Source: Chitinophagaceae bacterium LGM1
GTDB taxonomy: Bacteria > Bacteroidota > Bacteroidia > Chitinophagales > Chitinophagaceae
DNA: 64,000 bases
Direction: 5' to 3'
Assembly: GCA_018604165.1 (NCBI GenBank)
Contig: CP075895.1
Location: 1,573,501-1,637,500 of the forward strand
Shown: in pieces, positions 1 to 64,000 of the stretch
Position numbering within the stretch: the stretch's first letter is position 1
Layout of the letters: the number at the start of each line of letters is the position of its first letter
Notes under the pieces: model-generated
What the model saw: only the letters and a program-made list of their open reading frames with translations
What the model was told of the DNA's origin: nothing
Databases searched by the model: none
Translations under genes and position numbers: made by a program

Positions 1-594
1 TCTTACGGGGTGTATTATGATAAAGACGAGAACAAAACTGAAGCATCAGCTACTTTTCGTGTGCGCGATGTAAATGGCACAAGGGTAGAATTGAGTAACG
101 GTGCAAGCGTAACGGCTAACGGCACGGCGGCCACTACCCATTTCATATCACCTACCGATTATAAATGGACGTTTATCGGCATGCAAGATGTTGCCTTCGT
201 ATTGAATAAAAATTCCGGTACGGCTATCAACAACAAAGCCTTGCGTACAGACATCAGCAATATAGATTTCGCTGCCAACTTTCCTACATCAGCATCCAAA
301 GCGGCAGGTTTCAGCTTCGGGTGGACTGGCAGCCCATTAGAGAGTGGCGAGAGTATGATGATTACCATCAGCACCCCCGACTCAGCCTCTACACGTACTA
401 AAGCAATGAATGCCACCAATAGCAGCCAGACGATAAGTTTTTCAGCAGCAGATATGCAAAACATGGCAACTGGCACTATGACGGTAGAGATGATACGCTA
501 CAAATCGAAAGCGTTAGATAATAATGATGGTACATCAACGGGCAGCATAGCACTGCGTTACAAGCTCAGTAAAAAAATACCGTTGAATCCGTAA
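1..594 (+). CDS. Hypothetical protein, 5' end outside window (paralog of next gene)
   Basis: The reading frame is open from base 1 to the stop at 592-594, so the gene starts upstream of the window; a GTG at 10 is only an internal codon. About 197 residues are visible, rich in Ser, Thr and Asn and predicted beta-rich. No known domain is recognised. It aligns along its length with the following lipoprotein (670-1374): both have a GFSF-x-W-x-G segment followed by an E-[S/D]-x-x-[M/I]-x-[I/L] strand, and both end in an LRYKLSKK / AFYSIDKK-like strand. By analogy it is probably an exported, surface or periplasmic protein, but its N-terminus and any signal peptide are not visible. Function unknown. 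Confidence 0.75.
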   Translation, partial: SYGVYYDKDENKTEASATFRVRDVNGTRVELSNGASVTANGTAATTHFISPTDYKWTFIGMQDVAFVLNKNSGTAINNKALRTDISNIDFAANFPTSASKAAGFSFGWTGSPLESGESMMITISTPDSASTRTKAMNATNSSQTISFSAADMQNMATGTMTVEMIRYKSKALDNNDGTSTGSIALRYKLSKKIPLNP

Positions 595-669
595 AGCGGG
601 TTTTTACATTTTCATTGCAATAAGATGTTTTTGTAACTCTACTTTTACATACTATAACCTATAATTGAT

Positions 670-1374
670 ATGAAAAAATTAATTTTTATCCTTACAATTC
701 CGTTCATATTTGACTCATGTAATAAAAATGACAAGCCAACCCCCAATCAAATATCTTATTCACAACAATATTATATCTGGTGGTTGATGAACGATGAATC
801 TACTTCAATAGCTAGTAGGTTACTGTCGTCGGAAAATGATTATAAAAAGGTATCGGTTAACGACCAATCGGTTATTAGCATTAATGGGTTGAAGTTTACT
901 CCTGCAAAAACAGAACCTTATGTTGATTTAGTGGGCACAAACTTTTTCGGTTTGGTGGGTGCAGATTTTATTTTGTATAAGAGTGATGGAAATAATATAA
1001 AGAATACGGTTAATGCTAATGAAATTAACTATGCAGCATTTGCATCCAACGTCCCAAAGGTTATTTCAAAACAAAAGGGTTTTAGTTTTGAATGGGTTGG
1101 ACAATTACCAATAGAAAATGATGAGCGCATTTCACTAATTCTGAGCAGTTGTGTTGATTCTGGAATAGACTTTTCTGTATTTTATGATAATTCTAATGTT
1201 GGTAATAAAGTAGTAATACTACCGGAAGCAATTTCAGGGTTTCCCAATGGAGAAGTAATAATTGAGCTACAACGTGGCGGTAAACTAAAAGATTTACCTA
1301 ACAGAGATAATAATATTCCTGCAACCGTTGCTTTTTATAGTATAGATAAAAAAAAGGTTCAAATTATAGATTGA
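670..1374 (+). CDS. Putative lipoprotein of unknown function, tandem paralog of the preceding gene
   Basis: The 234-residue product begins with a typical lipoprotein signal: MKK, a hydrophobic stretch, then FDSC with the candidate lipid-modified cysteine at Cys17. The lipobox is non-canonical because Asp sits at -2, so membrane anchoring is likely but not certain. The mature part is beta-rich and has no recognised domain. It shares with the upstream gene the order F-[V/I]-L-[N/Y]-K near the middle, GFSF-x-W-x-G after that, and a final strand of alternating basic residues, so the two look like an old tandem duplication. The intergenic gap is 75 bp. Base composition is distinctly more AT-rich than in the first copy, so they diverged long ago or came separately. 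Confidence 0.8.
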   Translation: MKKLIFILTIPFIFDSCNKNDKPTPNQISYSQQYYIWWLMNDESTSIASRLLSSENDYKKVSVNDQSVISINGLKFTPAKTEPYVDLVGTNFFGLVGADFILYKSDGNNIKNTVNANEINYAAFASNVPKVISKQKGFSFEWVGQLPIENDERISLILSSCVDSGIDFSVFYDNSNVGNKVVILPEAISGFPNGEVIIELQRGGKLKDLPNRDNNIPATVAFYSIDKKKVQIID

Positions 1375-1409
1375 TAAACATAACTATTTGACCTCAAAAC
1401 ATTTACACC

Positions 1410-1856
1410 TTACTTCACCGTTATTAAATCTTTGCCGCTAAGCTTATTTACATGGCAGCAGTCTGCATTGATGGCAAATGGTTCTCTTACTACCTCTACA
1501 CCACCTTTCTTGCCTATAAAGTAAAAGGTATCTGTTTGGTTTTGCATTTTAGTCAGGTAGCCATCGTCCAATACTACATAGCTGCTGTCGTACCACATCA
1601 TAGGTTGCTGGCTACGGTATATATCGCCGTTTCCTTTGCGTTGGGCATAGGCATCTTCCAGTACAACAGATTTACCGTCTGCACCCACCACTTTGGTATT
1701 TATCATAGCAAACATAGCCGTACAAGCCACCCCCTCGCATCCTGTCTTACCATGATGGTGCTTGTGGCATGAAGATGAAGTAGTGGTTATATAACAGAGC
1801 AACAGTATAGCTGCAAATATAGTCGTACGCATATTGTTCGTTTTTTTGGTGTTCAT
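1410..1856 (-). CDS. Small putative lipoprotein
   Basis: A 148-residue secreted protein read leftwards. The signal peptide spans roughly residues 9-29 and ends in SSSC, making Cys30 the likely lipidation site; Met9 (codon at 1832) gives a more compact signal peptide and is a plausible true start. A HKHHHGK cluster follows the cysteine and could bind metal. The mature protein has extra cysteines (GCEGVAC and DCCHV) that could form disulfides, and an Asp/Tyr-rich middle. No family recognised. It converges on the upstream paralog pair and diverges from dnaE across a long non-coding gap. Confidence 0.75.
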   Translation of the reverse strand: MNTKKTNNMRTTIFAAILLLCYITTTSSSCHKHHHGKTGCEGVACTAMFAMINTKVVGADGKSVVLEDAYAQRKGNGDIYRSQQPMMWYDSSYVVLDDGYLTKMQNQTDTFYFIGKKGGVEVVREPFAINADCCHVNKLSGKDLITVK

Positions 1857-2320
1857 ACAAAACTAATGCCAATAATTATATATAATAAATAAGTAGTAAA
1901 TAAAACAATTATTTTGCGTATATTTGTTATTATAAAAGTTCTTTCTCATACTCCAATGCCACATCTTGTAATAACAGTTTCATATAGACGTTATTCAATA
2001 TTTGTTGCTCAAATATACTTTTATAAATCGGCAACAAACGGCAACAACTTTGTTAACGAAATTGATTTACAGGTATTTAGAAATTGGAAAAATTGTATGA
2101 TTGTTGCCGTAAGCAGCATTACAATACCCACATCTGCTTTTATGATACGTAATGTTTGCCAATGCAAACATTACAATCATAATAAATCATTTAAATCAAA
2201 GTCCTATGTTCACCTTTTGTGGATAAAACTGCCCCGTTTGCCTGATGCTTTTTTGTTACTTTGTACAGTCAGGATAAGCTAATACAGACTATCCATTAAT
2301 CGCAGAAATCCAGGTTCAAA
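1857..2320. other. Non-coding gap upstream of dnaE with GCAACAAA motifs and a long hairpin
   Basis: This 464-bp AT-rich gap holds no convincing gene: the 122-codon frame at 1914-2282 has composition unlike its neighbours and no recognisable product. It contains GCAACAAA-type motifs at 2001-2008 (inverted), 2031-2038, 2041-2047 and 2101-2107 (inverted), and one strong inverted repeat at 2142-2180. The dnaE promoter should lie in its right part, but no clean TAnnTTTG box was found there. Confidence 0.6.
2142..2180. repeat. Imperfect 15-bp inverted repeat
   Basis: GTAATGTTTG at 2149-2158 pairs perfectly with CAAACATTAC at 2165-2174 around the loop CCAATG. A further five pairs (ATGAT at 2142-2146 with ATCAT at 2176-2180) extend it across a small internal bulge. 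No T-run follows on either strand, so it is not a normal terminator; an operator or a structured RNA leader for dnaE are alternatives. Confidence 0.6.
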
Positions 2321-5300
2321 TTGAAGTTTTCCCATTTACATAATCATACCCAGTTCTCGCTGCTCGACGGTGCATCATCCATCAGCAAGCTATACGAGAA
2401 AGCCATGAAAGACGAAATGCCCGCAATGGCTATTACCGACCATGGTAATATGTTTGGCGTGTTCGACTTTGTTTCTCAGGCATGGAAGAATACCAAAGTA
2501 GTAGGCAAGCGAGATGATGGTAAAGACATTGTAGAACCTGTTGTGAAGCCTGTAATAGGTTGCGAGTTTTATCTGGTAGAAGACCGTACCAAACGCCAGT
2601 TCAGCCGCGAAGAAAAAGATACCCGTTACCACCAGCTACTGCTTGCCAAAGACGAAACCGGCTATCGCAATCTGGTAAAGCTATGTTCCCTCGGCTATAT
2701 GGAAGGGCTGTATGGTAAATACCCCCGTATAGACCGTGAGTTGGTAGAGAAATACCACGAAGGGCTCATAGCCACTACCTGCTGTTTAGGCGCGCAAGTG
2801 CCACGTACCATATTGAAGAAAGGTGAAGAAGCGGCGGAGCAAGTGTTTCAGTGGTGGCACAACCTGTTTGGCGATGATTACTATGTAGAGATACAACGGC
2901 ATGATATACCCGAGCAGATAAAAGTAAACGAGGTATTACTGAAGTTCGCCCGCAAGTACAATGTACCCATCATCGCATCCAACGACTCGCATTATGTGGA
3001 TAGGGAAGATGCCAACGCACATGATATATTGTTATGCATCAACACGGGCGAGAAGCAGAGTACACCCAGCATGAAGGAGTTTGCCGATGATGATGAGCAA
3101 CGCCCGAAAGATACCCGCTTTGCGTTCTATAACGACCAGTTCTATTTCAAGAACACGGGCGAGATGTCAACCCTGTTTGCAGACCTGCCTGAAGCTATAG
3201 ACAATACCAACCTGATAGTTGACAAGATAAAACCCATGAAGCTGGAGCGAGAGATACTTTTGCCCCACTTCAAAGTACCCGACAACTTCAGCGACGACCA
3301 AGACAAGTATCTTGAGCACATAACGTGGGAAGGTGCTAAAGAACGCTACAAGGAGCTGACAGCCGAGATAGAGGAGCGCATACGCTTTGAGTTGTTTACC
3401 ATCCGCACGATGGGCTTTGCGGGTTACTTCCTCATTGTTAGCGACTTCATCAAAGCAGGGCGAGATTTGGGGGTGTTTGTAGGGCCGGGGCGTGGTAGTG
3501 CTGCCGGTAGTGCTGTAGCCTACTGCATCGGCATTACGAATATTGACCCCATAAAATACAATCTGCTCTTCGAGCGTTTCCTGAATCCTGAACGTAAGAG
3601 CATGCCCGATATAGATACCGACTTTGACGATGTGGGCAGGCAGAAAGTGATAGACTATGTGGTGGATAAATACGGCAAAAACCAAGTAGCACATATTGTT
3701 ACCTATGGTACGATGGCTGCCAAAATGAGCATTAAAGACGTAGCCCGTGCACTCGATCTGCCACTGCCTGACAGCAACGCCTTAGCAAAGATGGTACCTG
3801 AACGTCCGGGTATATCCCTAAAACGCATATTGCATGCTCCTATAAAAGGCGAAGGCAGCCTTGAACAAAAAGAAGGGTTGGGTGGCGACGAATTGGAAGG
3901 TGTCAATAAGCTACGCGAGATATATGCAGATGCCAGTATGCTGCAAAGCACCGTGTTGCACTCGGCAGAAAAACTGGAAGGCTCTGTACGTAATACAGGC
4001 ATACACGCTGCGGGCATCATCATAGCACCAAAGGATTTAACAGAACTGATACCCGTTGCTACTACCAAAGATGTTGACCTGCTCATAACACAGTTTGAAG
4101 GAAACATCATTGAAAATGCAGGTGTTATCAAGATGGACTTTTTGGGATTGAAAACCCTCACCATCATCAAAGATGCGCTGGCACTCATTAAGCGCAACTA
4201 TGGACTGGAGATAGACATGGACACCATACCGCTGGACGATGTTAAAACATACGAGCTTTATCAGCGTGGCGAAACCAATGGTACGTTTCAGTTTGAAAGC
4301 CCGGGTATGCAAAAGTACCTGCGAGAACTGAAGCCCGATAAGTTTGACGACCTGATAGCGATGAATGCCCTCTACCGCCCCGGTCCATTGGAATACATCC
4401 CCAACTTCATCAAGCGGAAGCATGGCGAAGAGGCCATTGTGTATGACCTTGATGATATGAAAGAGTATCTCGAGGAAACCTATGGTATAACGGTGTATCA
4501 GGAGCAGGTGATGTTGCTATCGCAAAAGCTGGCGGGCTTTAGCAAGGGCGATGCAGACGTATTGCGTAAGGCAATGGGTAAGAAGCAAAAGGCGGTACTC
4601 GACAAAATGAAAAACCAGTTTGTAGAAGGGGCAAAAGCCAAAGGCCATGCTGAAGACAAACTGAACAAGATATGGACAGACTGGGAAGCATTTGCCCAGT
4701 ATGCGTTCAACAAATCGCACTCTACCTGTTACGCCTTTGTAGCGTACCAAACCGCCTACCTCAAAGCACATTACCCTGCGGAGTTTATGGCGGCTGTGCT
4801 CAACAACCAAGGCAATATAGACAAGATAAAGTTCTACATGGAAGAGTGTCAGCGTATGGGCTTACAAGTGTTAGGGCCGGATGTAAACGAGAGTCTGAAA
4901 GGTTTTGCAGTAAGTGGCGAGAGCGTGATACGTTTTGGTATGAATGCCATCAAAGGAGTGGGCGAGAATGCGGTGGAAGACATCATTGCAGAGCGCGAGA
5001 AGAACGGGCGGTATGCTACGGTGTACGATTTCATTGCGCGCATCAGCCAGCGAACTGTGAACAAAAAATCTTTAGAAAACCTGATACTGGCGGGCGCGTT
5101 GGATTGCTTTAAAGACCTGCACCGTGCACAATACTTTTACATGTCACCCACAGACCCTATCAGCGGATTGGAAAGATTGGTGCGCTTTGGCAGTCAGGTA
5201 CAGGCAAGCAGTACGATGGCTACCAGCAGCTTGTTTGGCGAAACAGCCATGCCCGATGTGAAACCGCCCATGATGCCTACTTGCGAGCCATGGACACTAC

Positions 5301-5938
5301 CCGAACTGCTCGATAGGGAAAAAGAAGTAGTAGGCATCTACCTGAGCGCGCACCCGCTTGACGGTTATAAGTTTGAAATGCAGCACTATGGCTTTACTCC
5401 TATCAGCGAGATAGATAAGCTACGTGGGCGCACCATACGCATTGCAGGCTATGTAACAGATGCCGCACACATGACCACTAAGAAAGGCAGCAAATTTGGC
5501 AAGCTGATACTGAACGATTACAGCGGCAACCAGGAGATACTGTTTTGGGAAAACAACTATGTACAGTACAATAAGTATATAGACAACGGACAGAAACTGC
5601 TGATAACAGGTATGTATCAGGAGCATAAATACCGCCCGGGTGTTATGGAGTTTCAGATACAGGGTATTTCCCTGCTAGACCAGGTGCGCAAAACTATGAC
5701 GCGCCGTGTAAACCTGCACATACCCCTGAGCAAGATAGATGATGTAATGGCACAATTTATATATGAGAATGTGAAGCAACACCCCGGCAATACCGAACTG
5801 ATAATAGCCGTACGCGATGAGGAAACCGATATGGCGGTGAAACTACGCACCAACGGCATGAAAGTAGAGCTAAACGACAGCCTGATACAATATATAACAG
5901 ATAACGAAGCTATTGAATATAAGGTAGAGGTAGGGTAG
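2321..5938 (+). CDS. dnaE: DNA polymerase III subunit alpha
   Basis: Replicative DNA polymerase of the C family, 1205 residues, which is normal for DnaE1. The N-terminal PHP domain begins with the HxH pattern in FSHLHNHTQFSLLDG (about residues 1-210). The palm contains PDIDTDFDD near residue 429, supplying two catalytic aspartates. The beta-clamp-binding and helix-hairpin-helix region follows, and an OB-fold lies near residues 1035-1115. The start is the TTG at 2321: it is the only start that gives the conserved N-terminus MKFSHLH. The gene stands alone; trxA follows 116 bp later with its own promoter. Confidence 0.97.
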   Translation: MKFSHLHNHTQFSLLDGASSISKLYEKAMKDEMPAMAITDHGNMFGVFDFVSQAWKNTKVVGKRDDGKDIVEPVVKPVIGCEFYLVEDRTKRQFSREEKDTRYHQLLLAKDETGYRNLVKLCSLGYMEGLYGKYPRIDRELVEKYHEGLIATTCCLGAQVPRTILKKGEEAAEQVFQWWHNLFGDDYYVEIQRHDIPEQIKVNEVLLKFARKYNVPIIASNDSHYVDREDANAHDILLCINTGEKQSTPSMKEFADDDEQRPKDTRFAFYNDQFYFKNTGEMSTLFADLPEAIDNTNLIVDKIKPMKLEREILLPHFKVPDNFSDDQDKYLEHITWEGAKERYKELTAEIEERIRFELFTIRTMGFAGYFLIVSDFIKAGRDLGVFVGPGRGSAAGSAVAYCIGITNIDPIKYNLLFERFLNPERKSMPDIDTDFDDVGRQKVIDYVVDKYGKNQVAHIVTYGTMAAKMSIKDVARALDLPLPDSNALAKMVPERPGISLKRILHAPIKGEGSLEQKEGLGGDELEGVNKLREIYADASMLQSTVLHSAEKLEGSVRNTGIHAAGIIIAPKDLTELIPVATTKDVDLLITQFEGNIIENAGVIKMDFLGLKTLTIIKDALALIKRNYGLEIDMDTIPLDDVKTYELYQRGETNGTFQFESPGMQKYLRELKPDKFDDLIAMNALYRPGPLEYIPNFIKRKHGEEAIVYDLDDMKEYLEETYGITVYQEQVMLLSQKLAGFSKGDADVLRKAMGKKQKAVLDKMKNQFVEGAKAKGHAEDKLNKIWTDWEAFAQYAFNKSHSTCYAFVAYQTAYLKAHYPAEFMAAVLNNQGNIDKIKFYMEECQRMGLQVLGPDVNESLKGFAVSGESVIRFGMNAIKGVGENAVEDIIAEREKNGRYATVYDFIARISQRTVNKKSLENLILAGALDCFKDLHRAQYFYMSPTDPISGLERLVRFGSQVQASSTMATSSLFGETAMPDVKPPMMPTCEPWTLPELLDREKEVVGIYLSAHPLDGYKFEMQHYGFTPISEIDKLRGRTIRIAGYVTDAAHMTTKKGSKFGKLILNDYSGNQEILFWENNYVQYNKYIDNGQKLLITGMYQEHKYRPGVMEFQIQGISLLDQVRKTMTRRVNLHIPLSKIDDVMAQFIYENVKQHPGNTELIIAVRDEETDMAVKLRTNGMKVELNDSLIQYITDNEAIEYKVEVG

Positions 5939-5982
5939 GTGGATATTATGTGATTATCTTATATCGGTATTGTGCGCCGTTA

Positions 5983-6014
5983 TTGGATGGTATGGCGGAA
6001 TGGTGTTACCTTTG
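5983..6014 (+). promoter_or_regulatory. Probable trxA promoter
   Basis: A TACCTTTG -7 box at 6007-6014 fits the Bacteroidota consensus TAnnTTTG, with TTG at 5983-5985 as -33 element, 21 bp apart. The leader before trxA is then about 35 nt. Confidence 0.6.
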
Positions 6015-6054
6015 TAGTTCCTTTTTTAATAAATACTAAAAAAACAATCGAAAA

Positions 6055-6372
6055 ATGGCAGCAGTATATACAGATGCAAATTTTGATGCAGAAGTACTGA
6101 AAACAGACAAACTGAGTGTAATAGATTTTTGGGCTCCTTGGTGTGGTCCTTGTCTGGCTTTAGGCCCAACCATCGAGGCACTGGCAACAGAGTATGATGG
6201 CAAGGTAAACGTGGGTAAAGTAAATGTAGACGAAAACCCTAACCTGTCTATCAACTATGGTATCACCAGCATACCTGCTGTACTGTTCATCAAAAACGGA
6301 CAAGTGGTAGATAAACAAGTAGGCGCAGCACCCAAAGGCGTGTTTGAAAAGAAAATACAATCGCATATGTAA
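6055..6372 (+). CDS. trxA: Thioredoxin
   Basis: A 105-residue cytoplasmic thioredoxin: it reduces disulfides in partner proteins and is recycled by thioredoxin reductase. The active site WCGPC is at residues 29-33 (Cys30 and Cys33), the buried Asp24 precedes it, and the cis-proline is in TSIPAVLF near residue 75. Length matches the family and there is no signal peptide. It has its own promoter and terminator, so it is a single-gene unit. Confidence 0.96.
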   Translation: MAAVYTDANFDAEVLKTDKLSVIDFWAPWCGPCLALGPTIEALATEYDGKVNVGKVNVDENPNLSINYGITSIPAVLFIKNGQVVDKQVGAAPKGVFEKKIQSHM

Positions 6373-6400
6373 TACTGCGAGTTGAAACATACATACTAAC

Positions 6401-6432
6401 AAAGCCTCGCATATTGCGGGGCTTTGTTGTTG
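6401..6432 (+). terminator. Rho-independent terminator after trxA
   Basis: AAAGCCTCGC (6401-6410) pairs with GCGGGGCTTT (6416-6425) with one G-T wobble around ATATT; the T-rich run TTTGTTGTTG follows. Confidence 0.85.
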
Positions 6433-6518
6433 TTGCCTCTCACTATCACAAGCAGCTGCGCGAAATGAAGCAAGAGTGTGATATAGCAGTTAATTAAACT
6501 AATACAAATTTATTATGA

Positions 6519-6606
6519 ACTAATTGGAAGTTAAAAAACATTCCATTCCATGGAATGGAATGCGCTTTGTTTTTAAATGCACTAATTGAGAGTTAAAAAA
6601 TATTCC
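6519..6606. repeat. Direct repeat pair of a 26-bp AT-rich segment
   Basis: Copies at 6519-6544 and 6581-6606 match at 23 of 26 positions. Both begin ACTAATTG, continue through AGTTAAAAAA and end in ATTCC, where a palindrome starts. A third copy of the ACTAATTGnGAGTTAAAAA core lies at 7201-7219, also just downstream of a palindrome of the same family. Confidence 0.75.
6539..6562. repeat. 24-bp perfect palindrome, family 1 copy 1
   Basis: The half-site CATTCCATTCCA is followed directly by its exact reverse complement. To the right comes CGCTTTGTTTTTAAATGC, so in RNA it would look like a stem followed by a U-run. The half-site has the pattern NNTTCCRTTCCR, shared with the palindromes at 7159 and 8201. 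Confidence 0.85.
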
Positions 6607-6622
6607 ATTTCTGGAATGGAAT
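6602..6622. repeat. Degenerate palindrome, family 1 copy 2
   Basis: ATTCCATT (6602-6609) pairs with AATGGAAT (6615-6622) around TCTGG. It looks like a decayed copy of the palindrome 62 bp upstream with one base lost and one changed. Confidence 0.7.
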
Positions 6623-6680
6623 GTTGTTACTTTTCTTTTTACACTGTGGTTAATTGTAAACAAACAATTATCTTAACATT

Positions 6681-6935
6681 ATGAATGTAGTACCTCTACT
6701 ATTTACACTATACAAACTCCCTTTATATCCTATAAGGAATGCAATGTTATTGATTGCTGCCTTTACTATGATTATTACTCTAAATTCTTGCAATCCCAAA
6801 CCTACCACTACTAAAACTTCATCTACAAAAGATACCATGTATAGGGAATACGCACCAGACTCATCCACCGTAACGGTCTATTATATACACAATGGTGATA
6901 CATCGGTATGCAGCCCAATGCGTCCTTTAGAATAA
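6681..6935 (+). CDS. Small putative lipoprotein
   Basis: The frame codes for 84 residues, but Met22 (codon at 6744) is the better start: it begins a classical signal, MLLIAAFTMIITLNSC, ending at the lipobox cysteine (residue 37 of the long form). The mature part is only about 48 residues, rich in Thr, Ser and Lys after the cysteine, with no recognised domain. It sits in the repeat-rich pocket between trxA and mutS2 and is bounded by palindromes on both sides. Short, so the call is moderate. Confidence 0.55.
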   Translation: MNVVPLLFTLYKLPLYPIRNAMLLIAAFTMIITLNSCNPKPTTTKTSSTKDTMYREYAPDSSTVTVYYIHNGDTSVCSPMRPLE

Positions 6936-6945
6936 TTTTAATGCT

Positions 6946-7002
6946 GTTCCAAATGTTCCGTAGGGCATTTGGAACTAAAGATAAACTCCGTTCTCTGAAC
7001 GG
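6946..7002. repeat. Hairpin pair, unit 1 (large then small)
   Basis: Large hairpin: GTTCCAAATG (6946-6955) with CATTTGGAAC (6966-6975), 10-nt loop. After 12 nt comes a small hairpin: CCGTTC (6988-6993), loop TCT, GAACGG (6997-7002). The same two structures recur in reverse order at 7071-7128. Confidence 0.75.
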
Positions 7003-7070
7003 CATTCATTGCACTACTGTTAAATGAAAACAACCTATAGCATAATCCATCAGCAATAGCATTTCAAATT

Positions 7071-7128
7071 CCGTTTACAAAACGGCTCCATATTATTAGT
7101 TCAAGATGCCTTGCAGAACATCTTGAAC
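7071..7128. repeat. Hairpin pair, unit 2 (small then large, mirror of unit 1)
   Basis: Small hairpin: CCGTTT (7071-7076), loop ACA, AAACGG (7080-7085). After 13 nt the large hairpin: GTTCAAGATG (7099-7108), 10-nt loop, CATCTTGAAC (7119-7128). Relative to unit 1 the stems differ at several positions, and every difference is compensated on the other arm. Confidence 0.75.
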
Positions 7129-7158
7129 AGCGGGTTTATGTTCTGAAAAACGTGTTTT

Positions 7159-7197
7159 TGTTCCGTTCCGCGGAACGGAACACTTCTATTTTTAAAA
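7159..7197 (+). repeat. Outer inverted repeat, left copy (palindrome plus T-rich flank)
   Basis: A 24-bp perfect palindrome (7159-7182, half-site TGTTCCGTTCCG) is followed by CTTCTATTTTTAAAA. The whole 39 bp recurs in opposite orientation at 8186-8224 with 37 of 39 matches (counted by eye). The structure resembles a strong terminator reading inwards. Confidence 0.85.
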
Positions 7198-7252
7198 TGC
7201 ACTAATTGGGAGTTAAAAATTAGTAAGGAGTGTTAGGAATGTTTTAAAAATG

Positions 7253-7294
7253 GTGAAGCAACCCCGTCATTTCGACTGCAAGGAGAAATCTCCT
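7253..7294 (+). repeat. 42-bp inverted repeat, left end of the GIY-YIG cassette
   Basis: Begins GTGAAGCAACCCCGTCATTT and ends AAGGAGAAATCTCCT. It matches the reverse complement of 7632-7673 at 41 of 42 positions. Its inner end holds its own palindrome, AGGAGA-AA-TCTCCT. Confidence 0.92.
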
Positions 7295-7320
7295 TAACTT
7301 AGATATACAGCTTAATAAAT

Positions 7321-7614
7321 ATGCACAAAGGGGGCTCTGTTTATATAATGACTAACAAACATCGAAATGTATTGTACATAGGTGTAACGTCCAATTTACC
7401 CGCCCGCATCCAACAACATATATCTCACACTTTCAAGAATAGCTTTACAGATAGATATAATATTGAGTATTTAGTGTATTACGAAACACATTTTAATATT
7501 GAATCTGCTATATCAAGAGAAAAAGAAATAAAGAAGTGGCGTAGAGAAAAGAAAAATGAGTTGATAAACAGTTTTAATCCTGATTGGAATGACTTAACAG
7601 CTACGTTATATTGA
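7321..7614 (+). CDS. GIY-YIG nuclease-domain protein (COG2827/UPF0213-like)
   Basis: A 97-residue single-domain protein. The GIY-YIG signature appears as VYIM (residues 7-10) and LYIG (18-21), giving Tyr8, Tyr19 and Gly21; Arg29 in LPARIQQH and the acidic SREKEIKKW segment (residues 65-73, candidate metal-binding Glu) complete the expected catalytic layout. Family members are small endonuclease-fold proteins whose cellular roles are mostly unknown. No extra DNA-binding domain is present. The gene sits between 42-bp inverted repeats (7253-7294, 7632-7673), 26 bp after the left and 17 bp before the right, giving a 421-bp unit that looks like a mobile cassette. AT content is higher than in the flanking housekeeping genes. 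Confidence 0.9.
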   Translation: MHKGGSVYIMTNKHRNVLYIGVTSNLPARIQQHISHTFKNSFTDRYNIEYLVYYETHFNIESAISREKEIKKWRREKKNELINSFNPDWNDLTATLY

Positions 7615-7631
7615 CTTCATTACTAATTTTC

Positions 7632-7673
7632 AGGAGATTTCTCCTTGCAGTCGAAATGACGGGGGTGCTTCAC
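7632..7673 (-). repeat. 42-bp inverted repeat, right end of the GIY-YIG cassette
   Basis: Reverse complement of 7253-7294 with one mismatch (G for T within the GACGGGG-x-TGC part). The match stops abruptly beyond both outer ends, as expected for element termini. Confidence 0.92.
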
Positions 7674-7690
7674 TCTATCGCCCCATTTGC

Positions 7691-7704
7691 AAACGGGGAC
7701 GAGA
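7691..7704 (+). repeat. 14-bp inverted repeat, left of the EF-Tu domain III-like gene
   Basis: AAACGGGGACGAGA; its exact reverse complement lies at 8119-8132. The preceding CCCCATTTGC (7681-7690) can pair with AAACGGGG to make a local hairpin with one mismatch. Confidence 0.8.
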
Positions 7705-7745
7705 GTGAGAGAGTGATTTCAGTATTATTGAATATAGGTATGTAA

Positions 7746-8108
7746 ATGCAATTGATAGAAAGTAATATGAGAAAACCTCACTTCAAAGTCAGATATCGCT
7801 TCTATACTGAACAAGAAGGTGGAAGGAAAACTTTGCCATATCAAGGTTATAGATCAGACTTTTGGTATGAACATCCTGGTGGTCCAAATTATCTATTTGT
7901 GATACGCCCAGAATTTGAAGATGAGAAAGGAGATTTGATATTAGATAGAAACATACCTGTTCTGAGGCAAGGTATAGCAAGAATGCTCATAGCTTTTGAC
8001 GAAAAAGTACCGTATCACAAAGAACATTTAAAACTAAATACTATTTGCTATTTTATGGAAGGTCCCCATAGGGTAGCAGTATGTGAAGTAATAGAGTTGA
8101 TGTTTTAA
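7746..8108 (+). CDS. Free-standing EF-Tu domain III-like protein
   Basis: A 120-residue protein that resembles only the third (C-terminal beta-barrel) domain of elongation factor Tu. EF-Tu domain III carries EGGR-x-x-P-x-x-x-GYRPQF; here TEQEGGRKTLPYQGYRSDF occupies residues 21-39. The end also matches in pattern: a strand around residues 87-95, then FMEGPHRVAVCEVIELM at the place of the EF-Tu FAIREGGRTVGAGVV strands. There is no GTPase domain or domain II. In EF-Tu this domain contacts tRNA and EF-Ts; the role of the isolated domain is not known to me. Met8 (7767) is an alternative start. The gene is flanked by 14-bp inverted repeats and sits within the outer repeat pair. Confidence 0.75.
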   Translation: MQLIESNMRKPHFKVRYRFYTEQEGGRKTLPYQGYRSDFWYEHPGGPNYLFVIRPEFEDEKGDLILDRNIPVLRQGIARMLIAFDEKVPYHKEHLKLNTICYFMEGPHRVAVCEVIELMF

Positions 8109-8118
8109 TAATCCCTTT

Positions 8119-8132
8119 TCTCGTCCCCGTTT
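8119..8132 (-). repeat. 14-bp inverted repeat, right of the EF-Tu domain III-like gene
   Basis: TCTCGTCCCCGTTT, exact reverse complement of 7691-7704. A CCAATG/CATTGG inverted repeat follows at once (8133-8150). Confidence 0.8.
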
Positions 8133-8185
8133 CCAATGAGGATACATTGGCATACTTTCTCTGACACAAATACTAAAAAATACGT

Positions 8186-8224
8186 TTTTAAAAACAAAAG
8201 TGTTCCGTTCCGCGGAACGGAACA
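8186..8224 (-). repeat. Outer inverted repeat, right copy; probable mutS2 terminator
   Basis: The palindrome at 8201-8224 is identical over 24 bp to 7159-7182. Read on the minus strand it lies three bases after the mutS2 stop codon and is followed by CTTTTGTTTTTAAAA, so it forms a strong stem with a U-run and probably ends mutS2 transcription. Confidence 0.8.
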
Positions 8225-8227
8225 GAG

Positions 8228-10348
8228 TTATTTTTTCTTTTTGCCCTGTGGTTGTTCTTTCTTTTTCACTACTACCCATTCATCTATACTTACGTTAAAG
8301 GGCATTTGTCCTATCTGCACAATGGCTTTTTTGCCGCGTAGCTCTGTGAGCCTGCCTACCTGGTGGTTGTCTTTATTGCGTACCGTATCGCCCACTTTGG
8401 CATCGCCACCTACTACATCGTAGTTTTTGTCGGCTTTCTTTGCCATAGCGGTGTTGGCGGCTATCTGCCTGCGTTTAAAGAGTACATTCTCTGCCGCCGC
8501 TATTACTTCGCCTTTATTGTCTGCCTTCTTCCAGTCGGTTATTATCTGTTTAAACTTGCGCTCCATATCGCGCAGGTAGTCCAGTTCTTCTTTCTTTATT
8601 TTGTTTTGCAGGCGCAGGGTGTTGTATTGCTGTTCTTTCTTTTCCTTATCTATCAGCTCGCCAAATTCTTTTTCCAACTCTTTATTCTTTTTCAGCAGGC
8701 GGTCTATTTCTTTTTCTTTGCTGCTCAATTTTTGGCTTTGCTGCTCGGTTTGGTGCAGCATCTTATCCAGCTTAAAGTGTCCGCGCTCTGTCAGTTGTTT
8801 GGCACGCTCTATAATATGCGGTGGCAACCCGCTACGCTGTGCTATGGCAAATGTATAAGAGCTACCCGGCTTGCCTACCGTCAGTTGGTAGAGTGGCTCC
8901 AGTTTGTCTTCGTCAAAAGCCATAGCCCCGTTAAAGATGCCCTGCACTTTGCCTGCCATTACTTTCAGGTTCAGGTAGTGTGTGGTGATGATGCCCATAG
9001 CATGGCGTTTGGCAAGCTCTTCAACAATAGCCTCTGCAAATGCACCACCCAAGTTGGGGTCTGAACCGCTACCCAGCTCGTCTATAAAAAACAAGGTCTT
9101 GCCATTGGCAAAATCCATAAAGTATTTCATATCGCGCAGGTGCGCGCTGTAGGTACTTAGCTCATGCTCTATGCTTTGCGTATCGCCGATGTGTATCATC
9201 ATCTGCTTGAAGATGCCCACCTCGCTATCGGGGCTGGCAGGTATCAGCAGTCCTGCCTGTGTCATCAGTTGCAGCAGCCCTACGGTTTTCATAGATACGG
9301 TTTTGCCACCCGCGTTGGGGCCGCTTATTATCAGTATGCGTTTGTTTTTATCCAGCGATATATATAATGGTATGGTGGGCTTGCCCTCTCTGTTATTGTG
9401 CAGCAGCAGCAGGGGGTGGGTGGCTTTTATCAGTTCTATATGCGGGTGCGGGCTGAGGCGTGGCATATCTGCCTGCATATCCATAGCCAGCAGTGCTTTT
9501 GCGCGGATGAAGTCGTAGATACCACAAAGGTGATAATACCCATCCAACTGCGGATGCCAGCCACTGAGGGTAGCGGTGGTTTGTGCCAGTATGCGGTGTA
9601 TTTCCCTTGCCTCTGCACGCTCCAGCGATGCTACTTCGTTATTCAGTTCAATCGTTTCTTCGGGTTCTATGAACACGGTGCGTTGCGTGTCGCTTTCGCC
9701 GTGGTGTATGCCTTTTACAATGCGCTTATGCTCTGCAAACACAGCTACTACACGCCTGCCATTCAAAAATCCCTCTGCAATATCTGCCAGATACCCTTGC
9801 TTGTTCAGCTTGCGTAGTACGCTTTCAAACAGCTTGCGCAGCTCTTGCCTGCGGTGTGCCAGTTCGGTGCGTATGCTCATCAACTCTCGCGATGCATTAT
9901 CGCGCACATGCCCCATCTCATCTACAACGGTGTTGATGGTGTCAGTTATTTGTTTTTCGTACTGTATTTTATCTGCCAGCGAGCGCAGGTTAGTAAACAA
10001 CCCCTCGTGGTTTTTAAACCAGTTCAGTATATCGCGTATATTCAGTGCCAGTTGCTGAAAAGCTAATAGTTGCTCGCCGCTAAGTACCGCACCGGGTAGG
10101 GATAGTAGTTTCAGTTCTTTTTCTACATTGCGGGTAAAGTCGTTCGGGAAATAATCGCCACTCATCAGTACCGACTTGTACTCGCGTGTTTGCACCAACG
10201 CCCTCTCTACATATTCTATACGGGTATGGAAACGCAGGTTATCCACCCGTTCGCGGGCGGTATCGGTGCGGCATTTCAATTTCAGTAATTGGGCTACCTT
10301 ACTAAACTCCAAAGCATCTGCAGCGTGTGCAGGGTACAAAAGCATCAT
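8228..10348 (-). CDS. mutS2: MutS2-family ATPase lacking the Smr domain
   Basis: A 706-residue MutS homologue of the MutS2 branch, which lacks the mismatch-recognition domains of MutS1 and acts in recombination control or ribosome rescue in the species studied. The core and clamp regions occupy residues 1-320; Walker A is SGPNAGGKT near residue 343 and Walker B is LFFIDELGSGSD near 424. A long coiled coil rich in Lys and Glu follows (about 530-620), then a KOW-like beta segment ending EWVVV. Full-length MutS2 continues with a roughly 80-residue Smr nuclease domain; here the protein stops after a lysine-rich tail, three bases before a repeat. This may be natural for the lineage or the result of truncation by the repeat insertion. 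Confidence 0.92.
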   Translation of the reverse strand: MMLLYPAHAADALEFSKVAQLLKLKCRTDTARERVDNLRFHTRIEYVERALVQTREYKSVLMSGDYFPNDFTRNVEKELKLLSLPGAVLSGEQLLAFQQLALNIRDILNWFKNHEGLFTNLRSLADKIQYEKQITDTINTVVDEMGHVRDNASRELMSIRTELAHRRQELRKLFESVLRKLNKQGYLADIAEGFLNGRRVVAVFAEHKRIVKGIHHGESDTQRTVFIEPEETIELNNEVASLERAEAREIHRILAQTTATLSGWHPQLDGYYHLCGIYDFIRAKALLAMDMQADMPRLSPHPHIELIKATHPLLLLHNNREGKPTIPLYISLDKNKRILIISGPNAGGKTVSMKTVGLLQLMTQAGLLIPASPDSEVGIFKQMMIHIGDTQSIEHELSTYSAHLRDMKYFMDFANGKTLFFIDELGSGSDPNLGGAFAEAIVEELAKRHAMGIITTHYLNLKVMAGKVQGIFNGAMAFDEDKLEPLYQLTVGKPGSSYTFAIAQRSGLPPHIIERAKQLTERGHFKLDKMLHQTEQQSQKLSSKEKEIDRLLKKNKELEKEFGELIDKEKKEQQYNTLRLQNKIKKEELDYLRDMERKFKQIITDWKKADNKGEVIAAAENVLFKRRQIAANTAMAKKADKNYDVVGGDAKVGDTVRNKDNHQVGRLTELRGKKAIVQIGQMPFNVSIDEWVVVKKKEQPQGKKKK

Positions 10349-10397
10349 ATCATCTACCGGAAAAAGGTATGCAAAGGTAGGGATATGGGGGATTTAA

Positions 10398-10730
10398 TTA
10401 TTGTATGACTGTAGCACCTGCTTGTAAGCCGCTTTGCAAAACAGCTTTAATAGCTGGCACTAAAGTCTTCAAAGTATGGTAGGTGTTGTCTGTTGCGTCC
10501 AATACTATTACAGGTATCGGGTATTTGTTGAAGTTTTGTTGATATTGTAAATTCTTATCGAACGTTAGTAATGCTTCAAAGTTTTCTTCCGTCATAGCAC
10601 GCATCAATGCTCCATTTTTCATACTGTTCCAACCCATATCTGCAACAGTATAGACATTATGTTCGGGGAAGTCGTTTTTTAATCGTTTTGGCAGATTTTC
10701 GTCAAGCAGTAGTTTCATAGAGTTGTTCAA
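10398..10730 (-). CDS. DUF5615 PIN-like toxin candidate
   Basis: A 110-residue PIN-like domain protein. The N-terminal strand LLLDENLP with the first catalytic aspartate, and ALLTFDKN in the middle with the second, are the typical DUF5615 pattern. Met5 (codon at 10718, MKLLLDENLP) is the more usual start. It overlaps the end of the upstream DUF433 gene by 13-29 bp depending on the start, implying translational coupling. DUF433-DUF5615 pairs are predicted toxin-antitoxin modules with RNase-like toxins. It lies between mutS2 and the antitoxin on the same strand. Confidence 0.85.
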   Translation of the reverse strand: MNNSMKLLLDENLPKRLKNDFPEHNVYTVADMGWNSMKNGALMRAMTEENFEALLTFDKNLQYQQNFNKYPIPVIVLDATDNTYHTLKTLVPAIKAVLQSGLQAGATVIQ

Positions 10731-10971
10731 TGTTACGGGCAGTAAATATCTTTTCTGCCATTTCCAATACCGCTACCGCCTGTGAATGTGTTACAGAAGG
10801 GAAATCTTCCAAAAATTCATCTAAAGCCAATCCTTTTTCAAGATGCGCAAATAGGGTAGTAACTGGTACACGCGTCCCTTTAAAAACAGGTTGTCCGTTT
10901 TGTATCTCTGCATCAATGGTTATATAATCGCGTACACTTGCCATATCAACAAATTTAATACTTTCTGCCAA
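10702..10971 (-). CDS. DUF433 antitoxin candidate
   Basis: An 89-residue DUF433 protein with the family hallmark G-x-P-V-[F]-KGTRVPV (residues 26-36) and a C-terminal helix-turn-helix-like region (SVTHSQAVAVLEMAEK). DUF433 proteins are small winged or helical DNA-binding proteins, thought to serve as the antitoxin and autoregulator of PIN-like DUF5615 toxins. It comes first in the two-gene unit and overlaps its partner, as usual for antitoxins. Divergent from the DUF4175 gene (75-bp gap), which should contain both promoters. Confidence 0.85.
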   Translation of the reverse strand: MAESIKFVDMASVRDYITIDAEIQNGQPVFKGTRVPVTTLFAHLEKGLALDEFLEDFPSVTHSQAVAVLEMAEKIFTARNIEQLYETTA

Positions 10972-11046
10972 TATGCTGTTACGGGGTGATTTTTAAGATT
11001 TATGAAACATTTATTTCCGTTATATTGCATATAGCGGAGCCAGTTT

Positions 11047-14000
11047 ATGAACAATTACGAGCAGTTAATAACACGATTAGACGTATTCATCAGGAAGTAT
11101 TATGCCAACCAACTGCTGCGTGGTTCTCTTATCTTATTAATATGCCTGTTGGCTTATTTCCTCACCGTATCGGTAGGGGAGTATTACCTGTACCTGCCTG
11201 TATGGGCAAAGCTCAGCGTTGTTTCTTTATTCATCATTGCGGGGTTGAGCGCATTGGTGGTGTGGGTAGCTATACCATTGTCTAAAATGGCAAAGCTGGG
11301 CAAACAAATAAGCCACGAGCAGGCTGCTGTGATAGTAGGCAAACACTTTCCCGAAGTGAGCGACAAACTGCTGAATATACTGCAACTACGCCACCATGCA
11401 GATAGCCACGAGAGCCGTACACTGGCACTTGCCAGTATAGGCCAAAAAGCAGCACAACTATCGGTAGTGCCGTTTGCCAATGCAATAGACCTGCGCAAAA
11501 ACAAAAGATACCTGCCATACCTCTTACCACTTGTATTGGTAATGGTGTTTATACTCATAGCCGCACCGAGTGTGTTCTCTGATGCTACCGAGCGATTGCT
11601 GCAACCTACTAAAACGTTTGAGAAACCCGCACCATTCCGCTTTGTAGTAAAGAATACAAAACTGCAAGCCATTCGCGGGGCAGACTATGTATTGCAAGTA
11701 AGTGTTGAGGGTGATGCCTTGCCAAGCGATATGTATATAGATATGGGCAGCGACAGGCTATCTATGCAGTCAACCGGTAAAAATACGTTTCAATATACTT
11801 TTCGCAATGTTACAGAGCCTGTAAGTTTTCGCTTGTATGCGGCAGGGTTTTATTCACAGCCCTACGCCATCAGCGTAGCACAAAAACCCGTACTGAAATC
11901 CTTTAACGTAAAAATAGACTACCCAGACTATACAGGCCGTAAAGACGAGCTACGTACCAGCATGGGCGATGTTACCATACCCGTAGGTACACACATCAGT
12001 TGGGTTTTTATAGCGGAACATACAGACGAGGCGTTTATACAATTCAGCAACGGGCAGCCTATAAAATTAGTGAATCAGGCTACCATGTTTGGCTCACAGT
12101 TCAGGTTTATGAACGATACAGCCTACACCATATCGCTGCGCAACAAGGCTACCAATATTACAGACAGCTTTAAGTACAGCGTACGTGTAATACCTGACGA
12201 ACACCCTGTAATACAAATGCAGGAATACAGAGATACGGTATCGGGCAAGCAGATATTACTAACAGGTACAGCAGGTGATGATTATGGTGTGAGCAAAGTA
12301 TTGTTTCACTACAACCTGAGCAATGCACAAAACCAGCCTATTGCCAACAAGAGCATTACACTACCTGTATCAGGTGGTTCGCTTGCATCGTTTCAGTATT
12401 ATTTTGATGTTGAGCCATTGAAACTGCAACCGGGGCAGAAACTGCAATACTACATAGAGGCTTGGGATAATGATGGTGTACACGGTGCTAAAGCTACCCG
12501 TAGTGAGGTGCGCTCTTTTAATATGTACGATGCAGAGCAGATAGACTCTGCCATCAATGCTAATGCAGAGCAGATAAATGCAGGGCTAAGCAACAGCAGC
12601 GACCAAACTAAAGAAATACAAAACGAATACAAAGACCTGCAAAGCAAACTGCTGGAAAGCAGCGATATGGGTTTTGAACAGAAGCAAAGCCTGCAACAAC
12701 TATCGAACATGCAGCAGCAGTTGAAGAACCAACTGGAAGCAGTGAAGAAACGCCTTGATGAACAAGTGCAACAAAGCCAGCAGAAACCCTACAGCGAAGA
12801 CCTGAAAGAAAAACAACAGGAACTGCAAAAGCAGATGGATAACCTGCTGAATAAAGAACTGCGTGAGCAGATGAAGAAGCTGCAAGAACTGATGCAACGC
12901 CTGAACAAAGACAATGCGTTTGAAGCCATGAAGCAACTGGAGCAAGAGAACAAACTCTTTAACATGGACCTGAAGCGTATGCAGGAGTTGATGAAGAAAA
13001 TGGAAATGCAGATGCGCATGGAAGACCTTGCCAACAAAATGGAAAAGCTGGCAGAAAAGCAACTCGACCTGAAAGCACAAACAGATAAGGCAGATAAAAC
13101 AGAAAAGCAGGCAGGCGAAAAGAACAATCCCAACGCCAACGGTGGCAAGAAAGACAACCAACAACTTGCCAAAGAACAGGATGCATTGAAGAAAGAATTG
13201 GAAGAAACAATGAAGGAAGAGATGAAGCAGATGGAAGAACTGAACAAGGAAATGCAGCAACAGCAGGACGTAGGTAAAGAGAAAGACAAAGCCGAAGATG
13301 CCCAACAGGATATGCAGGATAGCAAACAACAATTGGAGCAGGGGCAGAAAGGTTCATCGAGCAAGTCGCAAAGCCAGGCAGCACAAAACCTGCAATCTAT
13401 GGCGCAAAGCCTGCGTGCAGGTGCTGGTGGTATGAATGCCATGCAGCTGAAAAAAGATATACGCGCTGTAAGGCAGATACTCACCAACCTTGTACGCTTG
13501 TCATTCGACCAAGAGCAGTTAATGAAAAAAGTGCAGGTGACAAACGCTACCAGCCAAGTCTATTTTACCAATCTGCAAGAACAGAAACGCTTACATGCCA
13601 ACTCTCGTATGATACGTGATAGCCTGTACGACCTTAGTAAGAGCCTCTTCAAACTCGCGCCTACTATTAATAAAGAAACTACAGAGTTGGAAAAGAATAT
13701 AGCTTCATCTATTTCATTAATGGAAAAACGCAGGCGGGAAGATGCTATGGCAAAACAGCAATATGCCATGATGCATACCAACAACCTTGCCCTGATGCTG
13801 AATGAAGTATTAGCCAACCTGATGCAGCAGCAAAACCAAAGCCAATCACAATCTGGCCAGCAAGGGCAGTGCGAGCGCCCCGGTGGTAAAACACCTAAGC
13901 CGGGTATGGGCAAACAGCTCAGCGACATCATTACCAAACAACAGCAGTTGGGCAACGCCATGCAGCAGATGCAAAATGCCAAGCAACAAAGAGAAGGGCA

Positions 14001-14502
14001 GCAGGGGCAGGAATCGAAAGATGGCAAACCACAGAATGCACAAAGCCAGCCACAGCAACAGGGTGAATATGGTAATGCACAGCAACTGGCACAGATGGCA
14101 CAGCAACAGGCAGCCATACGCAGGCAGCTACAGCAACTAAACAGCCTGCTCAACAGTCAGGGTATGGGCAGTGCCAAAGAACTGAAAGAGATACAGGAGA
14201 AGATGGATAAGACGGAAACGGAACTGGTAAACAAACGTATGAGTGCAGAGATGATAATGCGCCAAAAGGAAATACTGACTAAACTGCTACAGGCAGAGAA
14301 ATCGCTCCGCGAGCAGGAACAGGATGATAAACGCTCATCGCGCAGTGCAGATGACATTAGCAAGCCCGTACCTGCCGAACTGCAACGATACATCAATGAC
14401 AATAAACAATTAAACGAACAATATAAGACTACCCCTGCTCAACTGAAACCTTATTATAAAAATATGGTGCAGCAGTATTATCAGTCTATAGGAAGTAAAT
14501 AA
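11047..14502 (+). CDS. DUF4175 family membrane-anchored coiled-coil protein
   Basis: A 1151-residue protein. Two transmembrane helices lie at about residues 24-46 and 54-78 and a third at about 156-176; a beta-rich, Ig-like periplasmic part (about 195-500) follows. From about residue 505 to the end the sequence is extremely rich in Gln, Lys, Glu and Met and predicted to be long coiled coil, with low-complexity Q/S/G blocks near 930-1020. This layout is typical of Bacteroidota DUF4175 proteins, whose function is unestablished. The Gln-rich repeats create many long open frames in the other five frames; none is a gene. No evident operon partner. Confidence 0.85.
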   Translation: MNNYEQLITRLDVFIRKYYANQLLRGSLILLICLLAYFLTVSVGEYYLYLPVWAKLSVVSLFIIAGLSALVVWVAIPLSKMAKLGKQISHEQAAVIVGKHFPEVSDKLLNILQLRHHADSHESRTLALASIGQKAAQLSVVPFANAIDLRKNKRYLPYLLPLVLVMVFILIAAPSVFSDATERLLQPTKTFEKPAPFRFVVKNTKLQAIRGADYVLQVSVEGDALPSDMYIDMGSDRLSMQSTGKNTFQYTFRNVTEPVSFRLYAAGFYSQPYAISVAQKPVLKSFNVKIDYPDYTGRKDELRTSMGDVTIPVGTHISWVFIAEHTDEAFIQFSNGQPIKLVNQATMFGSQFRFMNDTAYTISLRNKATNITDSFKYSVRVIPDEHPVIQMQEYRDTVSGKQILLTGTAGDDYGVSKVLFHYNLSNAQNQPIANKSITLPVSGGSLASFQYYFDVEPLKLQPGQKLQYYIEAWDNDGVHGAKATRSEVRSFNMYDAEQIDSAINANAEQINAGLSNSSDQTKEIQNEYKDLQSKLLESSDMGFEQKQSLQQLSNMQQQLKNQLEAVKKRLDEQVQQSQQKPYSEDLKEKQQELQKQMDNLLNKELREQMKKLQELMQRLNKDNAFEAMKQLEQENKLFNMDLKRMQELMKKMEMQMRMEDLANKMEKLAEKQLDLKAQTDKADKTEKQAGEKNNPNANGGKKDNQQLAKEQDALKKELEETMKEEMKQMEELNKEMQQQQDVGKEKDKAEDAQQDMQDSKQQLEQGQKGSSSKSQSQAAQNLQSMAQSLRAGAGGMNAMQLKKDIRAVRQILTNLVRLSFDQEQLMKKVQVTNATSQVYFTNLQEQKRLHANSRMIRDSLYDLSKSLFKLAPTINKETTELEKNIASSISLMEKRRREDAMAKQQYAMMHTNNLALMLNEVLANLMQQQNQSQSQSGQQGQCERPGGKTPKPGMGKQLSDIITKQQQLGNAMQQMQNAKQQREGQQGQESKDGKPQNAQSQPQQQGEYGNAQQLAQMAQQQAAIRRQLQQLNSLLNSQGMGSAKELKEIQEKMDKTETELVNKRMSAEMIMRQKEILTKLLQAEKSLREQEQDDKRSSRSADDISKPVPAELQRYINDNKQLNEQYKTTPAQLKPYYKNMVQQYYQSIGSK

Positions 14503-14597
14503 TATAATGATTTGTTTTGTCATTTACAAGCCTTGTAACCAACCATTTTTACATTTTTGTGAGTAACATAAAAGCAAGTAATTTTTACTTTTAACTT

Positions 14598-14629
14598 ATT
14601 GACAATCAATTAATTGTATTATATTTTTG
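14598..14629 (+). promoter_or_regulatory. Probable promoter for the 14743 membrane protein
   Basis: TATTTTTG at 14622-14629 fits TAnnTTTG; ATTG at 14598-14601 is the -33 element with 20 bp between. It predicts a leader of about 110 nt, long for this window. Confidence 0.55.
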
Positions 14630-14742
14630 GCATAGTTTTTGAACACATTAAAAAAGCAGCACAAATTTTAATGCACCGCATATTGTAGCAGCTAAATAAT
14701 GTGCTTAACTTTCATTTAAACAAATTGATTAACTAAAAATTA

Positions 14743-15216
14743 GTGCCTATGATATTCTCACGTACTTACCGGTATCAATCGTCAATGCGTCCGGATGATA
14801 TTAAAGTTCGCCTGCTGGGCAAGCATGTAAAGGTGCATAACATGGATTTTGAAGTTTCTGAAAAAGACCGCGTGATAAGGGTTATCCCTCATGCAGAACA
14901 GGAAAACGAAATCAAGACATTGCCTATTACACATATAGAGTTGAATAACAAGGGGGACAAGACACAAATTGTCATCAGCTCTAAAATGAGAAAAATTGAC
15001 TCAGGCGGACCATTACTCATCGTGATATTCTGCCTGTTTTTATTTATAGCTACTATCGTTACGTTTACGGTAGGTAAAGACCTGCAGGTATATACTTATA
15101 CATTCGGCATTATCGGTGTCAGCATCTTTGCCATCTTCTGGATGCGCATGGAAAGAGGATACTTTGATTATGTCCGCAAAATAAGGGACTATATTAAAAA
15201 CCAAAGTGTGGCATAA
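14743..15216 (+). CDS. Hypothetical two-helix membrane protein
   Basis: A 157-residue protein with a soluble N-terminal part (residues 1-85, hydrophilic, mixed alpha/beta) followed by two transmembrane helices at about 89-109 and 116-137 and a short basic tail. The ATG at 14749 (Met3 of the drawn frame) is an equally good start. No family recognised. The stop codon falls inside the loop of its own terminator. Its long leader and separate promoter suggest a single-gene unit. Confidence 0.7.
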   Translation: MPMIFSRTYRYQSSMRPDDIKVRLLGKHVKVHNMDFEVSEKDRVIRVIPHAEQENEIKTLPITHIELNNKGDKTQIVISSKMRKIDSGGPLLIVIFCLFLFIATIVTFTVGKDLQVYTYTFGIIGVSIFAIFWMRMERGYFDYVRKIRDYIKNQSVA

Positions 15217-15232
15217 GCCACACTTTGTGTTT
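15203..15232 (+). terminator. Terminator overlapping the end of the coding region
   Basis: AAAGTGTGGC (15203-15212) pairs perfectly with GCCACACTTT (15217-15226) around ATAA, which contains the TAA stop codon at 15214-15216; GTGTTTT follows. The last codons thus double as terminator stem. Confidence 0.85.
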
Positions 15233-15250
15233 TAAAGTATATTGAAGAAG

Positions 15251-15814
15251 CTATTCTATATATGGCTTCAGCGAATCTATCGGTACATCTCCCGTAAATA
15301 TCTTCACCAATTTCCTATCGGGCGAATAGATGTTTATCTGTGGCAGTGCTTTGTAAACAAATGTGCGCGTTATGAAGCCTGCATAATCCAGCCCCACTTT
15401 TATTGAAGGCACTTCAGATACTCTGGTTGTATTCTCAAAAAAATCAACATACTCTTTCATTACACTGTCAGACAATAGGACAATGCTTGTTTTGTTGAAC
15501 AGGTGTATATTCTTTTTCAACAATACAGCCTCTTCCTGGCAATGCCCGCATGTAGGGTTGTACATCATCACAAATACATAGTTTTTCTGGCCTATGTCTT
15601 TATTGGTCATAAACTCACCTGTCAGTTTTGTGCCGTTTACCTTGCGCATCTTTAATGCCGGCATAGGTGCGCCTATTTCTTTATAGTCCACTTTAGCAGT
15701 ATCGGCAGATGCAGTGGTTGCAGCTTGCATTGCTTTGTTTTTCTTCTTTTTCTGTGCGAAACTTATAAAAACACCGCCCATCAGGCAGAGAATGATTAGT
15801 AATTTGCGTTGCAT
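15251..15814 (-). CDS. Exported thioredoxin-like protein (CGHC)
   Basis: A 187-residue protein with a Sec signal peptide (cut predicted after FAQ near residue 21), a lysine-rich linker and a thioredoxin fold. The redox motif CGHC lies at residues 89-92 in NPTCGHCQEEA, and the cis-proline in EVPSIKV. The pattern fits periplasmic TlpA/ResA-like thiol oxidoreductases, which reduce or isomerise exported proteins or c-type cytochromes. A diheme cytochrome c gene is 2 kb away, but the two are not in an operon. Divergent from rarA with a 43-bp gap. Confidence 0.85.
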   Translation of the reverse strand: MQRKLLIILCLMGGVFISFAQKKKKNKAMQAATTASADTAKVDYKEIGAPMPALKMRKVNGTKLTGEFMTNKDIGQKNYVFVMMYNPTCGHCQEEAVLLKKNIHLFNKTSIVLLSDSVMKEYVDFFENTTRVSEVPSIKVGLDYAGFITRTFVYKALPQINIYSPDRKLVKIFTGDVPIDSLKPYIE

Positions 15815-15857
15815 GAGGCGAATTTAGTGAAATACCTTTTAATGAATTGCTAATAAT

Positions 15858-17129
15858 ATGACAGATAATATACAGGCACCGTTGGCAGAGCGTATGCGCC
15901 CCAATACCCTGCACAACTATATAGGGCAGCAACATCTGGTAGGCAAGGGCAAAGTGCTGGAGCAGATGATACAAAACCGCAAAGCTCATTCCATCATATT
16001 TTGGGGGCCACCAGGCGTAGGCAAAACTACTCTGGCACAAATCATAGCCCACTCATTGGAAATGCAGATATTTTCGTTGAGTGCCATAGATAGCGGGGTA
16101 AAGGAAGTACGGGCTGTAATAGATGCAGCCAAAAAACTGGGACATGCCCTGTTGTTTATAGACGAGATACACCGTTTTAACAAAGCCCAGCAAGACAGCC
16201 TGTTGGGTGCAGTAGAAAAGGGTATCATTACGCTTATAGGTGCTACTACAGAGAATCCGTCTTTTGAAGTAATAGGCGCATTGCTTAGCCGTTGTCAGGT
16301 ATATGTTTTGCAACCACTTACAGAAGATGAACTGAAAGAAATGGTGAATCAGGCACTGCAACAGGATAGTTGGCTGAAAGAACAAAATGCACAAGTAAAA
16401 GAATGGGAAGCCCTGCTACGCCTGAGTGGTGGCGATGGCAGGCGGCTACTGAACCTGTTGGAACTGATAGTAACATCTTTACCAAGCGGACAAAAAGAAA
16501 TAACAGATACAGCAGTACAGGAAATTGTGCAGCGCAAAATGGCATTGTACGATAAGACGGGCGAGCAACATTATGATATTATCTCAGCCTTTATAAAATC
16601 CATCCGTGGTAGCGATCCTAATGCAGCCGTGTATTATCTGGCAAGGATGATAGCGGGTGGGGAAGACCCCAAGTTTATTGCCCGCCGTATGGTGATACTG
16701 GCAAGTGAAGATATTGGCAATGCCAACCCAAACGCTTTGTTACTGGCCGCCACTACTTTTCAGGCGGTAGAGATGATTGGCTACCCCGAATGCAGGATAA
16801 TACTATCACAATGTGCTACCTATCTGGCATCATCTGCCAAGAGCAATGCATCTTATATGGCCATCAACCACGCGCAAGACCTTGTTGCTAAAACAGGCGA
16901 TTTGTCTGTACCCCTGCCGATACGCAATGCTCCTACCAAACTGATGAAGAACCTTGACTATGGCAAAGGGTATGAATATGCACATAGCTATGAGGGCAAT
17001 TTTGTAAATGCAGAGTTCTTGCCAGATGCTGTAGCAGGTACCAAACTCTACGACCCAGGCAACAATGCTGCCGAGGCACGTATCAGGGAGTATTTGCGCA
17101 ATTGTTGGAAAGAGAAGTACGGGTATTAG
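15858..17129 (+). CDS. rarA: Replication-associated recombination protein A (MgsA/WRNIP1 family AAA ATPase)
   Basis: A 423-residue AAA+ ATPase that acts at stalled replication forks. Walker A is GPPGVGKT at residues 50-57, Walker B LLFIDEIHRF near 95-104, sensor 1 GATTENPSFE near 128-137, and the C-terminal tetramerisation region contains the conserved SEDIGNANP and YPE segments. Length and motif order match RarA. The ATG at 15858 gives the standard MTDN-x-PLAERMRP start. The stop codon directly abuts the stop of the converging TonB-like gene with no bases between. Confidence 0.96.
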   Translation: MTDNIQAPLAERMRPNTLHNYIGQQHLVGKGKVLEQMIQNRKAHSIIFWGPPGVGKTTLAQIIAHSLEMQIFSLSAIDSGVKEVRAVIDAAKKLGHALLFIDEIHRFNKAQQDSLLGAVEKGIITLIGATTENPSFEVIGALLSRCQVYVLQPLTEDELKEMVNQALQQDSWLKEQNAQVKEWEALLRLSGGDGRRLLNLLELIVTSLPSGQKEITDTAVQEIVQRKMALYDKTGEQHYDIISAFIKSIRGSDPNAAVYYLARMIAGGEDPKFIARRMVILASEDIGNANPNALLLAATTFQAVEMIGYPECRIILSQCATYLASSAKSNASYMAINHAQDLVAKTGDLSVPLPIRNAPTKLMKNLDYGKGYEYAHSYEGNFVNAEFLPDAVAGTKLYDPGNNAAEARIREYLRNCWKEKYGY

Positions 17130-17525
17130 TTATTCAAGAGTAATGTAAATCGGTAGAACAAATTGGCTTGCGACTTTCTTCCCTTTATGCTCTGCAGGTT
17201 TCCATTTGGGCATACCAGATACTGTTGTAATAATATTTGTATCAATAGAGTGATGTATGCTTTTAACAATTTTTACATTGTCAATGCTTCCATCATCTTT
17301 TACATTGAACGAAACAATTACTTTTTTATCCAACAAGGTATCTGTTAAGTTTTTGGGAAATATAATGTGCTTGGCTAAATAATTGTGCACGTCATAGTCT
17401 GCATAAGGTAGCTTGTCATATCTGATATAAGTTTCTTCATTATTTGCTGTTTTCTTTCGAATAGTGTCTTGTGCTACACAGCAAAAATGTGCAATAAGTA
17501 AGAAGATTATTGATAAATACTTCAT
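17130..17525 (-). CDS. Exported TonB C-terminal domain-like protein
   Basis: A 131-residue protein with a signal peptide (residues 1-18, ending CVAQ) and one C-terminal TonB-like domain: VIVSFNVKDDGSIDNVKIVKS, whose VxFxVxxDGxIxxVxVxxS pattern is typical (first 20 residues at about 69-88), then a helix and the strand FVLPIYI. There is no membrane anchor or proline-rich linker, so it cannot span the periplasm as a classical TonB does; such short proteins are common in Bacteroidota and their role is uncertain. It converges head to tail with rarA, sharing a boundary of zero bases. Confidence 0.8.
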   Translation of the reverse strand: MKYLSIIFLLIAHFCCVAQDTIRKKTANNEETYIRYDKLPYADYDVHNYLAKHIIFPKNLTDTLLDKKVIVSFNVKDDGSIDNVKIVKSIHHSIDTNIITTVSGMPKWKPAEHKGKKVASQFVLPIYITLE

Positions 17526-17573
17526 GATAGCTATTTACAAAGACGAAAAGTAAGGCAGTTTCCACAAACAAAT

Positions 17574-17600
17574 AACCCCTGAACGAATCATTCAGGGGTT
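17574..17600 (-). terminator. Terminator downstream of the cytochrome c gene
   Basis: AACCCCTGAA (17574-17583) and TTCAGGGGTT (17591-17600) form a perfect 10-bp stem with a 7-nt loop. On the minus strand ATTTGTTTG follows, so it most likely ends the cytochrome c transcript. Confidence 0.75.
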
Positions 17601-17620
17601 TGATAATGAGTTTATGACTA

Positions 17621-18595
17621 TTAAGCGTTCTTCAATTCGATAAACGTCTTTTCTACCTTGTTCTTTACAGGTTTTATGGTTTGCAGGTAGCGGAATATAG
17701 CTTTCAAGTCGTTATCACTCATACGTTTGAAAGGCCCCCAAGGCATAGCACTATGTTTGATAGCTTTCCCAGCACGGAAGCGGGTAATAAATGTTTCTTC
17801 TGTCCATCCAATCATACGCCCTGTTTCAGGGTCTGGGGTAATATTGGGTGTAACACAGGCATAGTTGGCAGGGTCTAAAGGCGATTCCATTTGGAAACCA
17901 CCGGCAAAGTCAGGCCCTATAAATGCCCCGGTTTTCAAATCGCGGTTGGTATGGCAGCCACGGCAGTTGGCTACACTATTAGCAAGGTATTTGCCATAGG
18001 CTATGGTAGTATCAGCTTGTATAGTTTTCGCTACCTCACCATCTGGCCCAACGGGTTTGATGGCAAACGCTTTTACTATGTAGCCCAGCATATTCCATTC
18101 ATGTTCAGGTACTTTGTGTTTAATGGGTTGCATAGTTCTCAGGTAAGAGAATATAGCACTAAGGTCTTCATCGCTGGTATTGTGAAACGGCATAAAGTCT
18201 ATCAATACAGTACCATCCGGCTTTACGCCATATCGCAATGCTCTTGCTAATTCCTCGGTTTTGTATTTGCCGATGCCGGTTTCCACATCGGGTGTTATAT
18301 TAGGTGCATGCACCTTACCTACTGGCAGTATGAAAGTAAAGCCACCTTCAAGTGGCACTATGTCGCCCCGTTCTTTAGCATCTATCATATCTACTTTACC
18401 ATGACAATCGGCACAATGCCCCGGTCCATAAACAAGGTATTCGCCACGAGCCAGTACAGCACTGTCAGTAGATATGGCAATCTTAGGGTAGGGGGCATCG
18501 TACTTTGTATTTTGTTTGGATGCTACAACTACTGCTAATACTACAATGAAGATTAAAAAGCTGATTACCAGCCATTTGAGTATTTTCTTAAACAT
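17621..18595 (-). CDS. Membrane-anchored diheme cytochrome c
   Basis: A 324-residue protein with an N-terminal hydrophobic helix (about residues 5-25) that acts as signal anchor. Two c-type heme sites are seen: CADCH at residues 61-65 and CRGCH at 211-215. Each domain ends with an MPF/MPW-containing segment and a DLSAIFSYL / DLKAIFRYL helix, giving the likely methionine axial ligands and the last cytochrome helix. The two domains are homologous halves. It probably passes electrons in the periplasm; a partner dehydrogenase is not encoded nearby. A terminator follows. Confidence 0.9.
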   Translation of the reverse strand: MFKKILKWLVISFLIFIVVLAVVVASKQNTKYDAPYPKIAISTDSAVLARGEYLVYGPGHCADCHGKVDMIDAKERGDIVPLEGGFTFILPVGKVHAPNITPDVETGIGKYKTEELARALRYGVKPDGTVLIDFMPFHNTSDEDLSAIFSYLRTMQPIKHKVPEHEWNMLGYIVKAFAIKPVGPDGEVAKTIQADTTIAYGKYLANSVANCRGCHTNRDLKTGAFIGPDFAGGFQMESPLDPANYACVTPNITPDPETGRMIGWTEETFITRFRAGKAIKHSAMPWGPFKRMSDNDLKAIFRYLQTIKPVKNKVEKTFIELKNA

Positions 18596-18782
18596 AACTG
18601 AGGGGCTTTTATTAGCAATAAAAATAATTTACATAAATTAATAATGCAATGCCCTGTTTTGGGTATTGATAATAAATTCTGTTGCAAATAGCCTAAAACT
18701 TACTGGTTCAATATAGCCCAAACCCTTGTGTGTGTTGGTTTGCAGGCGTTCAAAGAAAAATTTCAAAAATATTTTCAAATAT

Positions 18783-18814
18783 TTTGTCTGAATAGAAATA
18801 ACGCATTACCTTTG
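18783..18814 (+). promoter_or_regulatory. Probable promoter of the S10-spc ribosomal operon
   Basis: TACCTTTG (18807-18814) is a perfect TAnnTTTG -7 box; TTTG at 18783-18786 is the -33 element with 20 bp between. Leader to rpsJ about 35 nt. Confidence 0.75.
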
Positions 18815-18852
18815 CAGTCCCAAATTTTACGGGTTAGAAGATATTTATAAGT

Positions 18853-19158
18853 ATGTCACAGCGTATCAGAATAAAGCTGAAATCTTACGACCATAGCCTG
18901 GTTGATAAGTCTGCAGAGAAAATCGTTAAGACTGTGCGCAATACAGGAGCAGTGGTTACAGGCCCTATTCCTTTGCCAACAGAGAAGAAGATCTTTACAG
19001 TATTGCGTTCGCCGCACGTAAACAAAAAAGCGCGTGAACAGTTCCAACTTTGCACGCACAAGCGTTTGTTGGATATATATACTTCTTCTTCACGCACAGT
19101 AGACGCGCTTTCAAAGCTCGACTTGCCAAGTGGTGTAGAAGTAGAAATTAAAGCTTGA
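18853..19158 (+). CDS. rpsJ: 30S ribosomal protein S10
   Basis: A 101-residue uS10, part of the 30S head; it also serves in transcription antitermination with NusB. Conserved features: [11 protein letters not shown] at the N-terminus, GPIPLPT in the loop and KRLLDIY near the C-terminus. It is the first gene of the block and has its own promoter. In many Bacteroidota fusA lies directly upstream; here a divergent cytochrome gene does. Confidence 0.98.
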
Positions 19159-19199
19159 TAGCTTTACAGCTCTTTAAAAATATTAAAAAAACGGTTTAT

Positions 19200-19224
19200 C
19201 CCGATCCACACAAAGGCAATCGGG
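19200..19224 (+). other. Hairpin in the rpsJ-rplC spacer
   Basis: CCCGAT (19200-19205) pairs with ATCGGG (19219-19224) across a 13-nt loop, in the leader of rplC. It could be a regulatory site for a ribosomal protein; there is no T-run, so it is not a plain terminator. Confidence 0.45.
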
Positions 19225-19246
19225 CGCTAAGCTAAAATATAAGAAA

Positions 19247-19864
19247 ATGAAAGGTATTATTGGTAAAAAAATCGGCATGACCAGTGTGTTCGAGCCGAAC
19301 GGTAAGCAAACAGCTTGCACCATCATTGAGGCCGGCCCTTGTGTGGTTACTCAAAAGAAAACCGTGGATACCGACGGTTATGATGCGTTGCAAATAGCAT
19401 TTGGTGAAGCGAAAGAAAAGAATACTCCGCAAGCGCTCATCAATCACTTCGCCAAAGCAAATACATCTCCTAAGGCGATAGTAAAAGAACTTCGTAATTG
19501 TTCCATTGATAAACAAGTTGGTGAATCACTTACCTGCGAAATATTTGCAGAAGGTGAAAAAGTAAGTGTAATCGGTACCACTAAGGGTAAAGGTTTCCAG
19601 GGTGTTGTTAAGCGCCATGGATTCTCTGGTGTGGGCGAGGCATCGCATGGTCAGCACGACCGTCAGCGTGCCCCGGGTTCTATCGGTGGTTCATCTTACC
19701 CCAGCCGCGTATTCAAAGGTATGCGTATGGCTGGCCGTATGGGTGGCGATCAGGTAAAGATCAAAGCACTGCGTGTAGTAAAAGTATTCCCAGAGCAAAA
19801 CTACATATTGGTTAGTGGTTCAGTTCCGGGTCATAACGGTTCTATTGTTTTAATTCAGAATTAA
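19247..19864 (+). CDS. rplC: 50S ribosomal protein L3
   Basis: A 205-residue uL3, which nucleates early 50S assembly and reaches the peptidyl transferase centre. Seen: GIIGKKIGMTSVF at the start, GTTKGKGFQGVVKRHGF at about 107-123, and the GS...G-G-S-S-YPSRVFKGMRMAGRMG segment. Length is normal. 88-bp spacer after rpsJ, then rplD 8 bp later. Confidence 0.98.
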   Translation: MKGIIGKKIGMTSVFEPNGKQTACTIIEAGPCVVTQKKTVDTDGYDALQIAFGEAKEKNTPQALINHFAKANTSPKAIVKELRNCSIDKQVGESLTCEIFAEGEKVSVIGTTKGKGFQGVVKRHGFSGVGEASHGQHDRQRAPGSIGGSSYPSRVFKGMRMAGRMGGDQVKIKALRVVKVFPEQNYILVSGSVPGHNGSIVLIQN

Positions 19865-19872
19865 TTATAGTC

Positions 19873-20499
19873 ATGCAAGTTGACGTTTATAATAGTAAAG
19901 GTGAAAAAACCGGTCGTACGTTAGAGTTGCCGGAAGATATATTCAATATCGAGCCAAACGATCATTGTATATACCTGGCAGTGAAGCAATATCTTGCTGC
20001 ACAGCGTCAGGGTACACACAAAACCAAAACACGTGCCGAAGTGCAGGGTGCTTCTAAAAAGCTGCACCGTCAAAAAGGTACAGGTGGTTCTCGTAAAGGT
20101 AACATCCGCAACCCTTTATACAAAGGTGGTGGTGCTGTTAACGGTCCGGTTCCGCACGAGTATGGTTTCAAACTGAATCGTAAGGTGAAAGACCTCGCTA
20201 AGATGTCTGCACTGTCGCATAAAGCACGTACAGGTAAAGTAGTGGTGGTTGAAGATATGAATATCGAAACACCTAAGACAAAGGATTTCGCAAACATGCT
20301 GGGTAAAATAAACGGTACGCAAAAGTCACTGTTCATTATGCCTGAGTATGATGCAAAGCTGTACCTGAGCGCACGCAACATCAGCAGGAACAAAACAGTG
20401 GTATTGAGCGATATGAATACATACGACCTTGTAAATGCGCAAGTGTTGGTATTCACCGAAACTGCCGCTAAGATGTTTAACGAAGCAGTTGAAGCGTAA
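19873..20499 (+). CDS. rplD: 50S ribosomal protein L4
   Basis: A 208-residue uL4 lining the exit tunnel. The tunnel loop is recognisable by KLHRQKGTGGSRKGNIRNP at about residues 57-75 and the globular domain by LSHKARTGKVVVVED. In proteobacteria L4 regulates the S10 operon; whether it does so here cannot be told from sequence. Confidence 0.98.
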   Translation: MQVDVYNSKGEKTGRTLELPEDIFNIEPNDHCIYLAVKQYLAAQRQGTHKTKTRAEVQGASKKLHRQKGTGGSRKGNIRNPLYKGGGAVNGPVPHEYGFKLNRKVKDLAKMSALSHKARTGKVVVVEDMNIETPKTKDFANMLGKINGTQKSLFIMPEYDAKLYLSARNISRNKTVVLSDMNTYDLVNAQVLVFTETAAKMFNEAVEA

Positions 20500-20539
20500 T
20501 AAGTAAAAGAATTTTCGTAACACGAAATAATTAAAGAAA

Positions 20540-20836
20540 ATGAAACTCACTAACGTATTGGTAAGGCCTGTGATTACTGAGAAAGTAAACGCACAAATGG
20601 AGAAATCCGGCCGCTATACTTTTGTAGTGGATAAGAAAGCTAATAAGCTGGAAATCAAAAAAGCTATTGAAGAATTTTATGGCGTGAAGGTCGCAGACGT
20701 GAACACCATCGTTGTTCCGGGTAAAGTAAAAAACCGCTTCACCAAAGCCGGTTTCCTGAGCGGTATGAAATCTTCTTATAAAAAAGCAACAGTAACACTT
20801 GCAGAGGGCGATTCTATCGACTTGTTCTCAATGTAA
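20540..20836 (+). CDS. rplW: 50S ribosomal protein L23
   Basis: A 98-residue uL23 at the tunnel exit, docking site for trigger factor and SRP. VLVRPVITEKV near the N-terminus, YTFVVDKKANKLEIKKAIE, and the GKVKN loop identify it. 40-bp gap from rplD, 21 bp to rplB. Confidence 0.97.
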   Translation: MKLTNVLVRPVITEKVNAQMEKSGRYTFVVDKKANKLEIKKAIEEFYGVKVADVNTIVVPGKVKNRFTKAGFLSGMKSSYKKATVTLAEGDSIDLFSM

Positions 20837-20857
20837 GATTTGATAAAGAATTAGAAA

Positions 20858-21709
20858 ATGGCATTACGTAAATACAAACCGGTAACAGCCGGCACACGTT
20901 GGAGAATAGGTAACGCTTATGCAGAAGTTACCACTAATGAGCCTGAAAAGAGCTTGTTGGAGCCTCAGAAATCTACTGCCGGCCGTAACGCACAAGGACG
21001 CCGTTCTATGCGCTACATGGGTGGTGGCAACAAAAAGATGTATCGTATCGTAGATTTCAAACGCGATAAGAAAGACATCCCTGCTACTGTTAAAACTATT
21101 GAGTACGATCCGAACCGTACAGCATTCATCGCATTGCTCAACTATGCAGATGGTGAGAAGCGCTACATACTTGCTCCGCAAGGTCTTGAAGTAGGTGCTA
21201 CTGTTGTAAGCGGCGATAGCGTAGCTCCGGAAGTAGGTAATGCGTTGTTGTTGAAGAACATGCCGTTGGGTACTGTTGTACACAATATAGAAATGCAACC
21301 TGGTAAAGGTGGTTCTATGGCTCGTTCTGCAGGTACATACGCACAACTGAACGCGAAAGAAGAAAAATATTGCGTATTGAAAATGCCAAGTGGTGAGTTG
21401 CGCAAAGTGTTGAGCACTTGCATGGCTACTGTAGGTACAGTATCAAACAGCGACCATGCACTGCAATCAATGGGTAAGGCAGGTCGTAACCGTTGGAAAG
21501 GTATCCGCCCGCGCAACCGTGGTGTAGCTATGAACCCTGTTGATCACCCGATGGGTGGTGGTGAAGGCCGTTCATCTGGTGGACACCCACGTAGCCGTAC
21601 AGGTAAATACGCGAAAGGTGAAAGCACACGTAGCACCACAAAAGGTAGCAACAAGCTGATCATCCAACGCCGCAACGGTAAAAAACTTTCAGGTAAATAC
21701 AAAAAGTAA
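20858..21709 (+). CDS. rplB: 50S ribosomal protein L2
   Basis: A 283-residue uL2 close to the peptidyl transferase centre. [11 protein letters not shown] opens it, the SH3-like core contains the [13 protein letters not shown] segment, and the conserved [16 protein letters not shown] region lies at about 225-240. Slightly longer than the 273-276 of enterobacteria because of the N-terminal region. Confidence 0.98.
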
Positions 21710-21743
21710 ACCAGGTACATCCTGATATAAAATATAACGAATA

Positions 21744-22010
21744 ATGGCTCGTTCAATTAAAAAAGGACCTTACGTAGATGCAAAGCTCGACAAAAAAGTA
21801 GGAGCGATGAACGAAGGCAAATCAAAAAAAGGTGTTATCAAGACGTGGAGCCGCCGCTCTACCATCACACCCGATTTTGTTGGTCAGACATTTGCGGTAC
21901 ACAACGGTAACAAGTTTATACCTGTTTATGTAACGGAATTTATGGTAGGCCACAAGCTTGGTGAATTTGCACCTACTCGCAACTTTAAAGGCCATAGTGG
22001 TAGTAAATAA
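21744..22010 (+). CDS. rpsS: 30S ribosomal protein S19
   Basis: An 88-residue uS19 of the 30S head, binding with S13. [10 protein letters not shown] at the start, [14 protein letters not shown] and the [27 protein letters not shown] region (here in pieces of under 20 residues) fix the identity. 34 bp after rplB. Confidence 0.98.
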
Positions 22011-22069
22011 TTAATTAAAAATTTTGGGTAACGTCTTCTGGCGTCCCGCTATAAGTAATAAATAATAAA

Positions 22070-22432
22070 ATGGAAGCTGTAGCTCGTTTACGTAACTATC
22101 CTACATCGCCGCGCAAAATGCGCCTGTTGGCAGATTTGATCCGTGGTATGGATGTAGAAAATGCGCTGAATACTTTGAAATTCAGCACTAAGCATCCTTC
22201 AGTGCCTTTGGAGAAACTGTTGTTAAGTGCCATTGCAAACTGGAGAGTTAAAAATGAAGGTGTTGACGTAGCAGGCGCAAACCTGTATGTAAAAACCATC
22301 TTTGTAGATGGTGGACGTACATTGAAGCGCATGAACCCTGCACCGCAAGGTCGTGCTTACAGGTTGCGCAAACGCAGCAACCACATAACTATTATTGTGG
22401 ACAGCAAAACTGCGGTAGCAGCAAACGCATAA
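22070..22432 (+). CDS. rplV: 50S ribosomal protein L22
   Basis: A 120-residue uL22. The N-terminal [17 protein letters not shown], the central [11 protein letters not shown] and the tunnel-tip hairpin near [17 protein letters not shown] (residues 84-100) match the family. The loop tip is where macrolide-resistance changes occur; none can be called from sequence alone. Confidence 0.97.
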
Positions 22433-22464
22433 ATTTTAAACATTCAACATTAATAATATAACGA

Positions 22465-23289
22465 ATGGGTCAAAAAACTAATCCTATAGGTAACAGGTTG
22501 GGTATCGTTCGCGGATGGGACTCAATGTGGTTTGGCGAGAAAAAGGATTTCGGCCAGAAACTGGTAGAAGATCATAAAATCCGTACTTACCTCAACGCGC
22601 GTATCAACAAAGGCGGTATCTCTCGCATTGTTATCGAGCGTACATTGGGTAAACTGATTGTGACTATCCATACTTCAAAACCTGGTATCATTATAGGTAA
22701 AGGCGGTTCTGAAGTTGATCGCATCAAAGAAGAGTTGAAAAAACTTACCGGTAAAGAAGACGTACAAATCAACATCATGGAGATTCGTCGTCCTGAACTG
22801 GATGCGAACATAGTGGGCGAAACAATTGCCCGCCAGATAGAAAGCCGTGTTAGCTACAAGCGTGCTGTTAAAATGGCAATATCTACCGCTATGCGCATGG
22901 GTGCAGAAGGTATAAAAATAAAAGTAGGTGGCCGTTTGGGTGGTGCAGAGATTGCTCGTTCTGAAGAGTTCAAGCAAGGTCGTACACCATTGCACACTTA
23001 CCGTATGGATATTGACTATGCTTCAGTATTCTCACTGACGGTATATGGTAAAATCGGTATCAAAGTTTGGATATGTAAAGGTGAAGTATTGGGCAAACGT
23101 GATTTGAACCCTAACTTCTCTGCAGGTTCAGACAACCGTGGCAATGCTGTAGGTGGTGGTCGCCCAGAAGGCGGACAACGCGGTGGTGAAGGCCGTGGCG
23201 GTGAGCGTCGTGGTGGTGGTGGCGGTGAACGCCGTGGCGGTGATGAAGGACGCGGTGGCGAACGCCGTGGTGGTGGCAAGGGCCGTTAA
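22465..23289 (+). CDS. rpsC: 30S ribosomal protein S3 with an RGG-rich C-terminal tail
   Basis: A 274-residue uS3 with helicase-like function at the mRNA entry. [13 protein letters not shown] at the start, the KH domain with [10 protein letters not shown] near residues 73-82, and the C-terminal domain [10 protein letters not shown] near 156-165 are standard. Residues 221-274 form an added tail of Arg-Gly-Gly and Glu-Arg-Arg-Gly-Gly repeats, about 54 residues, ending GKGR. Such RGG tails usually bind RNA, so the extension may touch mRNA; this is inference. The tail DNA is repetitive and would be prone to slippage. Confidence 0.97.
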
Positions 23290-23329
23290 TTTGTAAATTA
23301 ATTAGAGCAACTATTTAAATATTGTAACA

Positions 23330-23752
23330 ATGTTACAACCAAAAAAGACGAAACATCGTAAAGCGCACAAAGGCAGAATTAAAGGTAACGCACAACGCGG
23401 TGCTATGATTGCTGCAGGTTCTTTCGGGCTGAAAGCGCTTGAACCAAAGTGGATAAACAACCGCCAGATAGAAGCTGCGCGTCAGGCACTTACCCGCCAC
23501 ATGAAACGTGAGGGTAATGTTTGGATACGCATATTCCCTGACAAACCCATTACCCGAAAGCCTGCAGAGGTAAGGATGGGTAAAGGTAAGGGTAGCTTGG
23601 AGTTCTGGGCAGCAGTTGTACATCCGGGTCGCATCATGTTCGAGATTGATGGTGTGCCTATGCAGGTTGCAAAAGAAGCACTGGAGCTGGCTGCACAGAA
23701 ATTACCAATCAAAACCAAATTCGTAGTTCGCAGAGATTACGTTGAGGCTTAA
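23330..23752 (+). CDS. rplP: 50S ribosomal protein L16
   Basis: A 140-residue uL16 at the A-site of the 50S, needed for late assembly. [16 protein letters not shown] opening, the conserved [32 protein letters not shown] region and C-terminal LPIKTKFV identify it. 40 bp after rpsC. Confidence 0.98.
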
Positions 23753-23823
23753 TAAAGTAAAATTAGGTTGGCAGCTTTTTAATCAGAGTTGCGAATCGTA
23801 ATAAATAACAAATAGAAATTAAA

Positions 23824-24036
23824 ATGGCAAAAGCAAAAAAAGCGAAAGTTGACGATTATCGTTCGCTGGACGTCGAAGCGCTGAATAACAAAATCGGCGA
23901 TGAAGAGATGCGTTTGAAAAAAATGAAGTTCAGCCATGCGGTAAACCCAATTGAAAATCCGCTTACGATTCGCCAATTGCGCCGTACCATCGCGCGTATG
24001 AAGACGGAACAACGCAAAAGAGCATTAGGTTTCTAA
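23824..24036 (+). CDS. rpmC: 50S ribosomal protein L29
   Basis: A 70-residue uL29, two antiparallel helices near the exit tunnel. The central EMRLKKMKFSHAV and the closing NPLTIRQLRRTIARMKTE are family signatures. The start extension AKAKKAKV is basic and slightly longer than usual. Confidence 0.95.
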   Translation: MAKAKKAKVDDYRSLDVEALNNKIGDEEMRLKKMKFSHAVNPIENPLTIRQLRRTIARMKTEQRKRALGF

Positions 24037-24051
24037 GTAAATTTTTTATAG

Positions 24052-24318
24052 ATGTCAACAACGACTGAAAGAAAAAGCAGAAAAACCCGTATAGGGATTG
24101 TGAGCAGCAGCAAAATGGAAAAAACCATTACTGTAGCTGTAGAGCGTAAGGTGAAACACCCGATATACGGTAAGTTCGTTAAGAAAACGACTAAATTCCA
24201 TGCGCACGACGAAGCAAGCACTGCAGGTGTAGGCGATACAGTACGCATTATGGAAACACGCCCGTTGAGCAAAACTAAACGCTGGCGCTTGGTAGAAATT
24301 ATTGAAAAAGCTAAGTAA
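24052..24318 (+). CDS. rpsQ: 30S ribosomal protein S17
   Basis: An 88-residue uS17, an OB-fold binder of 16S r[22 protein letters not shown] and the [18 protein letters not shown] motif are seen. 15 bp after rpmC and 12 bp before rplN. Confidence 0.97.
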
Positions 24319-24330
24319 TCTTATTTAAAG

Positions 24331-24699
24331 ATGATACAACAAGAATCAAGGCTCAACGTGGCCGACAACAGTGGTGCGAAGGAAGTGCTTTGTATCCGTG
24401 TGTTGGGTAACTCGGGCCAGGACTATGCCGGTATCGGAGATAAAATAGTGGTAACCGTAAAAGACGCGTTGCCGGGCGGTGGTATCAAAAAAGGTACCGT
24501 ATCTAAAGCCGTTATCGTTCGTACCAAAAAGAAACTGCGTCGTAAAGACGGTTCATACATCAATTTTGATGACAATGCCGTTGTACTGCTCAACAACTCT
24601 GATGAGCCTCGCGGTACACGTATTTTCGGGCCGGTTGCCCGCGAATTGCGCGACAAGGGCTATATGAAAATTGTTTCATTGGCACCTGAAGTATTGTAA
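24331..24699 (+). CDS. rplN: 50S ribosomal protein L14
   Basis: A 122-residue uL14 of the intersubunit face, the target of ribosome silencing factor. [19 protein letters not shown] opening, GVVVRTKK-type strand ([16 protein letters not shown]) and [13 protein letters not shown] near the end confirm it. Confidence 0.98.
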
Positions 24700-24708
24700 A
24701 ATTTGTTG

Positions 24709-24716
24709 TACCTTTG
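24709..24716 (+). promoter_or_regulatory. Possible internal promoter -7 box before rplX
   Basis: TACCTTTG, followed by GCCGCCC, lies in the 63-bp rplN-rplX spacer and fits TAnnTTTG exactly. No TTTG is well placed for the -33 element, so this is only a candidate. Confidence 0.35.
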
Positions 24717-24762
24717 CCGCCCGTTTGGGGCTGCATAGCCTGCAACGCTAAAAAATAACATA

Positions 24763-25101
24763 GTGAAACAAAGATTTCAACCAAAATTCAACATCAAAAA
24801 AGGTGATAACGTGGTAGTAATTGCCGGCGACGACAAAGACCGTAGCAAACCACGCAAGGTGTTGGCTGTTTACCCTCAAAAAGGCCGTGTGCTTATTGAA
24901 GGCGTAAACATGGTAACGAAGCATTTGAAGCCAAATGCACAAAACCCTCAGGGCGGTATCGTTCAGGAGGAAGCAAGCATCAACTTGTCGAACGTAATGT
25001 TGTGGGATGCCAAAGCAAAAGCTGCAACACGCATCAAGCGCGAGCGCACTGAAACAGGTTTTAAACGTGTATCTAAAAAATCAGGGGAGGAAATTAAATA
25101 A
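24763..25101 (+). CDS. rplX: 50S ribosomal protein L24
   Basis: A 112-residue uL24, one of the two assembly initiators of the 50S. The KOW motif appears as [17 protein letters not shown], and [12 protein letters not shown] is the standard next block. The start is the GTG at 24763; the region before it has no in-frame ATG. The stop overlaps the ATG of rplE by one base (TAATG). Confidence 0.95.
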
Positions 25102-25676
25102 TGGCAACGACTATATATACACCTCGCTTACAGAAGAAGTATAAAGACGAAGTAGTACCTGCTTTGATGAAAAAGTTTGGTTATACTACCGTTATGCAAT
25201 GCCCTCGTTTGGTTAAGATATGCTTGAACCAGGGTGTTAAAGGCTCTGTATCTGATAAGAAATTGATAGATGACGCGGTAACTGAAATGACAAATATCTC
25301 TGGTCAGAAAGCGGTAGCTACACTGTCTAAGAAAGATATTTCGAACTTCAAGTTGCGTAAAGCAATGCCTATCGGCTGCCGTGTTACGCTGCGCAATACA
25401 AATATGTATGAGTTTCTGGATCGTATGATTTCAGTAACCCTGCCACGTGTACGCGACTTTAAAGGTATCAACGACAAATCGTTTGATGGCCGTGGTAACT
25501 ACACAATGGGTGTTACAGAGCAAATCATTTTCCCTGAAATAAATATTGACAAGGTAACACGCATCAGCGGTATGGATATCACTTTCGTTACTACAGCACG
25601 TACTAACGAAGAAGCATACGAACTGCTGAAAGAATTGGGTATGCCTTTCAAAAACATTAAAAAAGACAATAACTAA
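25101..25676 (+). CDS. rplE: 50S ribosomal protein L5
   Basis: A 191-residue uL5 that carries 5S rRNA and contacts P-site tRNA. Characteristic: [32 protein letters not shown] and [15 protein letters not shown]. Starts at the ATG overlapping the rplX stop. Length normal. Confidence 0.98.
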
Positions 25677-25681
25677 TATAA

Positions 25682-25951
25682 ATGGCTAGAGAATCAGTAA
25701 AAGCCCGCCAACGCAAGCGCGAAGCTATGGTAGCAAAATTCGCTGAAAAGCGTGCTGCCCTGAAAGCTGCAGGTGATTATGCTGCTTTGGATAAACTTCC
25801 GAAGAATTCATCAGCAGTTCGCTTGAAAAACCGTTGCCAGCTTACCGGACGCCCGAAAGGTTATATGCGTCATTTCGGTATCTGCCGTAACATTTTCCGC
25901 GATATGGCATTGGATGGCAAAATACCAGGTGTACGTAAAGCAAGCTGGTAA
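25682..25951 (+). CDS. rpsN: 30S ribosomal protein S14 (long form)
   Basis: An 89-residue uS14 of the zinc-independent type: the CxxC pairs of the short zinc form are replaced, leaving single cysteines in [20 protein letters not shown]. That region plus the closing [11 protein letters not shown] identify it. It lies 5 bp after rplE. Confidence 0.96.
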
Positions 25952-26032
25952 TTAATAACGTATCAAGGTCGGGTAGTGTATTGCCACCCGAAACCGGAAA
26001 CAATTGAAAATTTACAAAACTTAACTAAAGAA

Positions 26033-26431
26033 ATGGTAACAGATCCAATTGCAGACTATCTTACCCGCATCCGTAACGCACAAATGGCGCGTCACCGCAT
26101 AGTTGAAATACCTGCTTCAAATGTAAAAAAGCGTATTACAGAAATCCTGTATGATAAAGGATACATTCTGAAGTACAAATTTGAAGATGACAACAAACAA
26201 GGCATCATCAAAATAGCTTTGAAGTACAACGGACAAACTAAAGAGCCTGCTATCAAAGCATTGGAGCGCGTTAGCCGTCCGGGTTTGCGTCAATATGCTA
26301 AGCCTGCAGACATTAAGCGTGTAATGAGCGGTTTGGGTATAGCCATCGTTTCTACATCAAAAGGTGTAATGACCGATAAAGAAGCGCGTGCTAACAATGT
26401 AGGTGGCGAGGTAATGTGCCATATTTATTAA
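26033..26431 (+). CDS. rpsH: 30S ribosomal protein S8
   Basis: uS8, 132 residues from the ATG at 26033, giving the conserved [17 protein letters not shown] start; the frame is open back to 25976 but those codons are not conserved in the family. The C-terminal [20 protein letters not shown] block matches in its 19-residue core. S8 regulates the spc operon in E. coli by binding mRNA near rplE; the same cannot be asserted here. Confidence 0.97.
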
Positions 26432-26530
26432 TAGATTGAAACAAACAGTACCCGATACATTAAGCCGGTTCCTATACAGGCTGACGAGGTTGGGATACTG
26501 AAACAATAAAACAAGTAAAAATATTTTACG

Positions 26531-27085
26531 ATGTCTCGTATAGGTAAAAAACCGGTAACAGTAGCAAAAGGCGTAACAGTAACAGTTACTCCTGCTAACG
26601 AAGTAGTTTTTAAAGGCCCTAAAGGCGAATTGAAACAAGCTATAGATCGCGATATTAAAGTAGAAGTTGTAGGTGAAGAAGTGCTTATCACTCGCCCTAC
26701 AGACCAGATACGCCACCGCGCACTGCATGGTTTGTACCGTGCCTTGTTGCAAAACATGATGGTGGGTGTAACAGAAGGCTTCAAAACAGAATTGGAATTG
26801 GTGGGTGTGGGTTATCGTGCTGCTGTTACAGGTCAGCAAATAGATATGGCTTTGGGTTTCTCTCACAATATCATTTTCGATTTGCCGAAAGAAATTAAAG
26901 CAAATGCGATTGCTGAAAAGGGTCAGAATCCTAAAATCATTCTTGAATCATCAGATAAACAATTGCTGGGTGCAGTAGCTGCTAAAATACGTAGCCTGCG
27001 CAAGCCTGAGCCGTATAAAGGTAAGGGTGTCCGCTTCGCAGGTGAGGTTGTTCGCCGCAAAGCAGGTAAATCAGCCGGTAAGTAA
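26531..27085 (+). CDS. rplF: 50S ribosomal protein L6
   Basis: A 184-residue uL6 of two related domains. SRIGKKPVTVAKGVTVTV at the start, ELVGVGYRAAVTGQ in the middle, and the final EPYKGKGVRFAGEVVRRKAGK, a near-invariant family signature (core PYKGKG-[VI]-R). 99 bp after rpsH. Confidence 0.98.
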   Translation: MSRIGKKPVTVAKGVTVTVTPANEVVFKGPKGELKQAIDRDIKVEVVGEEVLITRPTDQIRHRALHGLYRALLQNMMVGVTEGFKTELELVGVGYRAAVTGQQIDMALGFSHNIIFDLPKEIKANAIAEKGQNPKIILESSDKQLLGAVAAKIRSLRKPEPYKGKGVRFAGEVVRRKAGKSAGK

Positions 27086-27089
27086 TAAA

Positions 27090-27127
27090 AATTATCATCT
27101 GCCTGTGCGGGTGATAATTGCTTTTAT
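27090..27127 (+). terminator. Possible attenuator between rplF and rplR
   Basis: AATTATCA (27090-27097) pairs with TGATAATT (27112-27119) around a 14-nt loop that can pair further (CC with GG); GCTTTTATAAATTTTG follows. Inside an operon it would act as partial terminator or attenuator. Confidence 0.45.
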
Positions 27128-27194
27128 AAATTTTGTAAAAACCTCGGTAGCCACAACGCCTCAAGCCATGTGAGCCCGTAAAAAACAGATAAAA

Positions 27195-27554
27195 ATGTCA
27201 TTAGATCCAAAAGTACTCCGCCGTCAGAAATTGCGTTGGCGCATCCGTGCCAAAGTTGTTGGCACTGCTACACATCCGCGCCTTTCTGTATTCCGTAGCA
27301 ATAAGGATATTTATGTGCAACTGATAGACGACGCAACAGGCACTACGTTGGCTGCTGCTAACTCTCGTCAGAAGGACATCGCTGCGCAAAAAGGTACAAA
27401 ATCTGAAAAATCAGCATTGGTAGGTAAGGCTATCGCTCAAAAAGCAATAGCACTGGGTATTGAAACCTGTACTTTCGACCGTGGTGGTTATTTATATCAT
27501 GGCCGTGTTAAGTCTGTAGCAGATGGTGCACGCGAAGGTGGTTTGAAATTCTAA
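27195..27554 (+). CDS. rplR: 50S ribosomal protein L18
   Basis: A 119-residue uL18 that binds 5S rRNA. The [18 protein letters not shown] block (residues 32-49) and [24 protein letters not shown] (in its 18-residue core) are characteristic. It follows a 109-bp gap with a hairpin. Confidence 0.97.
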
Positions 27555-27591
27555 TTATTACATTGTTTAACTTTTTTCTTTTAGAAATATA

Positions 27592-28110
27592 ATGGCGAAG
27601 ACACAATTTAATCGCGTAAAAGCCGGAGACCTGGAACTGCATGAAAAGGTAGTGGCTATCAACCGTGTGGTAAAAACCACAAAAGGTGGTCGTGCATTCA
27701 GCTTTTCTGCACTGGTGGTAGTTGGTAACGGACAGGGTGTAGTAGGCCACGGTCTGGGTAAGGCTAAAGAAGTACAGGAAGCTATTACTAAAGGTATAGA
27801 CGACGCTAAGAAAAACCTGATAAAAGTACCTGTGATGAACGGTACTATACCTCACGAGCAGTTTGCTAAAGAAGGTGCTGCTAAGGTGCTGATAAAGCCA
27901 GCAGCGCACGGTACGGGCGTAATAGCAGGTGGTAGCATGCGTGCAGTATTGGAAGCTGTAGGTGTTACAGACGTATTGTCTAAATCATTAGGTTCTGCAA
28001 ACCCTCACAACGTGGTAAAAGCTACTTTCGTTGCATTGGGTATGCTGCGCGAGCCTGTTGCAGTAGCAAAAGAGCGTAACATTAGCCTGAAGAAAGTATT
28101 CAACGGCTAA
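27592..28110 (+). CDS. rpsE: 30S ribosomal protein S5
   Basis: A 172-residue uS5 at the mRNA entry, important for decoding accuracy. The dsRBD-like N-terminus with [15 protein letters not shown] and [10 protein letters not shown], then the [18 protein letters not shown] block, identify it. 37 bp after rplR. Confidence 0.97.
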
Positions 28111-28175
28111 TTGCTGTTGCAGGTACTGATTTTTTTTTGATTTTTGAATTTTAACTTTTGAATTATAATAGCGTC

Positions 28176-28361
28176 ATGGCTAAGATTAAAATTACACAGA
28201 CGAAGAGCGGAATTGACCGTCCGGAGCGCCAAAAGCGTACACTGGTAGCGTTGGGCCTGCGTAAAATGCATGCTACTGTAGAAGTAGAGGCTACGCCCCA
28301 GATACTGGGTATGGTTCGCACCGTTAATCATCTGGTGAAAGTAGAAGAAGTAAAAGCTTAA
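28176..28361 (+). CDS. rpmD: 50S ribosomal protein L30
   Basis: uL30, 61 residues from the ATG at 28176 (MAKIKITQTKSGI); the frame opens at 28158 but the extra six codons are outside the conserved protein. RPERQKRTLVALGLRKM is the family signature. The upstream spacer is very T-rich. Confidence 0.95.
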   Translation: MAKIKITQTKSGIDRPERQKRTLVALGLRKMHATVEVEATPQILGMVRTVNHLVKVEEVKA

Positions 28362-28418
28362 TTATTAACTGATTTGCGAGCGGTTTTACATTCCGCGCAA
28401 GTTCAAAAATTGTAGACT

Positions 28419-28865
28419 ATGCAATTACACAATCTTAAACCTGCAGAAGGTTCAGTACAAAAAGTAAAACGTATAGGCCGTGGTGAAGGTAGCGGTCATG
28501 GTGGTACTGCCACACGTGGTAACAAAGGTGCCCAATCAAATACTGGTTATAGCCGCAAAGTAGGTCACGAAGGTGGCCAGATGCCTATCCAGCGCCGTAT
28601 GCCAAAGCGTGGTTTCAAAAACATGAACCGCGTTGAATACAAAGTTTTCAACCTTGGCCAGTTGGATTTTCTTATTGAGAAATATGCTATCCAGGAGTTT
28701 TCGCTGGATAATCTTTATATCAATGGCCTCATCAGCCGTACCGACTTAGTAAAGATACTGGGCGCAGGCGAAATGAAGACCAAAATGGTATTTAAAGTTA
28801 ACGCCATCAGCCAGAAAGCTAAGGCTGCTATAGAAGCTGTCGGCGGCTCTGTAGAACTGGTTTAA
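28419..28865 (+). CDS. rplO: 50S ribosomal protein L15
   Basis: A 148-residue uL15. The RIGRGEGSGHGGTATRGNKG segment (core RGEGSGHGG) and the RRMPKRGFKN motif are standard; the C-terminal half ends in KAKAAIEAVGGSVELV. A strong hairpin follows before secY. Confidence 0.97.
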   Translation: MQLHNLKPAEGSVQKVKRIGRGEGSGHGGTATRGNKGAQSNTGYSRKVGHEGGQMPIQRRMPKRGFKNMNRVEYKVFNLGQLDFLIEKYAIQEFSLDNLYINGLISRTDLVKILGAGEMKTKMVFKVNAISQKAKAAIEAVGGSVELV

Positions 28866-28880
28866 CCACATTCTGTTTCT

Positions 28881-28912
28881 AAAAGACGCATTTGGTAAAA
28901 TGCGTCTTTTAT
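28881..28912 (+). terminator. Strong hairpin (terminator or attenuator) between rplO and secY
   Basis: AAAAGACGCATTT (28881-28893) pairs perfectly with AAATGCGTCTTTT (28898-28910) around GGTA, then ATCGTTTATT. Thirteen paired bases with a T-run make it look like a bidirectional intrinsic terminator within the block. Confidence 0.75.
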
Positions 28913-28952
28913 CGTTTATTCGCATTTCATTTTTGATTAACTACAGTTCCAA

Positions 28953-30296
28953 GTGAAGAAACTAATTGAAACGCTTAAAAATATATGGAGTATCGAAGAA
29001 CTCCGTAAGCGAATCCTATTTACTATCCTGCTCATAGCCATCTATCGTGTTGGTTGTGGCATCACTTTGCCGGGTATTAACCCGCAAATGCTGGCATTAG
29101 ATAATAACAACGGCGGTCTGCTCGGTTTGTTCAATATGTTTGCAGGTGGTGCATTCAGCAAAGCATCTATTTTCGCATTAGGCGTTATGCCTTATATCTC
29201 TGCTTCTATCTTCATGCAGTTGGCTGGTATCGTTATACCGCAATTTGCTAAAATGCAGCGTGAAGAAAGTGGTCGTAAGAAAATGAACCAATATACACGT
29301 TACCTTACAGTATTGGTTACTGCGTTTCAGGCAAGTGCTTATGTTGCTTACCTGCGTACGCAAACTGCACAAGCTATTGTACCGGAGTTTGGTACGTTCC
29401 TGTTCTGGTTGTCTACTGTTGTGGTGTTGACTGCAGGTACATTGTTTGTAATGTGGATGGGTGAAAAAATAACTGACAAAGGCATTGGTAATGGTGTATC
29501 GCTCATCATCATGGTAGGTATCTTGGCACGTTTCCCGGAGTCTGTATTGCAGGAATTTGCTGCCCGCAATGTTGGCGGCGGCGGCGGGTTGCTGATATTC
29601 CTTATAGAGATTGCCATCTTTATAGCAGTAATTGTAGGCTTGATATTGCTGACGCAGGGTACGCGTAAAATACCGCTGAACTATGCCCGCCGTATTATAG
29701 GTAACAATGCAGCTAAAGAAGTAGGTGGTGCAAGAGATTTCATTCCTTTGAAAGTGAACTCTTCCGGTGTTATGCCTATTATCTTCGCGCAGGCTATATT
29801 GTTTATCCCTGCTACGTTGGTAGGCTTTAGCCAAAACGAAACTGCACAAGGTTTTGTACGTGCAATGTCAGACCCTCAGTCTTTGTGGTACAACATTACT
29901 TATGCAGTATTGGTAATTGCCTTTACATACTTCTACACGGCGTTGATATTCAACCCTACAGAAATGGCCGATAACCTGAAGCGCAACAACAGCTTCATAC
30001 CGGGCGTGAAGCCAGGTGAGCCAACTGCGGACTACATTGCAACTATCATGGACCGTATAACATTACCGGGTGCTTTATTCTTGGCTGTTGCAGGTATACT
30101 ACCAGGTATTGCTGGTTTGTTTGGTGTAACAAGTGGTTTTGCATCTTTCTTCGGTGGTACGTCTATGCTCATTGGTGTAGGTGTTATCCTCGATACTTTA
30201 CAGCAAATTGAAAGCCATCTGCTGATGCGCCAATACGATGGCCTGATGAAAACAGGACGCATCATGGGGCGTCAGGGTGCAGGTGCTGCAGTTTAA
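28953..30296 (+). CDS. secY: Preprotein translocase subunit SecY
   Basis: The channel of the Sec translocon: a 447-residue inner-membrane protein with ten hydrophobic helices. The first helix follows ELRKRILFTILLIAIYRVG; ITDKGIGNGVSLII and the cytosolic loop GARDFIPLKVNSSGVMPIIF are characteristic. GTG start at 28953. The preceding hairpin could uncouple it from the ribosomal genes; map follows by 16 bp. Confidence 0.97.
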   Translation: MKKLIETLKNIWSIEELRKRILFTILLIAIYRVGCGITLPGINPQMLALDNNNGGLLGLFNMFAGGAFSKASIFALGVMPYISASIFMQLAGIVIPQFAKMQREESGRKKMNQYTRYLTVLVTAFQASAYVAYLRTQTAQAIVPEFGTFLFWLSTVVVLTAGTLFVMWMGEKITDKGIGNGVSLIIMVGILARFPESVLQEFAARNVGGGGGLLIFLIEIAIFIAVIVGLILLTQGTRKIPLNYARRIIGNNAAKEVGGARDFIPLKVNSSGVMPIIFAQAILFIPATLVGFSQNETAQGFVRAMSDPQSLWYNITYAVLVIAFTYFYTALIFNPTEMADNLKRNNSFIPGVKPGEPTADYIATIMDRITLPGALFLAVAGILPGIAGLFGVTSGFASFFGGTSMLIGVGVILDTLQQIESHLLMRQYDGLMKTGRIMGRQGAGAAV

Positions 30297-30312
30297 TATT
30301 GATTAGTGAGAA

Positions 30313-31155
30313 ATGATACATATAAGAAGCAAAGACGAAATTGAACTAATACGTAAAAGCGCTTTAACAGTCACTGCCACCTTAACACAGGTGGCAAACT
30401 TTTTGAAGCCCGGTATTACTACTGCTGCTATTGATAAGATGGCAGAGGAGTTTATACGCGATAATGGCGGTATCCCTTCTTTTAAGGGTTACGGCCCATC
30501 TTATTCTCCATTCCCTGCATCGTTATGCATTTCTGTAAACGAGGTGGTAGTGCATGGTTTCCCGAGCGATTATGAGTTGAAAGACGGTGATATTATATCG
30601 GTTGATTGTGGTGTGTATATGAACGGCTATCATGGCGACCATGCCTACACATTTGCTATAGGCAATGCAAAGCCCGAATTGCTAAAACTGATGCGTGTTA
30701 CTAAAGAGTCGCTGGCAAGGGCTGTAGCAGAAGCAAGAGAAGGTAACAGGGTAGGCGATATATCGTATGCTGTAGAGAACTATACAGCCCGTGAACATGG
30801 TTATGGTGTGGTGCGAGAGCTGGTAGGGCATGGTGTAGGTAAAAAACTACACGAAGACCCGCAAGTGCCTAACTATGGTCGCCGTGGCGATGGCAAACGC
30901 CTGAAAGAAAATATGGTATTGGCTATTGAGCCTATGATAAATCTTGGTACACGCGATGTACTGACACTTGAGGACGGATGGACAATAGTAACTGCAGACG
31001 GCAAACATGCAGTACATTATGAGCATACTACACGCGTTGGTAAGAATAAAGGAGAAACACTATCCAGCTTTGCACCCATAGAAGCAGCAGAAAGAGCCAA
31101 TAAGGAGCTGAATACAGGACATTTGGATGCCGTTGAAGCAACGGCTAACGTATAA
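30313..31155 (+). CDS. map: Methionine aminopeptidase, type I
   Basis: Removes the N-terminal methionine from nascent proteins. In 280 residues the pita-bread fold shows His81 (VVHGFP), metal ligands Asp98 and Asp109 in VDCGVYMNGYHGD, His in ELVGHGVG (about 174), Glu in LAIEPM (about 207) and a final Glu in the HYEHT strand. The C-terminus extends about 25 residues past the usual end. It is the last gene of the block; a terminator follows at once, and infA, rpmJ and the alpha-operon genes expected next are absent. Confidence 0.97.
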   Translation: MIHIRSKDEIELIRKSALTVTATLTQVANFLKPGITTAAIDKMAEEFIRDNGGIPSFKGYGPSYSPFPASLCISVNEVVVHGFPSDYELKDGDIISVDCGVYMNGYHGDHAYTFAIGNAKPELLKLMRVTKESLARAVAEAREGNRVGDISYAVENYTAREHGYGVVRELVGHGVGKKLHEDPQVPNYGRRGDGKRLKENMVLAIEPMINLGTRDVLTLEDGWTIVTADGKHAVHYEHTTRVGKNKGETLSSFAPIEAAERANKELNTGHLDAVEATANV

Positions 31156-31158
31156 TAT

Positions 31159-31185
31159 AAAAGCCCCTTAACGGGGCTTTTTTTA
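31159..31185. terminator. Bidirectional terminator between map and lgt
   Basis: AAAAGCCCC (31159-31167) pairs with GGGGCTTTT (31173-31181) around TTAAC, with T-runs outward on both strands. The lgt stop codon lies in the T-run, so both converging genes end here. Confidence 0.88.
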
Positions 31186-32469
31186 TTTGGTTGAAACTGT
31201 TTGCTGCTTTCTGTTAAACACTAATAATAGAATGCCGATGATAATAAGCAGCGTAGATATTATCTCAGCCTGTGTAGGGTGCAGGAAACCCCAATCGTAT
31301 TTAAAGTTTACCCGTATCTTTTCTACCAAAAACCGTTCTGCACCATTGAATATCAGGTAGATGCCAAACATTTGCCATGGTGCTTTCAGCCGCTTGCGTA
31401 TAGACCATAAGAAGAAGAATATAGCAACACATACTATGGTTTCGTATAGCGGGGTAGGGAATACGCCAACAGGCAACACGGCACAGTAGTTGTCTTTGCA
31501 TCCTGCTATGGCTACACCTTCATTGTTTACATTCTGAGGATAGTTCATGGCATACAACCAATCGGGCAACCAAGAGGGGGCAGGTGCGGTGATGTGCGGC
31601 ACATCCTTCAGGGTGCCGAAGTTGTTTACAAAATAGGGGTGTGCTGCTTGCAGCATTTGTTCGTACTCACCTTGTGCAGCAGGGCGTAGGTTGCCGTTTT
31701 GTTCTGTTACATAAGCACTATTAAAAATACCCCAATCACCATCTCCCGATAGTTGACAACCAAGCCTGCCAACACCGTAAGCAAGTATCAAAGCAGGCGC
31801 AGCAGCATCGCACAGATGTTTGAAAGGTATGCTGTGTTTGCGCGCATAGAAAACCAATGCAATAGTCGCAACTATCAATCCGCCATAGAATGTAAGCCCC
31901 GATGATGATAGCAGGCTTTCCATCGGGTTACGGATAAAGTCGTCCCATGTTTCCAGTGCGTTGAAAATCTTTGCCCCTGCAATGCCGCCAACGGCACATA
32001 TCATCACTATCTCACTGATGCGTTGGTATGGATGTATGGCAATTCTTTTAGTAGTTGGTTCTGCTAATTGTTCCTTCTTCTTCTCGGCATACTTAAAATA
32101 TGCCATGGCTGCTGCTCCTAAAATACCTACTAACAGGTTACCTTTCAGAGAAAACAAATACCCCATCGGGTCGGGGGACACTTCTGCAATATTGCCAAAC
32201 ATACCACCTACTTTGAAGCCCAATACAAAACCCAATAAGGCAGATAATATCAGTTCATTAGTAGTAACAGGTTTGCCAACTTCTATGTTAGTGTAGGTTG
32301 GCGATAGCAGCCCTTCTTCTTCTTTTCTTTTCAATTCTTTTTGCAATGCCCATGCCGCAAACAGGAATGCTATGGCTACCATCAGCCCGAATGTTTTGAA
32401 TATACTGAGCCATGCAGGCATATCTGTGCCAAGCAGGCTTTCTAACAGGTGCTCAATATCAGGATACAT
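31183..32469 (-). CDS. lgt: Prolipoprotein diacylglyceryl transferase (extended form)
   Basis: Transfers diacylglycerol to the lipobox cysteine of prolipoproteins in the inner membrane, a step needed for the many lipoproteins seen here. Family marks: LTFYGGLI, the signature region as AYGVGRLGCQLSGDGDWG (Lgt consensus GRxGNFxNxE is altered after GRLG), and PTPLYE. At 428 residues it is far longer than the 260-300 typical. The extra length is an N-terminal membrane part with a charged loop (KELKRKEEEG; KYAEKKKEQ) and a periplasmic insert of about 60 residues after GDGDWG. Confidence 0.9.
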   Translation of the reverse strand: MYPDIEHLLESLLGTDMPAWLSIFKTFGLMVAIAFLFAAWALQKELKRKEEEGLLSPTYTNIEVGKPVTTNELILSALLGFVLGFKVGGMFGNIAEVSPDPMGYLFSLKGNLLVGILGAAAMAYFKYAEKKKEQLAEPTTKRIAIHPYQRISEIVMICAVGGIAGAKIFNALETWDDFIRNPMESLLSSSGLTFYGGLIVATIALVFYARKHSIPFKHLCDAAAPALILAYGVGRLGCQLSGDGDWGIFNSAYVTEQNGNLRPAAQGEYEQMLQAAHPYFVNNFGTLKDVPHITAPAPSWLPDWLYAMNYPQNVNNEGVAIAGCKDNYCAVLPVGVFPTPLYETIVCVAIFFFLWSIRKRLKAPWQMFGIYLIFNGAERFLVEKIRVNFKYDWGFLHPTQAEIISTLLIIIGILLLVFNRKQQTVSTK

Positions 32470-32526
32470 GCGGGTAAAATTAGTTGTTTTGCGTTAAGGG
32501 GTATGTGTATACTTGTTAAAAATTAT

Positions 32527-33414
32527 TCACTTTAGCGACAATGCTTCTAAAGTTTTAATTATCATATTTTCAATAGCTGCATTTGCATCAGCAGAAAATG
32601 TTTTGGCAGCCCTGTTGTTGATGACGGTACTCACAGACAGGCAATGATGACCTAATACTTTGCCCAGCCCGTAGAGTGCAGATGTTTCCATCTCATAATT
32701 CAGTACGCGCATATTGCGGCTATTGAATGATGCGATGGCATCCATTATATTATGTATCGTTGGCAAGGTGCGCAGATGCCTTGCCTGAGGTGCATAAAAG
32801 CCCGGTGATGTAACAGTGATCCCTTGTAGGAAATTACTGCCAAAGTATTTACGCAACTGTATTGATGCTTCTGCTATATATGGTTTGATGCCACTGTTCT
32901 GTAAGCGTGTGTGTAGCCCGAATTCATGTAGTATATACTGCTCGTCTGTATTGTTTTGCAGGTTGTAGAAATGCATTAGGTTGTCAATGCCGATAGCATA
33001 TGATGAAACGACAAGGCTATCCGTAGCAACATCTGCCTGTACACTACCGCATGTACCCATACGTATTATATGCAGGCTCTTTGTTTGCGCTTTTATAGTT
33101 CTTGTTTTGAAATCAATATTTGCCAACGCATCCAGTTCATTCATTACAATATCAATATTATCTGTGCCGATGCCTGTGCTGATGACGGATATGCTGTGTT
33201 TGCCTATACTACCTGTATGCGTAATAAACTCTCTGTGTTGTACTTTATATTGCAGCTTATCAAAATGTTTTGATACTACTGGTACCCTTGCAGGGTCGCC
33301 TACTAACAGTATAATATCTCCTAATTGTTCTGGTTTCAGGTTCAGGTGATATATTGCGCCGCTCTTTGTCAGTATCAGTTCTGATGCGCCCAATGTATGT
33401 TGCGGCAGGTTCAT
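32527..33414 (-). CDS. Nucleoside phosphorylase (uridine phosphorylase-like)
   Basis: A 295-residue PNP/UDP phosphorylase family enzyme splitting a nucleoside with phosphate to base and ribose-1-phosphate for salvage. ILLVGDPARVP (about residues 35-45) is the phosphate-loop signature, STGIGTDNIDIVMNEL the central block, and IRMGTCGSVQ the phosphate-binding strand. NYEMETSALYGLG is the nucleoside-binding Glu-Met-Glu segment. Exact nucleoside cannot be fixed; uridine is most likely from the pattern. It lies 57 bp upstream of lgt on the same strand. Confidence 0.9.
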   Translation of the reverse strand: MNLPQHTLGASELILTKSGAIYHLNLKPEQLGDIILLVGDPARVPVVSKHFDKLQYKVQHREFITHTGSIGKHSISVISTGIGTDNIDIVMNELDALANIDFKTRTIKAQTKSLHIIRMGTCGSVQADVATDSLVVSSYAIGIDNLMHFYNLQNNTDEQYILHEFGLHTRLQNSGIKPYIAEASIQLRKYFGSNFLQGITVTSPGFYAPQARHLRTLPTIHNIMDAIASFNSRNMRVLNYEMETSALYGLGKVLGHHCLSVSTVINNRAAKTFSADANAAIENMIIKTLEALSLK

Positions 33415-33431
33415 TTATTTTGTTTTTTGTT

Positions 33432-33462
33432 ATTGTAAAGAAACGATTTTTTACTACATTTG
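33432..33462 (+). promoter_or_regulatory. Probable tRNA-Cys promoter
   Basis: TACATTTG at 33455-33462 fits TAnnTTTG with ATTG at 33432-33435 as -33 element, 19 bp apart; the tRNA starts 14 nt later. Confidence 0.6.
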
Positions 33463-33475
33463 CAATCCCTCGACT

Positions 33476-33546
33476 GGTCCTGTGGCCGAGTGGCTAGGCA
33501 GAGCTCTGCAAAAGCTCGTACAGCGGTTCGAATCCGCTCGGGACCT
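33476..33546 (+). tRNA. tRNA-Cys (GCA)
   Basis: Full cloverleaf: acceptor GGTCCTG/CGGGACC (one G-T pair), D-arm GCC/GGC, anticodon arm GAGCT-CTGCAAA-AGCTC with anticodon GCA, four-base variable loop, T-arm AGCGG-TTCGAAT-CCGCT. The discriminator base is T (33546), an identity base of tRNA-Cys. The 3' CCA is not encoded. Single gene with its own promoter and terminator. Confidence 0.97.
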
Positions 33547-33560
33547 CTGGAAATACAATA

Positions 33561-33590
33561 AAAATGCCCTCATTTGAGGGCATTTTGTTT
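33561..33590 (+). terminator. Terminator after tRNA-Cys
   Basis: AAAATGCCCTCA (33561-33572) pairs perfectly with TGAGGGCATTTT (33574/5-33586) around a two- to three-base loop; GTTTTATT follows. Being symmetrical, it may also serve the converging deiminase gene. Confidence 0.85.
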
Positions 33591-33613
33591 TATTATCAAT
33601 TCAGTAAAAAAAC

Positions 33614-35449
33614 CTATTGTATTATTATTTTCTTAGTACCTAAAGATTGCCCTTCTGCAAATACCTGTATGTAGTACATGCCATCAGCAGCATTCGTCAG
33701 GTTCACATCCAATCTGTGCATACCATTGTTCTTTATACCAAAATCTATATCCTTGACAATCCTTCCCATTATATCAGTAATAGTAGCTGTTAGATGCATG
33801 TCTTTATCTATTGCTACTGGCAATGTAAAGCTACCATTGTTTGGGTTTGGCAATGGGTTTAGTAAGAAGTTGGTATTCGTGTTCAGCGTATTGATGCCTG
33901 CAGGCCAGTTAATCATGTAGGTATAAAAACCCTCAGGTGCTGTTATAGGCTTAGTAATGGTTTTGCCATTGTTGCTGGTGGCAGTTATATAATATTCATA
34001 CGCTTCACCATGATTGAAAGTGCCTACCATATCACCAATTTTGTAACCGCTGCTGTCTGTCAGGTTCACGGTATTCCATGTAGTTGCACCTTTTTTGCGC
34101 CATTTGCATTGTGCAGATGCTATACCGCTTTTGTTGGTAATTTTTGCTACTACATGATAGCTGCCAGCTTTTGTCTGCCAATCTATAACTGGCGGGTGCC
34201 AGATAGTTATAGGGTTTTCAGCAGGTATCTGCATGGTTACGCAATGTATAGCTCCACCACCAACTGTTAGCCCACGTGCATCTAATGGCACTACTTTGTA
34301 CCCTGGTGCTACTTGTTTGAAGAGATTGATAGCTGCTTGGTCACCTGCTTGGTTACCATCTGTATTGTTTGAATATATGGGCATCAGATAAGTTTTGTTT
34401 ACCCATGTACCGTTTACATACGTACGAGCATCGTTATCTACCTGTGGGCATGTTATGGGCAACGTACCGTTATCTCTCGTAGGCATCGGCATTTTGAAGA
34501 TGCGGTATGGCCTGCCATACACATTCTTCATTTTCGATACTTTAACAATGGCACTATCAATTAAGCGTTTGTCTTGTGCTGTTACAGAGGTAGGATACTC
34601 CATAATGGCGAATGTATTTTCGTCAATCAGCTTCATGTACATATCATTGTGCCCTGTACCACCATCGCACTCTAAAGATTGGTTAACGGTTACATTGGGT
34701 GATGCATATACATACTTAACAGTATCTTTCACTTGTTGCAGTGTCCACGGACCATGTTTGGGGTTTCCGCTCATCATATTCACAGACTCTATTACGCTAC
34801 TATGAAATGTATTGCCAAAACCATCCGTCAAAAAGTTGCCGCCTTCAGCGTACAAGTTCGAGCGTACATGCAAGTAGCCTTTTTGAGTAGCTAAGTATTC
34901 AGGAAATACATCATCCAAATCTCTACCCGGGTAGTAGTTGATGTCTAAGAAACCTAAATCATCATTTGCACCGTAGTAGAAACCCAACGGACCATAGTCG
35001 CGCATCCAGAAAGCATCACCAGCAGTTATATAGAATTTGTAGTTAGTAAGCGTTTTGCTTTTGCCACTCATAAATGTTTTGATGGGGGTACTGTCTGCAG
35101 CAGCTTCAATGCGTATCCATACCGGGCATTCTTTCTGAATAGCATCGGCCATATCGGCCCATACATCCGCGTATTCAGAAGTAACATCCAGTACCATTGC
35201 GCTGCCATTCCAGTCGTAAGGCCATGCTATAGCTACAGCTTGCGATTCTTCAAATTCGCCAGGCATTCTGGCCCCTGCGGGCATTGTAAATGTAGCGGTA
35301 GTTTTATTGGCAGAAGTAGGGGTGGGACGTTTGTAGGCTTGCCTCATGGCTATTTCCTCTTGTGTAGGCTTTTTGTGCCACAATGTTTGAGCGTGCGCGC
35401 ACATAGATGTAAGCAGTGCGGCACTTAGCAGATATAACTGTCTTCGCAT
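33614..35449 (-). CDS. T9SS-exported peptidylarginine/agmatine deiminase-family enzyme (PAD_porph)
   Basis: Guanidino-group-modifying enzyme, 611 residues. A Sec signal peptide ends at AHAQ (about residue 21). The PAD_porph catalytic domain (about 55-420) has MRDYGP near 147, YAEGGNF near 205, GGTGHND near 260 (His and Asp) and the nucleophile in GGGAIHC near 400. An Ig-like domain (about 430-515) and a T9SS type A sorting domain (about 530-611, NPLPNPNNGSF to LGTKKIIIQ) follow. This order matches the secreted peptidylarginine deiminase of Porphyromonas rather than cytosolic agmatine deiminase. Substrate, peptidyl-arginine or agmatine, cannot be settled from sequence. Confidence 0.88.
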   Translation of the reverse strand: MRRQLYLLSAALLTSMCAHAQTLWHKKPTQEEIAMRQAYKRPTPTSANKTTATFTMPAGARMPGEFEESQAVAIAWPYDWNGSAMVLDVTSEYADVWADMADAIQKECPVWIRIEAAADSTPIKTFMSGKSKTLTNYKFYITAGDAFWMRDYGPLGFYYGANDDLGFLDINYYPGRDLDDVFPEYLATQKGYLHVRSNLYAEGGNFLTDGFGNTFHSSVIESVNMMSGNPKHGPWTLQQVKDTVKYVYASPNVTVNQSLECDGGTGHNDMYMKLIDENTFAIMEYPTSVTAQDKRLIDSAIVKVSKMKNVYGRPYRIFKMPMPTRDNGTLPITCPQVDNDARTYVNGTWVNKTYLMPIYSNNTDGNQAGDQAAINLFKQVAPGYKVVPLDARGLTVGGGAIHCVTMQIPAENPITIWHPPVIDWQTKAGSYHVVAKITNKSGIASAQCKWRKKGATTWNTVNLTDSSGYKIGDMVGTFNHGEAYEYYITATSNNGKTITKPITAPEGFYTYMINWPAGINTLNTNTNFLLNPLPNPNNGSFTLPVAIDKDMHLTATITDIMGRIVKDIDFGIKNNGMHRLDVNLTNAADGMYYIQVFAEGQSLGTKKIIIQ

Positions 35450-35582
35450 AAAAATATGAATATGTTAACCTGTAATTTACTGTCTTTTAATGGCTTGATA
35501 AAATCTCTTTTCCTGTTTTTGGCATATATTTCACAATTCCCGTCATGCAAATTGTACAGGATATAGCTGTAAATTCGCCACA

Positions 35583-36074
35583 ATGAATTATCTGCAATCA
35601 TCCTTATTGTTATCTGTAATCCTTATAGGTGCTGCAAGTAACGCAAACGCACAAACAACAACACCAGTTGCCAAACTGGAAGTTTCAGAAACATACAGTG
35701 CTGCAAACGATGGCTTTATTACTTGTCATGTGTATAAACCAGCAGTTAAATCGGAAGTAGTAGTTAATATCTACGCGCAAAACGACCAGCGTGCTATCCC
35801 CATGCAGTTGCGTTACAAAAAAAGTGCATTACCCGTCAAGCTGCGTTTACCCGCGGCTAATACTCCATATTACCAAGCAGTAAAAATACCGTTGAGTAAG
35901 GTGTTGATAACCAAGCCATCTGCTGACTATAATTGGGTATGGCGCGGCAAAGCGAAGGCACCGGCATCGCCCATTGTAGCCAAAGAAAAAGTAAACAGCA
36001 TACGCTGGTGGGCAGTAGTAACCATCGGCAAAAGCACATATACTACAGATACATTAACCACAATAATAGAATAA
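35583..36074 (+). CDS. Exported hypothetical protein
   Basis: A 163-residue protein with a clear Sec signal peptide (residues 1-23, cut after ANA). The mature part is predicted all-beta, with no known domain. Its stop codon overlaps the ATG of the next gene by one base (TAATG), so it is translationally coupled to the DDAH-like enzyme, which is unusual for an exported and a cytosolic protein. Divergent from the deiminase gene by 133 bp. Confidence 0.75.
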   Translation: MNYLQSSLLLSVILIGAASNANAQTTTPVAKLEVSETYSAANDGFITCHVYKPAVKSEVVVNIYAQNDQRAIPMQLRYKKSALPVKLRLPAANTPYYQAVKIPLSKVLITKPSADYNWVWRGKAKAPASPIVAKEKVNSIRWWAVVTIGKSTYTTDTLTTIIE

Positions 36075-36982
36075 TGCAAGCAGGCGTATTTAAAGAAGCA
36101 GTCAATTTTTCCATCAACGATATTAAAGACAAACAAGACCCTACAAGGGTGCTGATGTGCAGCCCCGATTATTTTGATATAGTGGATGTGAAGAACGTAC
36201 ACATGGAAGGGCAAATAGGTAATACGGACAAAGAACTGGTAAATGCGCAATGGCAAAGCCTGAAACAGGTCTATGATGATTTGCAATCGAAAGGTGTGCT
36301 GGATGAGGTGAGTGTATTGCCTGGTGCACCGGGTTGCGAGGATATGGTGTTTTGTGCCAACCAGACTTTCCCGTGGAAGATGGAAGACGGCAGCGAGGTA
36401 GTTGTGATGAGTAAGATGCGCCACGAGAGCCGCCAGCGAGAAGTGCCGCATTTTGAGGCTTTTTTTCAGCAAAAAGGCTTTAAGCCCCTGCATTTTAAGG
36501 ATGTGAAAATGTTTGAAGGGATGGGCGATGTAATATCACACCCCGAAAAGCGTTTGCTATACGGTGGTTACGGACACCGCACAACAGCAGAAGCATACAA
36601 CGAATTAGCTGCTATGCTGCAAACACCTGTAGTAGCATTAGAACTCATCAACCCGAAATTTTACCATCTGGATACTTGTTTTGTGCCACTATCTGTTGAT
36701 AGTGTGATGCTGTGCAAAGAGGCTTTTACAGAGCAGGGATTGAAAATGATACAGCAACTGTTTAGGCATGTATACTATATACCTGAGCATGAGGCAGAAG
36801 CCTATTTTTCATTAAACGCACACGCCTTCAAAGCGCATGGCACAAAAACGGCCATACTGCAAAAAGGCAGCACGGAAACAGTAGCTGCATTGAAACAAGA
36901 AGGCTACAATGTAGTAGAAATAGACACAGCCGAATTTATGAAATCGGGCGGCAGTGTTTTCTGTATGAAGATGATGTACTAA
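36074..36982 (+). CDS. DDAH-like amidinohydrolase / amidinotransferase-superfamily protein
   Basis: A 302-residue member of the guanidino-modifying superfamily that includes dimethylarginine dimethylaminohydrolase, arginine deiminase and amidinotransferases. The start is the ATG at 36074; the frame is open further back but those codons belong to the previous gene. Seen: RVLMCSPDYFDI at the start, FCANQTFPW, a GHRTTAEAYNEL segment, the catalytic His in KFYHLDTCFVPL, NAHAF, and the nucleophile Cys near the end in KSGGSVFCMKMMY. Substrate unknown. It is the second member of this superfamily within 3 kb, close to the exported deiminase. Confidence 0.87.
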   Translation: MQAGVFKEAVNFSINDIKDKQDPTRVLMCSPDYFDIVDVKNVHMEGQIGNTDKELVNAQWQSLKQVYDDLQSKGVLDEVSVLPGAPGCEDMVFCANQTFPWKMEDGSEVVVMSKMRHESRQREVPHFEAFFQQKGFKPLHFKDVKMFEGMGDVISHPEKRLLYGGYGHRTTAEAYNELAAMLQTPVVALELINPKFYHLDTCFVPLSVDSVMLCKEAFTEQGLKMIQQLFRHVYYIPEHEAEAYFSLNAHAFKAHGTKTAILQKGSTETVAALKQEGYNVVEIDTAEFMKSGGSVFCMKMMY

Positions 36983-36995
36983 GCTGCTGCAAACC

Positions 36996-37220
36996 TTATT
37001 TTACCACACAGGTAATAGGCGGGTTTAGCTTAGATGTATCTGCTGCCCTGTATTTATCTGTAAGTGTATTACAGTTATCTTCAGCGTTCTTCTCGTTGGT
37101 ATTGTTGTATGTTACAGACTCAATCAGTACGTTGCTGGTGCTGCAGGTACATGTATAGTTTCCTTTCTTAACACAAGAAAAGAGAGAGATACTGAGTGCA
37201 ATTAATACAATACGATACAT
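36996..37220 (-). CDS. Small putative lipoprotein
   Basis: 74 residues with a signal peptide MYRIVLIALSISLFSC, so Cys16 is the lipid-anchored residue. The mature part has four further cysteines (CTCS, DNC, TC), perhaps forming disulfides. No family recognised. Converges with the DDAH-like gene, 13 bp away. Confidence 0.7.
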   Translation of the reverse strand: MYRIVLIALSISLFSCVKKGNYTCTCSTSNVLIESVTYNNTNEKNAEDNCNTLTDKYRAADTSKLNPPITCVVK

Positions 37221-37319
37221 TTGCTTGGCTGTTTTACATCGGTAAGTTAAAAAATGTTTTTATTTTATCATAATGTACAGGGTTTTATCCTTGCATGGTA
37301 ATATTTCAATAAGTGTCTG

Positions 37320-37856
37320 ATGGCTAAGTACATAGCATTGCTCAGGGGCATCAACGTAAGCGGGGTAAAGATTATTAAGATGGAAGACCTGCGTGCCATG
37401 TTTACCAATATGGGCTACTCAGCAGTGCAGACGTATATACAAAGCGGCAATGTAGTGTTTGAGGCTGCTAGCAGCCCTATTGCCCAACTAACCAATAGCA
37501 TTACCAAAGGTCTGGAAACAGCATTAGGCTATCATGTACCGATAGTAGTTGTAAAAGCCACCACCATGCAGGCAATAGCCAAGGCAGATGCATTTACCAA
37601 TACCATGAATACCCCCATAACAGCCAAGAAATACGTAGCATTTCTTGAAAAGAAACCCGCCAAAGAGCTAGAAGCTATTTTGGCAACCCTAACCAACCCT
37701 GCCGATACCTACTTGCTACAAGGCGATGTGATATACATAGCCATAGACGAAAGCAAAGGCAAGAGCCTGTTTACCAATATGCTATTGGAAAAGAAACTGA
37801 AACTATACGCCACCACACGCAACTGGAACACCGTTTGCAAACTGGCAGCGATGTAG
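37320..37856 (+). CDS. DUF1697 family protein
   Basis: A 178-residue cytosolic protein. The N-terminus YIALLRGINVSGVKIIKMEDL and the YIQSGNVVFEA segment are hallmarks of DUF1697, a ferredoxin-like fold family of unknown function widespread in bacteria (first motif quoted to 19 residues: ALLRGINVSG...MEDL). Length is normal. Single gene; no partner is evident. Confidence 0.85.
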   Translation: MAKYIALLRGINVSGVKIIKMEDLRAMFTNMGYSAVQTYIQSGNVVFEAASSPIAQLTNSITKGLETALGYHVPIVVVKATTMQAIAKADAFTNTMNTPITAKKYVAFLEKKPAKELEAILATLTNPADTYLLQGDVIYIAIDESKGKSLFTNMLLEKKLKLYATTRNWNTVCKLAAM

Positions 37857-37887
37857 GGTGTGAGTATCCTTGTTTACTGGAAAACCC

Positions 37888-39327
37888 CTAATGCTGCACC
37901 AGCACTTTTTCGCTATGCAATCGACTTGCGCCCTTTGTTATGGTAAGTGTGTATGTGCCGTTCTGTATAGCACTTACATCTACAAAGCCTTTTGATACAG
38001 TTTGTTTCAAAACTACCTTCCTATCTAACGATGATAATACAATCTCTGCATCTTTGATTGTAGTATTGATATACAATATGTCGTTAACCGGATTAGGATA
38101 AATAACATATTGATTGCCGACTGCAATACTGCTAACCGCCATGGGTATATTCTTCGTTTCTATCAGTGTGGTATAGTAGGGTGTGCCTGTTACATTTGTT
38201 TTGATAACCAGTGTATTGGTAGCAATATCATACTGAAACATCTTTGCTTGTCCGTTTGCACTGGTAATAAGCCCGTATAGTTTGCCATCGCTTGCCTGCA
38301 TTAGCGAGCCTTGCGGGCAATAACCATGTGCTGTACTGTCAAAGTCATACAGCTTTTTGTGTTTTTTTGTTGTGGTATCAAATTCAAATATCGTACCTGC
38401 ATTGTCAGTACCGCCCAGTACCGTCATGCCGTACAGTTTGCTATTGGTAGCCTGTATAAGCGAACCTATTACTTCATGCCCTTGCAATGAATCGGGCGTT
38501 ACCTCACTGAATTTATGTGCTGTACTCAGCTTATTCAGTAGCTGTTTCTCGTCATACTGAAACAATACACCACCACCGCTCCATCCTGCACCACCGTATT
38601 TTGATAAGCCATACATAAGTCCGCTTGAAGCAAGCAACAAACTCCCTTCAGGTTGAATACCTGACCAGACTGGACCCATGATAAAACTTCCCATTTTATC
38701 AAAGCTGCCCGTATTGATATTGTACCTGAATAGCAGCCCTGTTGCATCACCACCGCCTACGGTCGTTAACCCGTGTAGCACACCATTTGAAGTTTCAATC
38801 AGCGAACCATGCGGATTGCCGCAGTTCTCACTTATCAACTCCAGCTTTTTGGCAAATGTGCCATTGACAGGGTTGTATTCAAAAAGTACGCCTCTGTTGG
38901 CATTTGGAGAAGTATGTGTGCCGCCCTTATACGTCATGCCGTATAGCTTACCGTTCTGTGCCTCGCATAGCGAGCCATAAGGTGTCATTCCGTTTACGGA
39001 ATCAAAATCATGTGTTTTGGTATACACACCTGTTTGCGGATTGAGTTTGAAGATAACACCATAACCATACAGCCCCCCACGCGATGTCATGCCATACAGA
39101 TAACCATCTTTTGCCTGTATCAGCGAGCCATAAGGGTCTTTACCATTCAGCGCATTGCTGAATGTATAGACGTTTACATAATTATTGCCAACACTATCCG
39201 TTTTAAATATCACCCCTTGGTTGCTGCCATTAGATGCAGACATACCCCACAACTGTTTTTGGCAATAACCAGATACTGGTAACAACCAACAAATACTAAT
39301 AGCGATTAGTTTGATTAAGGAGTTCAT
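37888..39327 (-). CDS. Exported GloVer-repeat protein with T9SS sorting domain
   Basis: A 479-residue secreted protein. Signal peptide about residues 1-21 (SGYCQ). The middle has about eight repeats of 50 residues with the pattern SLIQAxDGxLYGMTxxGG...GxIFxxxxxT, the GloVer tandem repeat (TIGR03803), probably forming a beta-propeller. The last 75 residues (YPNPVNDILYI to SEKVLVQH) form a T9SS type A sorting domain. Likely displayed on the surface or released; ligand unknown. It converges with the DUF1697 gene. Confidence 0.9.
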   Translation of the reverse strand: MNSLIKLIAISICWLLPVSGYCQKQLWGMSASNGSNQGVIFKTDSVGNNYVNVYTFSNALNGKDPYGSLIQAKDGYLYGMTSRGGLYGYGVIFKLNPQTGVYTKTHDFDSVNGMTPYGSLCEAQNGKLYGMTYKGGTHTSPNANRGVLFEYNPVNGTFAKKLELISENCGNPHGSLIETSNGVLHGLTTVGGGDATGLLFRYNINTGSFDKMGSFIMGPVWSGIQPEGSLLLASSGLMYGLSKYGGAGWSGGGVLFQYDEKQLLNKLSTAHKFSEVTPDSLQGHEVIGSLIQATNSKLYGMTVLGGTDNAGTIFEFDTTTKKHKKLYDFDSTAHGYCPQGSLMQASDGKLYGLITSANGQAKMFQYDIATNTLVIKTNVTGTPYYTTLIETKNIPMAVSSIAVGNQYVIYPNPVNDILYINTTIKDAEIVLSSLDRKVVLKQTVSKGFVDVSAIQNGTYTLTITKGASRLHSEKVLVQH

Positions 39328-39797
39328 TATTGGAGGAGCTTTTATACCTCATTGAAGTTAGAACATTACTCGGGCAGTAATACTTAAAAAATGCTAAATA
39401 GCGATGCGTTGAAAGAGTGAAGTAAATTGTTGTTTCGAACTATCGTCGCTTCTCCTGACAGTATCAGTACGAGAATCCTAACACGAACCGTCAGGAGTTC
39501 TTTCCTGACAGAAATAGCTGAAATAAATACATATTTATTTTGTATTTTTGCTATGTAAAAATGCACCTATGCATACATCGATACATCACCAAAATTACCA
39601 AGCATACATAGCTGTATTTCCTATTTGTTGCAATTTCATAAAACATCTAAAACTGCAACAAAAAGCAACAAAACAAGTATTGTATAAAATGTATATGATT
39701 GATTTATAGCTATCTGTATAAATAATGCAAAACCAACAATCCCATGAAATTGCAACAAAATACCCTCGTGAAAACAGCAACTGCAACAAACCAGTCG
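39328..39797. other. Non-coding gap with inverted repeats and GCAACAAA motifs
   Basis: 470 bp without a credible gene. It holds TCCTGACAG twice (39453-39461, 39503-39511) with an inverted GTCAGGAG between (39490-39497), then a 16-bp perfect inverted repeat (39624-39639 and 39744-39759) and several GCAACAAA motifs. The promoter of the GloVer gene must lie at its left end. Confidence 0.6.
39624..39759. repeat. 16-bp perfect inverted repeat with GCAACAAA motifs
   Basis: TTTGTTGCAATTTCAT (39624-39639) and its exact reverse complement (39744-39759) are 104 bp apart. Further GCAACA/GCAACAAA copies lie at 39655, 39665 and 39783. The arrangement resembles arm-type sites near a recombinase attachment site, but no integrase gene is present. 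Confidence 0.6.
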
Positions 39798-40634
39798 CTA
39801 TGCTTCTATCAGCTTAATGCCTGTTTGGGTAAGTTCTACCTTACGTTGCTTATAGAGCGTGCCCACCGTCATTTTAAATACCTTCTTGCTGATGCCAAAG
39901 AAATCGTAAATAGCTGCTGGTTCGCTCTTGTCGTGGTAGGGCAGGTAGCCATCGTTTTCGGCAAGCAGGCGCAGTATCTTTTCAGCCTCTGTTTCCACTT
40001 TCTTATAGCCCGCTTCGCCCAGCGATATGTCTATCTTATTATCCTCTCGTATGGTTTTTACATAGCCTTTTTCCTTAGCCCCGTATTCCAATTCGCGAAA
40101 CACCTCGTTGTAGTGCAACACGCCCAAGTGTTGGTTGTTGATGATAACTTTATAGCCAATATCCGTTTTCTGGTACACCAGCAAATCTACCTCTTGCTTT
40201 TCTTTTACGGTCAGTTCATCGTTGCTCAGGTAGCGTTCTACACGTTGGGTAGCGGCTACGCGACCAGTACGCTCGTCTATGTACAGTTTTATAAGGTATT
40301 CGCCACCAACTGCTATGCGGGTAGTTTGCTGAGAAAGGGGCAGAAACACGTCTTTCATCAATCCCCAATCCAGAAAAGCACCTTGGTTGTTGATGCTTAC
40401 CACGGTCAGCAATGCAATATCGCCAGCTATGGCAATGGGCTTTTGCGTAGTGGCTATCAATCGGTTTTCACCATCGTGATACAGAAACACTTCCAGCTCA
40501 TCATCGGGCTTTGCTCCATTTGGTACAAAGCGTTTGGGCAACAGTATTTCGCCCGCTTCGCCACCATCAAGGTACAGACCGAAGTCCACCTTTTTCACCA
40601 CTTTCAATGTATTGTATTGCCCTACCTGAACCAT
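39798..40634 (-). CDS. CvfB-like S1-domain RNA-binding protein
   Basis: A 278-residue protein with several OB/S1-like beta-barrels and a C-terminal winged helix, as in CvfB/YitL. Marks: VVKKVDFGLYLDGGEAGEI (first S1), GAFLDWGLMKDVFLP (second), YKVIINNQHLGVLHYNEVF (third), and the C-terminal AAIYDFFGISKKVFKMTVG-type segment with the final LTQTGIKLI. CvfB proteins bind RNA and influence virulence gene expression in Staphylococcus; here a general RNA-related role is inferred. Starts 38 bp downstream of the DUF4260 gene on the same strand. Confidence 0.9.
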   Translation of the reverse strand: MVQVGQYNTLKVVKKVDFGLYLDGGEAGEILLPKRFVPNGAKPDDELEVFLYHDGENRLIATTQKPIAIAGDIALLTVVSINNQGAFLDWGLMKDVFLPLSQQTTRIAVGGEYLIKLYIDERTGRVAATQRVERYLSNDELTVKEKQEVDLLVYQKTDIGYKVIINNQHLGVLHYNEVFRELEYGAKEKGYVKTIREDNKIDISLGEAGYKKVETEAEKILRLLAENDGYLPYHDKSEPAAIYDFFGISKKVFKMTVGTLYKQRKVELTQTGIKLIEA

Positions 40635-40672
40635 ATATTATTTAAACAGGATGCAAAGGTAACCTTATTTCG

Positions 40673-41038
40673 CTATGCTTTCTTTTTACCTATATTGCCC
40701 AAGTGGGTATCGTTAAAGCCAGTTATGTATTTCAGCCCGTACCCCATAATACGGTCAAACGATGCATGGCTGAATAATAGCCACCCTGTCAGCAGCAGGT
40801 ATTGGTTATGTGTTGCATATCCCAACCCGAGTATAAGAATGGCAACCGCTTTGTGGTGGAACAGGTTGTAAGTAAATGCCCCAACCTTGTTGTTGATAAG
40901 GTAGCCAAGCATACTGATGTCGGGCGCGAAGAATAGTAATAGATAAACCCACCAGCTTAATTGAATGTCAAGCATAGTAATCATAAAGATGCCGATAGCT
41001 GCCATAGCTAACTCTTCGATGCGTAGTACATTTTTCAT
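40673..41038 (-). CDS. DUF4260 family membrane protein
   Basis: 121 residues from the ATG at 41038 (MKNVLRIEELAMA); the frame is open back to 41101 but only to a TTG without the conserved start. Three or four hydrophobic helices, with FFAPDISMLGYL, YNLFHHKAV and WLLFSHASFDRIMGYGLKY, the DUF4260 signatures. Conserved His and Asp suggest an enzymatic membrane protein of unknown function. It follows the Crp-family regulator and is probably cotranscribed or regulated by it. Confidence 0.82.
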   Translation of the reverse strand: MKNVLRIEELAMAAIGIFMITMLDIQLSWWVYLLLFFAPDISMLGYLINNKVGAFTYNLFHHKAVAILILGLGYATHNQYLLLTGWLLFSHASFDRIMGYGLKYITGFNDTHLGNIGKKKA

Positions 41039-41097
41039 TGTTTGTGATTTTATAACACAAAGGTCTGATGTAACTATGCGCTCCGAATTGATAAAAA

Positions 41098-41676
41098 TCA
41101 AGAATTTGAATCTATGCTTTTCTTTCTCAGTCTGCTGAGTGTTTCAGGTGTCATACCCAGCATAGATGCTAAGTATTGCAGCGGCACTTGGTTGAACAAC
41201 TGTGCTTGCTGGCCGTGCAGTTGGTGGTATCTTTCTTCTGCCGTCATAAACAAATGGCTGTTTACACGCTCTTCCAGTATCACAAAGCATTTTGCCAGAA
41301 ACAGCTTTTCCAGTTTATGCCATTCGGGTATTTCGTTGCCCAGTTTATCGTATGCTTCTTTTGATATGGTGTACAACTCGCAATCGGCGAGTGCCTGCAG
41401 ATTCCAACGGGCAGGTGTGCTGAAAACAAAGCTGGCAAGGTCTGTTGTAAAATACCCTGCCGTGCTTATCCATTGTGTTACTTCTCTGTCTTCTTTGTGC
41501 GCATATATGCGTATCAACCCGCTTTTTACAAAAGACAGCCTGTTACAATACCTGCCTTGCTTCAACAGATAGTCGCCCTTGCTGACTGTTTCGTATGTAA
41601 ATGCAGCAGCTATGGCAGATAGGTTAGCTTCGTTAGCCTCAAAGTAGTTTTGAATGTATTGCTCTAATTCCGTCAC
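41098..41676 (-). CDS. Crp/Fnr-family transcriptional regulator
   Basis: A 192-residue protein with a cyclic-nucleotide-binding-like beta-roll (about residues 20-115; YLLKQGRYCNRLSFVKSGLIR in its 19-residue core) and a C-terminal helix-turn-helix (LQYLASMLGMTPETLSRLRKK). The phosphate-binding arginine pattern RxAxS of true CRP is not seen, so the ligand may differ, as in most Bacteroidota members. It heads a unit with the DUF4260 gene, 60 bp apart from its start. Confidence 0.9.
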   Translation of the reverse strand: MTELEQYIQNYFEANEANLSAIAAAFTYETVSKGDYLLKQGRYCNRLSFVKSGLIRIYAHKEDREVTQWISTAGYFTTDLASFVFSTPARWNLQALADCELYTISKEAYDKLGNEIPEWHKLEKLFLAKCFVILEERVNSHLFMTAEERYHQLHGQQAQLFNQVPLQYLASMLGMTPETLSRLRKKSIDSNS

Positions 41677-41724
41677 TATACAAATCTATACATTTCTTAA
41701 TCTTCATATCCTTATTATTGCATC

Positions 41725-42840
41725 ATGGCTACCGAACTGCAACCTTTCAAAGAGTTTTTCTCTCGCCAATCTGTTGGCAAGTTGGGCGATTACATCCTGA
41801 AAGTATATCCACCATTTAAAAAACAAGCATTTGAGAAGCAGGTTTTTGATAAGGCATGGAATGATAAAGAGCTTAAAGAGCGTATGCGTCATATTACCCA
41901 CATGCTGAACAACCACTTGCCACAAGATTTTAAAAAGAGCAGTAAGGTGTTGACAGATTGTGTGTTACAAATGCGCAAAGAGGGTATTGAGTCTTTGGGT
42001 ATAGAATACTTGTCTTTACCCGACTATATTGAAGTGTATGGGATAGATGATTTGGCATCGTCCGTAAAAGCAATAGAAGTCATTACACAGTTTATCAGTT
42101 GCGAGTTTGCCGTTCGTCCATTCATCATCAGGTATGGTGATAAGATGCTGCAACAAATGGTAGCATGGGGTAGCCATCCCAATCATAAAGTAAGGCGTTT
42201 GGCATCAGAAGGTTGCCGTCCCCGCTTGCCTTGGGCTATGGCGTTGCCTGCTCTTAAGAAAGACCCATCGCCGATATTGCCATTACTGGAAAAGTTGAAA
42301 GACGATACACATGAATGGGTACGGCTGAGCGTAGCCAATAACCTGAATGATATATCTAAAGACAATCCTGAGCTTGTACTAAAGTTGTTCAAAAAATGGC
42401 ATGGCAAAAGCAAAGAGGCCGATTGGGTTATCAAACACGCATCGCGCACATTACTGAAGCAGGGTAATACGGAATTGATGAGCTTGTTTGGCTTCAAAGA
42501 TGATGGTAAGGCAAAGCATACCTACTTCAAAGTAGATACTCCTAAAGTGAAAAGTGGTGGAGAGCTTGTGTTTTCGTTCAGCATCTGCAACACAGGCAAA
42601 AAGCCACAGATGATAAGGGTAGAGTATGCCATGTACTACCTGCGTGCCAATGGCAGCCATTCGCGCAAGGTGTTTAAGATAAGCGAACGGGAATACCAGC
42701 CAAGTGAAGTAATAGCCACCACTCGCAAGCAAAGTTTCCGCCCCATTACTACCAGGGTGTACTACGCAGGCAAGCAGCGGGTTTCGTTGATAATAAATGG
42801 TAAAGAAGTGGCTGAAACAACGTTTGAACTGCTGAAATAA
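41725..42840 (+). CDS. DNA alkylation repair protein (AlkD-like HEAT repeats)
   Basis: A 371-residue protein. The N-terminal two thirds are HEAT-like helical repeats of the AlkC/AlkD family: RMRHITHMLNNHLP, the conserved W-G-S-HPNHKVRRLASEGCRPRLPW segment (core HPNHKVRRLASEG) and HEWVRLSVANNLNDISKDNP. AlkD-like enzymes excise N3- and N7-alkylpurines. The C-terminal 90 residues form a beta-rich domain (VKSGGELVFSFSICNTGKKP) of Ig type that the classic enzyme lacks; it appears in a subset usually called AlkC-like. Divergent from the Crp gene by 48 bp. Confidence 0.88.
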   Translation: MATELQPFKEFFSRQSVGKLGDYILKVYPPFKKQAFEKQVFDKAWNDKELKERMRHITHMLNNHLPQDFKKSSKVLTDCVLQMRKEGIESLGIEYLSLPDYIEVYGIDDLASSVKAIEVITQFISCEFAVRPFIIRYGDKMLQQMVAWGSHPNHKVRRLASEGCRPRLPWAMALPALKKDPSPILPLLEKLKDDTHEWVRLSVANNLNDISKDNPELVLKLFKKWHGKSKEADWVIKHASRTLLKQGNTELMSLFGFKDDGKAKHTYFKVDTPKVKSGGELVFSFSICNTGKKPQMIRVEYAMYYLRANGSHSRKVFKISEREYQPSEVIATTRKQSFRPITTRVYYAGKQRVSLIINGKEVAETTFELLK

Positions 42841-42845
42841 GGTAT

Positions 42846-42876
42846 TTTGACTTTCAGCCGCAGAATGTTACTTTTG
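42846..42876 (+). promoter_or_regulatory. Probable pyrR-pyrB promoter
   Basis: TACTTTTG (42869-42876) fits TAnnTTTG; TTTG at 42846-42849 with 19 bp between is the -33 element. The leader before the TTG start is only about 10 nt, too short for a classic PyrR attenuator. Confidence 0.7.
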
Positions 42877-42892
42877 CATAAATCACACACGT

Positions 42893-43420
42893 TTGAAGAC
42901 CCTGCTTGATACAAAGCAATTAGACATTACACTGCAGCGGCTTACTCATCAACTGATAGAGAACCATACCCGATTTGAAGATACCGTACTGATAGGCATA
43001 CAACCACGTGGTGTTCTGTTGTCAGACCGCATAGCAACCCTACTGAAAGGCATTACAAAGCAAAACATACCCTACGGCAAGCTGGATATTACTTTTTATA
43101 GAGATGATGTGCATCAGGGCAATGATATGCATGTGCCATCGCAAACGGATATACCTTTCAGCATAGAGGACAAAAACGTGGTGCTGGTAGATGATGTACT
43201 GCATACGGGGCGCACTATACGCAGTGCGATGGATGCATTGATAGACTACGGCAGACCAAAGAGTGTAGAGCTACTGGTGTTGATAGACCGCCGTTTTAGC
43301 AGGGAACTGCCCATACAACCCGACTATGTGGGGCAAACGGTAGATACCATCATCACACAGAAGGTAAAAGTGTACTGGAAAGAGAAAGATAAGAAAGACG
43401 AAGTAGTGCTGATTGATTAA
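42893..43420 (+). CDS. pyrR: PyrR: pyrimidine operon regulator / uracil phosphoribosyltransferase
   Basis: A 175-residue phosphoribosyltransferase. The PRPP loop VVLVDDVLHTGRT is at residues 96-108; IGIQPRGVLL (34-43) and the LDITFYRDDV strand (64-73) are PyrR signatures. In Firmicutes PyrR binds UMP and pyr mRNA; the coupling to pyrB here suggests a regulatory role, but no pyr attenuator is visible in the short leader. Start is the TTG at 42893, giving MKTLLDTKQLD. pyrB follows after 30 bp. Confidence 0.94.
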   Translation: MKTLLDTKQLDITLQRLTHQLIENHTRFEDTVLIGIQPRGVLLSDRIATLLKGITKQNIPYGKLDITFYRDDVHQGNDMHVPSQTDIPFSIEDKNVVLVDDVLHTGRTIRSAMDALIDYGRPKSVELLVLIDRRFSRELPIQPDYVGQTVDTIITQKVKVYWKEKDKKDEVVLID

Positions 43421-43450
43421 ATAAAACAAAAAGAATAAAGCAAAATATAG

Positions 43451-44383
43451 ATGTCGCTATCTGTAAAACACTTGTTAGGCATAAAGGAACTGCAAACGGA
43501 AGATATACATACTATCTTTCGCACGGCAGATAATTTTAAACAGGTGTTGCAGCGGCAGATAAAGAAAGTACCCGCCCTGCGCGATACGACAGTTGCCAAT
43601 GTATTCTTCGAAAACTCAACCCGTACCCGCATATCTTTTGAGCTGGCACAGAAAAGGTTGAGTGCCGATGTGGTCAACTTTTCGGCCTCAGGCTCTTCGG
43701 TATCAAAAGGCGAAACGCTGATAGATACAGTGAATAATATACTGGCAATGAAAGTAGATATGGTGGTGATGCGCCATAGCGCAAGTGGTGCGCCTTGGTT
43801 TCTTGCCAATCATATAGATGCCAGCATCATCAACGCGGGCGATGGTATCAATGAACACCCTACACAAGCCCTACTCGATGCCTTCTCTATGCGCGAAAAG
43901 CTTGGCAACCTGAAAGGTAAGCGCATAGCCATCATCGGCGATATCATGCACTCTCGTGTAGCACTCAGCAATATCTACTGCCTCGGCAAACTGGGTGCAG
44001 AGGTAATGGTGGCTGGCCCGCCCACACTGATACCTAAGCATATTGAGGGCTTGGGTGTAAGGGTAGAGCATGATGTGAAGAAAGCACTGCAATGGTGTGA
44101 GGTAGCCAACGTACTACGCATACAACTTGAACGCCAACACAAGCCACTGTTTTCAACCCTTAGAGAGTATGCGCTCTACTATGGTGTAAACAAGCAGATG
44201 CTCGATAGCCTGCAAAAAGAGATACTGATAATGCACCCAGGACCTATTAACAGAGGGGTAGAGATAAACTCTGATGTAGCTGACAGCAAACAGTCCATCA
44301 TCCTCGACCAGGTAGAAAATGGCGTAGCCATCCGTATGGCTGTTATTTATCTGCTATCAGGTAAAACAGGCTTAGGCGAATAG
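43451..44383 (+). CDS. pyrB: Aspartate carbamoyltransferase catalytic subunit
   Basis: Second step of de novo pyrimidine synthesis: carbamoyl phosphate plus aspartate to carbamoyl aspartate. 310 residues; the carbamoyl-phosphate loop STRTR lies at residues 56-60, the HPTQALLDAF block near 137-146, and the closing HPGPINRGVEI near 260. No regulatory chain (pyrI) is beside it. Operon with pyrR; three bases separate its stop from that of the converging glycosyltransferase gene. Confidence 0.97.
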   Translation: MSLSVKHLLGIKELQTEDIHTIFRTADNFKQVLQRQIKKVPALRDTTVANVFFENSTRTRISFELAQKRLSADVVNFSASGSSVSKGETLIDTVNNILAMKVDMVVMRHSASGAPWFLANHIDASIINAGDGINEHPTQALLDAFSMREKLGNLKGKRIAIIGDIMHSRVALSNIYCLGKLGAEVMVAGPPTLIPKHIEGLGVRVEHDVKKALQWCEVANVLRIQLERQHKPLFSTLREYALYYGVNKQMLDSLQKEILIMHPGPINRGVEINSDVADSKQSIILDQVENGVAIRMAVIYLLSGKTGLGE

Positions 44384-44386
44384 TAG

Positions 44387-45838
44387 TTATTCTTTTTTAT
44401 ATAGACTGTATTTTCGGGTAGGTGCGTTAAGGGGTTGATAGCCCAATGCAAGAAGGGTGTCTGTAAAATTGCCGTTGCACCATACATAATCTACCAGTAT
44501 GTATTTTGATGTTGCATATTGCAGGTTTACTTCCATATGGTGGTATCGCTGTATGTAAGCAAGGAACTGGTAGTCTTTATCCATCTCGAGGCATATACCC
44601 ACTTTCTCTCCCTGCGGTATGATTCTCTGCATGGCTTTGATGTCTGTTATGTATTCACCATCACGGGCTATCTGTCCGAATTCGTATGACAAGAATACAG
44701 CAATAAAAATTATGGTTATAGCCGTAGTAATGCGTACCACTTTCATGGTTTTCATGCCAACACTATACCTTGCTGTAATGGCAGCATAATACGGATACGC
44801 GAACATGGCAATAGCCAATGCAAAGTATATGAAGGAAGGGATAAGATAAAAAGAACGCTGCTTTACACTGAGCATGATGGGTAATGAAGAACCGAGTGCT
44901 ATCATTAATAAGAACACTACGTGCTTATTGTATCGCTCTTGTGGCTTTAGTTTGAATACCTTGCAAAGTATGATTGTCAACAAGCAAGGAGCAATAGCAG
45001 GTAGTAATTGATTCAGCAATTCAACAAGTAATGCATAGCGCCCTAAGTCGCCACCCGTATTTTCGCGCTTGCCTTGCAGGGCTGCCAGCAGTTGCTCATC
45101 AAGGTAGCGTTGTATGCTTTGCCTTGCATCGTCTTGCTGCCATAGCAGCCAATATATACAGGCTATTACAGCCGTCATTATAATGGTATGCACAAGGGCA
45201 GCAGGTATCTTCTTTCTATCGTACACCATGTAGTACACAACTGGTACCGCCAACGGAAATATACCAACAGGGCCTTTGGTAAGCGTAGCACAAAACAACA
45301 GTATTGCCGATGCAATAACGGATAGTACTACATACTTTTTTTGTGTATAGGCATTGAATAGCAAGTATACAGCAGCAAGGTCGAACAATGCCATTGTACA
45401 ATCTATCAGGCAGTTGGGGTATGCCCATAGTACGGTAGGTATGATAACCCATGTTAGCAGCAGCAATTCATATCCGCTATGCTTGTTTCGCCCCGTTAGT
45501 TTTTTCCAAAACTGTATAAGTAACAGGATGGTAAGCACCCATATAAAGAGGTTGTATAGCTTTTCGGTATAAAAATGGTCGCCGAATAGTTTGAAGAAAA
45601 CAGACATGATGCCAAACATCAATGGTGGATGCTCAGAAAACGTCCAGCTATTACGGTAGTACAATTCCCAAAAACTGCCTTTGCCAATGGCAAGGTTGCG
45701 GGCGATGGATGCATAGGTAATACCATCAAAAAACATACCCTCTTGTACTGCACGTTCAAGAAATGCTGTGAACATAAATAACAGCACTATAATGCTTATG
45801 AGTTTATCGGTATTGTATGTGTTTTGGGTATTATTCAT
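44387..45838 (-). CDS. GT39-like (ArnT/PMT) membrane glycosyltransferase
   Basis: A 483-residue integral membrane protein with about ten to eleven hydrophobic helices. The first periplasmic loop has the GT-C acidic motif in FFDGITYASIARNLA and the SEHPPL motif typical of ArnT/dolichyl-phosphate-mannose transferases. These enzymes move a sugar from a lipid carrier to lipid A, protein or another acceptor outside the inner membrane; the substrate is unknown. Probably a single gene, starting 156 bp from accD in divergent orientation. Confidence 0.85.
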   Translation of the reverse strand: MNNTQNTYNTDKLISIIVLLFMFTAFLERAVQEGMFFDGITYASIARNLAIGKGSFWELYYRNSWTFSEHPPLMFGIMSVFFKLFGDHFYTEKLYNLFIWVLTILLLIQFWKKLTGRNKHSGYELLLLTWVIIPTVLWAYPNCLIDCTMALFDLAAVYLLFNAYTQKKYVVLSVIASAILLFCATLTKGPVGIFPLAVPVVYYMVYDRKKIPAALVHTIIMTAVIACIYWLLWQQDDARQSIQRYLDEQLLAALQGKRENTGGDLGRYALLVELLNQLLPAIAPCLLTIILCKVFKLKPQERYNKHVVFLLMIALGSSLPIMLSVKQRSFYLIPSFIYFALAIAMFAYPYYAAITARYSVGMKTMKVVRITTAITIIFIAVFLSYEFGQIARDGEYITDIKAMQRIIPQGEKVGICLEMDKDYQFLAYIQRYHHMEVNLQYATSKYILVDYVWCNGNFTDTLLALGYQPLNAPTRKYSLYKKE

Positions 45839-45928
45839 ATCGCAATGTAATAATAAAAATATGACTGTTTATATGGTGTATAGCAATATCGTTTTCCCTC
45901 ATTTATTAGCTGCTTGTAATACTAATTG

Positions 45929-45936
45929 TATATTTG
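45929..45936 (+). promoter_or_regulatory. Probable -7 box of accD
   Basis: TATATTTG fits TAnnTTTG, 59 bp before the accD start. No clear -33 TTG at the right distance. Confidence 0.45.
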
Positions 45937-45994
45937 CAGACTGCACGGCAATATACATTGCCTGACAGACTATTGTTAACCAATATTAAAAACT

Positions 45995-46852
45995 ATGGCG
46001 TCTACCTGGTTTCGTAGGATTAAGAAGGGGATATTGACCGATACGCGCGAGAAGAAGGAAACCCCTGATGGCTTGTGGCATAAATGTCCTGAATGTAAGA
46101 CAACGAATACTACACAGGAACTTGCCAACCACTACTACGTTTGCCCGAAATGCAATTATCATAATCGTATCAATGCAGCAGAGTATTTCCCTATGCTGTT
46201 TGATAATGATGAATACGAACTGCTGTTTGAAAACATTGTACCCAAAGACAAGCTGGGTTTTATAGACTTGAAGCCGTACGATGCACGCCTGAAAGATGCA
46301 CAAAAATCTACAGGATTAAAAGACGCGATGAGTGTAGGTGCGGGTATGATAAATGGCAACGGATTGGTGATAGCCTGTATGAATTTCAACTTCATTGGCG
46401 GCTCTATGGGTAGTGTAGTGGGCGAAAAAATATCGCGTGGTATAGATTATGCCATCGAACATAAGCTACCATTTATGATTATATCAAAATCGGGTGGTGC
46501 AAGGATGATGGAAAGTGCTTTTTCGCTGATGCAAATGGCTAAGACATCGGCTAAACTGACAAGACTTGCTAAGGCAGGATTGCCGTACATATCTTTTATG
46601 ACAGACCCTACAACGGGTGGTGTTACTGCTTCTTACGCCATGCTGGGTGATATAAACATTGCAGAGCCTAAAGCATTAATTGGCTTTGCTGGTCCGCGTG
46701 TTATCAAAGAAACCATCAAGAAAGATTTGCCTTCGGGTTTTCAGCGTTCGGAGTTTTTGTTGGAACATGGTTTTCTCGACTTCATCGTAGAACGCCAGAA
46801 CCTGAAACAAAAATTGAGCACTGTTATAGAATGGTATATGAAAGGGAAGTAA
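45995..46852 (+). CDS. accD: Acetyl-CoA carboxylase carboxyltransferase subunit beta
   Basis: Forms malonyl-CoA with AccA, first step of fatty acid synthesis. 285 residues. An N-terminal zinc ribbon has Cys31 and Cys34 (CPEC) with Cys50 and Cys53 (CPKC). The crotonase-like core has [11 protein letters not shown] and [18 protein letters not shown] (the catalytic oxyanion glycines) and [13 protein letters not shown]. Length normal. The stop codon lies in the loop of a terminator; accA is not nearby. Confidence 0.97.
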
Positions 46853-46867
46853 CATTCCCTTTTTTTT
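46841..46867 (+). terminator. Terminator overlapping the accD stop codon
   Basis: AAAGGGAA (46841-46848) pairs with TTCCCTTT (46855-46862) around GTAACA, which holds the TAA stop (46850-46852); TTTTT follows. Same stop-in-loop design as at 15203. Confidence 0.8.
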
Positions 46868-46878
46868 AACGCTGCATA

Positions 46879-47328
46879 TTGGCTACAGAGAAAGTATATA
46901 TAAAAAACCGTCCCGCTACGTTTGAGTATGCCATTGAAGACAGGCTGACAGCAGGCATTATGCTTACAGGTTCAGAAATCAAGTCTATACGCAATGGTAA
47001 AGTCAGCTTTAATGATAGCTATTGCTTCTTTCATAAAGGAGAGATGTGGGTAAAGAGCCTGCACATAGCAGAGTATGTAAATGCAGGCTATGCAGGGCAC
47101 GACCCTACACGCGAGCGTAAACTGTTGCTGAATAAACGGGAACTGCGCAAGTGGGAAACCAAAATGCGCGAGAAGGGTTATACCATTGTGCCGCTTGCAG
47201 TATTTATTAATGATGGGGGCTATGCCAAAATGGAAATAGGGCTTGGCAAGGGTAAGAAACTGCACGATAAGCGCGAAACCATCAAGTCGCGCGATGCGGA
47301 AAGGGAGATGAAGCGTTATTTGAAATAG
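46879..47328 (+). CDS. smpB: SsrA-binding protein SmpB
   Basis: Partner of tmRNA in rescue of stalled ribosomes. 149 residues; IKNRPATFEYAIEDRLTAG at the start, LTGSEIKSIR and the KSLHIAEY segment are characteristic, and the basic tail KKLHDKRETIKSRDAEREMKR (core HDKRETIKSRD) is the mimic of the mRNA helix. TTG start at 46879 gives MATEKVYIKN. Follows the accD terminator by a few bases. No tmRNA gene was found in the window. Confidence 0.96.
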   Translation: MATEKVYIKNRPATFEYAIEDRLTAGIMLTGSEIKSIRNGKVSFNDSYCFFHKGEMWVKSLHIAEYVNAGYAGHDPTRERKLLLNKRELRKWETKMREKGYTIVPLAVFINDGGYAKMEIGLGKGKKLHDKRETIKSRDAEREMKRYLK

Positions 47329-47329
47329 C

Positions 47330-48655
47330 CTATTCCACCACTTCGGTAAATTCTATGCCGTGGTGTTTCAATTCAGTCAGTACGGGGCGGTAAACAGATG
47401 GCATATTAGGTATCAACACACCTGTTGGCATTGTAATGCGGTTAGTAAGTATGAGTTTGGTAAGCACGGCCATTGGCAGCCCTACGGTTTTTGCCATAGC
47501 AGAGTGGTCGCGGCTTTCACCTTTTATCACCATGCTGCTCGTCATTTTTATCTTGCTGCCTTTGTGTACATATTCTACCTCGTGTTGCATCACCACCATG
47601 TCTTTATCAAACGGGGCCATTTCCCATTTGTTCAGCAGCAGGTGCAGCATAATGTCTGCAGACGATACCTTGCCCAGCATGATTGTTTTGTCTTCAAACA
47701 AACCCAACCAGTCGAGCATGGCTATCAGCTTATCATCAGCTTCTCCATTAAGTTTGCTTAAAACGTGTTTCTTCAACTCACCAGCTGAAAAACCTGTCTT
47801 TTGTTTTATCCATCCTGCAAATGTCAGGTTGGCTGTATCAAAGCTGTCTTGCTGATTGGTTAGCCCAAGGCTTACAATGGCGTTCCATCCTTTACAGAAA
47901 ACAGGGTAGCGAAGCGTAGCCCTTATGAATGTTTTAATATCAGGCACATGATATAAGTCGAGGTAACGGAGCGAATCTCTGTTGGGGTAATAGGCAAGGT
48001 TGCCAAGTCCGTCCACTTTTATCTTCTTGCAGTTGTCAAAAATATCTTCGTAGGGTACGTTTACTACTTTGCCATTTTGCAGGTATTGTGCACCGTCTGC
48101 TCCGGCCGTTATGATGTTCTTAGGATTCCAACTGAATTTGTAATGCCAAGGGTTATTGTCACTTTCAGGTGCTATGAGCCCGCCACAATAAGACTTGAAT
48201 GAAGTGATGCTGGAAGCAACACGCTCTATGCTGTGTATTATCTGGTTGGCTGTCATGTGGTCTATGCCGGGGTCAAGCCCCATTTCGCACATAAACATCA
48301 GCCCTGCTTTCTTTACATCTTCATCCATAGCCTTCATTTCGGGCGATATGTAAGATGATGTAATGAGGTTCTTTTTATGAACAAGGCAGTCTTTAGCAAG
48401 GTGTATGTGCAGGTGGGGCGGCATTAGCGATACCACAATATCTGCACGTTGCACCAATGGTACTCGCTGCTCTGCTTTGGTAATGTCAATAACGGCAGCT
48501 TCGGCATGGGGGTGTTTCTTTATTTTTTCATACACGGCATCCTTGCTGCCATCAGCAACAATAACCTTCCATTTATTTCTACCTGCATTTGACAACAGGT
48601 ATTCGATGAGATAAATGGAAGACTTACCAGCCCCCGCTACCAATATGGTTTGCAT
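47330..48655 (-). CDS. Saccharopine dehydrogenase-like NAD(P)-dependent oxidoreductase
   Basis: A 441-residue two-domain enzyme. The Rossmann nucleotide fold starts with VAGAGKSSIYLIEYLL (GxGxxS, residues 5-11), and a saccharopine C-terminal-like catalytic domain begins near residue 125 with EMGLDPGIDHMTA. Similar enzymes take part in lysine or carboxynorspermidine metabolism; LYS9-type proteins act on saccharopine. Exact substrate unknown. Converges with smpB with one base between stops. Confidence 0.88.
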   Translation of the reverse strand: MQTILVAGAGKSSIYLIEYLLSNAGRNKWKVIVADGSKDAVYEKIKKHPHAEAAVIDITKAEQRVPLVQRADIVVSLMPPHLHIHLAKDCLVHKKNLITSSYISPEMKAMDEDVKKAGLMFMCEMGLDPGIDHMTANQIIHSIERVASSITSFKSYCGGLIAPESDNNPWHYKFSWNPKNIITAGADGAQYLQNGKVVNVPYEDIFDNCKKIKVDGLGNLAYYPNRDSLRYLDLYHVPDIKTFIRATLRYPVFCKGWNAIVSLGLTNQQDSFDTANLTFAGWIKQKTGFSAGELKKHVLSKLNGEADDKLIAMLDWLGLFEDKTIMLGKVSSADIMLHLLLNKWEMAPFDKDMVVMQHEVEYVHKGSKIKMTSSMVIKGESRDHSAMAKTVGLPMAVLTKLILTNRITMPTGVLIPNMPSVYRPVLTELKHHGIEFTEVVE

Positions 48656-48770
48656 ATAATATACCTGTGTATTGGTGTAAATTCGTATTTCAAAAGTAAG
48701 GTGATAGTTTTGTATTGCAAATAAACGTTTATTTATTTTTTATTAAATACTAATTAGTAATCATCTGATT

Positions 48771-49202
48771 ATGAGTAGGATATGGCATAGTAATGTAAGT
48801 CTTGACGAGTTGAACGCGCGTAGTATAGGTACAATGGGGGAAGTGCTGGATATACGCTTTACAGTAATAGGCGATGATTATCTGAAAGCTACCATGCCCG
48901 TAAACACCACCACCAAACAACCTTACGGGCTGCTGCATGGCGGGGCATCGGCAGCACTGGCCGAAACGATAGGCAGCGTTGCATCATCACTTTGCATCAA
49001 CCCCGATAAGCAAATATGTGTAGGCATTGAGATAAACTGCAACCATATACGCGGCAAGAAAGATGGTATTGTAACCGCAACCGCTACGCCTCTGCATATA
49101 GGTGCCAGTACGCATGTATGGGATATAAAGATTACAGACGAGCGCGATAAACTGGTATGTGTCAGCAGGCTAACGGTAGCTATATTGAAGAAGCCTGCTT
49201 AG
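48771..49202 (+). CDS. Hotdog-fold thioesterase (PaaI/MenI type)
   Basis: 143 residues forming one hotdog domain. The signature GLLHGGASAALAETIGS (residues 51-67) contains the usual HGG and catalytic Glu or Asp site. Such proteins hydrolyse acyl-CoA thioesters, including 1,4-dihydroxy-2-naphthoyl-CoA of menaquinone synthesis and phenylacetyl-CoA. With no menaquinone or paa genes adjacent the substrate stays open. Confidence 0.88.
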   Translation: MSRIWHSNVSLDELNARSIGTMGEVLDIRFTVIGDDYLKATMPVNTTTKQPYGLLHGGASAALAETIGSVASSLCINPDKQICVGIEINCNHIRGKKDGIVTATATPLHIGASTHVWDIKITDERDKLVCVSRLTVAILKKPA

Positions 49203-49218
49203 CGCCTCGGCTATTTCG

Positions 49219-50748
49219 TTATCGTAGTTTAGTGATGCGTAGTATGGGGCTATTAGACACATTAATCTGGTAGACGGCTGTTTCTTCCGGGTACTTTAAG
49301 GGATACATTCGGTAGTTTTCAAGATGGTATTCTACCTTGTATTCGTCTTTCGTTACTACAAAGCGTTTACGTTTATCTTCAGTCAACAACATATGGTTTA
49401 GATATACAGGAAAATGGTCGTTTACGTATATAGTGTCATCGGCAGTATTGGTTAGTATCCACTCCAATCCTTGTTTGTTGGAAAGTCCCCAATAATCCAA
49501 CTCGTATTTTTTCATCAGATTATCCTTTTTATGTGATGTCAGGTGATTGAAGTAAACATACTCATGCGGATGATATTTGGCAATAAAATATACAAGGTAT
49601 ATTGTTTGCAGCAACCAAAGGGTTTTGTGTGCATAGGTAAGTTTTGTTTTGAGCAGTTCGTTCAGCCCATAACAAGCAAGTATTACAAATGGTGGATAGA
49701 TGAAGTAGAGGTGTCGCCAATCATCGTACAGGACAGACTCAAGGTATACAACGGCACCTACAGGTGCTACAAAGCAGTACAAGTATAACATCAGATTTCT
49801 ATCAATGCCTGCTTTAAAATAGCTGAATGGTTCTTTGACAAAAGCAGCCAATAAAAATACAATGCCTGCAAACCCGAAGAAAAGCCAAACCTCTGGTATA
49901 GTTGCGAAGAACCATGCAGGTATATAGCTCCAAGGCAGGTTGTTGCCATTGTATAGTACACCATCTACCAGTGCCTCACCTTCCCAACGGAATTTGGACA
50001 TGCTTTCAAATGATTCTACCAAACTGTCCACAGGATGTTCCCACAGTATGGGCCATGAAATATATAGCGCAAGGCATGTAGCTGTAAAAAACAAGATAAA
50101 CCCTGTAATACTCTTGATGACTATTTTTTTGTTGTTCAGATTAGTGAAAATGTCGAACACAATAAAAAGTACTAATGGTATTAACACCATCAGGTTGGTA
50201 AGGCGGATGCTCAATGCATATCCGCAAGCAACACCCATCAATATATAGTGAATGACTTTTCTGTTTTCGAACGCCAGATATGCGGCATACAACACCAAAA
50301 CAAGTGCTGCCAGTGAAGGCATATCCTTTGAGTTGAAAAATGAGTGTGAATAAAGCCTGGGGTTGAGGACGAGCATAATAAAACCTGCACATGCAACCAG
50401 TTGGTTTTTGAATAATCTGTAAATGAGAAAATATCCGCTTAGCATACATATCAGGAAGAAGATATGAGAAGCTATGTGACGCAATAAGTAAATATCTCTG
50501 TAATCTGTAAGACCCAGTTTTTTTTCAATAATTACCAAAGGCAGTTCAAAACCTACACCATGGTCTCTTTCCCAATAAGTATGGAGCGCTGTATCTCCTT
50601 TGAAAACGTAATTATAGCTGACAACACCCATCTGGTTTTGCCACATTTCATCAACTGATACCCCATAGTTTTGGTAATTAGATACACCAACTATCAAGAA
50701 AACTAAGAATAGGGTTAATCCTTGCCAATATTGTTTTAAAAAATTCAT
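49219..50748 (-). CDS. GT39-like membrane glycosyltransferase
   Basis: Start taken as ATG at 50748 (MNFLKQYWQGLTLF), giving 509 residues; the frame runs back to 50793 without a good family match. About eleven hydrophobic helices. The first loop holds the acidic pair VSVDEMWQNQ, typical of GT-C enzymes, and later a FNSKDMPSLAALVLVLYAAY loop (core FNSKDMPSL). Likely a lipid-linked sugar transferase, substrate unknown. It differs clearly from the GT39-like protein at 44387. Confidence 0.82.
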   Translation of the reverse strand: MNFLKQYWQGLTLFLVFLIVGVSNYQNYGVSVDEMWQNQMGVVSYNYVFKGDTALHTYWERDHGVGFELPLVIIEKKLGLTDYRDIYLLRHIASHIFFLICMLSGYFLIYRLFKNQLVACAGFIMLVLNPRLYSHSFFNSKDMPSLAALVLVLYAAYLAFENRKVIHYILMGVACGYALSIRLTNLMVLIPLVLFIVFDIFTNLNNKKIVIKSITGFILFFTATCLALYISWPILWEHPVDSLVESFESMSKFRWEGEALVDGVLYNGNNLPWSYIPAWFFATIPEVWLFFGFAGIVFLLAAFVKEPFSYFKAGIDRNLMLYLYCFVAPVGAVVYLESVLYDDWRHLYFIYPPFVILACYGLNELLKTKLTYAHKTLWLLQTIYLVYFIAKYHPHEYVYFNHLTSHKKDNLMKKYELDYWGLSNKQGLEWILTNTADDTIYVNDHFPVYLNHMLLTEDKRKRFVVTKDEYKVEYHLENYRMYPLKYPEETAVYQINVSNSPILRITKLR

Positions 50749-50870
50749 ATATATGGGCTGAGTTTGCCACAATAATACTTCATTTTTCAGCATTATTATG
50801 TATGTTAAAAACAGGTGGATTATTATGAAATATATTATGCTTAAAACCCTTAAAGACCGCTATATTTAGT

Positions 50871-50878
50871 TACATTTG
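50871..50878 (+). promoter_or_regulatory. Probable -7 box of gyrA
   Basis: TACATTTG fits TAnnTTTG, 24 bp before the gyrA start; a -33 TTTG is not obvious. Confidence 0.5.
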
Positions 50879-50902
50879 CAATCTGATTTTTAAAGACCAT
50901 TT

Positions 50903-53491
50903 ATGGAAGAAAATAACCAGGATTTAACCCCCGGTAATGAGTCTAACGATTCGAACAAAATTATCCGTGTAAACATAGAAGAACAAATGAAAACGGCCTA
51001 CATAGATTACTCTATGTCGGTAATCGTTGGTCGTGCATTGCCAGATGTACGGGATGGTTTGAAACCTGTACATCGCCGTGTATTGTTTGCCATGCATGAG
51101 CTTGGTATCAGCTACAACAAACCATACAAAAAATCGGCACGTATTGTGGGTGAGGTATTGGGTAAATACCACCCGCATGGCGATAGCTCGGTATATGACG
51201 CGATGGTGCGTATGGCACAGCCATGGAGCATGCGCTATATGCTGGTGGATGGACAAGGTAACTATGGTTCTCAAGATGGTGACGGGCCGGCAGCGATGCG
51301 TTACACGGAAGCACGCCTGCAACGCCTTGCCGAGAGTATGATGGACGACCTTGACAAAGAAACGGTTGACTTCTCGCTGAACTTTGACGACTCGCTGGAA
51401 GAGCCGACTGTAATGCCTACCCGTGTGCCGCAACTGTTGTTGAATGGGTCATCAGGTATTGCCGTAGGTATGGCTACTAATATGATGCCACACAACCTGA
51501 GCGAGGTGATAGATGGCTGTGTTGCATACATAGACAATAGAGAAATAACCATAGATGAGTTGATGAAGTATGTAAAAGCCCCTGACTTCCCAACAGGTGG
51601 CATTATATACGGTATAGACGGCATCAAAGCAGGTATGCATACAGGGCGTGGTAGGGTTGTGCTTCGCGGACGTGTGAATGTGGAAACAACTAAAAGTGGT
51701 AAAGAACAGATAGTAATAACCGAAGTACCATATCAGGTAAGCCGCGACGCGCTGGCTGAGAAGATTGGTATGCTGGTAAATAATAAAATCATTGAAGGCA
51801 TCACTCACGTAGCCAACGAATCGAACAAAGAGGGTACACGTGTAGTGGTAGAACTTCGTCGCGATGCTGTAGCGCAGGTTATCATCAACCAGTTATACAA
51901 ATTCAGCGAGCTACAAACATCTTATGGTATCAACAACGTAGCACTTGTTGGTGGTCGCCCGCGCATACTGAATTTGAAAGACCTGATTTCGGAGTTTGTC
52001 ATATTCCGTCATGAGGTAGTAGTACGTCGTACTCAATATGAACTGCGCGAAGCAGAAAAGCGCGCACATATATTAGAAGGTTATCTGATAGCACTCGACC
52101 ATCTCGATGAAGTGATAGCATTGATACGTGCATCTGTTAATCCTGATGAAGCAAAAACAGGCTTGATAGAGAAATTCGGCATGACCGAAATACAGGCGAA
52201 AGCCGTATTGGAACTGCGCCTGCAACGCCTGACAGGTATGGAGCGCGATAAGATACGCGAAGAACATGCCGAACTGATGAAACTGATAGCGCATCTGAAA
52301 GAGATACTGGGCAACGAGGATATGCGCTACCAGATAATAAAAGACGAACTGGCAGAAGTAAAAAATAAATTTGGCGACGAGCGCAAATCGGAGATACAAT
52401 ACCTTGCCAACGAAATGCGTATTGAAGACTTAATAGAGGAAGAAGATGTAGTTATTACTGTTTCTCACTTAGGTTATATCAAGCGTACTTCTCAAGCAGA
52501 ATACCGTGCACAGCGCAGGGGCGGGCGTGGAGCGATGGGTGGACGTACACGCGATGAGGATTATCTGGAACACCTGTTCATAGCCTCTACCCACCATACC
52601 CTGATGTTCTTTACAGAAAAAGGACGCTGCTATTGGCTGAAAGTGTATGAAATACCCGAAGCGGATAGAAACGCTAAAGGACGTGCTATACAAAACCTGC
52701 TGCAATTGCCACCTGATGATAAAATACGCACTGTAATAGATATACCCAATCTGGAAGACAAAGAGTATGTGGAGAAGCACAACATCGTGTTGTGTACCAA
52801 GCAGGGTATCATCAAAAAAACATCGTTGGAAGACTTTAGTCGTCCGCGTGCAAATGGTATCAATGCCATCACCATACAAGAGGGCGACCAACTGCTGGAT
52901 GTTTCATTGACAGACGGTAACAGCTATATCATGATGGCTGTGCGTAGCGGCAGGGCTATATGTTTTGAAGAAGCAAAAGTGCGTACTACTGGCCGTGGTG
53001 CGATAGGTGTGTTTGGTATAGAACTGGATGAAAAGAATGATGAAGTAATAGGTATGATATGCGTATCGCAAAACAACAGCGATAAGCAGATATTGGTGGT
53101 ATCAGAAAAAGGATTGGGTAAGCGCACACCGTTCCTTGACCTGAACGAAGAGAATGGACAGATGGAGCCTACTTACCGTATTACCAACCGTGGTGGTAAG
53201 GGTGTAAAGACCATCAATATAACGGAGAAAACAGGTGCATTGGTAGGCTTGCTGGCGGTGAATGAAAATGACGATTTGATGATAACCTGCAAATCGGGCA
53301 TTACCATCCGTATGAAAGTAGAGCATATTCGCGAGGCTGGTAGGGCAACACAAGGTGTGAAACTCATTAACCTTGACGAGGGCGATGAAATAGCTGCCAT
53401 AGCACGTATAGACGAACAAGAAGAGGTAGAAGATGAACAAGAGAATGGCGATGCAGGTGAAGTAACGCCCGATGCGCCTACAACAGAATAA
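50903..53491 (+). CDS. gyrA: DNA gyrase subunit A
   Basis: Cuts and rejoins DNA to introduce negative supercoils, with GyrB. 862 residues. The catalytic tyrosine is Tyr134 in AMRYTEARL. The quinolone-determining segment reads [15 protein letters not shown] with the susceptible-type Ser and Asp. The GyrA box QRRGGRG lies near 537 at the start of the C-terminal beta-pinwheel, which distinguishes it from ParC. It ends in an acidic tail ([14 protein letters not shown]). ATG at 50903. Confidence 0.97.
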
Positions 53492-53521
53492 TGTAAAATA
53501 ATTGCAAAATTAACACAGGAA

Positions 53522-53554
53522 GCACCCGTAAGCTATTGCGCGGGTGTTTTCTTT
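53522..53554 (+). terminator. Terminator after gyrA
   Basis: GCACCCG (53522-53528) pairs with CGGGTGT (53541-53547, one wobble) with further inner pairing; TTTCTTT follows. Confidence 0.75.
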
Positions 53555-53589
53555 AATAACTTCGCTAAAGAAATATAAAAACTGAAATA

Positions 53590-54885
53590 ATGAAAAAAGC
53601 CATTCTCATTACGGCGGGTATAGCCATCAGCGCATTGGCATCGGCACAGAAAGTAAACATCCAGAATGCGAGCAATTCACTACGTGATAAAGATTATCCG
53701 AAAGCGATAGAATACATCAATAAAGCAGTTGCTGACCCGGATACAAAAGATAATCCCAAAGCATGGTTTGTGCGTGGTAATATATACATGAGCATGCAGA
53801 ACGAACCTGCGAAAAAAGCTGAGAATCCTTACCGTGAAGCAGCAGCATCTTACAAAAAAGTGGCCGAACTGGATGCTAAATACGAGAAAGATGCAGTAAC
53901 ACAAATGTTGTTGATATCTGCTTACAATTACTACAACGATGCTGCCGTATTATACAACAAGAAAAAATATACTGAGTCATACGACCTATCAAAAGCAGTA
54001 GTGGATATACATGCTATAGAAGGCGGTAAGCGTTTTAATAACAAGAGCTTTGATACTATAGCTACTGACGCTATGGTTATTCAGGCATTCAGTGCTTATT
54101 ACGATAAAAAGTATGATGATGCATTGCCCATTTTATTGAAGCTGAAAGATAATCCGATTAACAAAGGCGCTAATACGTATCTTGTATTATCTGACATTTA
54201 TAAAACAACTGGCAAAGACAACCAAATGCTGGCAATTATTGAAGAAGGAAAAAAATTATATCCTGACAACCAAAGCCTTAGAAACGAAGAGTTGAACTAT
54301 TACATTAAATCTGGCAAACAGGATATTTTGATGAGAAAACTCGAAGATGCCGTAGCAAAAGATCCAAATAATGGCGAGTTATTATTCAATCTGGCAAACG
54401 GATATAATAATATGGCGTTCCCTAAAGACGCTGACGGCAAAGAATTGGCTAAACCTGCTAATTATGCAGAATTGCTGGGCAAAGCAGAGGATGCCTATAA
54501 AAGAGCAATAACTGCTGATGCTAATAATGCAGGGTATAATTATAATCTGGGCGTATTGTACTACAATCAGGCAACAGAATATAACAAACGTATGAATGAG
54601 CAAGCAGACCTTAGCAACAGTGCAAAAGGTGCTGATAAAAAGAAGTATGAAGAGGCTTATAATAAAATAATGGTAGAACGTGATGCTGCTTTTGATAAAG
54701 CCATCCCTAATCTTACCAAGACGGTTGAATTGCTGGAGCCTACAGCAAGCAGTTTGAGCGCAGATGATAAGTTTTCTTATCAGAGTGCATTGATGGCATT
54801 GAAAGAAATTTATGCTCGCAAAAATGACATGGCGAAATCTGGAGAGTACAAGGCAAAGCTTGAAGCATTAAGGGGCAAGAAATAG
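53590..54885 (+). CDS. Exported TPR-repeat protein
   Basis: A 431-residue protein with a Sec signal peptide (residues 1-19, ASA-Q) and many tetratricopeptide-like helices: PKAIEYINKAVADPDTKDNP, then further copies to residue 400. Low-complexity linkers rich in Lys, Asp and Asn (SNSAKGADKKKYEEAYNKI). TPRs serve as scaffolds for protein complexes. It is flanked by terminators, so a single-gene unit. No enzymatic domain. Confidence 0.85.
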   Translation: MKKAILITAGIAISALASAQKVNIQNASNSLRDKDYPKAIEYINKAVADPDTKDNPKAWFVRGNIYMSMQNEPAKKAENPYREAAASYKKVAELDAKYEKDAVTQMLLISAYNYYNDAAVLYNKKKYTESYDLSKAVVDIHAIEGGKRFNNKSFDTIATDAMVIQAFSAYYDKKYDDALPILLKLKDNPINKGANTYLVLSDIYKTTGKDNQMLAIIEEGKKLYPDNQSLRNEELNYYIKSGKQDILMRKLEDAVAKDPNNGELLFNLANGYNNMAFPKDADGKELAKPANYAELLGKAEDAYKRAITADANNAGYNYNLGVLYYNQATEYNKRMNEQADLSNSAKGADKKKYEEAYNKIMVERDAAFDKAIPNLTKTVELLEPTASSLSADDKFSYQSALMALKEIYARKNDMAKSGEYKAKLEALRGKK

Positions 54886-54904
54886 AAGTTGAAGCGTTTT
54901 TATT

Positions 54905-54940
54905 CACAACGGGCAACCTAATGGGTTGCCCGTTGTGTTG
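54905..54940 (+). terminator. Terminator after the TPR gene
   Basis: CACAACGGGCAACC (54905-54918) pairs perfectly with GGTTGCCCGTTGTG (54924-54937) around TAATG. The T-run after it is weak, but the 14-bp stem is strong. Confidence 0.75.
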
Positions 54941-55026
54941 ATGTATATCCACAAATCAACATTTGTTATTAAACAACCTGTAAAATCTTCTTTATAAAGA
55001 TTAACTTAGCATAAATTTTTTCAAAA

Positions 55027-56127
55027 TTGTCTGAAATTAAAAAGCTGGAAATCGTCCGTTTTGCACCAAAGAATGCGGAAGGTTTTTACGATACGCTCAA
55101 AAAAAGGGTTGATGCCTACTTTACAGAAAATAAGATAGACCCACACGGCAATGCTTCTATGAAGCTGAAAACATTTGCTATGGTATCTATGTACTTATTG
55201 CCATACTTTGTAATGATATCAGGTGTTGCAACGAACCTCTGGCTGTTTTATGGTCTGTGGTTTTTGATGGGTATTGGCATGGTGGGTATCGGTTGTTCGG
55301 TAATGCACGATAGCAACCATGGCTCTTATAGCGACAATAAAACACTGAACAAATACTTAGGTAAAATCATTGCATTGGTTGGCGGATATGAAGTAACATG
55401 GAAGATACAGCACAACATACTGCACCATACATACACAAACATAGAGGGGTTGGATGATGATATTAATGCGGGTGTATTCTTGCGTTTTTCGCCGCATAGC
55501 AAGCGTTATTCTTTCCACCGTTTTCAGCATATTTATGCATGGTTTTTATATGGGTTACTGACTTTGCAGTGGGCTACCATCAAAGACTTCCGCCAGGTGT
55601 ACGATTATCATAAAAAAGACCTGCTGAAAAAAGAGAAACTGACATTAGGACAAGCTATGCTGCAGTTGTCTGTTTATAAAATATTCTATTACCTGTATAT
55701 GTTCATCATACCCATATTTGTAATGGGTATTGCATGGCAGCACGTATTGATAGGCTTTTTGATAATGCATTTTGTGGCAGGTGTGTTATTGTCGGCCATA
55801 TTCCAGTTGGCACATGTGATGGAAGAATGTGAATTTCCTACACCAACAGACGACCGAAAGATGGAAAATAGCTGGGCAGTGCATCAGATATTGAATACAG
55901 CTAACTTTTCGCCAACCAGCCCTATGATGAACTGGTTTGTTGGTGGGCTGAACAGGCAGATAGAGCACCACTTGTTTCCGCATATATGCCATGTACACTA
56001 TAAAAACATCGCCAAATATGTACGAGAAACGGCCAAAGAATACGGTTTGCCATACCAGGAACAGCGTACGTTTGTACACGCGCTGATAGAGCATGGTAGG
56101 ATGTTGCGGAAATTAGGAAGAGATTAA
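55027..56127 (+). CDS. Membrane fatty acid desaturase (acyl-CoA/acyl-lipid)
   Basis: A 366-residue integral membrane diiron enzyme that inserts a double bond into acyl chains. The three histidine boxes are HDSNH (residues 94-98), HNILHH (129-134) and QIEHH (about 310-314). The Gln in the third box is typical of front-end (delta-5/delta-6, linoleoyl-CoA type) desaturases; the cytochrome b5 domain those often carry is absent. Four to six hydrophobic helices lie between. TTG start at 55027 gives MSEIKKLEIV. No redox partner is encoded nearby. Confidence 0.92.
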   Translation: MSEIKKLEIVRFAPKNAEGFYDTLKKRVDAYFTENKIDPHGNASMKLKTFAMVSMYLLPYFVMISGVATNLWLFYGLWFLMGIGMVGIGCSVMHDSNHGSYSDNKTLNKYLGKIIALVGGYEVTWKIQHNILHHTYTNIEGLDDDINAGVFLRFSPHSKRYSFHRFQHIYAWFLYGLLTLQWATIKDFRQVYDYHKKDLLKKEKLTLGQAMLQLSVYKIFYYLYMFIIPIFVMGIAWQHVLIGFLIMHFVAGVLLSAIFQLAHVMEECEFPTPTDDRKMENSWAVHQILNTANFSPTSPMMNWFVGGLNRQIEHHLFPHICHVHYKNIAKYVRETAKEYGLPYQEQRTFVHALIEHGRMLRKLGRD

Positions 56128-56143
56128 ATTAACGTTTCGGCTC

Positions 56144-56173
56144 TTTGATAATAGCACATTAATATTATCTTTA
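56144..56173 (+). promoter_or_regulatory. Probable promoter of the cold-shock gene
   Basis: TTTG (56144-56147) and TATCTTTA (56166-56173, one mismatch to TAnnTTTG), 18 bp apart. The leader is only about 15 nt, too short for the long cold-shock leaders of E. coli cspA. Confidence 0.5.
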
Positions 56174-56194
56174 TAGTAATAAAATTTTATTACA

Positions 56195-56401
56195 GTGCAA
56201 CAAGAAAAACTCACCGGAACTGTAAAGTTCTTCAATGAAGCTAAAGGTTTTGGCTTCATTAAACACGACAACTCTAATCAGGAAACCTTTGTACACGTCA
56301 CGGGATTGAAAGAACAAGTGAAAGAGGGCGATCAGGTAGAATTTGAACAACAGGAAGGGAAAAAAGGTATGAACGCGGTAAACGTTCGTAAAATAGCATA
56401 A
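56195..56401 (+). CDS. Cold-shock domain protein
   Basis: A 68-residue single CSD protein that binds single-stranded RNA or DNA. RNP1 is KGFGFI (17-22) and RNP2 TFVHV (31-35, Thr in place of Ile or Leu). GTG start at 56195; the family start GTVKFFNEAKGFGFI is intact. A strong terminator follows. Cold regulation is likely but not shown by the short leader. Confidence 0.95.
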   Translation: MQQEKLTGTVKFFNEAKGFGFIKHDNSNQETFVHVTGLKEQVKEGDQVEFEQQEGKKGMNAVNVRKIA

Positions 56402-56424
56402 GGTTAAAAGGTATTGAAAGACAG

Positions 56425-56454
56425 AAAAGGCTGATGTAACATCAGCCTTTTTTT
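56425..56454 (+). terminator. Terminator after the cold-shock gene
   Basis: AAAAGGCTGATG (56425-56436) pairs with CATCAGCCTTTT (56440-56451) around TAA; further Ts follow. Confidence 0.88.
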
Positions 56455-56498
56455 ATGCTTTGAAGCCAGTATTTTTGCTATCCGAACATTAGATAAAT

Positions 56499-57101
56499 AT
56501 GAGCACAGCAGACAACAGTATATTGGGATTGAAAATGCCTACCGACCCGCGTTGGGTTGACCTTGCATCCATATCGCTGGAAGAAATATTAACAGACCAT
56601 GCTTTTTGCGAGCAGAAAGCGGCTACACAATGCATATCACTGATACAACGCTATCCCTATAAAATAGAATTGGTAAATGCGCTATCGCCTGTAGTAACAG
56701 AGGAGTGGGGACATTTCCGTATGGTATGGGCAGAGATGAAGAAACGAGGCTTTGTATTAGGCAAACAACGCAAAGATGATTACGTAAACCTGCTGCTGCA
56801 AAACGAACCCAAAGGCATACCTGTAGATGACAAGCTGCTGCACAAACTGATGATATGCGCATTGATAGAAGCGCGTAGCTGCGAGCGTTTCAGGCTATTG
56901 AGTGAAGGGCTGGAAGAAGAAGCATTGCGTACGTTCTACCACAAGTTTATGGTGAGCGAAGCGGGGCATTACCGTATGTTTATAGATTTGGCAGAGCAGT
57001 ATTACGGGCACCAGCAAGTACGAGATGCATGGCATCAATGGTTGCAGATAGAAGCTACTGTGCTGCAACAATTAGCACCACGCGGCGACAGGATGCATTG
57101 A
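56499..57101 (+). CDS. miaE: tRNA-(ms2io6A)-hydroxylase, MiaE
   Basis: A 200-residue ferritin-like diiron enzyme hydroxylating the isoprenoid of ms2i6A37 in tRNA. The helical bundle holds DHAFCEQKAATQC (first Glu), VVTEEWGHFRMVW (ExxH), ALIEARSCERFRLL (Glu) and MVSEAGHYRMF (ExxH), the four-ligand pattern of the family. The tRNA-Cys in this window (A37 in CTGCAAA) is a plausible substrate. A TATTTTTG box (56470-56477) precedes it. Confidence 0.92.
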   Translation: MSTADNSILGLKMPTDPRWVDLASISLEEILTDHAFCEQKAATQCISLIQRYPYKIELVNALSPVVTEEWGHFRMVWAEMKKRGFVLGKQRKDDYVNLLLQNEPKGIPVDDKLLHKLMICALIEARSCERFRLLSEGLEEEALRTFYHKFMVSEAGHYRMFIDLAEQYYGHQQVRDAWHQWLQIEATVLQQLAPRGDRMH

Positions 57102-57118
57102 TGCCGTTTGTTTTATTA

Positions 57119-57436
57119 TTAACATCCGCCTTTGGCTAACGCTAAAGTTAGTACAGCAGTTATTGTGTATAGAAATACTGGTAGTAATATTACAACCGCC
57201 CAGTAAAGTCCCATATTCATATCAGGGTATTTTCTTGATGTTAATGTTATAAAAATAATTCCAGCTATTAATATTGCAAGATTATAAACAGGTGCTGCGA
57301 ACATCAATAGACCTATATCTGCCCATCCACCACGGTCTTGTGCATAAGTAAAGCCTGCGATATTGATTAAGATTGCTATGCTGGCAAAAATGATTAGTCT
57401 GAAATTTACTGTAAAACTGTCTGCAGACTGAGGCAT
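57119..57436 (-). CDS. Small three-helix membrane protein
   Basis: 105 residues with three hydrophobic helices at about 12-30, 42-65 and 78-100 and short loops. No family recognised; it has no catalytic motif. It lies downstream of the ABC permease on the same strand, 24 bp away, so may belong to the kynA-ABC transcript. Confidence 0.65.
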   Translation of the reverse strand: MPQSADSFTVNFRLIIFASIAILINIAGFTYAQDRGGWADIGLLMFAAPVYNLAILIAGIIFITLTSRKYPDMNMGLYWAVVILLPVFLYTITAVLTLALAKGGC

Positions 57437-57460
57437 AATATAAAATTAGCTATTACTACT

Positions 57461-58777
57461 TTATTGTACAGAATGTATCCTGCTACGGTTTACATACAGA
57501 CTTATTAAAAACAGGATGGTGCTAAATACAATCAGCATAGCCAAGTGGGGCAGAACGTTACCGATATTCCCATTGCGCAATATGATATGATTGATGGCAT
57601 CGAGCCCCCAATGCAGCGGCGATACATTAGCCAGTTTTTGCATGATACCCGGCAGCAAATCTACAGGCACCCATATACCACCCATAGCACTCATAATAAC
57701 AACCGATATAGCACCGAACGGCGTAGCCTGTGTAGCAGTTTTGAACACCACCCCTACCAAATAACCAAATGCTGTGGCAGACAATGCTATACAAATAGCT
57801 ATGGGGACGATAGCCATAGGATGCTGGCCAAGATACAGCGCGGGTAAGCCCATCTGCGGCAACAACCACAACCCTATGCCACACATAACTGCAAACTGTG
57901 CTGTGCATATCAGTGTATAAAAGAATATTTTACCAAGTGCCTCGAAGTTGTGCGCATAAGGTATAAGTTGTACACGGAGCGAACTACGCTCCTCACGTTC
58001 GCGGAGCATATTACCGGCAATGGGTATGACAATAAAGTACATGCCGAAAATAGCCCATGCAGGTACGTTGTGCTGAACGGAATTGATAAACAGCTTCATG
58101 CTGCCTTTATCGTTGAGGGCTTCTTCTTTAATGCCAATGCCTTGAAAAATACGTTTGAAATCGTCAGACCCTGTACTGTCTGCTATTGCCATATCTGCTT
58201 GCGACATGCCCAGTTTGCTTAGCCTGCCTACCAACAGGTTGCTGCAACTGTAGGTAATATATTTATCGAGCGCGAAGCTAATTGACATACGGAAAGTTGG
58301 CTTGCTTACCGGGTCGAAGTACATGCGTACATACATACTGTCGCGCAACTCACGGGCAGGAAGTTTGCCCATACCAAGCTTTTCGCTCAGGCGATTGGCA
58401 ACAAGATTGGCTGCGTTCACTACCTCTGCCGTTGCGCCTTTGGGTATTACAATACCTACACGGTATTTGCCTGCTTTCAGTAATGCCTGAAGCTGGCCTT
58501 CCGTTACTGGTTTGCCATCTATACTATCTACTACATGAAAATTCTGGCTTTGTTTCAAGCCATTTTTTATTTCATCTCCGAGCCTGCCGTGGTCGTTATT
58601 GGCTATCAACAGGTCGAAACGAAGCTCCTGATAATCTTTGAAAGGGGCATCCTGTACCATTGCCATTACCACTATCAGCACAGCAGGCATCAGGAACAGC
58701 AGCATAGCTCCTGCTACATCTCTGCGTAGCAGTATCCACTCTTTTTGTATGGTAGCAAGTATCTTATTCAAAGTCAA
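57461..58777 (-). CDS. ABC-2 type transporter permease
   Basis: A 438-residue permease. One N-terminal helix (about residues 22-42) is followed by a roughly 200-residue extracytoplasmic domain, then five C-terminal helices (about 245-430), the usual ABC2_membrane_3 layout of YhiH/DrrB/LptFG-like exporters. It pairs with the ATPase gene upstream (53 bp gap). The exported substrate is unknown. The segment between the two genes repeats AAAAGTCT-type motifs but shows no promoter. Confidence 0.88.
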   Translation of the reverse strand: MTLNKILATIQKEWILLRRDVAGAMLLFLMPAVLIVVMAMVQDAPFKDYQELRFDLLIANNDHGRLGDEIKNGLKQSQNFHVVDSIDGKPVTEGQLQALLKAGKYRVGIVIPKGATAEVVNAANLVANRLSEKLGMGKLPARELRDSMYVRMYFDPVSKPTFRMSISFALDKYITYSCSNLLVGRLSKLGMSQADMAIADSTGSDDFKRIFQGIGIKEEALNDKGSMKLFINSVQHNVPAWAIFGMYFIVIPIAGNMLREREERSSLRVQLIPYAHNFEALGKIFFYTLICTAQFAVMCGIGLWLLPQMGLPALYLGQHPMAIVPIAICIALSATAFGYLVGVVFKTATQATPFGAISVVIMSAMGGIWVPVDLLPGIMQKLANVSPLHWGLDAINHIILRNGNIGNVLPHLAMLIVFSTILFLISLYVNRSRIHSVQ

Positions 58778-58829
58778 AATTTAAAATTCAAAAGCTCAAA
58801 AAGACTTTTTGCTTTTTTGTTTTACCTAA

Positions 58830-59576
58830 TTAATCCCTCACGCTATGTCCTGTGTAATGCAGGAATACATCTTCAAGGCGTTTGCAGTCAGCTGTGTTTT
58901 TAATGAGCTCTAACGGTGCACCGCTTACAACAAATTTCCCCTCGTCTATTATCACTACCTCATCGCATATCTGTTCTGCTTCTTCCATCAGGTGAGATGT
59001 ATATACGATTGTTTTGCCTTGCTGATTATACTCTTTCAGAAAGTCCAGTATCATAGCGCGGCTCTGTACATCAACCCCAGCTGTCGGTTCGTCCAATATT
59101 ATCAACGATGGTTGGTGCAGTAGGGATGCAATGATATTTGCCCTGCGCTTCATGCCGCCGCTGTATCTGTTGATGCGTTTGTCTGCGTGTTTATCCAACC
59201 CCAGGCGAGCCAGTAAATCGTGTGCACGGTCTTTTACCTGTTTGCTGTTAAGCCCGTAGAGGCTGCCTATGTAACGAAGATTTTCCCATGCCGTCAGGTT
59301 GCCAAACATGGCTATTTGTTGCGGCACTACGCCTATTGTTTTGCGTAGTTCCAACGTATGTTTAGTGCAATCTTTACCAAAGATGGTAGCATGGCCGCTA
59401 TCGGGTGCTACTAAACCACATAGTATGTTGATGGTAGTACTTTTACCTGCACCATTCGGGCCAAGCAGCCCCATAACTTGTCCTTCATGCACATACACAC
59501 TAAGTCCATCAAGGGCAGGAGTCCAGCCACCTTTATAGGTTTTGCGCAGGTTGGCAATTTCTATTGCGTATGCCAT
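58830..59576 (-). CDS. ABC transporter ATP-binding protein
   Basis: A 248-residue ATPase. Walker A GPNGAGKS at residues 39-46, the Q-loop in GVVPQQIAMF, signature YSGGMKRR near 138-145, Walker B LIILDEPTAGVD near 158-168 and the switch His in YTSHLMEEAE. The type fits drug or lipid exporters of the CcmA/DrrA group. Its ATG follows the kynA stop after three bases, so the pair is translationally linked to kynA. Confidence 0.93.
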   Translation of the reverse strand: MAYAIEIANLRKTYKGGWTPALDGLSVYVHEGQVMGLLGPNGAGKSTTINILCGLVAPDSGHATIFGKDCTKHTLELRKTIGVVPQQIAMFGNLTAWENLRYIGSLYGLNSKQVKDRAHDLLARLGLDKHADKRINRYSGGMKRRANIIASLLHQPSLIILDEPTAGVDVQSRAMILDFLKEYNQQGKTIVYTSHLMEEAEQICDEVVIIDEGKFVVSGAPLELIKNTADCKRLEDVFLHYTGHSVRD

Positions 59577-59579
59577 AGC

Positions 59580-60596
59580 TTAGTTGTAACCGAGGTTTTT
59601 CACCAATTGTTCGGGCAGTGCAGGTAGCGCGTGCCTTGGTAATAAGAATGATGTAAGCTCTGCCATTTCTTTAAAAATGATATGCGTATCTGCCGCCGCG
59701 CGCAAGTATTCGGCACCTGTACTGCCACCAGTGCCTACACGCTTGCCGATGGTGCGCTGCACCATGTGTATATGCCTGTGTCGCCACATAGACAAGCCCT
59801 CGTCTATCTCCAGCAAGCTACTGATGAGTTCGTATGGCAGATGTAACAATGGATAATCTCTATATAACATAATGAACAAAGCATTGCGGTTGGCTGTTAT
59901 GCTGAAACGGCGTTCGGCAGGGTAGTTGGTTTCGTCAATGAATAATTTATCGAAAGCAGTGAGATTTATTTTTTCTGCCTCTTGCAGTGTACCCTCATAA
60001 GCATTGCGGTATTCCCGCCAAAAGTCGGCAGTTACAAAAGGTGCGCTGGCATACGGCATACGCTCCAACCATTTATTTATTAATACCAGTAAAGACTCCT
60101 GCGCTTCTGCTTCTTTTACACGGTCTATATCTTGCTGGTTCAGTTGAGATATGTAATAGTTCTGCCCATGGCGTTGACCATAGCCAAGACCAAGCGTAGC
60201 CTCTATAATTTTAAATTGTATGCTTTGAAAACCAGATGCCGGGCGAAGCAAATCGCGAAAATCGAGGAAGTCGAGCGGTGTCATCGTTTCCATGATGCTC
60301 ATTTGCATAACGGCCACTTCCAGTATTTTACATATACGTTTGATGCGATGTACACTATTATATATATCGGGCGAATTGTTGGGGATATTGGTTTGTTTAA
60401 AAACATCGCGGATTACATTCAACTCAAACAGTATCTGCTTGAACCATAACTCATAGGTTTGATGGATGATGACAAACAGCATCTCGTCATCGGCTTTGAT
60501 GCCCTCTTTACTGCTTTCGGGCAGTTGTGCATTCAGTATCTTATCAAGTTGCAGATATTCGCTATAATATACAGGGGGACGTTCCTTCTTTTCCAT
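59580..60596 (-). CDS. kynA: Tryptophan 2,3-dioxygenase
   Basis: Heme enzyme that opens the indole ring of tryptophan to N-formylkynurenine. 338 residues, slightly longer than the 280 of Xanthomonas TDO. FVIIHQTYELWFKQ (residues 41-54) supplies the substrate-binding His and Arg region; the axial heme histidine is in MWRHRHIHMVQR near 263, followed by GTGGSTGAEYLR. It leads an operon with an ABC transporter, three bases between the first two genes. Other kynurenine genes are not nearby. Confidence 0.95.
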   Translation of the reverse strand: MEKKERPPVYYSEYLQLDKILNAQLPESSKEGIKADDEMLFVIIHQTYELWFKQILFELNVIRDVFKQTNIPNNSPDIYNSVHRIKRICKILEVAVMQMSIMETMTPLDFLDFRDLLRPASGFQSIQFKIIEATLGLGYGQRHGQNYYISQLNQQDIDRVKEAEAQESLLVLINKWLERMPYASAPFVTADFWREYRNAYEGTLQEAEKINLTAFDKLFIDETNYPAERRFSITANRNALFIMLYRDYPLLHLPYELISSLLEIDEGLSMWRHRHIHMVQRTIGKRVGTGGSTGAEYLRAAADTHIIFKEMAELTSFLLPRHALPALPEQLVKNLGYN

Positions 60597-60812
60597 ACGG
60601 CGGAAAATTACGAAAGCGAGGGGGTAAAAAGAAATGACTTATGTCAGCTAAAAGTGTTATTGCTCAGTTTACTTTACTATGTATTATAGCGGTATTAAAT
60701 AATATGAAATCTATTCATGTAATGACTGTATGGCACAAATATGCCCTATTTTTACTGAACTAAGTAATAACGGTAGGTACAGTAGAAAAAACCTCAAAAA
60801 ATACCACCACTA

Positions 60813-60845
60813 TTGATGTTCAGATAAATTTTATTCTTATCTTTG
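60813..60845 (+). promoter_or_regulatory. Probable rpsA promoter
   Basis: TATCTTTG (60838-60845) fits TAnnTTTG; TTG at 60813-60815 is the -33 element, 22 bp away. The leader is about 35 nt and contains the Shine-Dalgarno sequence. Confidence 0.6.
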
Positions 60846-60870
60846 CCGTCCTTAAAAAATCTCACTTAAA

Positions 60871-60876
60871 AGGAGG
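60871..60876 (+). promoter_or_regulatory. Strong Shine-Dalgarno sequence of rpsA
   Basis: AAAAGGAGG ends at 60876, nine bases before the TTG start. It is complementary to the anti-SD core CCUCC. Most genes in this window have no SD, so it is exceptional. Confidence 0.8.
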
Positions 60877-60885
60877 AAATTAACA

Positions 60886-62727
60886 TTGGAAGAAAATCAA
60901 TTAATTAACCAAACCGAGGCTCTGGCGGACACGCAGGGCGGCGCTCACGACGATTTCGATTGGAGCGTAGACAAACGTAACGTAGCTTCTTACAAAGAAG
61001 AAAAACGTGCAGAACTTGAAAAAGTGTATGACAGCACTTTCAAATCAATTGATGAATCGCAACTGTTGCAAGGTACTATAGTAGGCCTTACAAAAACAGA
61101 TGTAATCATCAACATCGGCTTCAAATCAGACGGGCTGGTGTCTCTCAACGAATTCCGCGATATGCAGGATGTAAAAATCGGCGATGATATCGAGGTAATG
61201 GTTGTAGAGAAAGAAGACAAAAACGGACACCTGCATCTGAGCCGCAAAATGGCACGTGCAAGCCGTGCTTGGCAAAAAATCGTGGATTTCTACAAAACAG
61301 GCGAAATCGTTACGGGTACTATTACCAGCAAAACGAAAGGTGGCTTGATAGTAGATGTGTACGGTTTGGAAACATTCTTACCGGGTTCTCAAATAGATGT
61401 GAAGCCTGTTACTGATTACGACCAGTATGTAGGTAAGACAATGGATTTCAAAGTTGTGAAAATCAACGAAGCTATCCGCAACGCGGTAGTATCTCACAAA
61501 GCACTGATAGAAAGCGATATAGAACAACAACGTACAGTTATCATTTCTCAGCTTGAAAAAGGACAGGTACTGGAAGGTACTGTTAAGAATGTTACCGACT
61601 TCGGTGCGTTCATCGATCTGGGTGGTGTTGACGGCTTGTTGTACATCACAGACATTAGCTGGGGCCGCGTAACGCACCCGAGCGAAGTGTTGGAAAACGG
61701 TCAGAAACTGAACGTGGTTGTACTTGACTTTGATGATGAGAAGAAACGCATCAGCCTTGGTCTGAAACAACTGACTGCACACCCTTGGGATAGCCTGGTT
61801 GCCGACATCAACGAAGGCACTAAAGTAAAAGGTAAAGTAGTAAACATAGAAGATTACGGTGCTTTCCTTGAAATAATGCCGGGTGTTGAAGGTCTTGTAC
61901 ACGTATCAGAAATCACATGGTCTTCTCAGCCTATCAATGCGAAAGAATTCTTCAAGATGGGTGATGAGTACGAAGCAGTAGTGGTAACACTGGATAAAGA
62001 TGAGCGCAAAATGAGCCTCTCTATCAAGCAACTGACAGAAGACCCTTGGGAAACAATCGAAAACAAATTCCCGATAGATAGCCGTCATACAGGTGTTGTG
62101 AAAAACATCACCCCGTATGGTGTGTTTGTAGAGCTGGAAACAGGTATAGGTGGTATGATACACATCAGCGACCTGAGCTGGATAAAGCGTTACAACCACC
62201 CAAGCGAGTTTACTAAAGTGGGCGAACAAATTGATGTGGCTATACTGAGCATCGATAAAGAAAACCGCAAACTGGCACTGGGACACAAACAACTGGAAGA
62301 AGACCCTTGGAATACTTTTGAAACCGTATTCCCGATTGGTAGCGTACACGAAGGTATCGTAACGAAGAAAGATGAAAAAGGTGCTACAGTACAGTTGCAA
62401 TACGGCTTGGAAGCATACGCGCCTGCACGCCACCTGAAGAAAGAAGATGGCAGCACGGTAGAAGCAGAAGCTACTTTGCCATTTGTAATCATTGAGTTTG
62501 ATCGCAACGATAAGCGCATCATGGTATCTCATACACGCGTTTGGGAACAGGGTGTAGCTGAAGAGAAAGAAGCAGCTAAAAAAGAAGCGGTTGCTGAAGG
62601 TGAGAAAACTAAAAAAGCAGTGAAAAACATTCAGAGCAAAGTAGAGAAGCCAACACTTGGCGACCTCGGCGCACTGGCTGCACTGAAAGACAAAATGAAG
62701 AAAGCTGAAGACGGTAGCGAGGGCTAA
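60886..62727 (+). CDS. rpsA: 30S ribosomal protein S1
   Basis: A 613-residue bS1 that helps mRNA bind to the 30S. Six S1/OB repeats lie at about 60-125, 143-205, 228-296, 313-383, 400-470 and 487-560, marked by VTDFGAFIDLGGVDGLLYI, IEDYGAFLEIMPGVEGLVHV and ITPYGVFVELETGIGGMIHI-like segments (each under 20 residues). An acidic N-terminus and a Lys/Glu-rich tail flank them. Start is the TTG at 60886, fixed by the SD. It has its own promoter and terminator. Confidence 0.96.
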   Translation: MEENQLINQTEALADTQGGAHDDFDWSVDKRNVASYKEEKRAELEKVYDSTFKSIDESQLLQGTIVGLTKTDVIINIGFKSDGLVSLNEFRDMQDVKIGDDIEVMVVEKEDKNGHLHLSRKMARASRAWQKIVDFYKTGEIVTGTITSKTKGGLIVDVYGLETFLPGSQIDVKPVTDYDQYVGKTMDFKVVKINEAIRNAVVSHKALIESDIEQQRTVIISQLEKGQVLEGTVKNVTDFGAFIDLGGVDGLLYITDISWGRVTHPSEVLENGQKLNVVVLDFDDEKKRISLGLKQLTAHPWDSLVADINEGTKVKGKVVNIEDYGAFLEIMPGVEGLVHVSEITWSSQPINAKEFFKMGDEYEAVVVTLDKDERKMSLSIKQLTEDPWETIENKFPIDSRHTGVVKNITPYGVFVELETGIGGMIHISDLSWIKRYNHPSEFTKVGEQIDVAILSIDKENRKLALGHKQLEEDPWNTFETVFPIGSVHEGIVTKKDEKGATVQLQYGLEAYAPARHLKKEDGSTVEAEATLPFVIIEFDRNDKRIMVSHTRVWEQGVAEEKEAAKKEAVAEGEKTKKAVKNIQSKVEKPTLGDLGALAALKDKMKKAEDGSEG

Positions 62728-62755
62728 TCGTACAACAGTATATTCATACAATAAT

Positions 62756-62786
62756 AAGAGCCCTCTGCAATAGCAGGGGGCTTTTT
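62756..62786 (+). terminator. Terminator after rpsA
   Basis: AGCCCTCTGC (62759-62768) pairs with GCAGGGGGCT (62773-62782, one wobble) around AATA; TTTT follows. Confidence 0.85.
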
Positions 62787-62861
62787 CATGCCTGTTAACA
62801 TCTGCATTACTATCCTTAGCCTGCAAGTGGCTGTCTTACATATAACTATAGGTTATAAATC

Positions 62862-62912
62862 CTTAAACATTCTTAAAGAAAATCAAATAGGATATATAGC
62901 CGATTAACTTTG
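62862..62912 (+). promoter_or_regulatory. Histidine kinase promoter with direct repeat
   Basis: TAACTTTG (62905-62912) fits TAnnTTTG only 4 bp before the ATG at 62917, so transcription would start at or next to the start codon. Upstream CTTAAA occurs twice at a 10-bp interval (62862-62867, 62872-62877), like a response-regulator binding site. Confidence 0.45.
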
Positions 62913-62916
62913 AAGT

Positions 62917-64000
62917 ATGCGTATTGGTAAAATAAAACCCCTGTATTGGTATAGCATAGCAGGCCTGATAATCATCAGCCTGATAGGTGTGCAGGTATAT
63001 TGGATTACCAATACCATCCGTATGCAGAAGCTGGCATTAGAGCGAAGGCTAAAGGAAGATGTAGATTTAGCAGTACGGAAAGTAGAAGAGGACGCTTATT
63101 GCTTTACCTATTATTCTCGCGCATACGTGAAAGCTGGCGAGGGTATGTATATGGTGAAGCAAAAATGGAATGATGGCGCATTTATAGGTCCTGAAAGAGG
63201 TGGGTTTCTTGATACACTCAACTTGTACAATACATTTCCTGCATCTGCAACGCGCGATACGTTTATAAAAGACAGAACCATATGGTTTGAGAAATACCCC
63301 GCTACGGTAGATGTTACGATGCGCTTTAGCTTCGTTGGGCTAAACCCAAACATCAAAGCCAAAGATGTAAACAACTATGAGGTAAAAGATATAAACAGCA
63401 CCAATTTTAAAGATGTGTTGCATAATAATTTTACCATAGATCAAGCAATAGATATAAGCCTGCTAAACCATGAAGTAAAAAGTCTGTTGGCAAAAAACAA
63501 ACTTGATACCAGTTATGCAATGGGTATATACAACCAGCAAACGGGTAGGTACGAATACCTGACGGCTGGTGCAAACCCCAAACAGTTTGATAATAGCAGC
63601 ATACGTGCCTATATGCTTGCCAATAAATTCAACAAACCGTATGAGTTGCGTTTGTTCGTGCCCGATTCGTTTATGAGTGTGGTACGCTCATTATTTGTAA
63701 TGATGGTATCATCGCTCATTATTATTATACTCTTGGTGTCTGCTTATGTTTACTTCATCCGCACTATACTGAACCAAAAGAAGCTGAGCGAAATGAAAGA
63801 TACTTTTATCAACAACATCACGCACGAATTCAGGACACCTATTACCAATATCAATCTGGCATTGGAAAATTGGTATGGTAAAGACCTGAATGGCAGCGCG
63901 CAATACCTACGCATCATAGCCGAAGAGAACAAACATATGGAGCGAAACGTAGAGCAGATACTACAAATTGCTACGCTGGAAAGCGACGTGGTGCGCAAAT
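62917..64000 (+). CDS. Sensor histidine kinase (3' end outside window)
   Basis: Open from the ATG at 62917 to the window edge; 361 residues visible. Helix 1 is at about residues 10-31 (WYSIAGLIIISLIGVQVYW). A periplasmic sensor part runs to about 247, then helix 2 (SLFVMMVSSLIIIILLVS) to about 270. The dimerisation and phosphoacceptor domain starts with SEMKDTFINNITHEFRTPI, His being the phosphorylated residue near 301. The ATPase domain lies outside. In Bacteroidota a response regulator often follows such a kinase. The input signal is unknown. Confidence 0.9.
   Translation, partial: MRIGKIKPLYWYSIAGLIIISLIGVQVYWITNTIRMQKLALERRLKEDVDLAVRKVEEDAYCFTYYSRAYVKAGEGMYMVKQKWNDGAFIGPERGGFLDTLNLYNTFPASATRDTFIKDRTIWFEKYPATVDVTMRFSFVGLNPNIKAKDVNNYEVKDINSTNFKDVLHNNFTIDQAIDISLLNHEVKSLLAKNKLDTSYAMGIYNQQTGRYEYLTAGANPKQFDNSSIRAYMLANKFNKPYELRLFVPDSFMSVVRSLFVMMVSSLIIIILLVSAYVYFIRTILNQKKLSEMKDTFINNITHEFRTPITNINLALENWYGKDLNGSAQYLRIIAEENKHMERNVEQILQIATLESDVVRK

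Follow-up and report, generated by a model that had tools for sequence, protein, structure and literature searches.

A GIY-YIG nuclease gene bounded by inverted CGTC-type REPs, a probable mobile unit in a Chitinophagaceae genome

A single-domain GIY-YIG nuclease is encoded between two inverted CGTC-type REPs of Chitinophagaceae bacterium LGM1, in the 64,000-nucleotide stretch of its genome that was analysed here (the window). Judged from comparative sequence analysis, this inner unit is probably (we put it at about 0.7) a REP-bounded element whose nuclease recognises the CGTC-type REPs flanking it, the counterpart of RAYT for GTAG REPs. The unit comprises the following features:

7253..7297, plus strand: left inverted repeat with a CGTC-type REP; tag CGTC at 7265-7268, stem ATTTC at 7269-7273 with GAAAT at 7285-7289; genome coordinate 1580766
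7265..7661, no strand: proposed mobile unit, from one REP tag to the other, by analogy with the edges of a Chryseobacterium unit
7321..7614, plus strand: GIY-YIG nuclease gene, 97 aa, single domain; Pfam PF01541, E 8.8e-15
7534..7539, plus strand: codons for K72-W73, the residues tracking repeat base N2 in GTCAT-N1-N2-CGA
7629..7673, minus strand: right inverted repeat, holding the other CGTC-type REP; tag ending at 7661; genome 1581135-1581160, minus strand

The protein scores 55.2 bits against PF01541, for which the cut-off is 22.6, and so belongs to the superfamily; Y8, Y19, G21, R29 and E67 are among the 11 invariant columns of a 31-row alignment. Its AlphaFold model has a mean pLDDT of 95.8. 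The closest solved folds are 1zg2 (E 8.8e-4) and Slx1 (E 0.05-0.1), PHROG 5123 is matched at E 1.6e-6, and the other Pfam matches are to GIY-YIG models, plus weak ones to T5orf172 and DUF123. Members of the family occur in 192 of the 395 sampled genomes of the phylum. Two other roles were considered and set aside: phage cargo, since no match to the window protein reaches E 1e-5 among 50,697 phage records, and a defence system, since the PADLOC matches are both weak and partial (UzuA, E 1.6e-4 over residues 7-36; PDC-S14, E 0.0037).

The inner pair encloses the nuclease gene, as the preliminary description had it, and measures 45 nt at 96% identity in opposite orientation, rather than the 42 nt given there. 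The repeat is dispersed, with nine genome sites at up to 3 mismatches, two of them in the window; the reversed-pattern control gives 0. As in CGTC REPs, whose canonical form is taken here in part from the text of PMC3733652, the dispersed copies are mostly inverted pairs, and in the window copies a CGTC/TGTC tag is followed by a stem starting with AT. L009 also has an inverted pair of the repeat, and so has L006, where one partner is a variant. The canonical stem of 8-9 bp with a loop of 4-5 nt is not reached by the window copy, which has five perfect pairs only and ends in CTC, without the CCA tail. As single-stranded DNA the 29-nt window repeat folds poorly (z -0.62). A version of 40 nt gives a better fold (z -2.10), though via other pairs, and the single strand showed no stable hairpin of the kind expected. 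Searched at Rfam gathering scores, the whole window gives a tRNA as its sole match, and the reading as a known RNA was set aside.

The association of gene and repeat was followed in several sets of loci, which may overlap in species. The family set holds 63 of the 66 matches listed, down to E 2.7e-16 (one with internal stops and two others were left out), and 27 of the weaker matches in the same listing form the distant GIY-YIG control; the named set takes the 80 best among the 567 candidates that were listed and confirmed. The phylum set combines 29 search-returned loci, besides the window's own, with 60 picked by hand, and it is not random because the latter were chosen from genomes with several listed matches; 88 of its 89 loci were used, L238 being dropped for lack of a central match.

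A motif or hairpin lies within 400 bp of the gene at 214 of 231 subfamily loci, and on both sides at 163 of the 231. By motif within the same distance, the figures are 46/63 for family loci and 66/80 for named loci, 0/27 for distant GIY-YIG loci and 2/29 for mutS-family loci; the looser hairpin rule gives 6/27 in the distant control. Unbiased 8-mer counts in the best 80 of the 567 candidates place REP words at the top, for example at 37/80 loci against 1.4 expected. In a gene-centred control, a site is present at 60 of 72 GIY-YIG genes against 17 of 172 other ORFs, and sites occur on both sides at 45 of 72 against 1 of 172. Loci from a plasmid collection have a hairpin beside the gene in 10 of 12 cases (both sides, 8) under the stricter rule, and in 11 of 12 (both sides, 9) if an AC start is allowed. 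The strict motif is missing at 39 of the 88 validation loci, including 18 of 26 in the KW class, and many validation loci without it bear other GTCAT hairpins. The nearest flanking pair faces inward at 19/32 and 23/48 loci.

The base that precedes GTC, tallied over the loci, is T 321 times, C 203 times, A 52 times and G 33 times, and the commonest hairpin tail in the survey is CTC (167), with CCA seen 43 times. In Rhizobium, Shinella, Aeromonas and Neisseria the gene is flanked by canonical CGTC REPs, which in Neisseria we take to be of dRS3 type; canonical CGTC...CCA copies lie beside it in Rhizobiaceae and Aeromonas. By reading, a stem of 8-9 bp with a loop of 4-5 nt was recognised in S. meliloti, whose repeats are on one side of the gene only, in N. 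gonorrhoeae, in Aeromonas, and at L099 and L103. Novosphingobium has no such hairpin near the gene by the rule that allows an AC start, and Photobacterium has seven in the far flanks and two near the gene.

The protein covaries with the repeat that it adjoins. Residue 73 is Trp with a pyrimidine at N2 in 67 of 69 cases and Gly with a purine in 77 of 77, a count made over the 146 of 231 loci that have Trp or Gly plus a majority N2. The relation of K72 to T rather than C is looser, with C at 8 of the 42 KW loci. The covariation follows clades: with the usual pairing, supported branches provide three independent pairs, of which two agree, none opposes and one shows no difference, too few for a phylogenetic proof, which failed on this account. 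Our main argument is therefore the comparison of paralogues within single genomes, made on a subset of the paralogues from which those lacking a strict site were dropped; of the genomes in which this subset includes both kinds of paralogue with sites, 9 of 10 are concordant (5 of 6 outside the discovery set), and G351 is discordant.

The pairing recurs in many bacterial phyla, enzyme and repeat changing in step, and this suggests that the nuclease is the enzyme, long sought in vain, by which a large class of bacterial repeats is spread. On balance we lean, a shade less firmly than for the window unit itself, towards a wider proposal: a single-domain GIY-YIG nuclease would drive a family of REP-bounded elements in Bacteroidota and several other phyla, would be the dedicated enzyme so far missing for the CGTC REP superfamily as a whole, Neisseria dRS3 included, and would use residues 72-73 to read a single base of the repeat (K-W for T, G-W for C, x-G for a purine), an evolved and readable DNA-recognition code.

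The notion of mobility in the preliminary description holds for the inner REP-bounded unit and is unsupported for a composite of nested ones; the label 'non-autonomous' does not clearly suit the inner unit either, because it has its own nuclease gene inside. In C. gilvum, a relocated unit (L116) is found on the opposite strand, about 5 kb from the unit-free site, and its homology ends exactly at the repeat tags, GTCATTGCG...CGCAATGAC; the exact unit edges are those of this one relocated unit. The limits in the window are possibly 7253-7673 instead of tag to tag, were the outer 12 bp included. Both C. gilvum and Kaistella have a matching site without the unit. No target duplication is seen by eye at the aligned Chryseobacterium edges, which may reflect a gain or a loss. 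In Flavobacterium the gene occupies differing sites, with homology edges not on repeats at both ends. Of the 15 species of the genus, one has the nuclease at the 3' flank of mutS2. The local comparison uses the mutS2 flank and the neighbouring EF-Tu-like gene, because trxA and the C-terminal part of dnaE were not found within ~4.7 kb of mutS2 in any of the 14 relatives; its G149 match is a short-flank alignment only.

The nuclease may, with low probability, be a host-serving or self-regulating enzyme whose binding or cutting of CGTC repeats serves recombination, DNA uptake or the regulation of its own gene without moving them, the repeats spreading otherwise. Specific recognition is supported by the covariation at N2, and the unit does occupy one constant site in 6 of the 7 Chryseobacterium genomes compared, with neighbours that we presume to resemble ribonuclease and barstar; RAYTs too are often single-copy and stable. 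Against it, the homologous unit elsewhere ends exactly at the tags, unit-free sites exist, and the motif is more numerous in gene-bearing genomes.

Somewhat less probable still is a homing endonuclease with REPs as its homing sites, which would cut REP copies and have its gene copied in by repair. Free-standing GIY-YIG homing endonucleases are known, among them those behind the PHROG 5123 match, and the gene lies inside an inverted REP pair. However, 97 aa leave no space for an extra DNA-binding domain, and neither of the two unit-free sites, those of C. gilvum and Kaistella, inspected by reading, has a GTCAT repeat, a point in favour of transposition-like insertion rather than homing into repeats already there.

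Much less credible is hitch-hiking, in which REPs would collect in permissive intergenic DNA and the gene would be there by chance. The motif does occur genome-wide in 134 of 147 family genomes, but its intergenic density is 6.39/kb beside the gene against 0.284/kb in far intergenic DNA (~22-fold), it is absent at the 27 loci of the distant GIY-YIG subfamily, and the type of repeat fits the protein within single genomes.

Gene-bearing family genomes, defined by a match of E 1e-15 or better (49 of the 147), have a median motif density of 3.67/Mb, against 0.67/Mb in the 98 without (p 3.5e-8, kinship ignored); for the reversed control motif the two groups do not differ (p 0.85). The median in gene-bearing genomes is hardly above that of the control motif (3.2/Mb), which the motif exceeds in 26 of 49 gene-bearing and 17 of 98 gene-less genomes. 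Several motif-rich genomes have no strong nuclease match, for example G064 (69 sites) and G133 (42).

Around the REP-nuclease unit lie further palindromes, a third repeat pair and a second gene:

6539..6562, no strand: palindrome A, perfect, 24 nt, related to B
7159..7182, no strand: palindrome B, left copy, perfect, 24 nt; part of the left arm of the outer pair; T-rich to its right
7687..7704, no strand: third pair, left arm, inside a local palindrome; partner 8119-8136
7746..8108, plus strand: EF-Tu domain III-like gene, an independent neighbour outside the unit; weak profile match
8119..8136, no strand: third pair, right arm; partner 7687-7704
8201..8224, no strand: palindrome B, right copy, perfect, 24 nt, just past the stop codon of mutS2; rich in T on the side downstream of mutS2

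The preliminary description saw in this segment a single nested cassette. An inverted-repeat search recovers its outer pair (7159-7197 and 8186-8224; 39 nt, 95% identity) and its third pair, at 18 nt and 94% instead of 14 nt, yet the nesting is misleading. The outer arms match because each is a perfect 24-nt palindrome of a locally clustered kind: the window has three palindromes of at least 20 nt where 20 mononucleotide shuffles give a mean of 0.25, and, with up to 2 mismatches allowed, the genome has the motif at three places, every one in this neighbourhood. The cluster is found in related species too, there with other genes. The outer palindromes are not part of the REP-nuclease unit, and the left copy of B is a possible terminator. 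The third pair has no extra genome copies above control level and was abandoned as a dispersed family.

The EF-Tu-like gene is an independent neighbour, separate from the nuclease unit. Its PDB profile match to EF-Tu is weak (E 0.013) and it does not reach the PF03143 cut-off, one of five homologues matching at E 0.11. The gene is rare, and two related species have it next to mutS2 but lack the nuclease there; at nine more distant homologous loci, neither the nuclease nor a GTCATNNCGA repeat occurs within the stretch examined. A joint action of the two proteins, as formerly suggested, is therefore unsupported, and their co-occurrence does not recur in the loci examined. Least plausible of all is the earlier composite of three nested units forming one module, which has the nesting of three repeat pairs in this genome for it and the separate occurrence of the EF-Tu-like gene and the local nature of the outer arms against it.

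As a REP-bounded element, the unit would move through its nuclease, which may cut the repeat close to or at its GTC-AT end, probably on the folded inverted pair or on a folded single strand; folded DNA is proposed because Slx1, a nuclease of branched DNA, is among the nearest solved folds. Insertion at new places would follow, both for the REP-gene-REP block and for the gene-less REP pairs scattered in the genome. If true, this would be a prokaryotic element with a GIY-YIG nuclease as its only protein. The covariation of residue and base offers a simple system for how GIY-YIG nucleases choose their DNA, and the common annotation 'GIY-YIG nuclease family protein' gains a meaning. CGTC REPs form one of two large superfamilies among the palindromic repeats of bacteria, and their manner of spread was still an open question in 2013 (PMC3733652); a partnership of one protein with one repeat makes this question directly testable in vitro.

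No link between this nuclease and REPs is published among the matches listed in the PMC literature (preprints being outside this scope); the one paper among them that mentions both GIY-YIG and repetitive extragenic palindromes or RAYT, PMC9465073, names these as separate genes. The CGTC-tagged superfamily includes Neisseria dRS3 and Rickettsia RPE-4 and RPE-6 and is reported as apparently without a dedicated transposase (PMC3733652, Di Nocera et al. 2013). The window repeat resembles it in tag, AT stem start and inverted pairing, and canonical CCA-tailed members adjoin the GIY-YIG gene in several phyla; it differs in its 5-bp perfect stem and missing CCA tail. With IS elements and MITEs the unit shares terminal inverted repeats and gene-less short copies, but it has no DDE, HUH, tyrosine or serine transposase and no target duplication was seen. 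The single-domain UPF0213/Slx1 nucleases provide the closest solved folds; these are host genes. Free-standing GIY-YIG homing endonucleases (phage Seg-like, PHROG 5123) have the same fold and probably the same selfish spread, whereas the window protein is a single domain of 97 aa between dispersed inverted repeats. RAYT/TnpA-REP systems (REPtron, REPIN) likewise consist of a small gene between inverted REPs, with gene-less REP pairs elsewhere; RAYT, however, is an HUH tyrosine transposase bounded by REPs of the GTAG type, and the window enzyme is a GIY-YIG nuclease bounded by REPs of the CGTC type.

The 97-aa nuclease of the window belongs to a GIY-YIG subfamily whose coupling to CGTC-type repeats is strong, specific and widespread, and extends down to one base. 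Its gene lies in a 1,066-bp segment (7159-8224) of a genome that consists of a single 3.32-Mb contig, with the following features:

6055-6372, trxA, left of the segment
7321-7614, GIY-YIG nuclease gene, inside the proposed REP-gene-REP unit (7265-7661)
7746-8108, EF-Tu domain III-like gene
8228-10348, minus strand, mutS2, right of the segment

Repeat search recovered all three inverted-repeat pairs that the preliminary description had placed in the segment. The nuclease is a single GIY-YIG domain, predicted with a mean pLDDT of 95.8, and among solved structures its fold comes closest to those of UPF0213, Slx1 and the UvrC domain. A search suggested earlier for further genomic copies of the inner, nuclease-flanking repeat found nine sites, including the two at this locus. 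One other locus (L009) is an inverted repeat pair without a gene, and so is L006, with a variant partner. A tandem duplication with a spacing of 162 bp, at L004 (C1 1693520-1693707), comprises a repeat without a gene together with the surrounding sequence. The same genome carries a second subfamily member (L193, C1:2057218-2057508), which likewise lies between two inverted repeat copies, here of a different subtype (AGTCATGGCGA). Among the 15 species of the genus, only that of the window has the nuclease adjoining mutS2; in genome G149, ~130 bp take the place of the ~490-bp stretch with the unit.

The association was followed in 63 subfamily loci from the window's family, in 80 named loci (the best of at least 567 candidates found by scanning GTDB species genomes) and in 88 loci of the phylum. 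In an unbiased comparison of 8-mers between near and far flanks, the most enriched words came mainly from one repeat, GTCATTGCGAGGAACGAAGCAATCT. A motif site is found within 400 bp at 46/63 family loci and 66/80 of these best named loci; a tag-plus-hairpin rule, which presupposes no inner sequence, gives 47/63, 73/80 and, for the phylum, 68/88. By either rule the repeat occurs at 214 of 231 loci, and on each side at 163. As controls, a more distant GIY-YIG subfamily of the same bacterial family scores 0/27 under the motif and 6/27 under the hairpin rule; for mutS-family loci the corresponding counts are 2/29 and 1/29. Within the named loci, the motif accompanies the nuclease in 60/72 cases (both sides, 45/72) and other ORFs in 17/172 (1/172); for the hairpin rule the values are 66/72 (45/72) and 35/172 (3/172). 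The signal is maximal within 200 bp of the nuclease and has faded by ~800 bp. At two-sided loci, the nearest repeat pair faces inward in 19/32 and 23/48.

Median motif density across 147 family genomes is 3.67/Mb with the gene versus 0.67/Mb without it, a comparison that ignores kinship. A reversed control motif shows no such difference, and in gene-bearing genomes the motif stands only slightly above this control (3.2/Mb). Three family genomes (G064, G133 and G037) are rich in CGTCATTNCGA, with 69, 42 and 26 sites, and have no strong nuclease match; a suggested reading is that the enzyme was lost or diverged. Elsewhere (L022, L024, L033, L034, L036, L037, L040 and L045), GIY-YIG genes lie within arrays of CGTC-type repeats with a period of ~90-200 bp.

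CGTC-tagged REPs were defined by Di Nocera and co-workers; their paper describes a CGTC, often TGTC, tag, an 8-9-bp stem almost always starting with AT, a 4-5-nt loop and a mostly CCA tail, in five phyla and with Neisseria dRS3 included, and states that these REPs 'apparently lack a dedicated transposase' (PMC3733652). The window repeat shares the tag and AT start but differs in stem length and in the CCA tail, and is thus a variant. The subfamily is also present in 33 plasmid-collection records. In a sample of 12 of the 15 records listed, hairpins of this type lie, by the tag-plus-hairpin rule, within 400 bp at 10 loci, on both sides at 8; with an AC start allowed, these numbers become 11 and 9. 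Canonical CGTC...CCA repeats occupy both sides of the nuclease in Rhizobium, Shinella, Neorhizobium and Aeromonas, as do, in Neisseria gonorrhoeae, repeats that we take to be of the dRS3 type. Sinorhizobium meliloti has three canonical copies, all on one side of the gene; the Novosphingobium plasmid locus has no such hairpin near the gene, an AC start being allowed, and in Photobacterium they are commoner far from it (7) than near (2).

In the repeat, written GTCAT-N1-N2-CGA, N2 tracks nuclease residues 72-73, placed by alignment and predicted structure at the end of the helix bearing the invariant Glu67. A site is present at 112 of the 143 discovery loci, 13 of these having other residues: T occurs with K-W in 28/36, C with G-W in 12/13 and G with x-G in 47/50. 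The 88 validation loci, none of which was used in finding the rule, give G 23 and A 6 for x-G (no site, 4), T 6, C 1 and one tie for K-W (no site, 18), and C 4 and G 1 for G-W (no site, 6). Pooled by residue 73, with 11 other-residue loci set aside, a pyrimidine accompanies Trp in 67/69 and a purine Gly in 77/77.

Because the tree of such a short (97-aa) protein is poorly supported, independent contrasts are few (n = 3: two agree, none opposes, one shows no difference). Comparison within genomes is the preferred control, and ten genomes were retrieved with Trp73 and Gly73 paralogues that both have strict sites. The predicted pairing holds in nine (G100, G094, G132, G144, G440, G528, G245, G302 and G232) and fails in G351; six of the ten lie outside the discovery set, five of them concordant. 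In G123, K-W/T and G-W/C paralogues are separated as predicted. Simple hitch-hiking of gene and repeats is unlikely, since repeat type fits the paralogue within one genome in 9/10 cases. This pairing implies that the nuclease recognises the repeat directly, and we infer a contact of residues 72-73 with N2.

In Chryseobacterium, the unit lies at one shared site in six of seven genomes (L072, L057, L066, L073, L074 and L088), separating a 171-aa gene from a 100-aa gene. We take these neighbours to be ribonuclease-like and barstar-like, in which case the unit possibly affects a pair of toxin-immunity type. In the seventh genome, C. gilvum, the unit is ~5 kb from that site on the opposite strand, and its homology to the others starts at GTCATTGCG and stops at CGCAATGAC, where both repeats have their outer ends. 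There and in Kaistella gelatinilytica, both flanking genes are adjacent, with neither the unit nor any GTCAT repeat between them; from the unit-free C. gilvum site to the occupied L057, homology resumes past a 22-bp gap. As homology ends at the repeat tags and unit-free sites exist, what relocates there, whether through gain or loss, is, judging from these alignments, the REP-gene-REP block. No target duplication was recognised at the compared sites. In Flavobacterium the nuclease gene occupies differing sites (e.g. L127 vs others), but its homology edges do not coincide with repeats at both ends.

A joint action of nuclease and EF-Tu-like protein, proposed in the preliminary description, was not borne out. 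Close homologues of the EF-Tu-like gene adjoin mutS2, unaccompanied by the nuclease, in G149 (82% identity) and G150 (66%), and neither nuclease nor GTCATNNCGA repeat occurs at any of nine distant EF-Tu-like loci, within stretches of 2-3.4 kb. The gene is rare and sporadic (4/147 family and 7/395 phylum genomes); the likeness to EF-Tu domain III resides mainly in residues 7-42, and the stand-alone window protein has no Pfam match. By this distribution, it is a neighbour of the nuclease, not a partner.

The outer pair exists, but its pairing is automatic: each arm is itself a perfect palindrome of 24 nt, and copies of such a sequence always form inverted repeats with one another. Over the whole genome this motif occupies three places only, all in the trxA-mutS2 locus. 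It is found in 6 of the 15 species of the genus, clustered, at 3-5 copies per species, with a cluster at the mutS2 3' end in G149, G150, G152 and G153. Each of the two copies that make up the outer pair has T-rich sequence on one side, which makes a role as terminator possible. A family of perfect palindromes 22-30 nt long (TTCCATTCCATGGAATGGAA / TTCCGTTCCGCGGAACGGAA) is present at 6539-8224 of the window and at L222 (G149), L223 (G150), L225 (G152), L344 (G153) and L343 (G148), as one cluster locus per genome whose adjoining single gene differs between species; no enzyme was identified for the family at these loci. A homologous gene adjoins the palindromes near mutS2 in G152 and G153, whose copies are 38-41% identical to that of G148, but in G148 it does so at another site, so that the two look as though they had moved together. 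Also adjoining mutS2, at 10398-10971 on the minus strand, two small genes stand side by side, presumably resembling a toxin-antitoxin type pair.

In the proposed mechanism, the nuclease would cut CGTC-type repeats and spread them. A PMC literature search found no published link of a GIY-YIG nuclease to CGTC REPs. The unit's way of working would resemble that of the RAYT-GTAG system, in which RAYT is the transposase of GTAG REPs; it differs in enzyme and in repeat class, and therefore stands outside that system.
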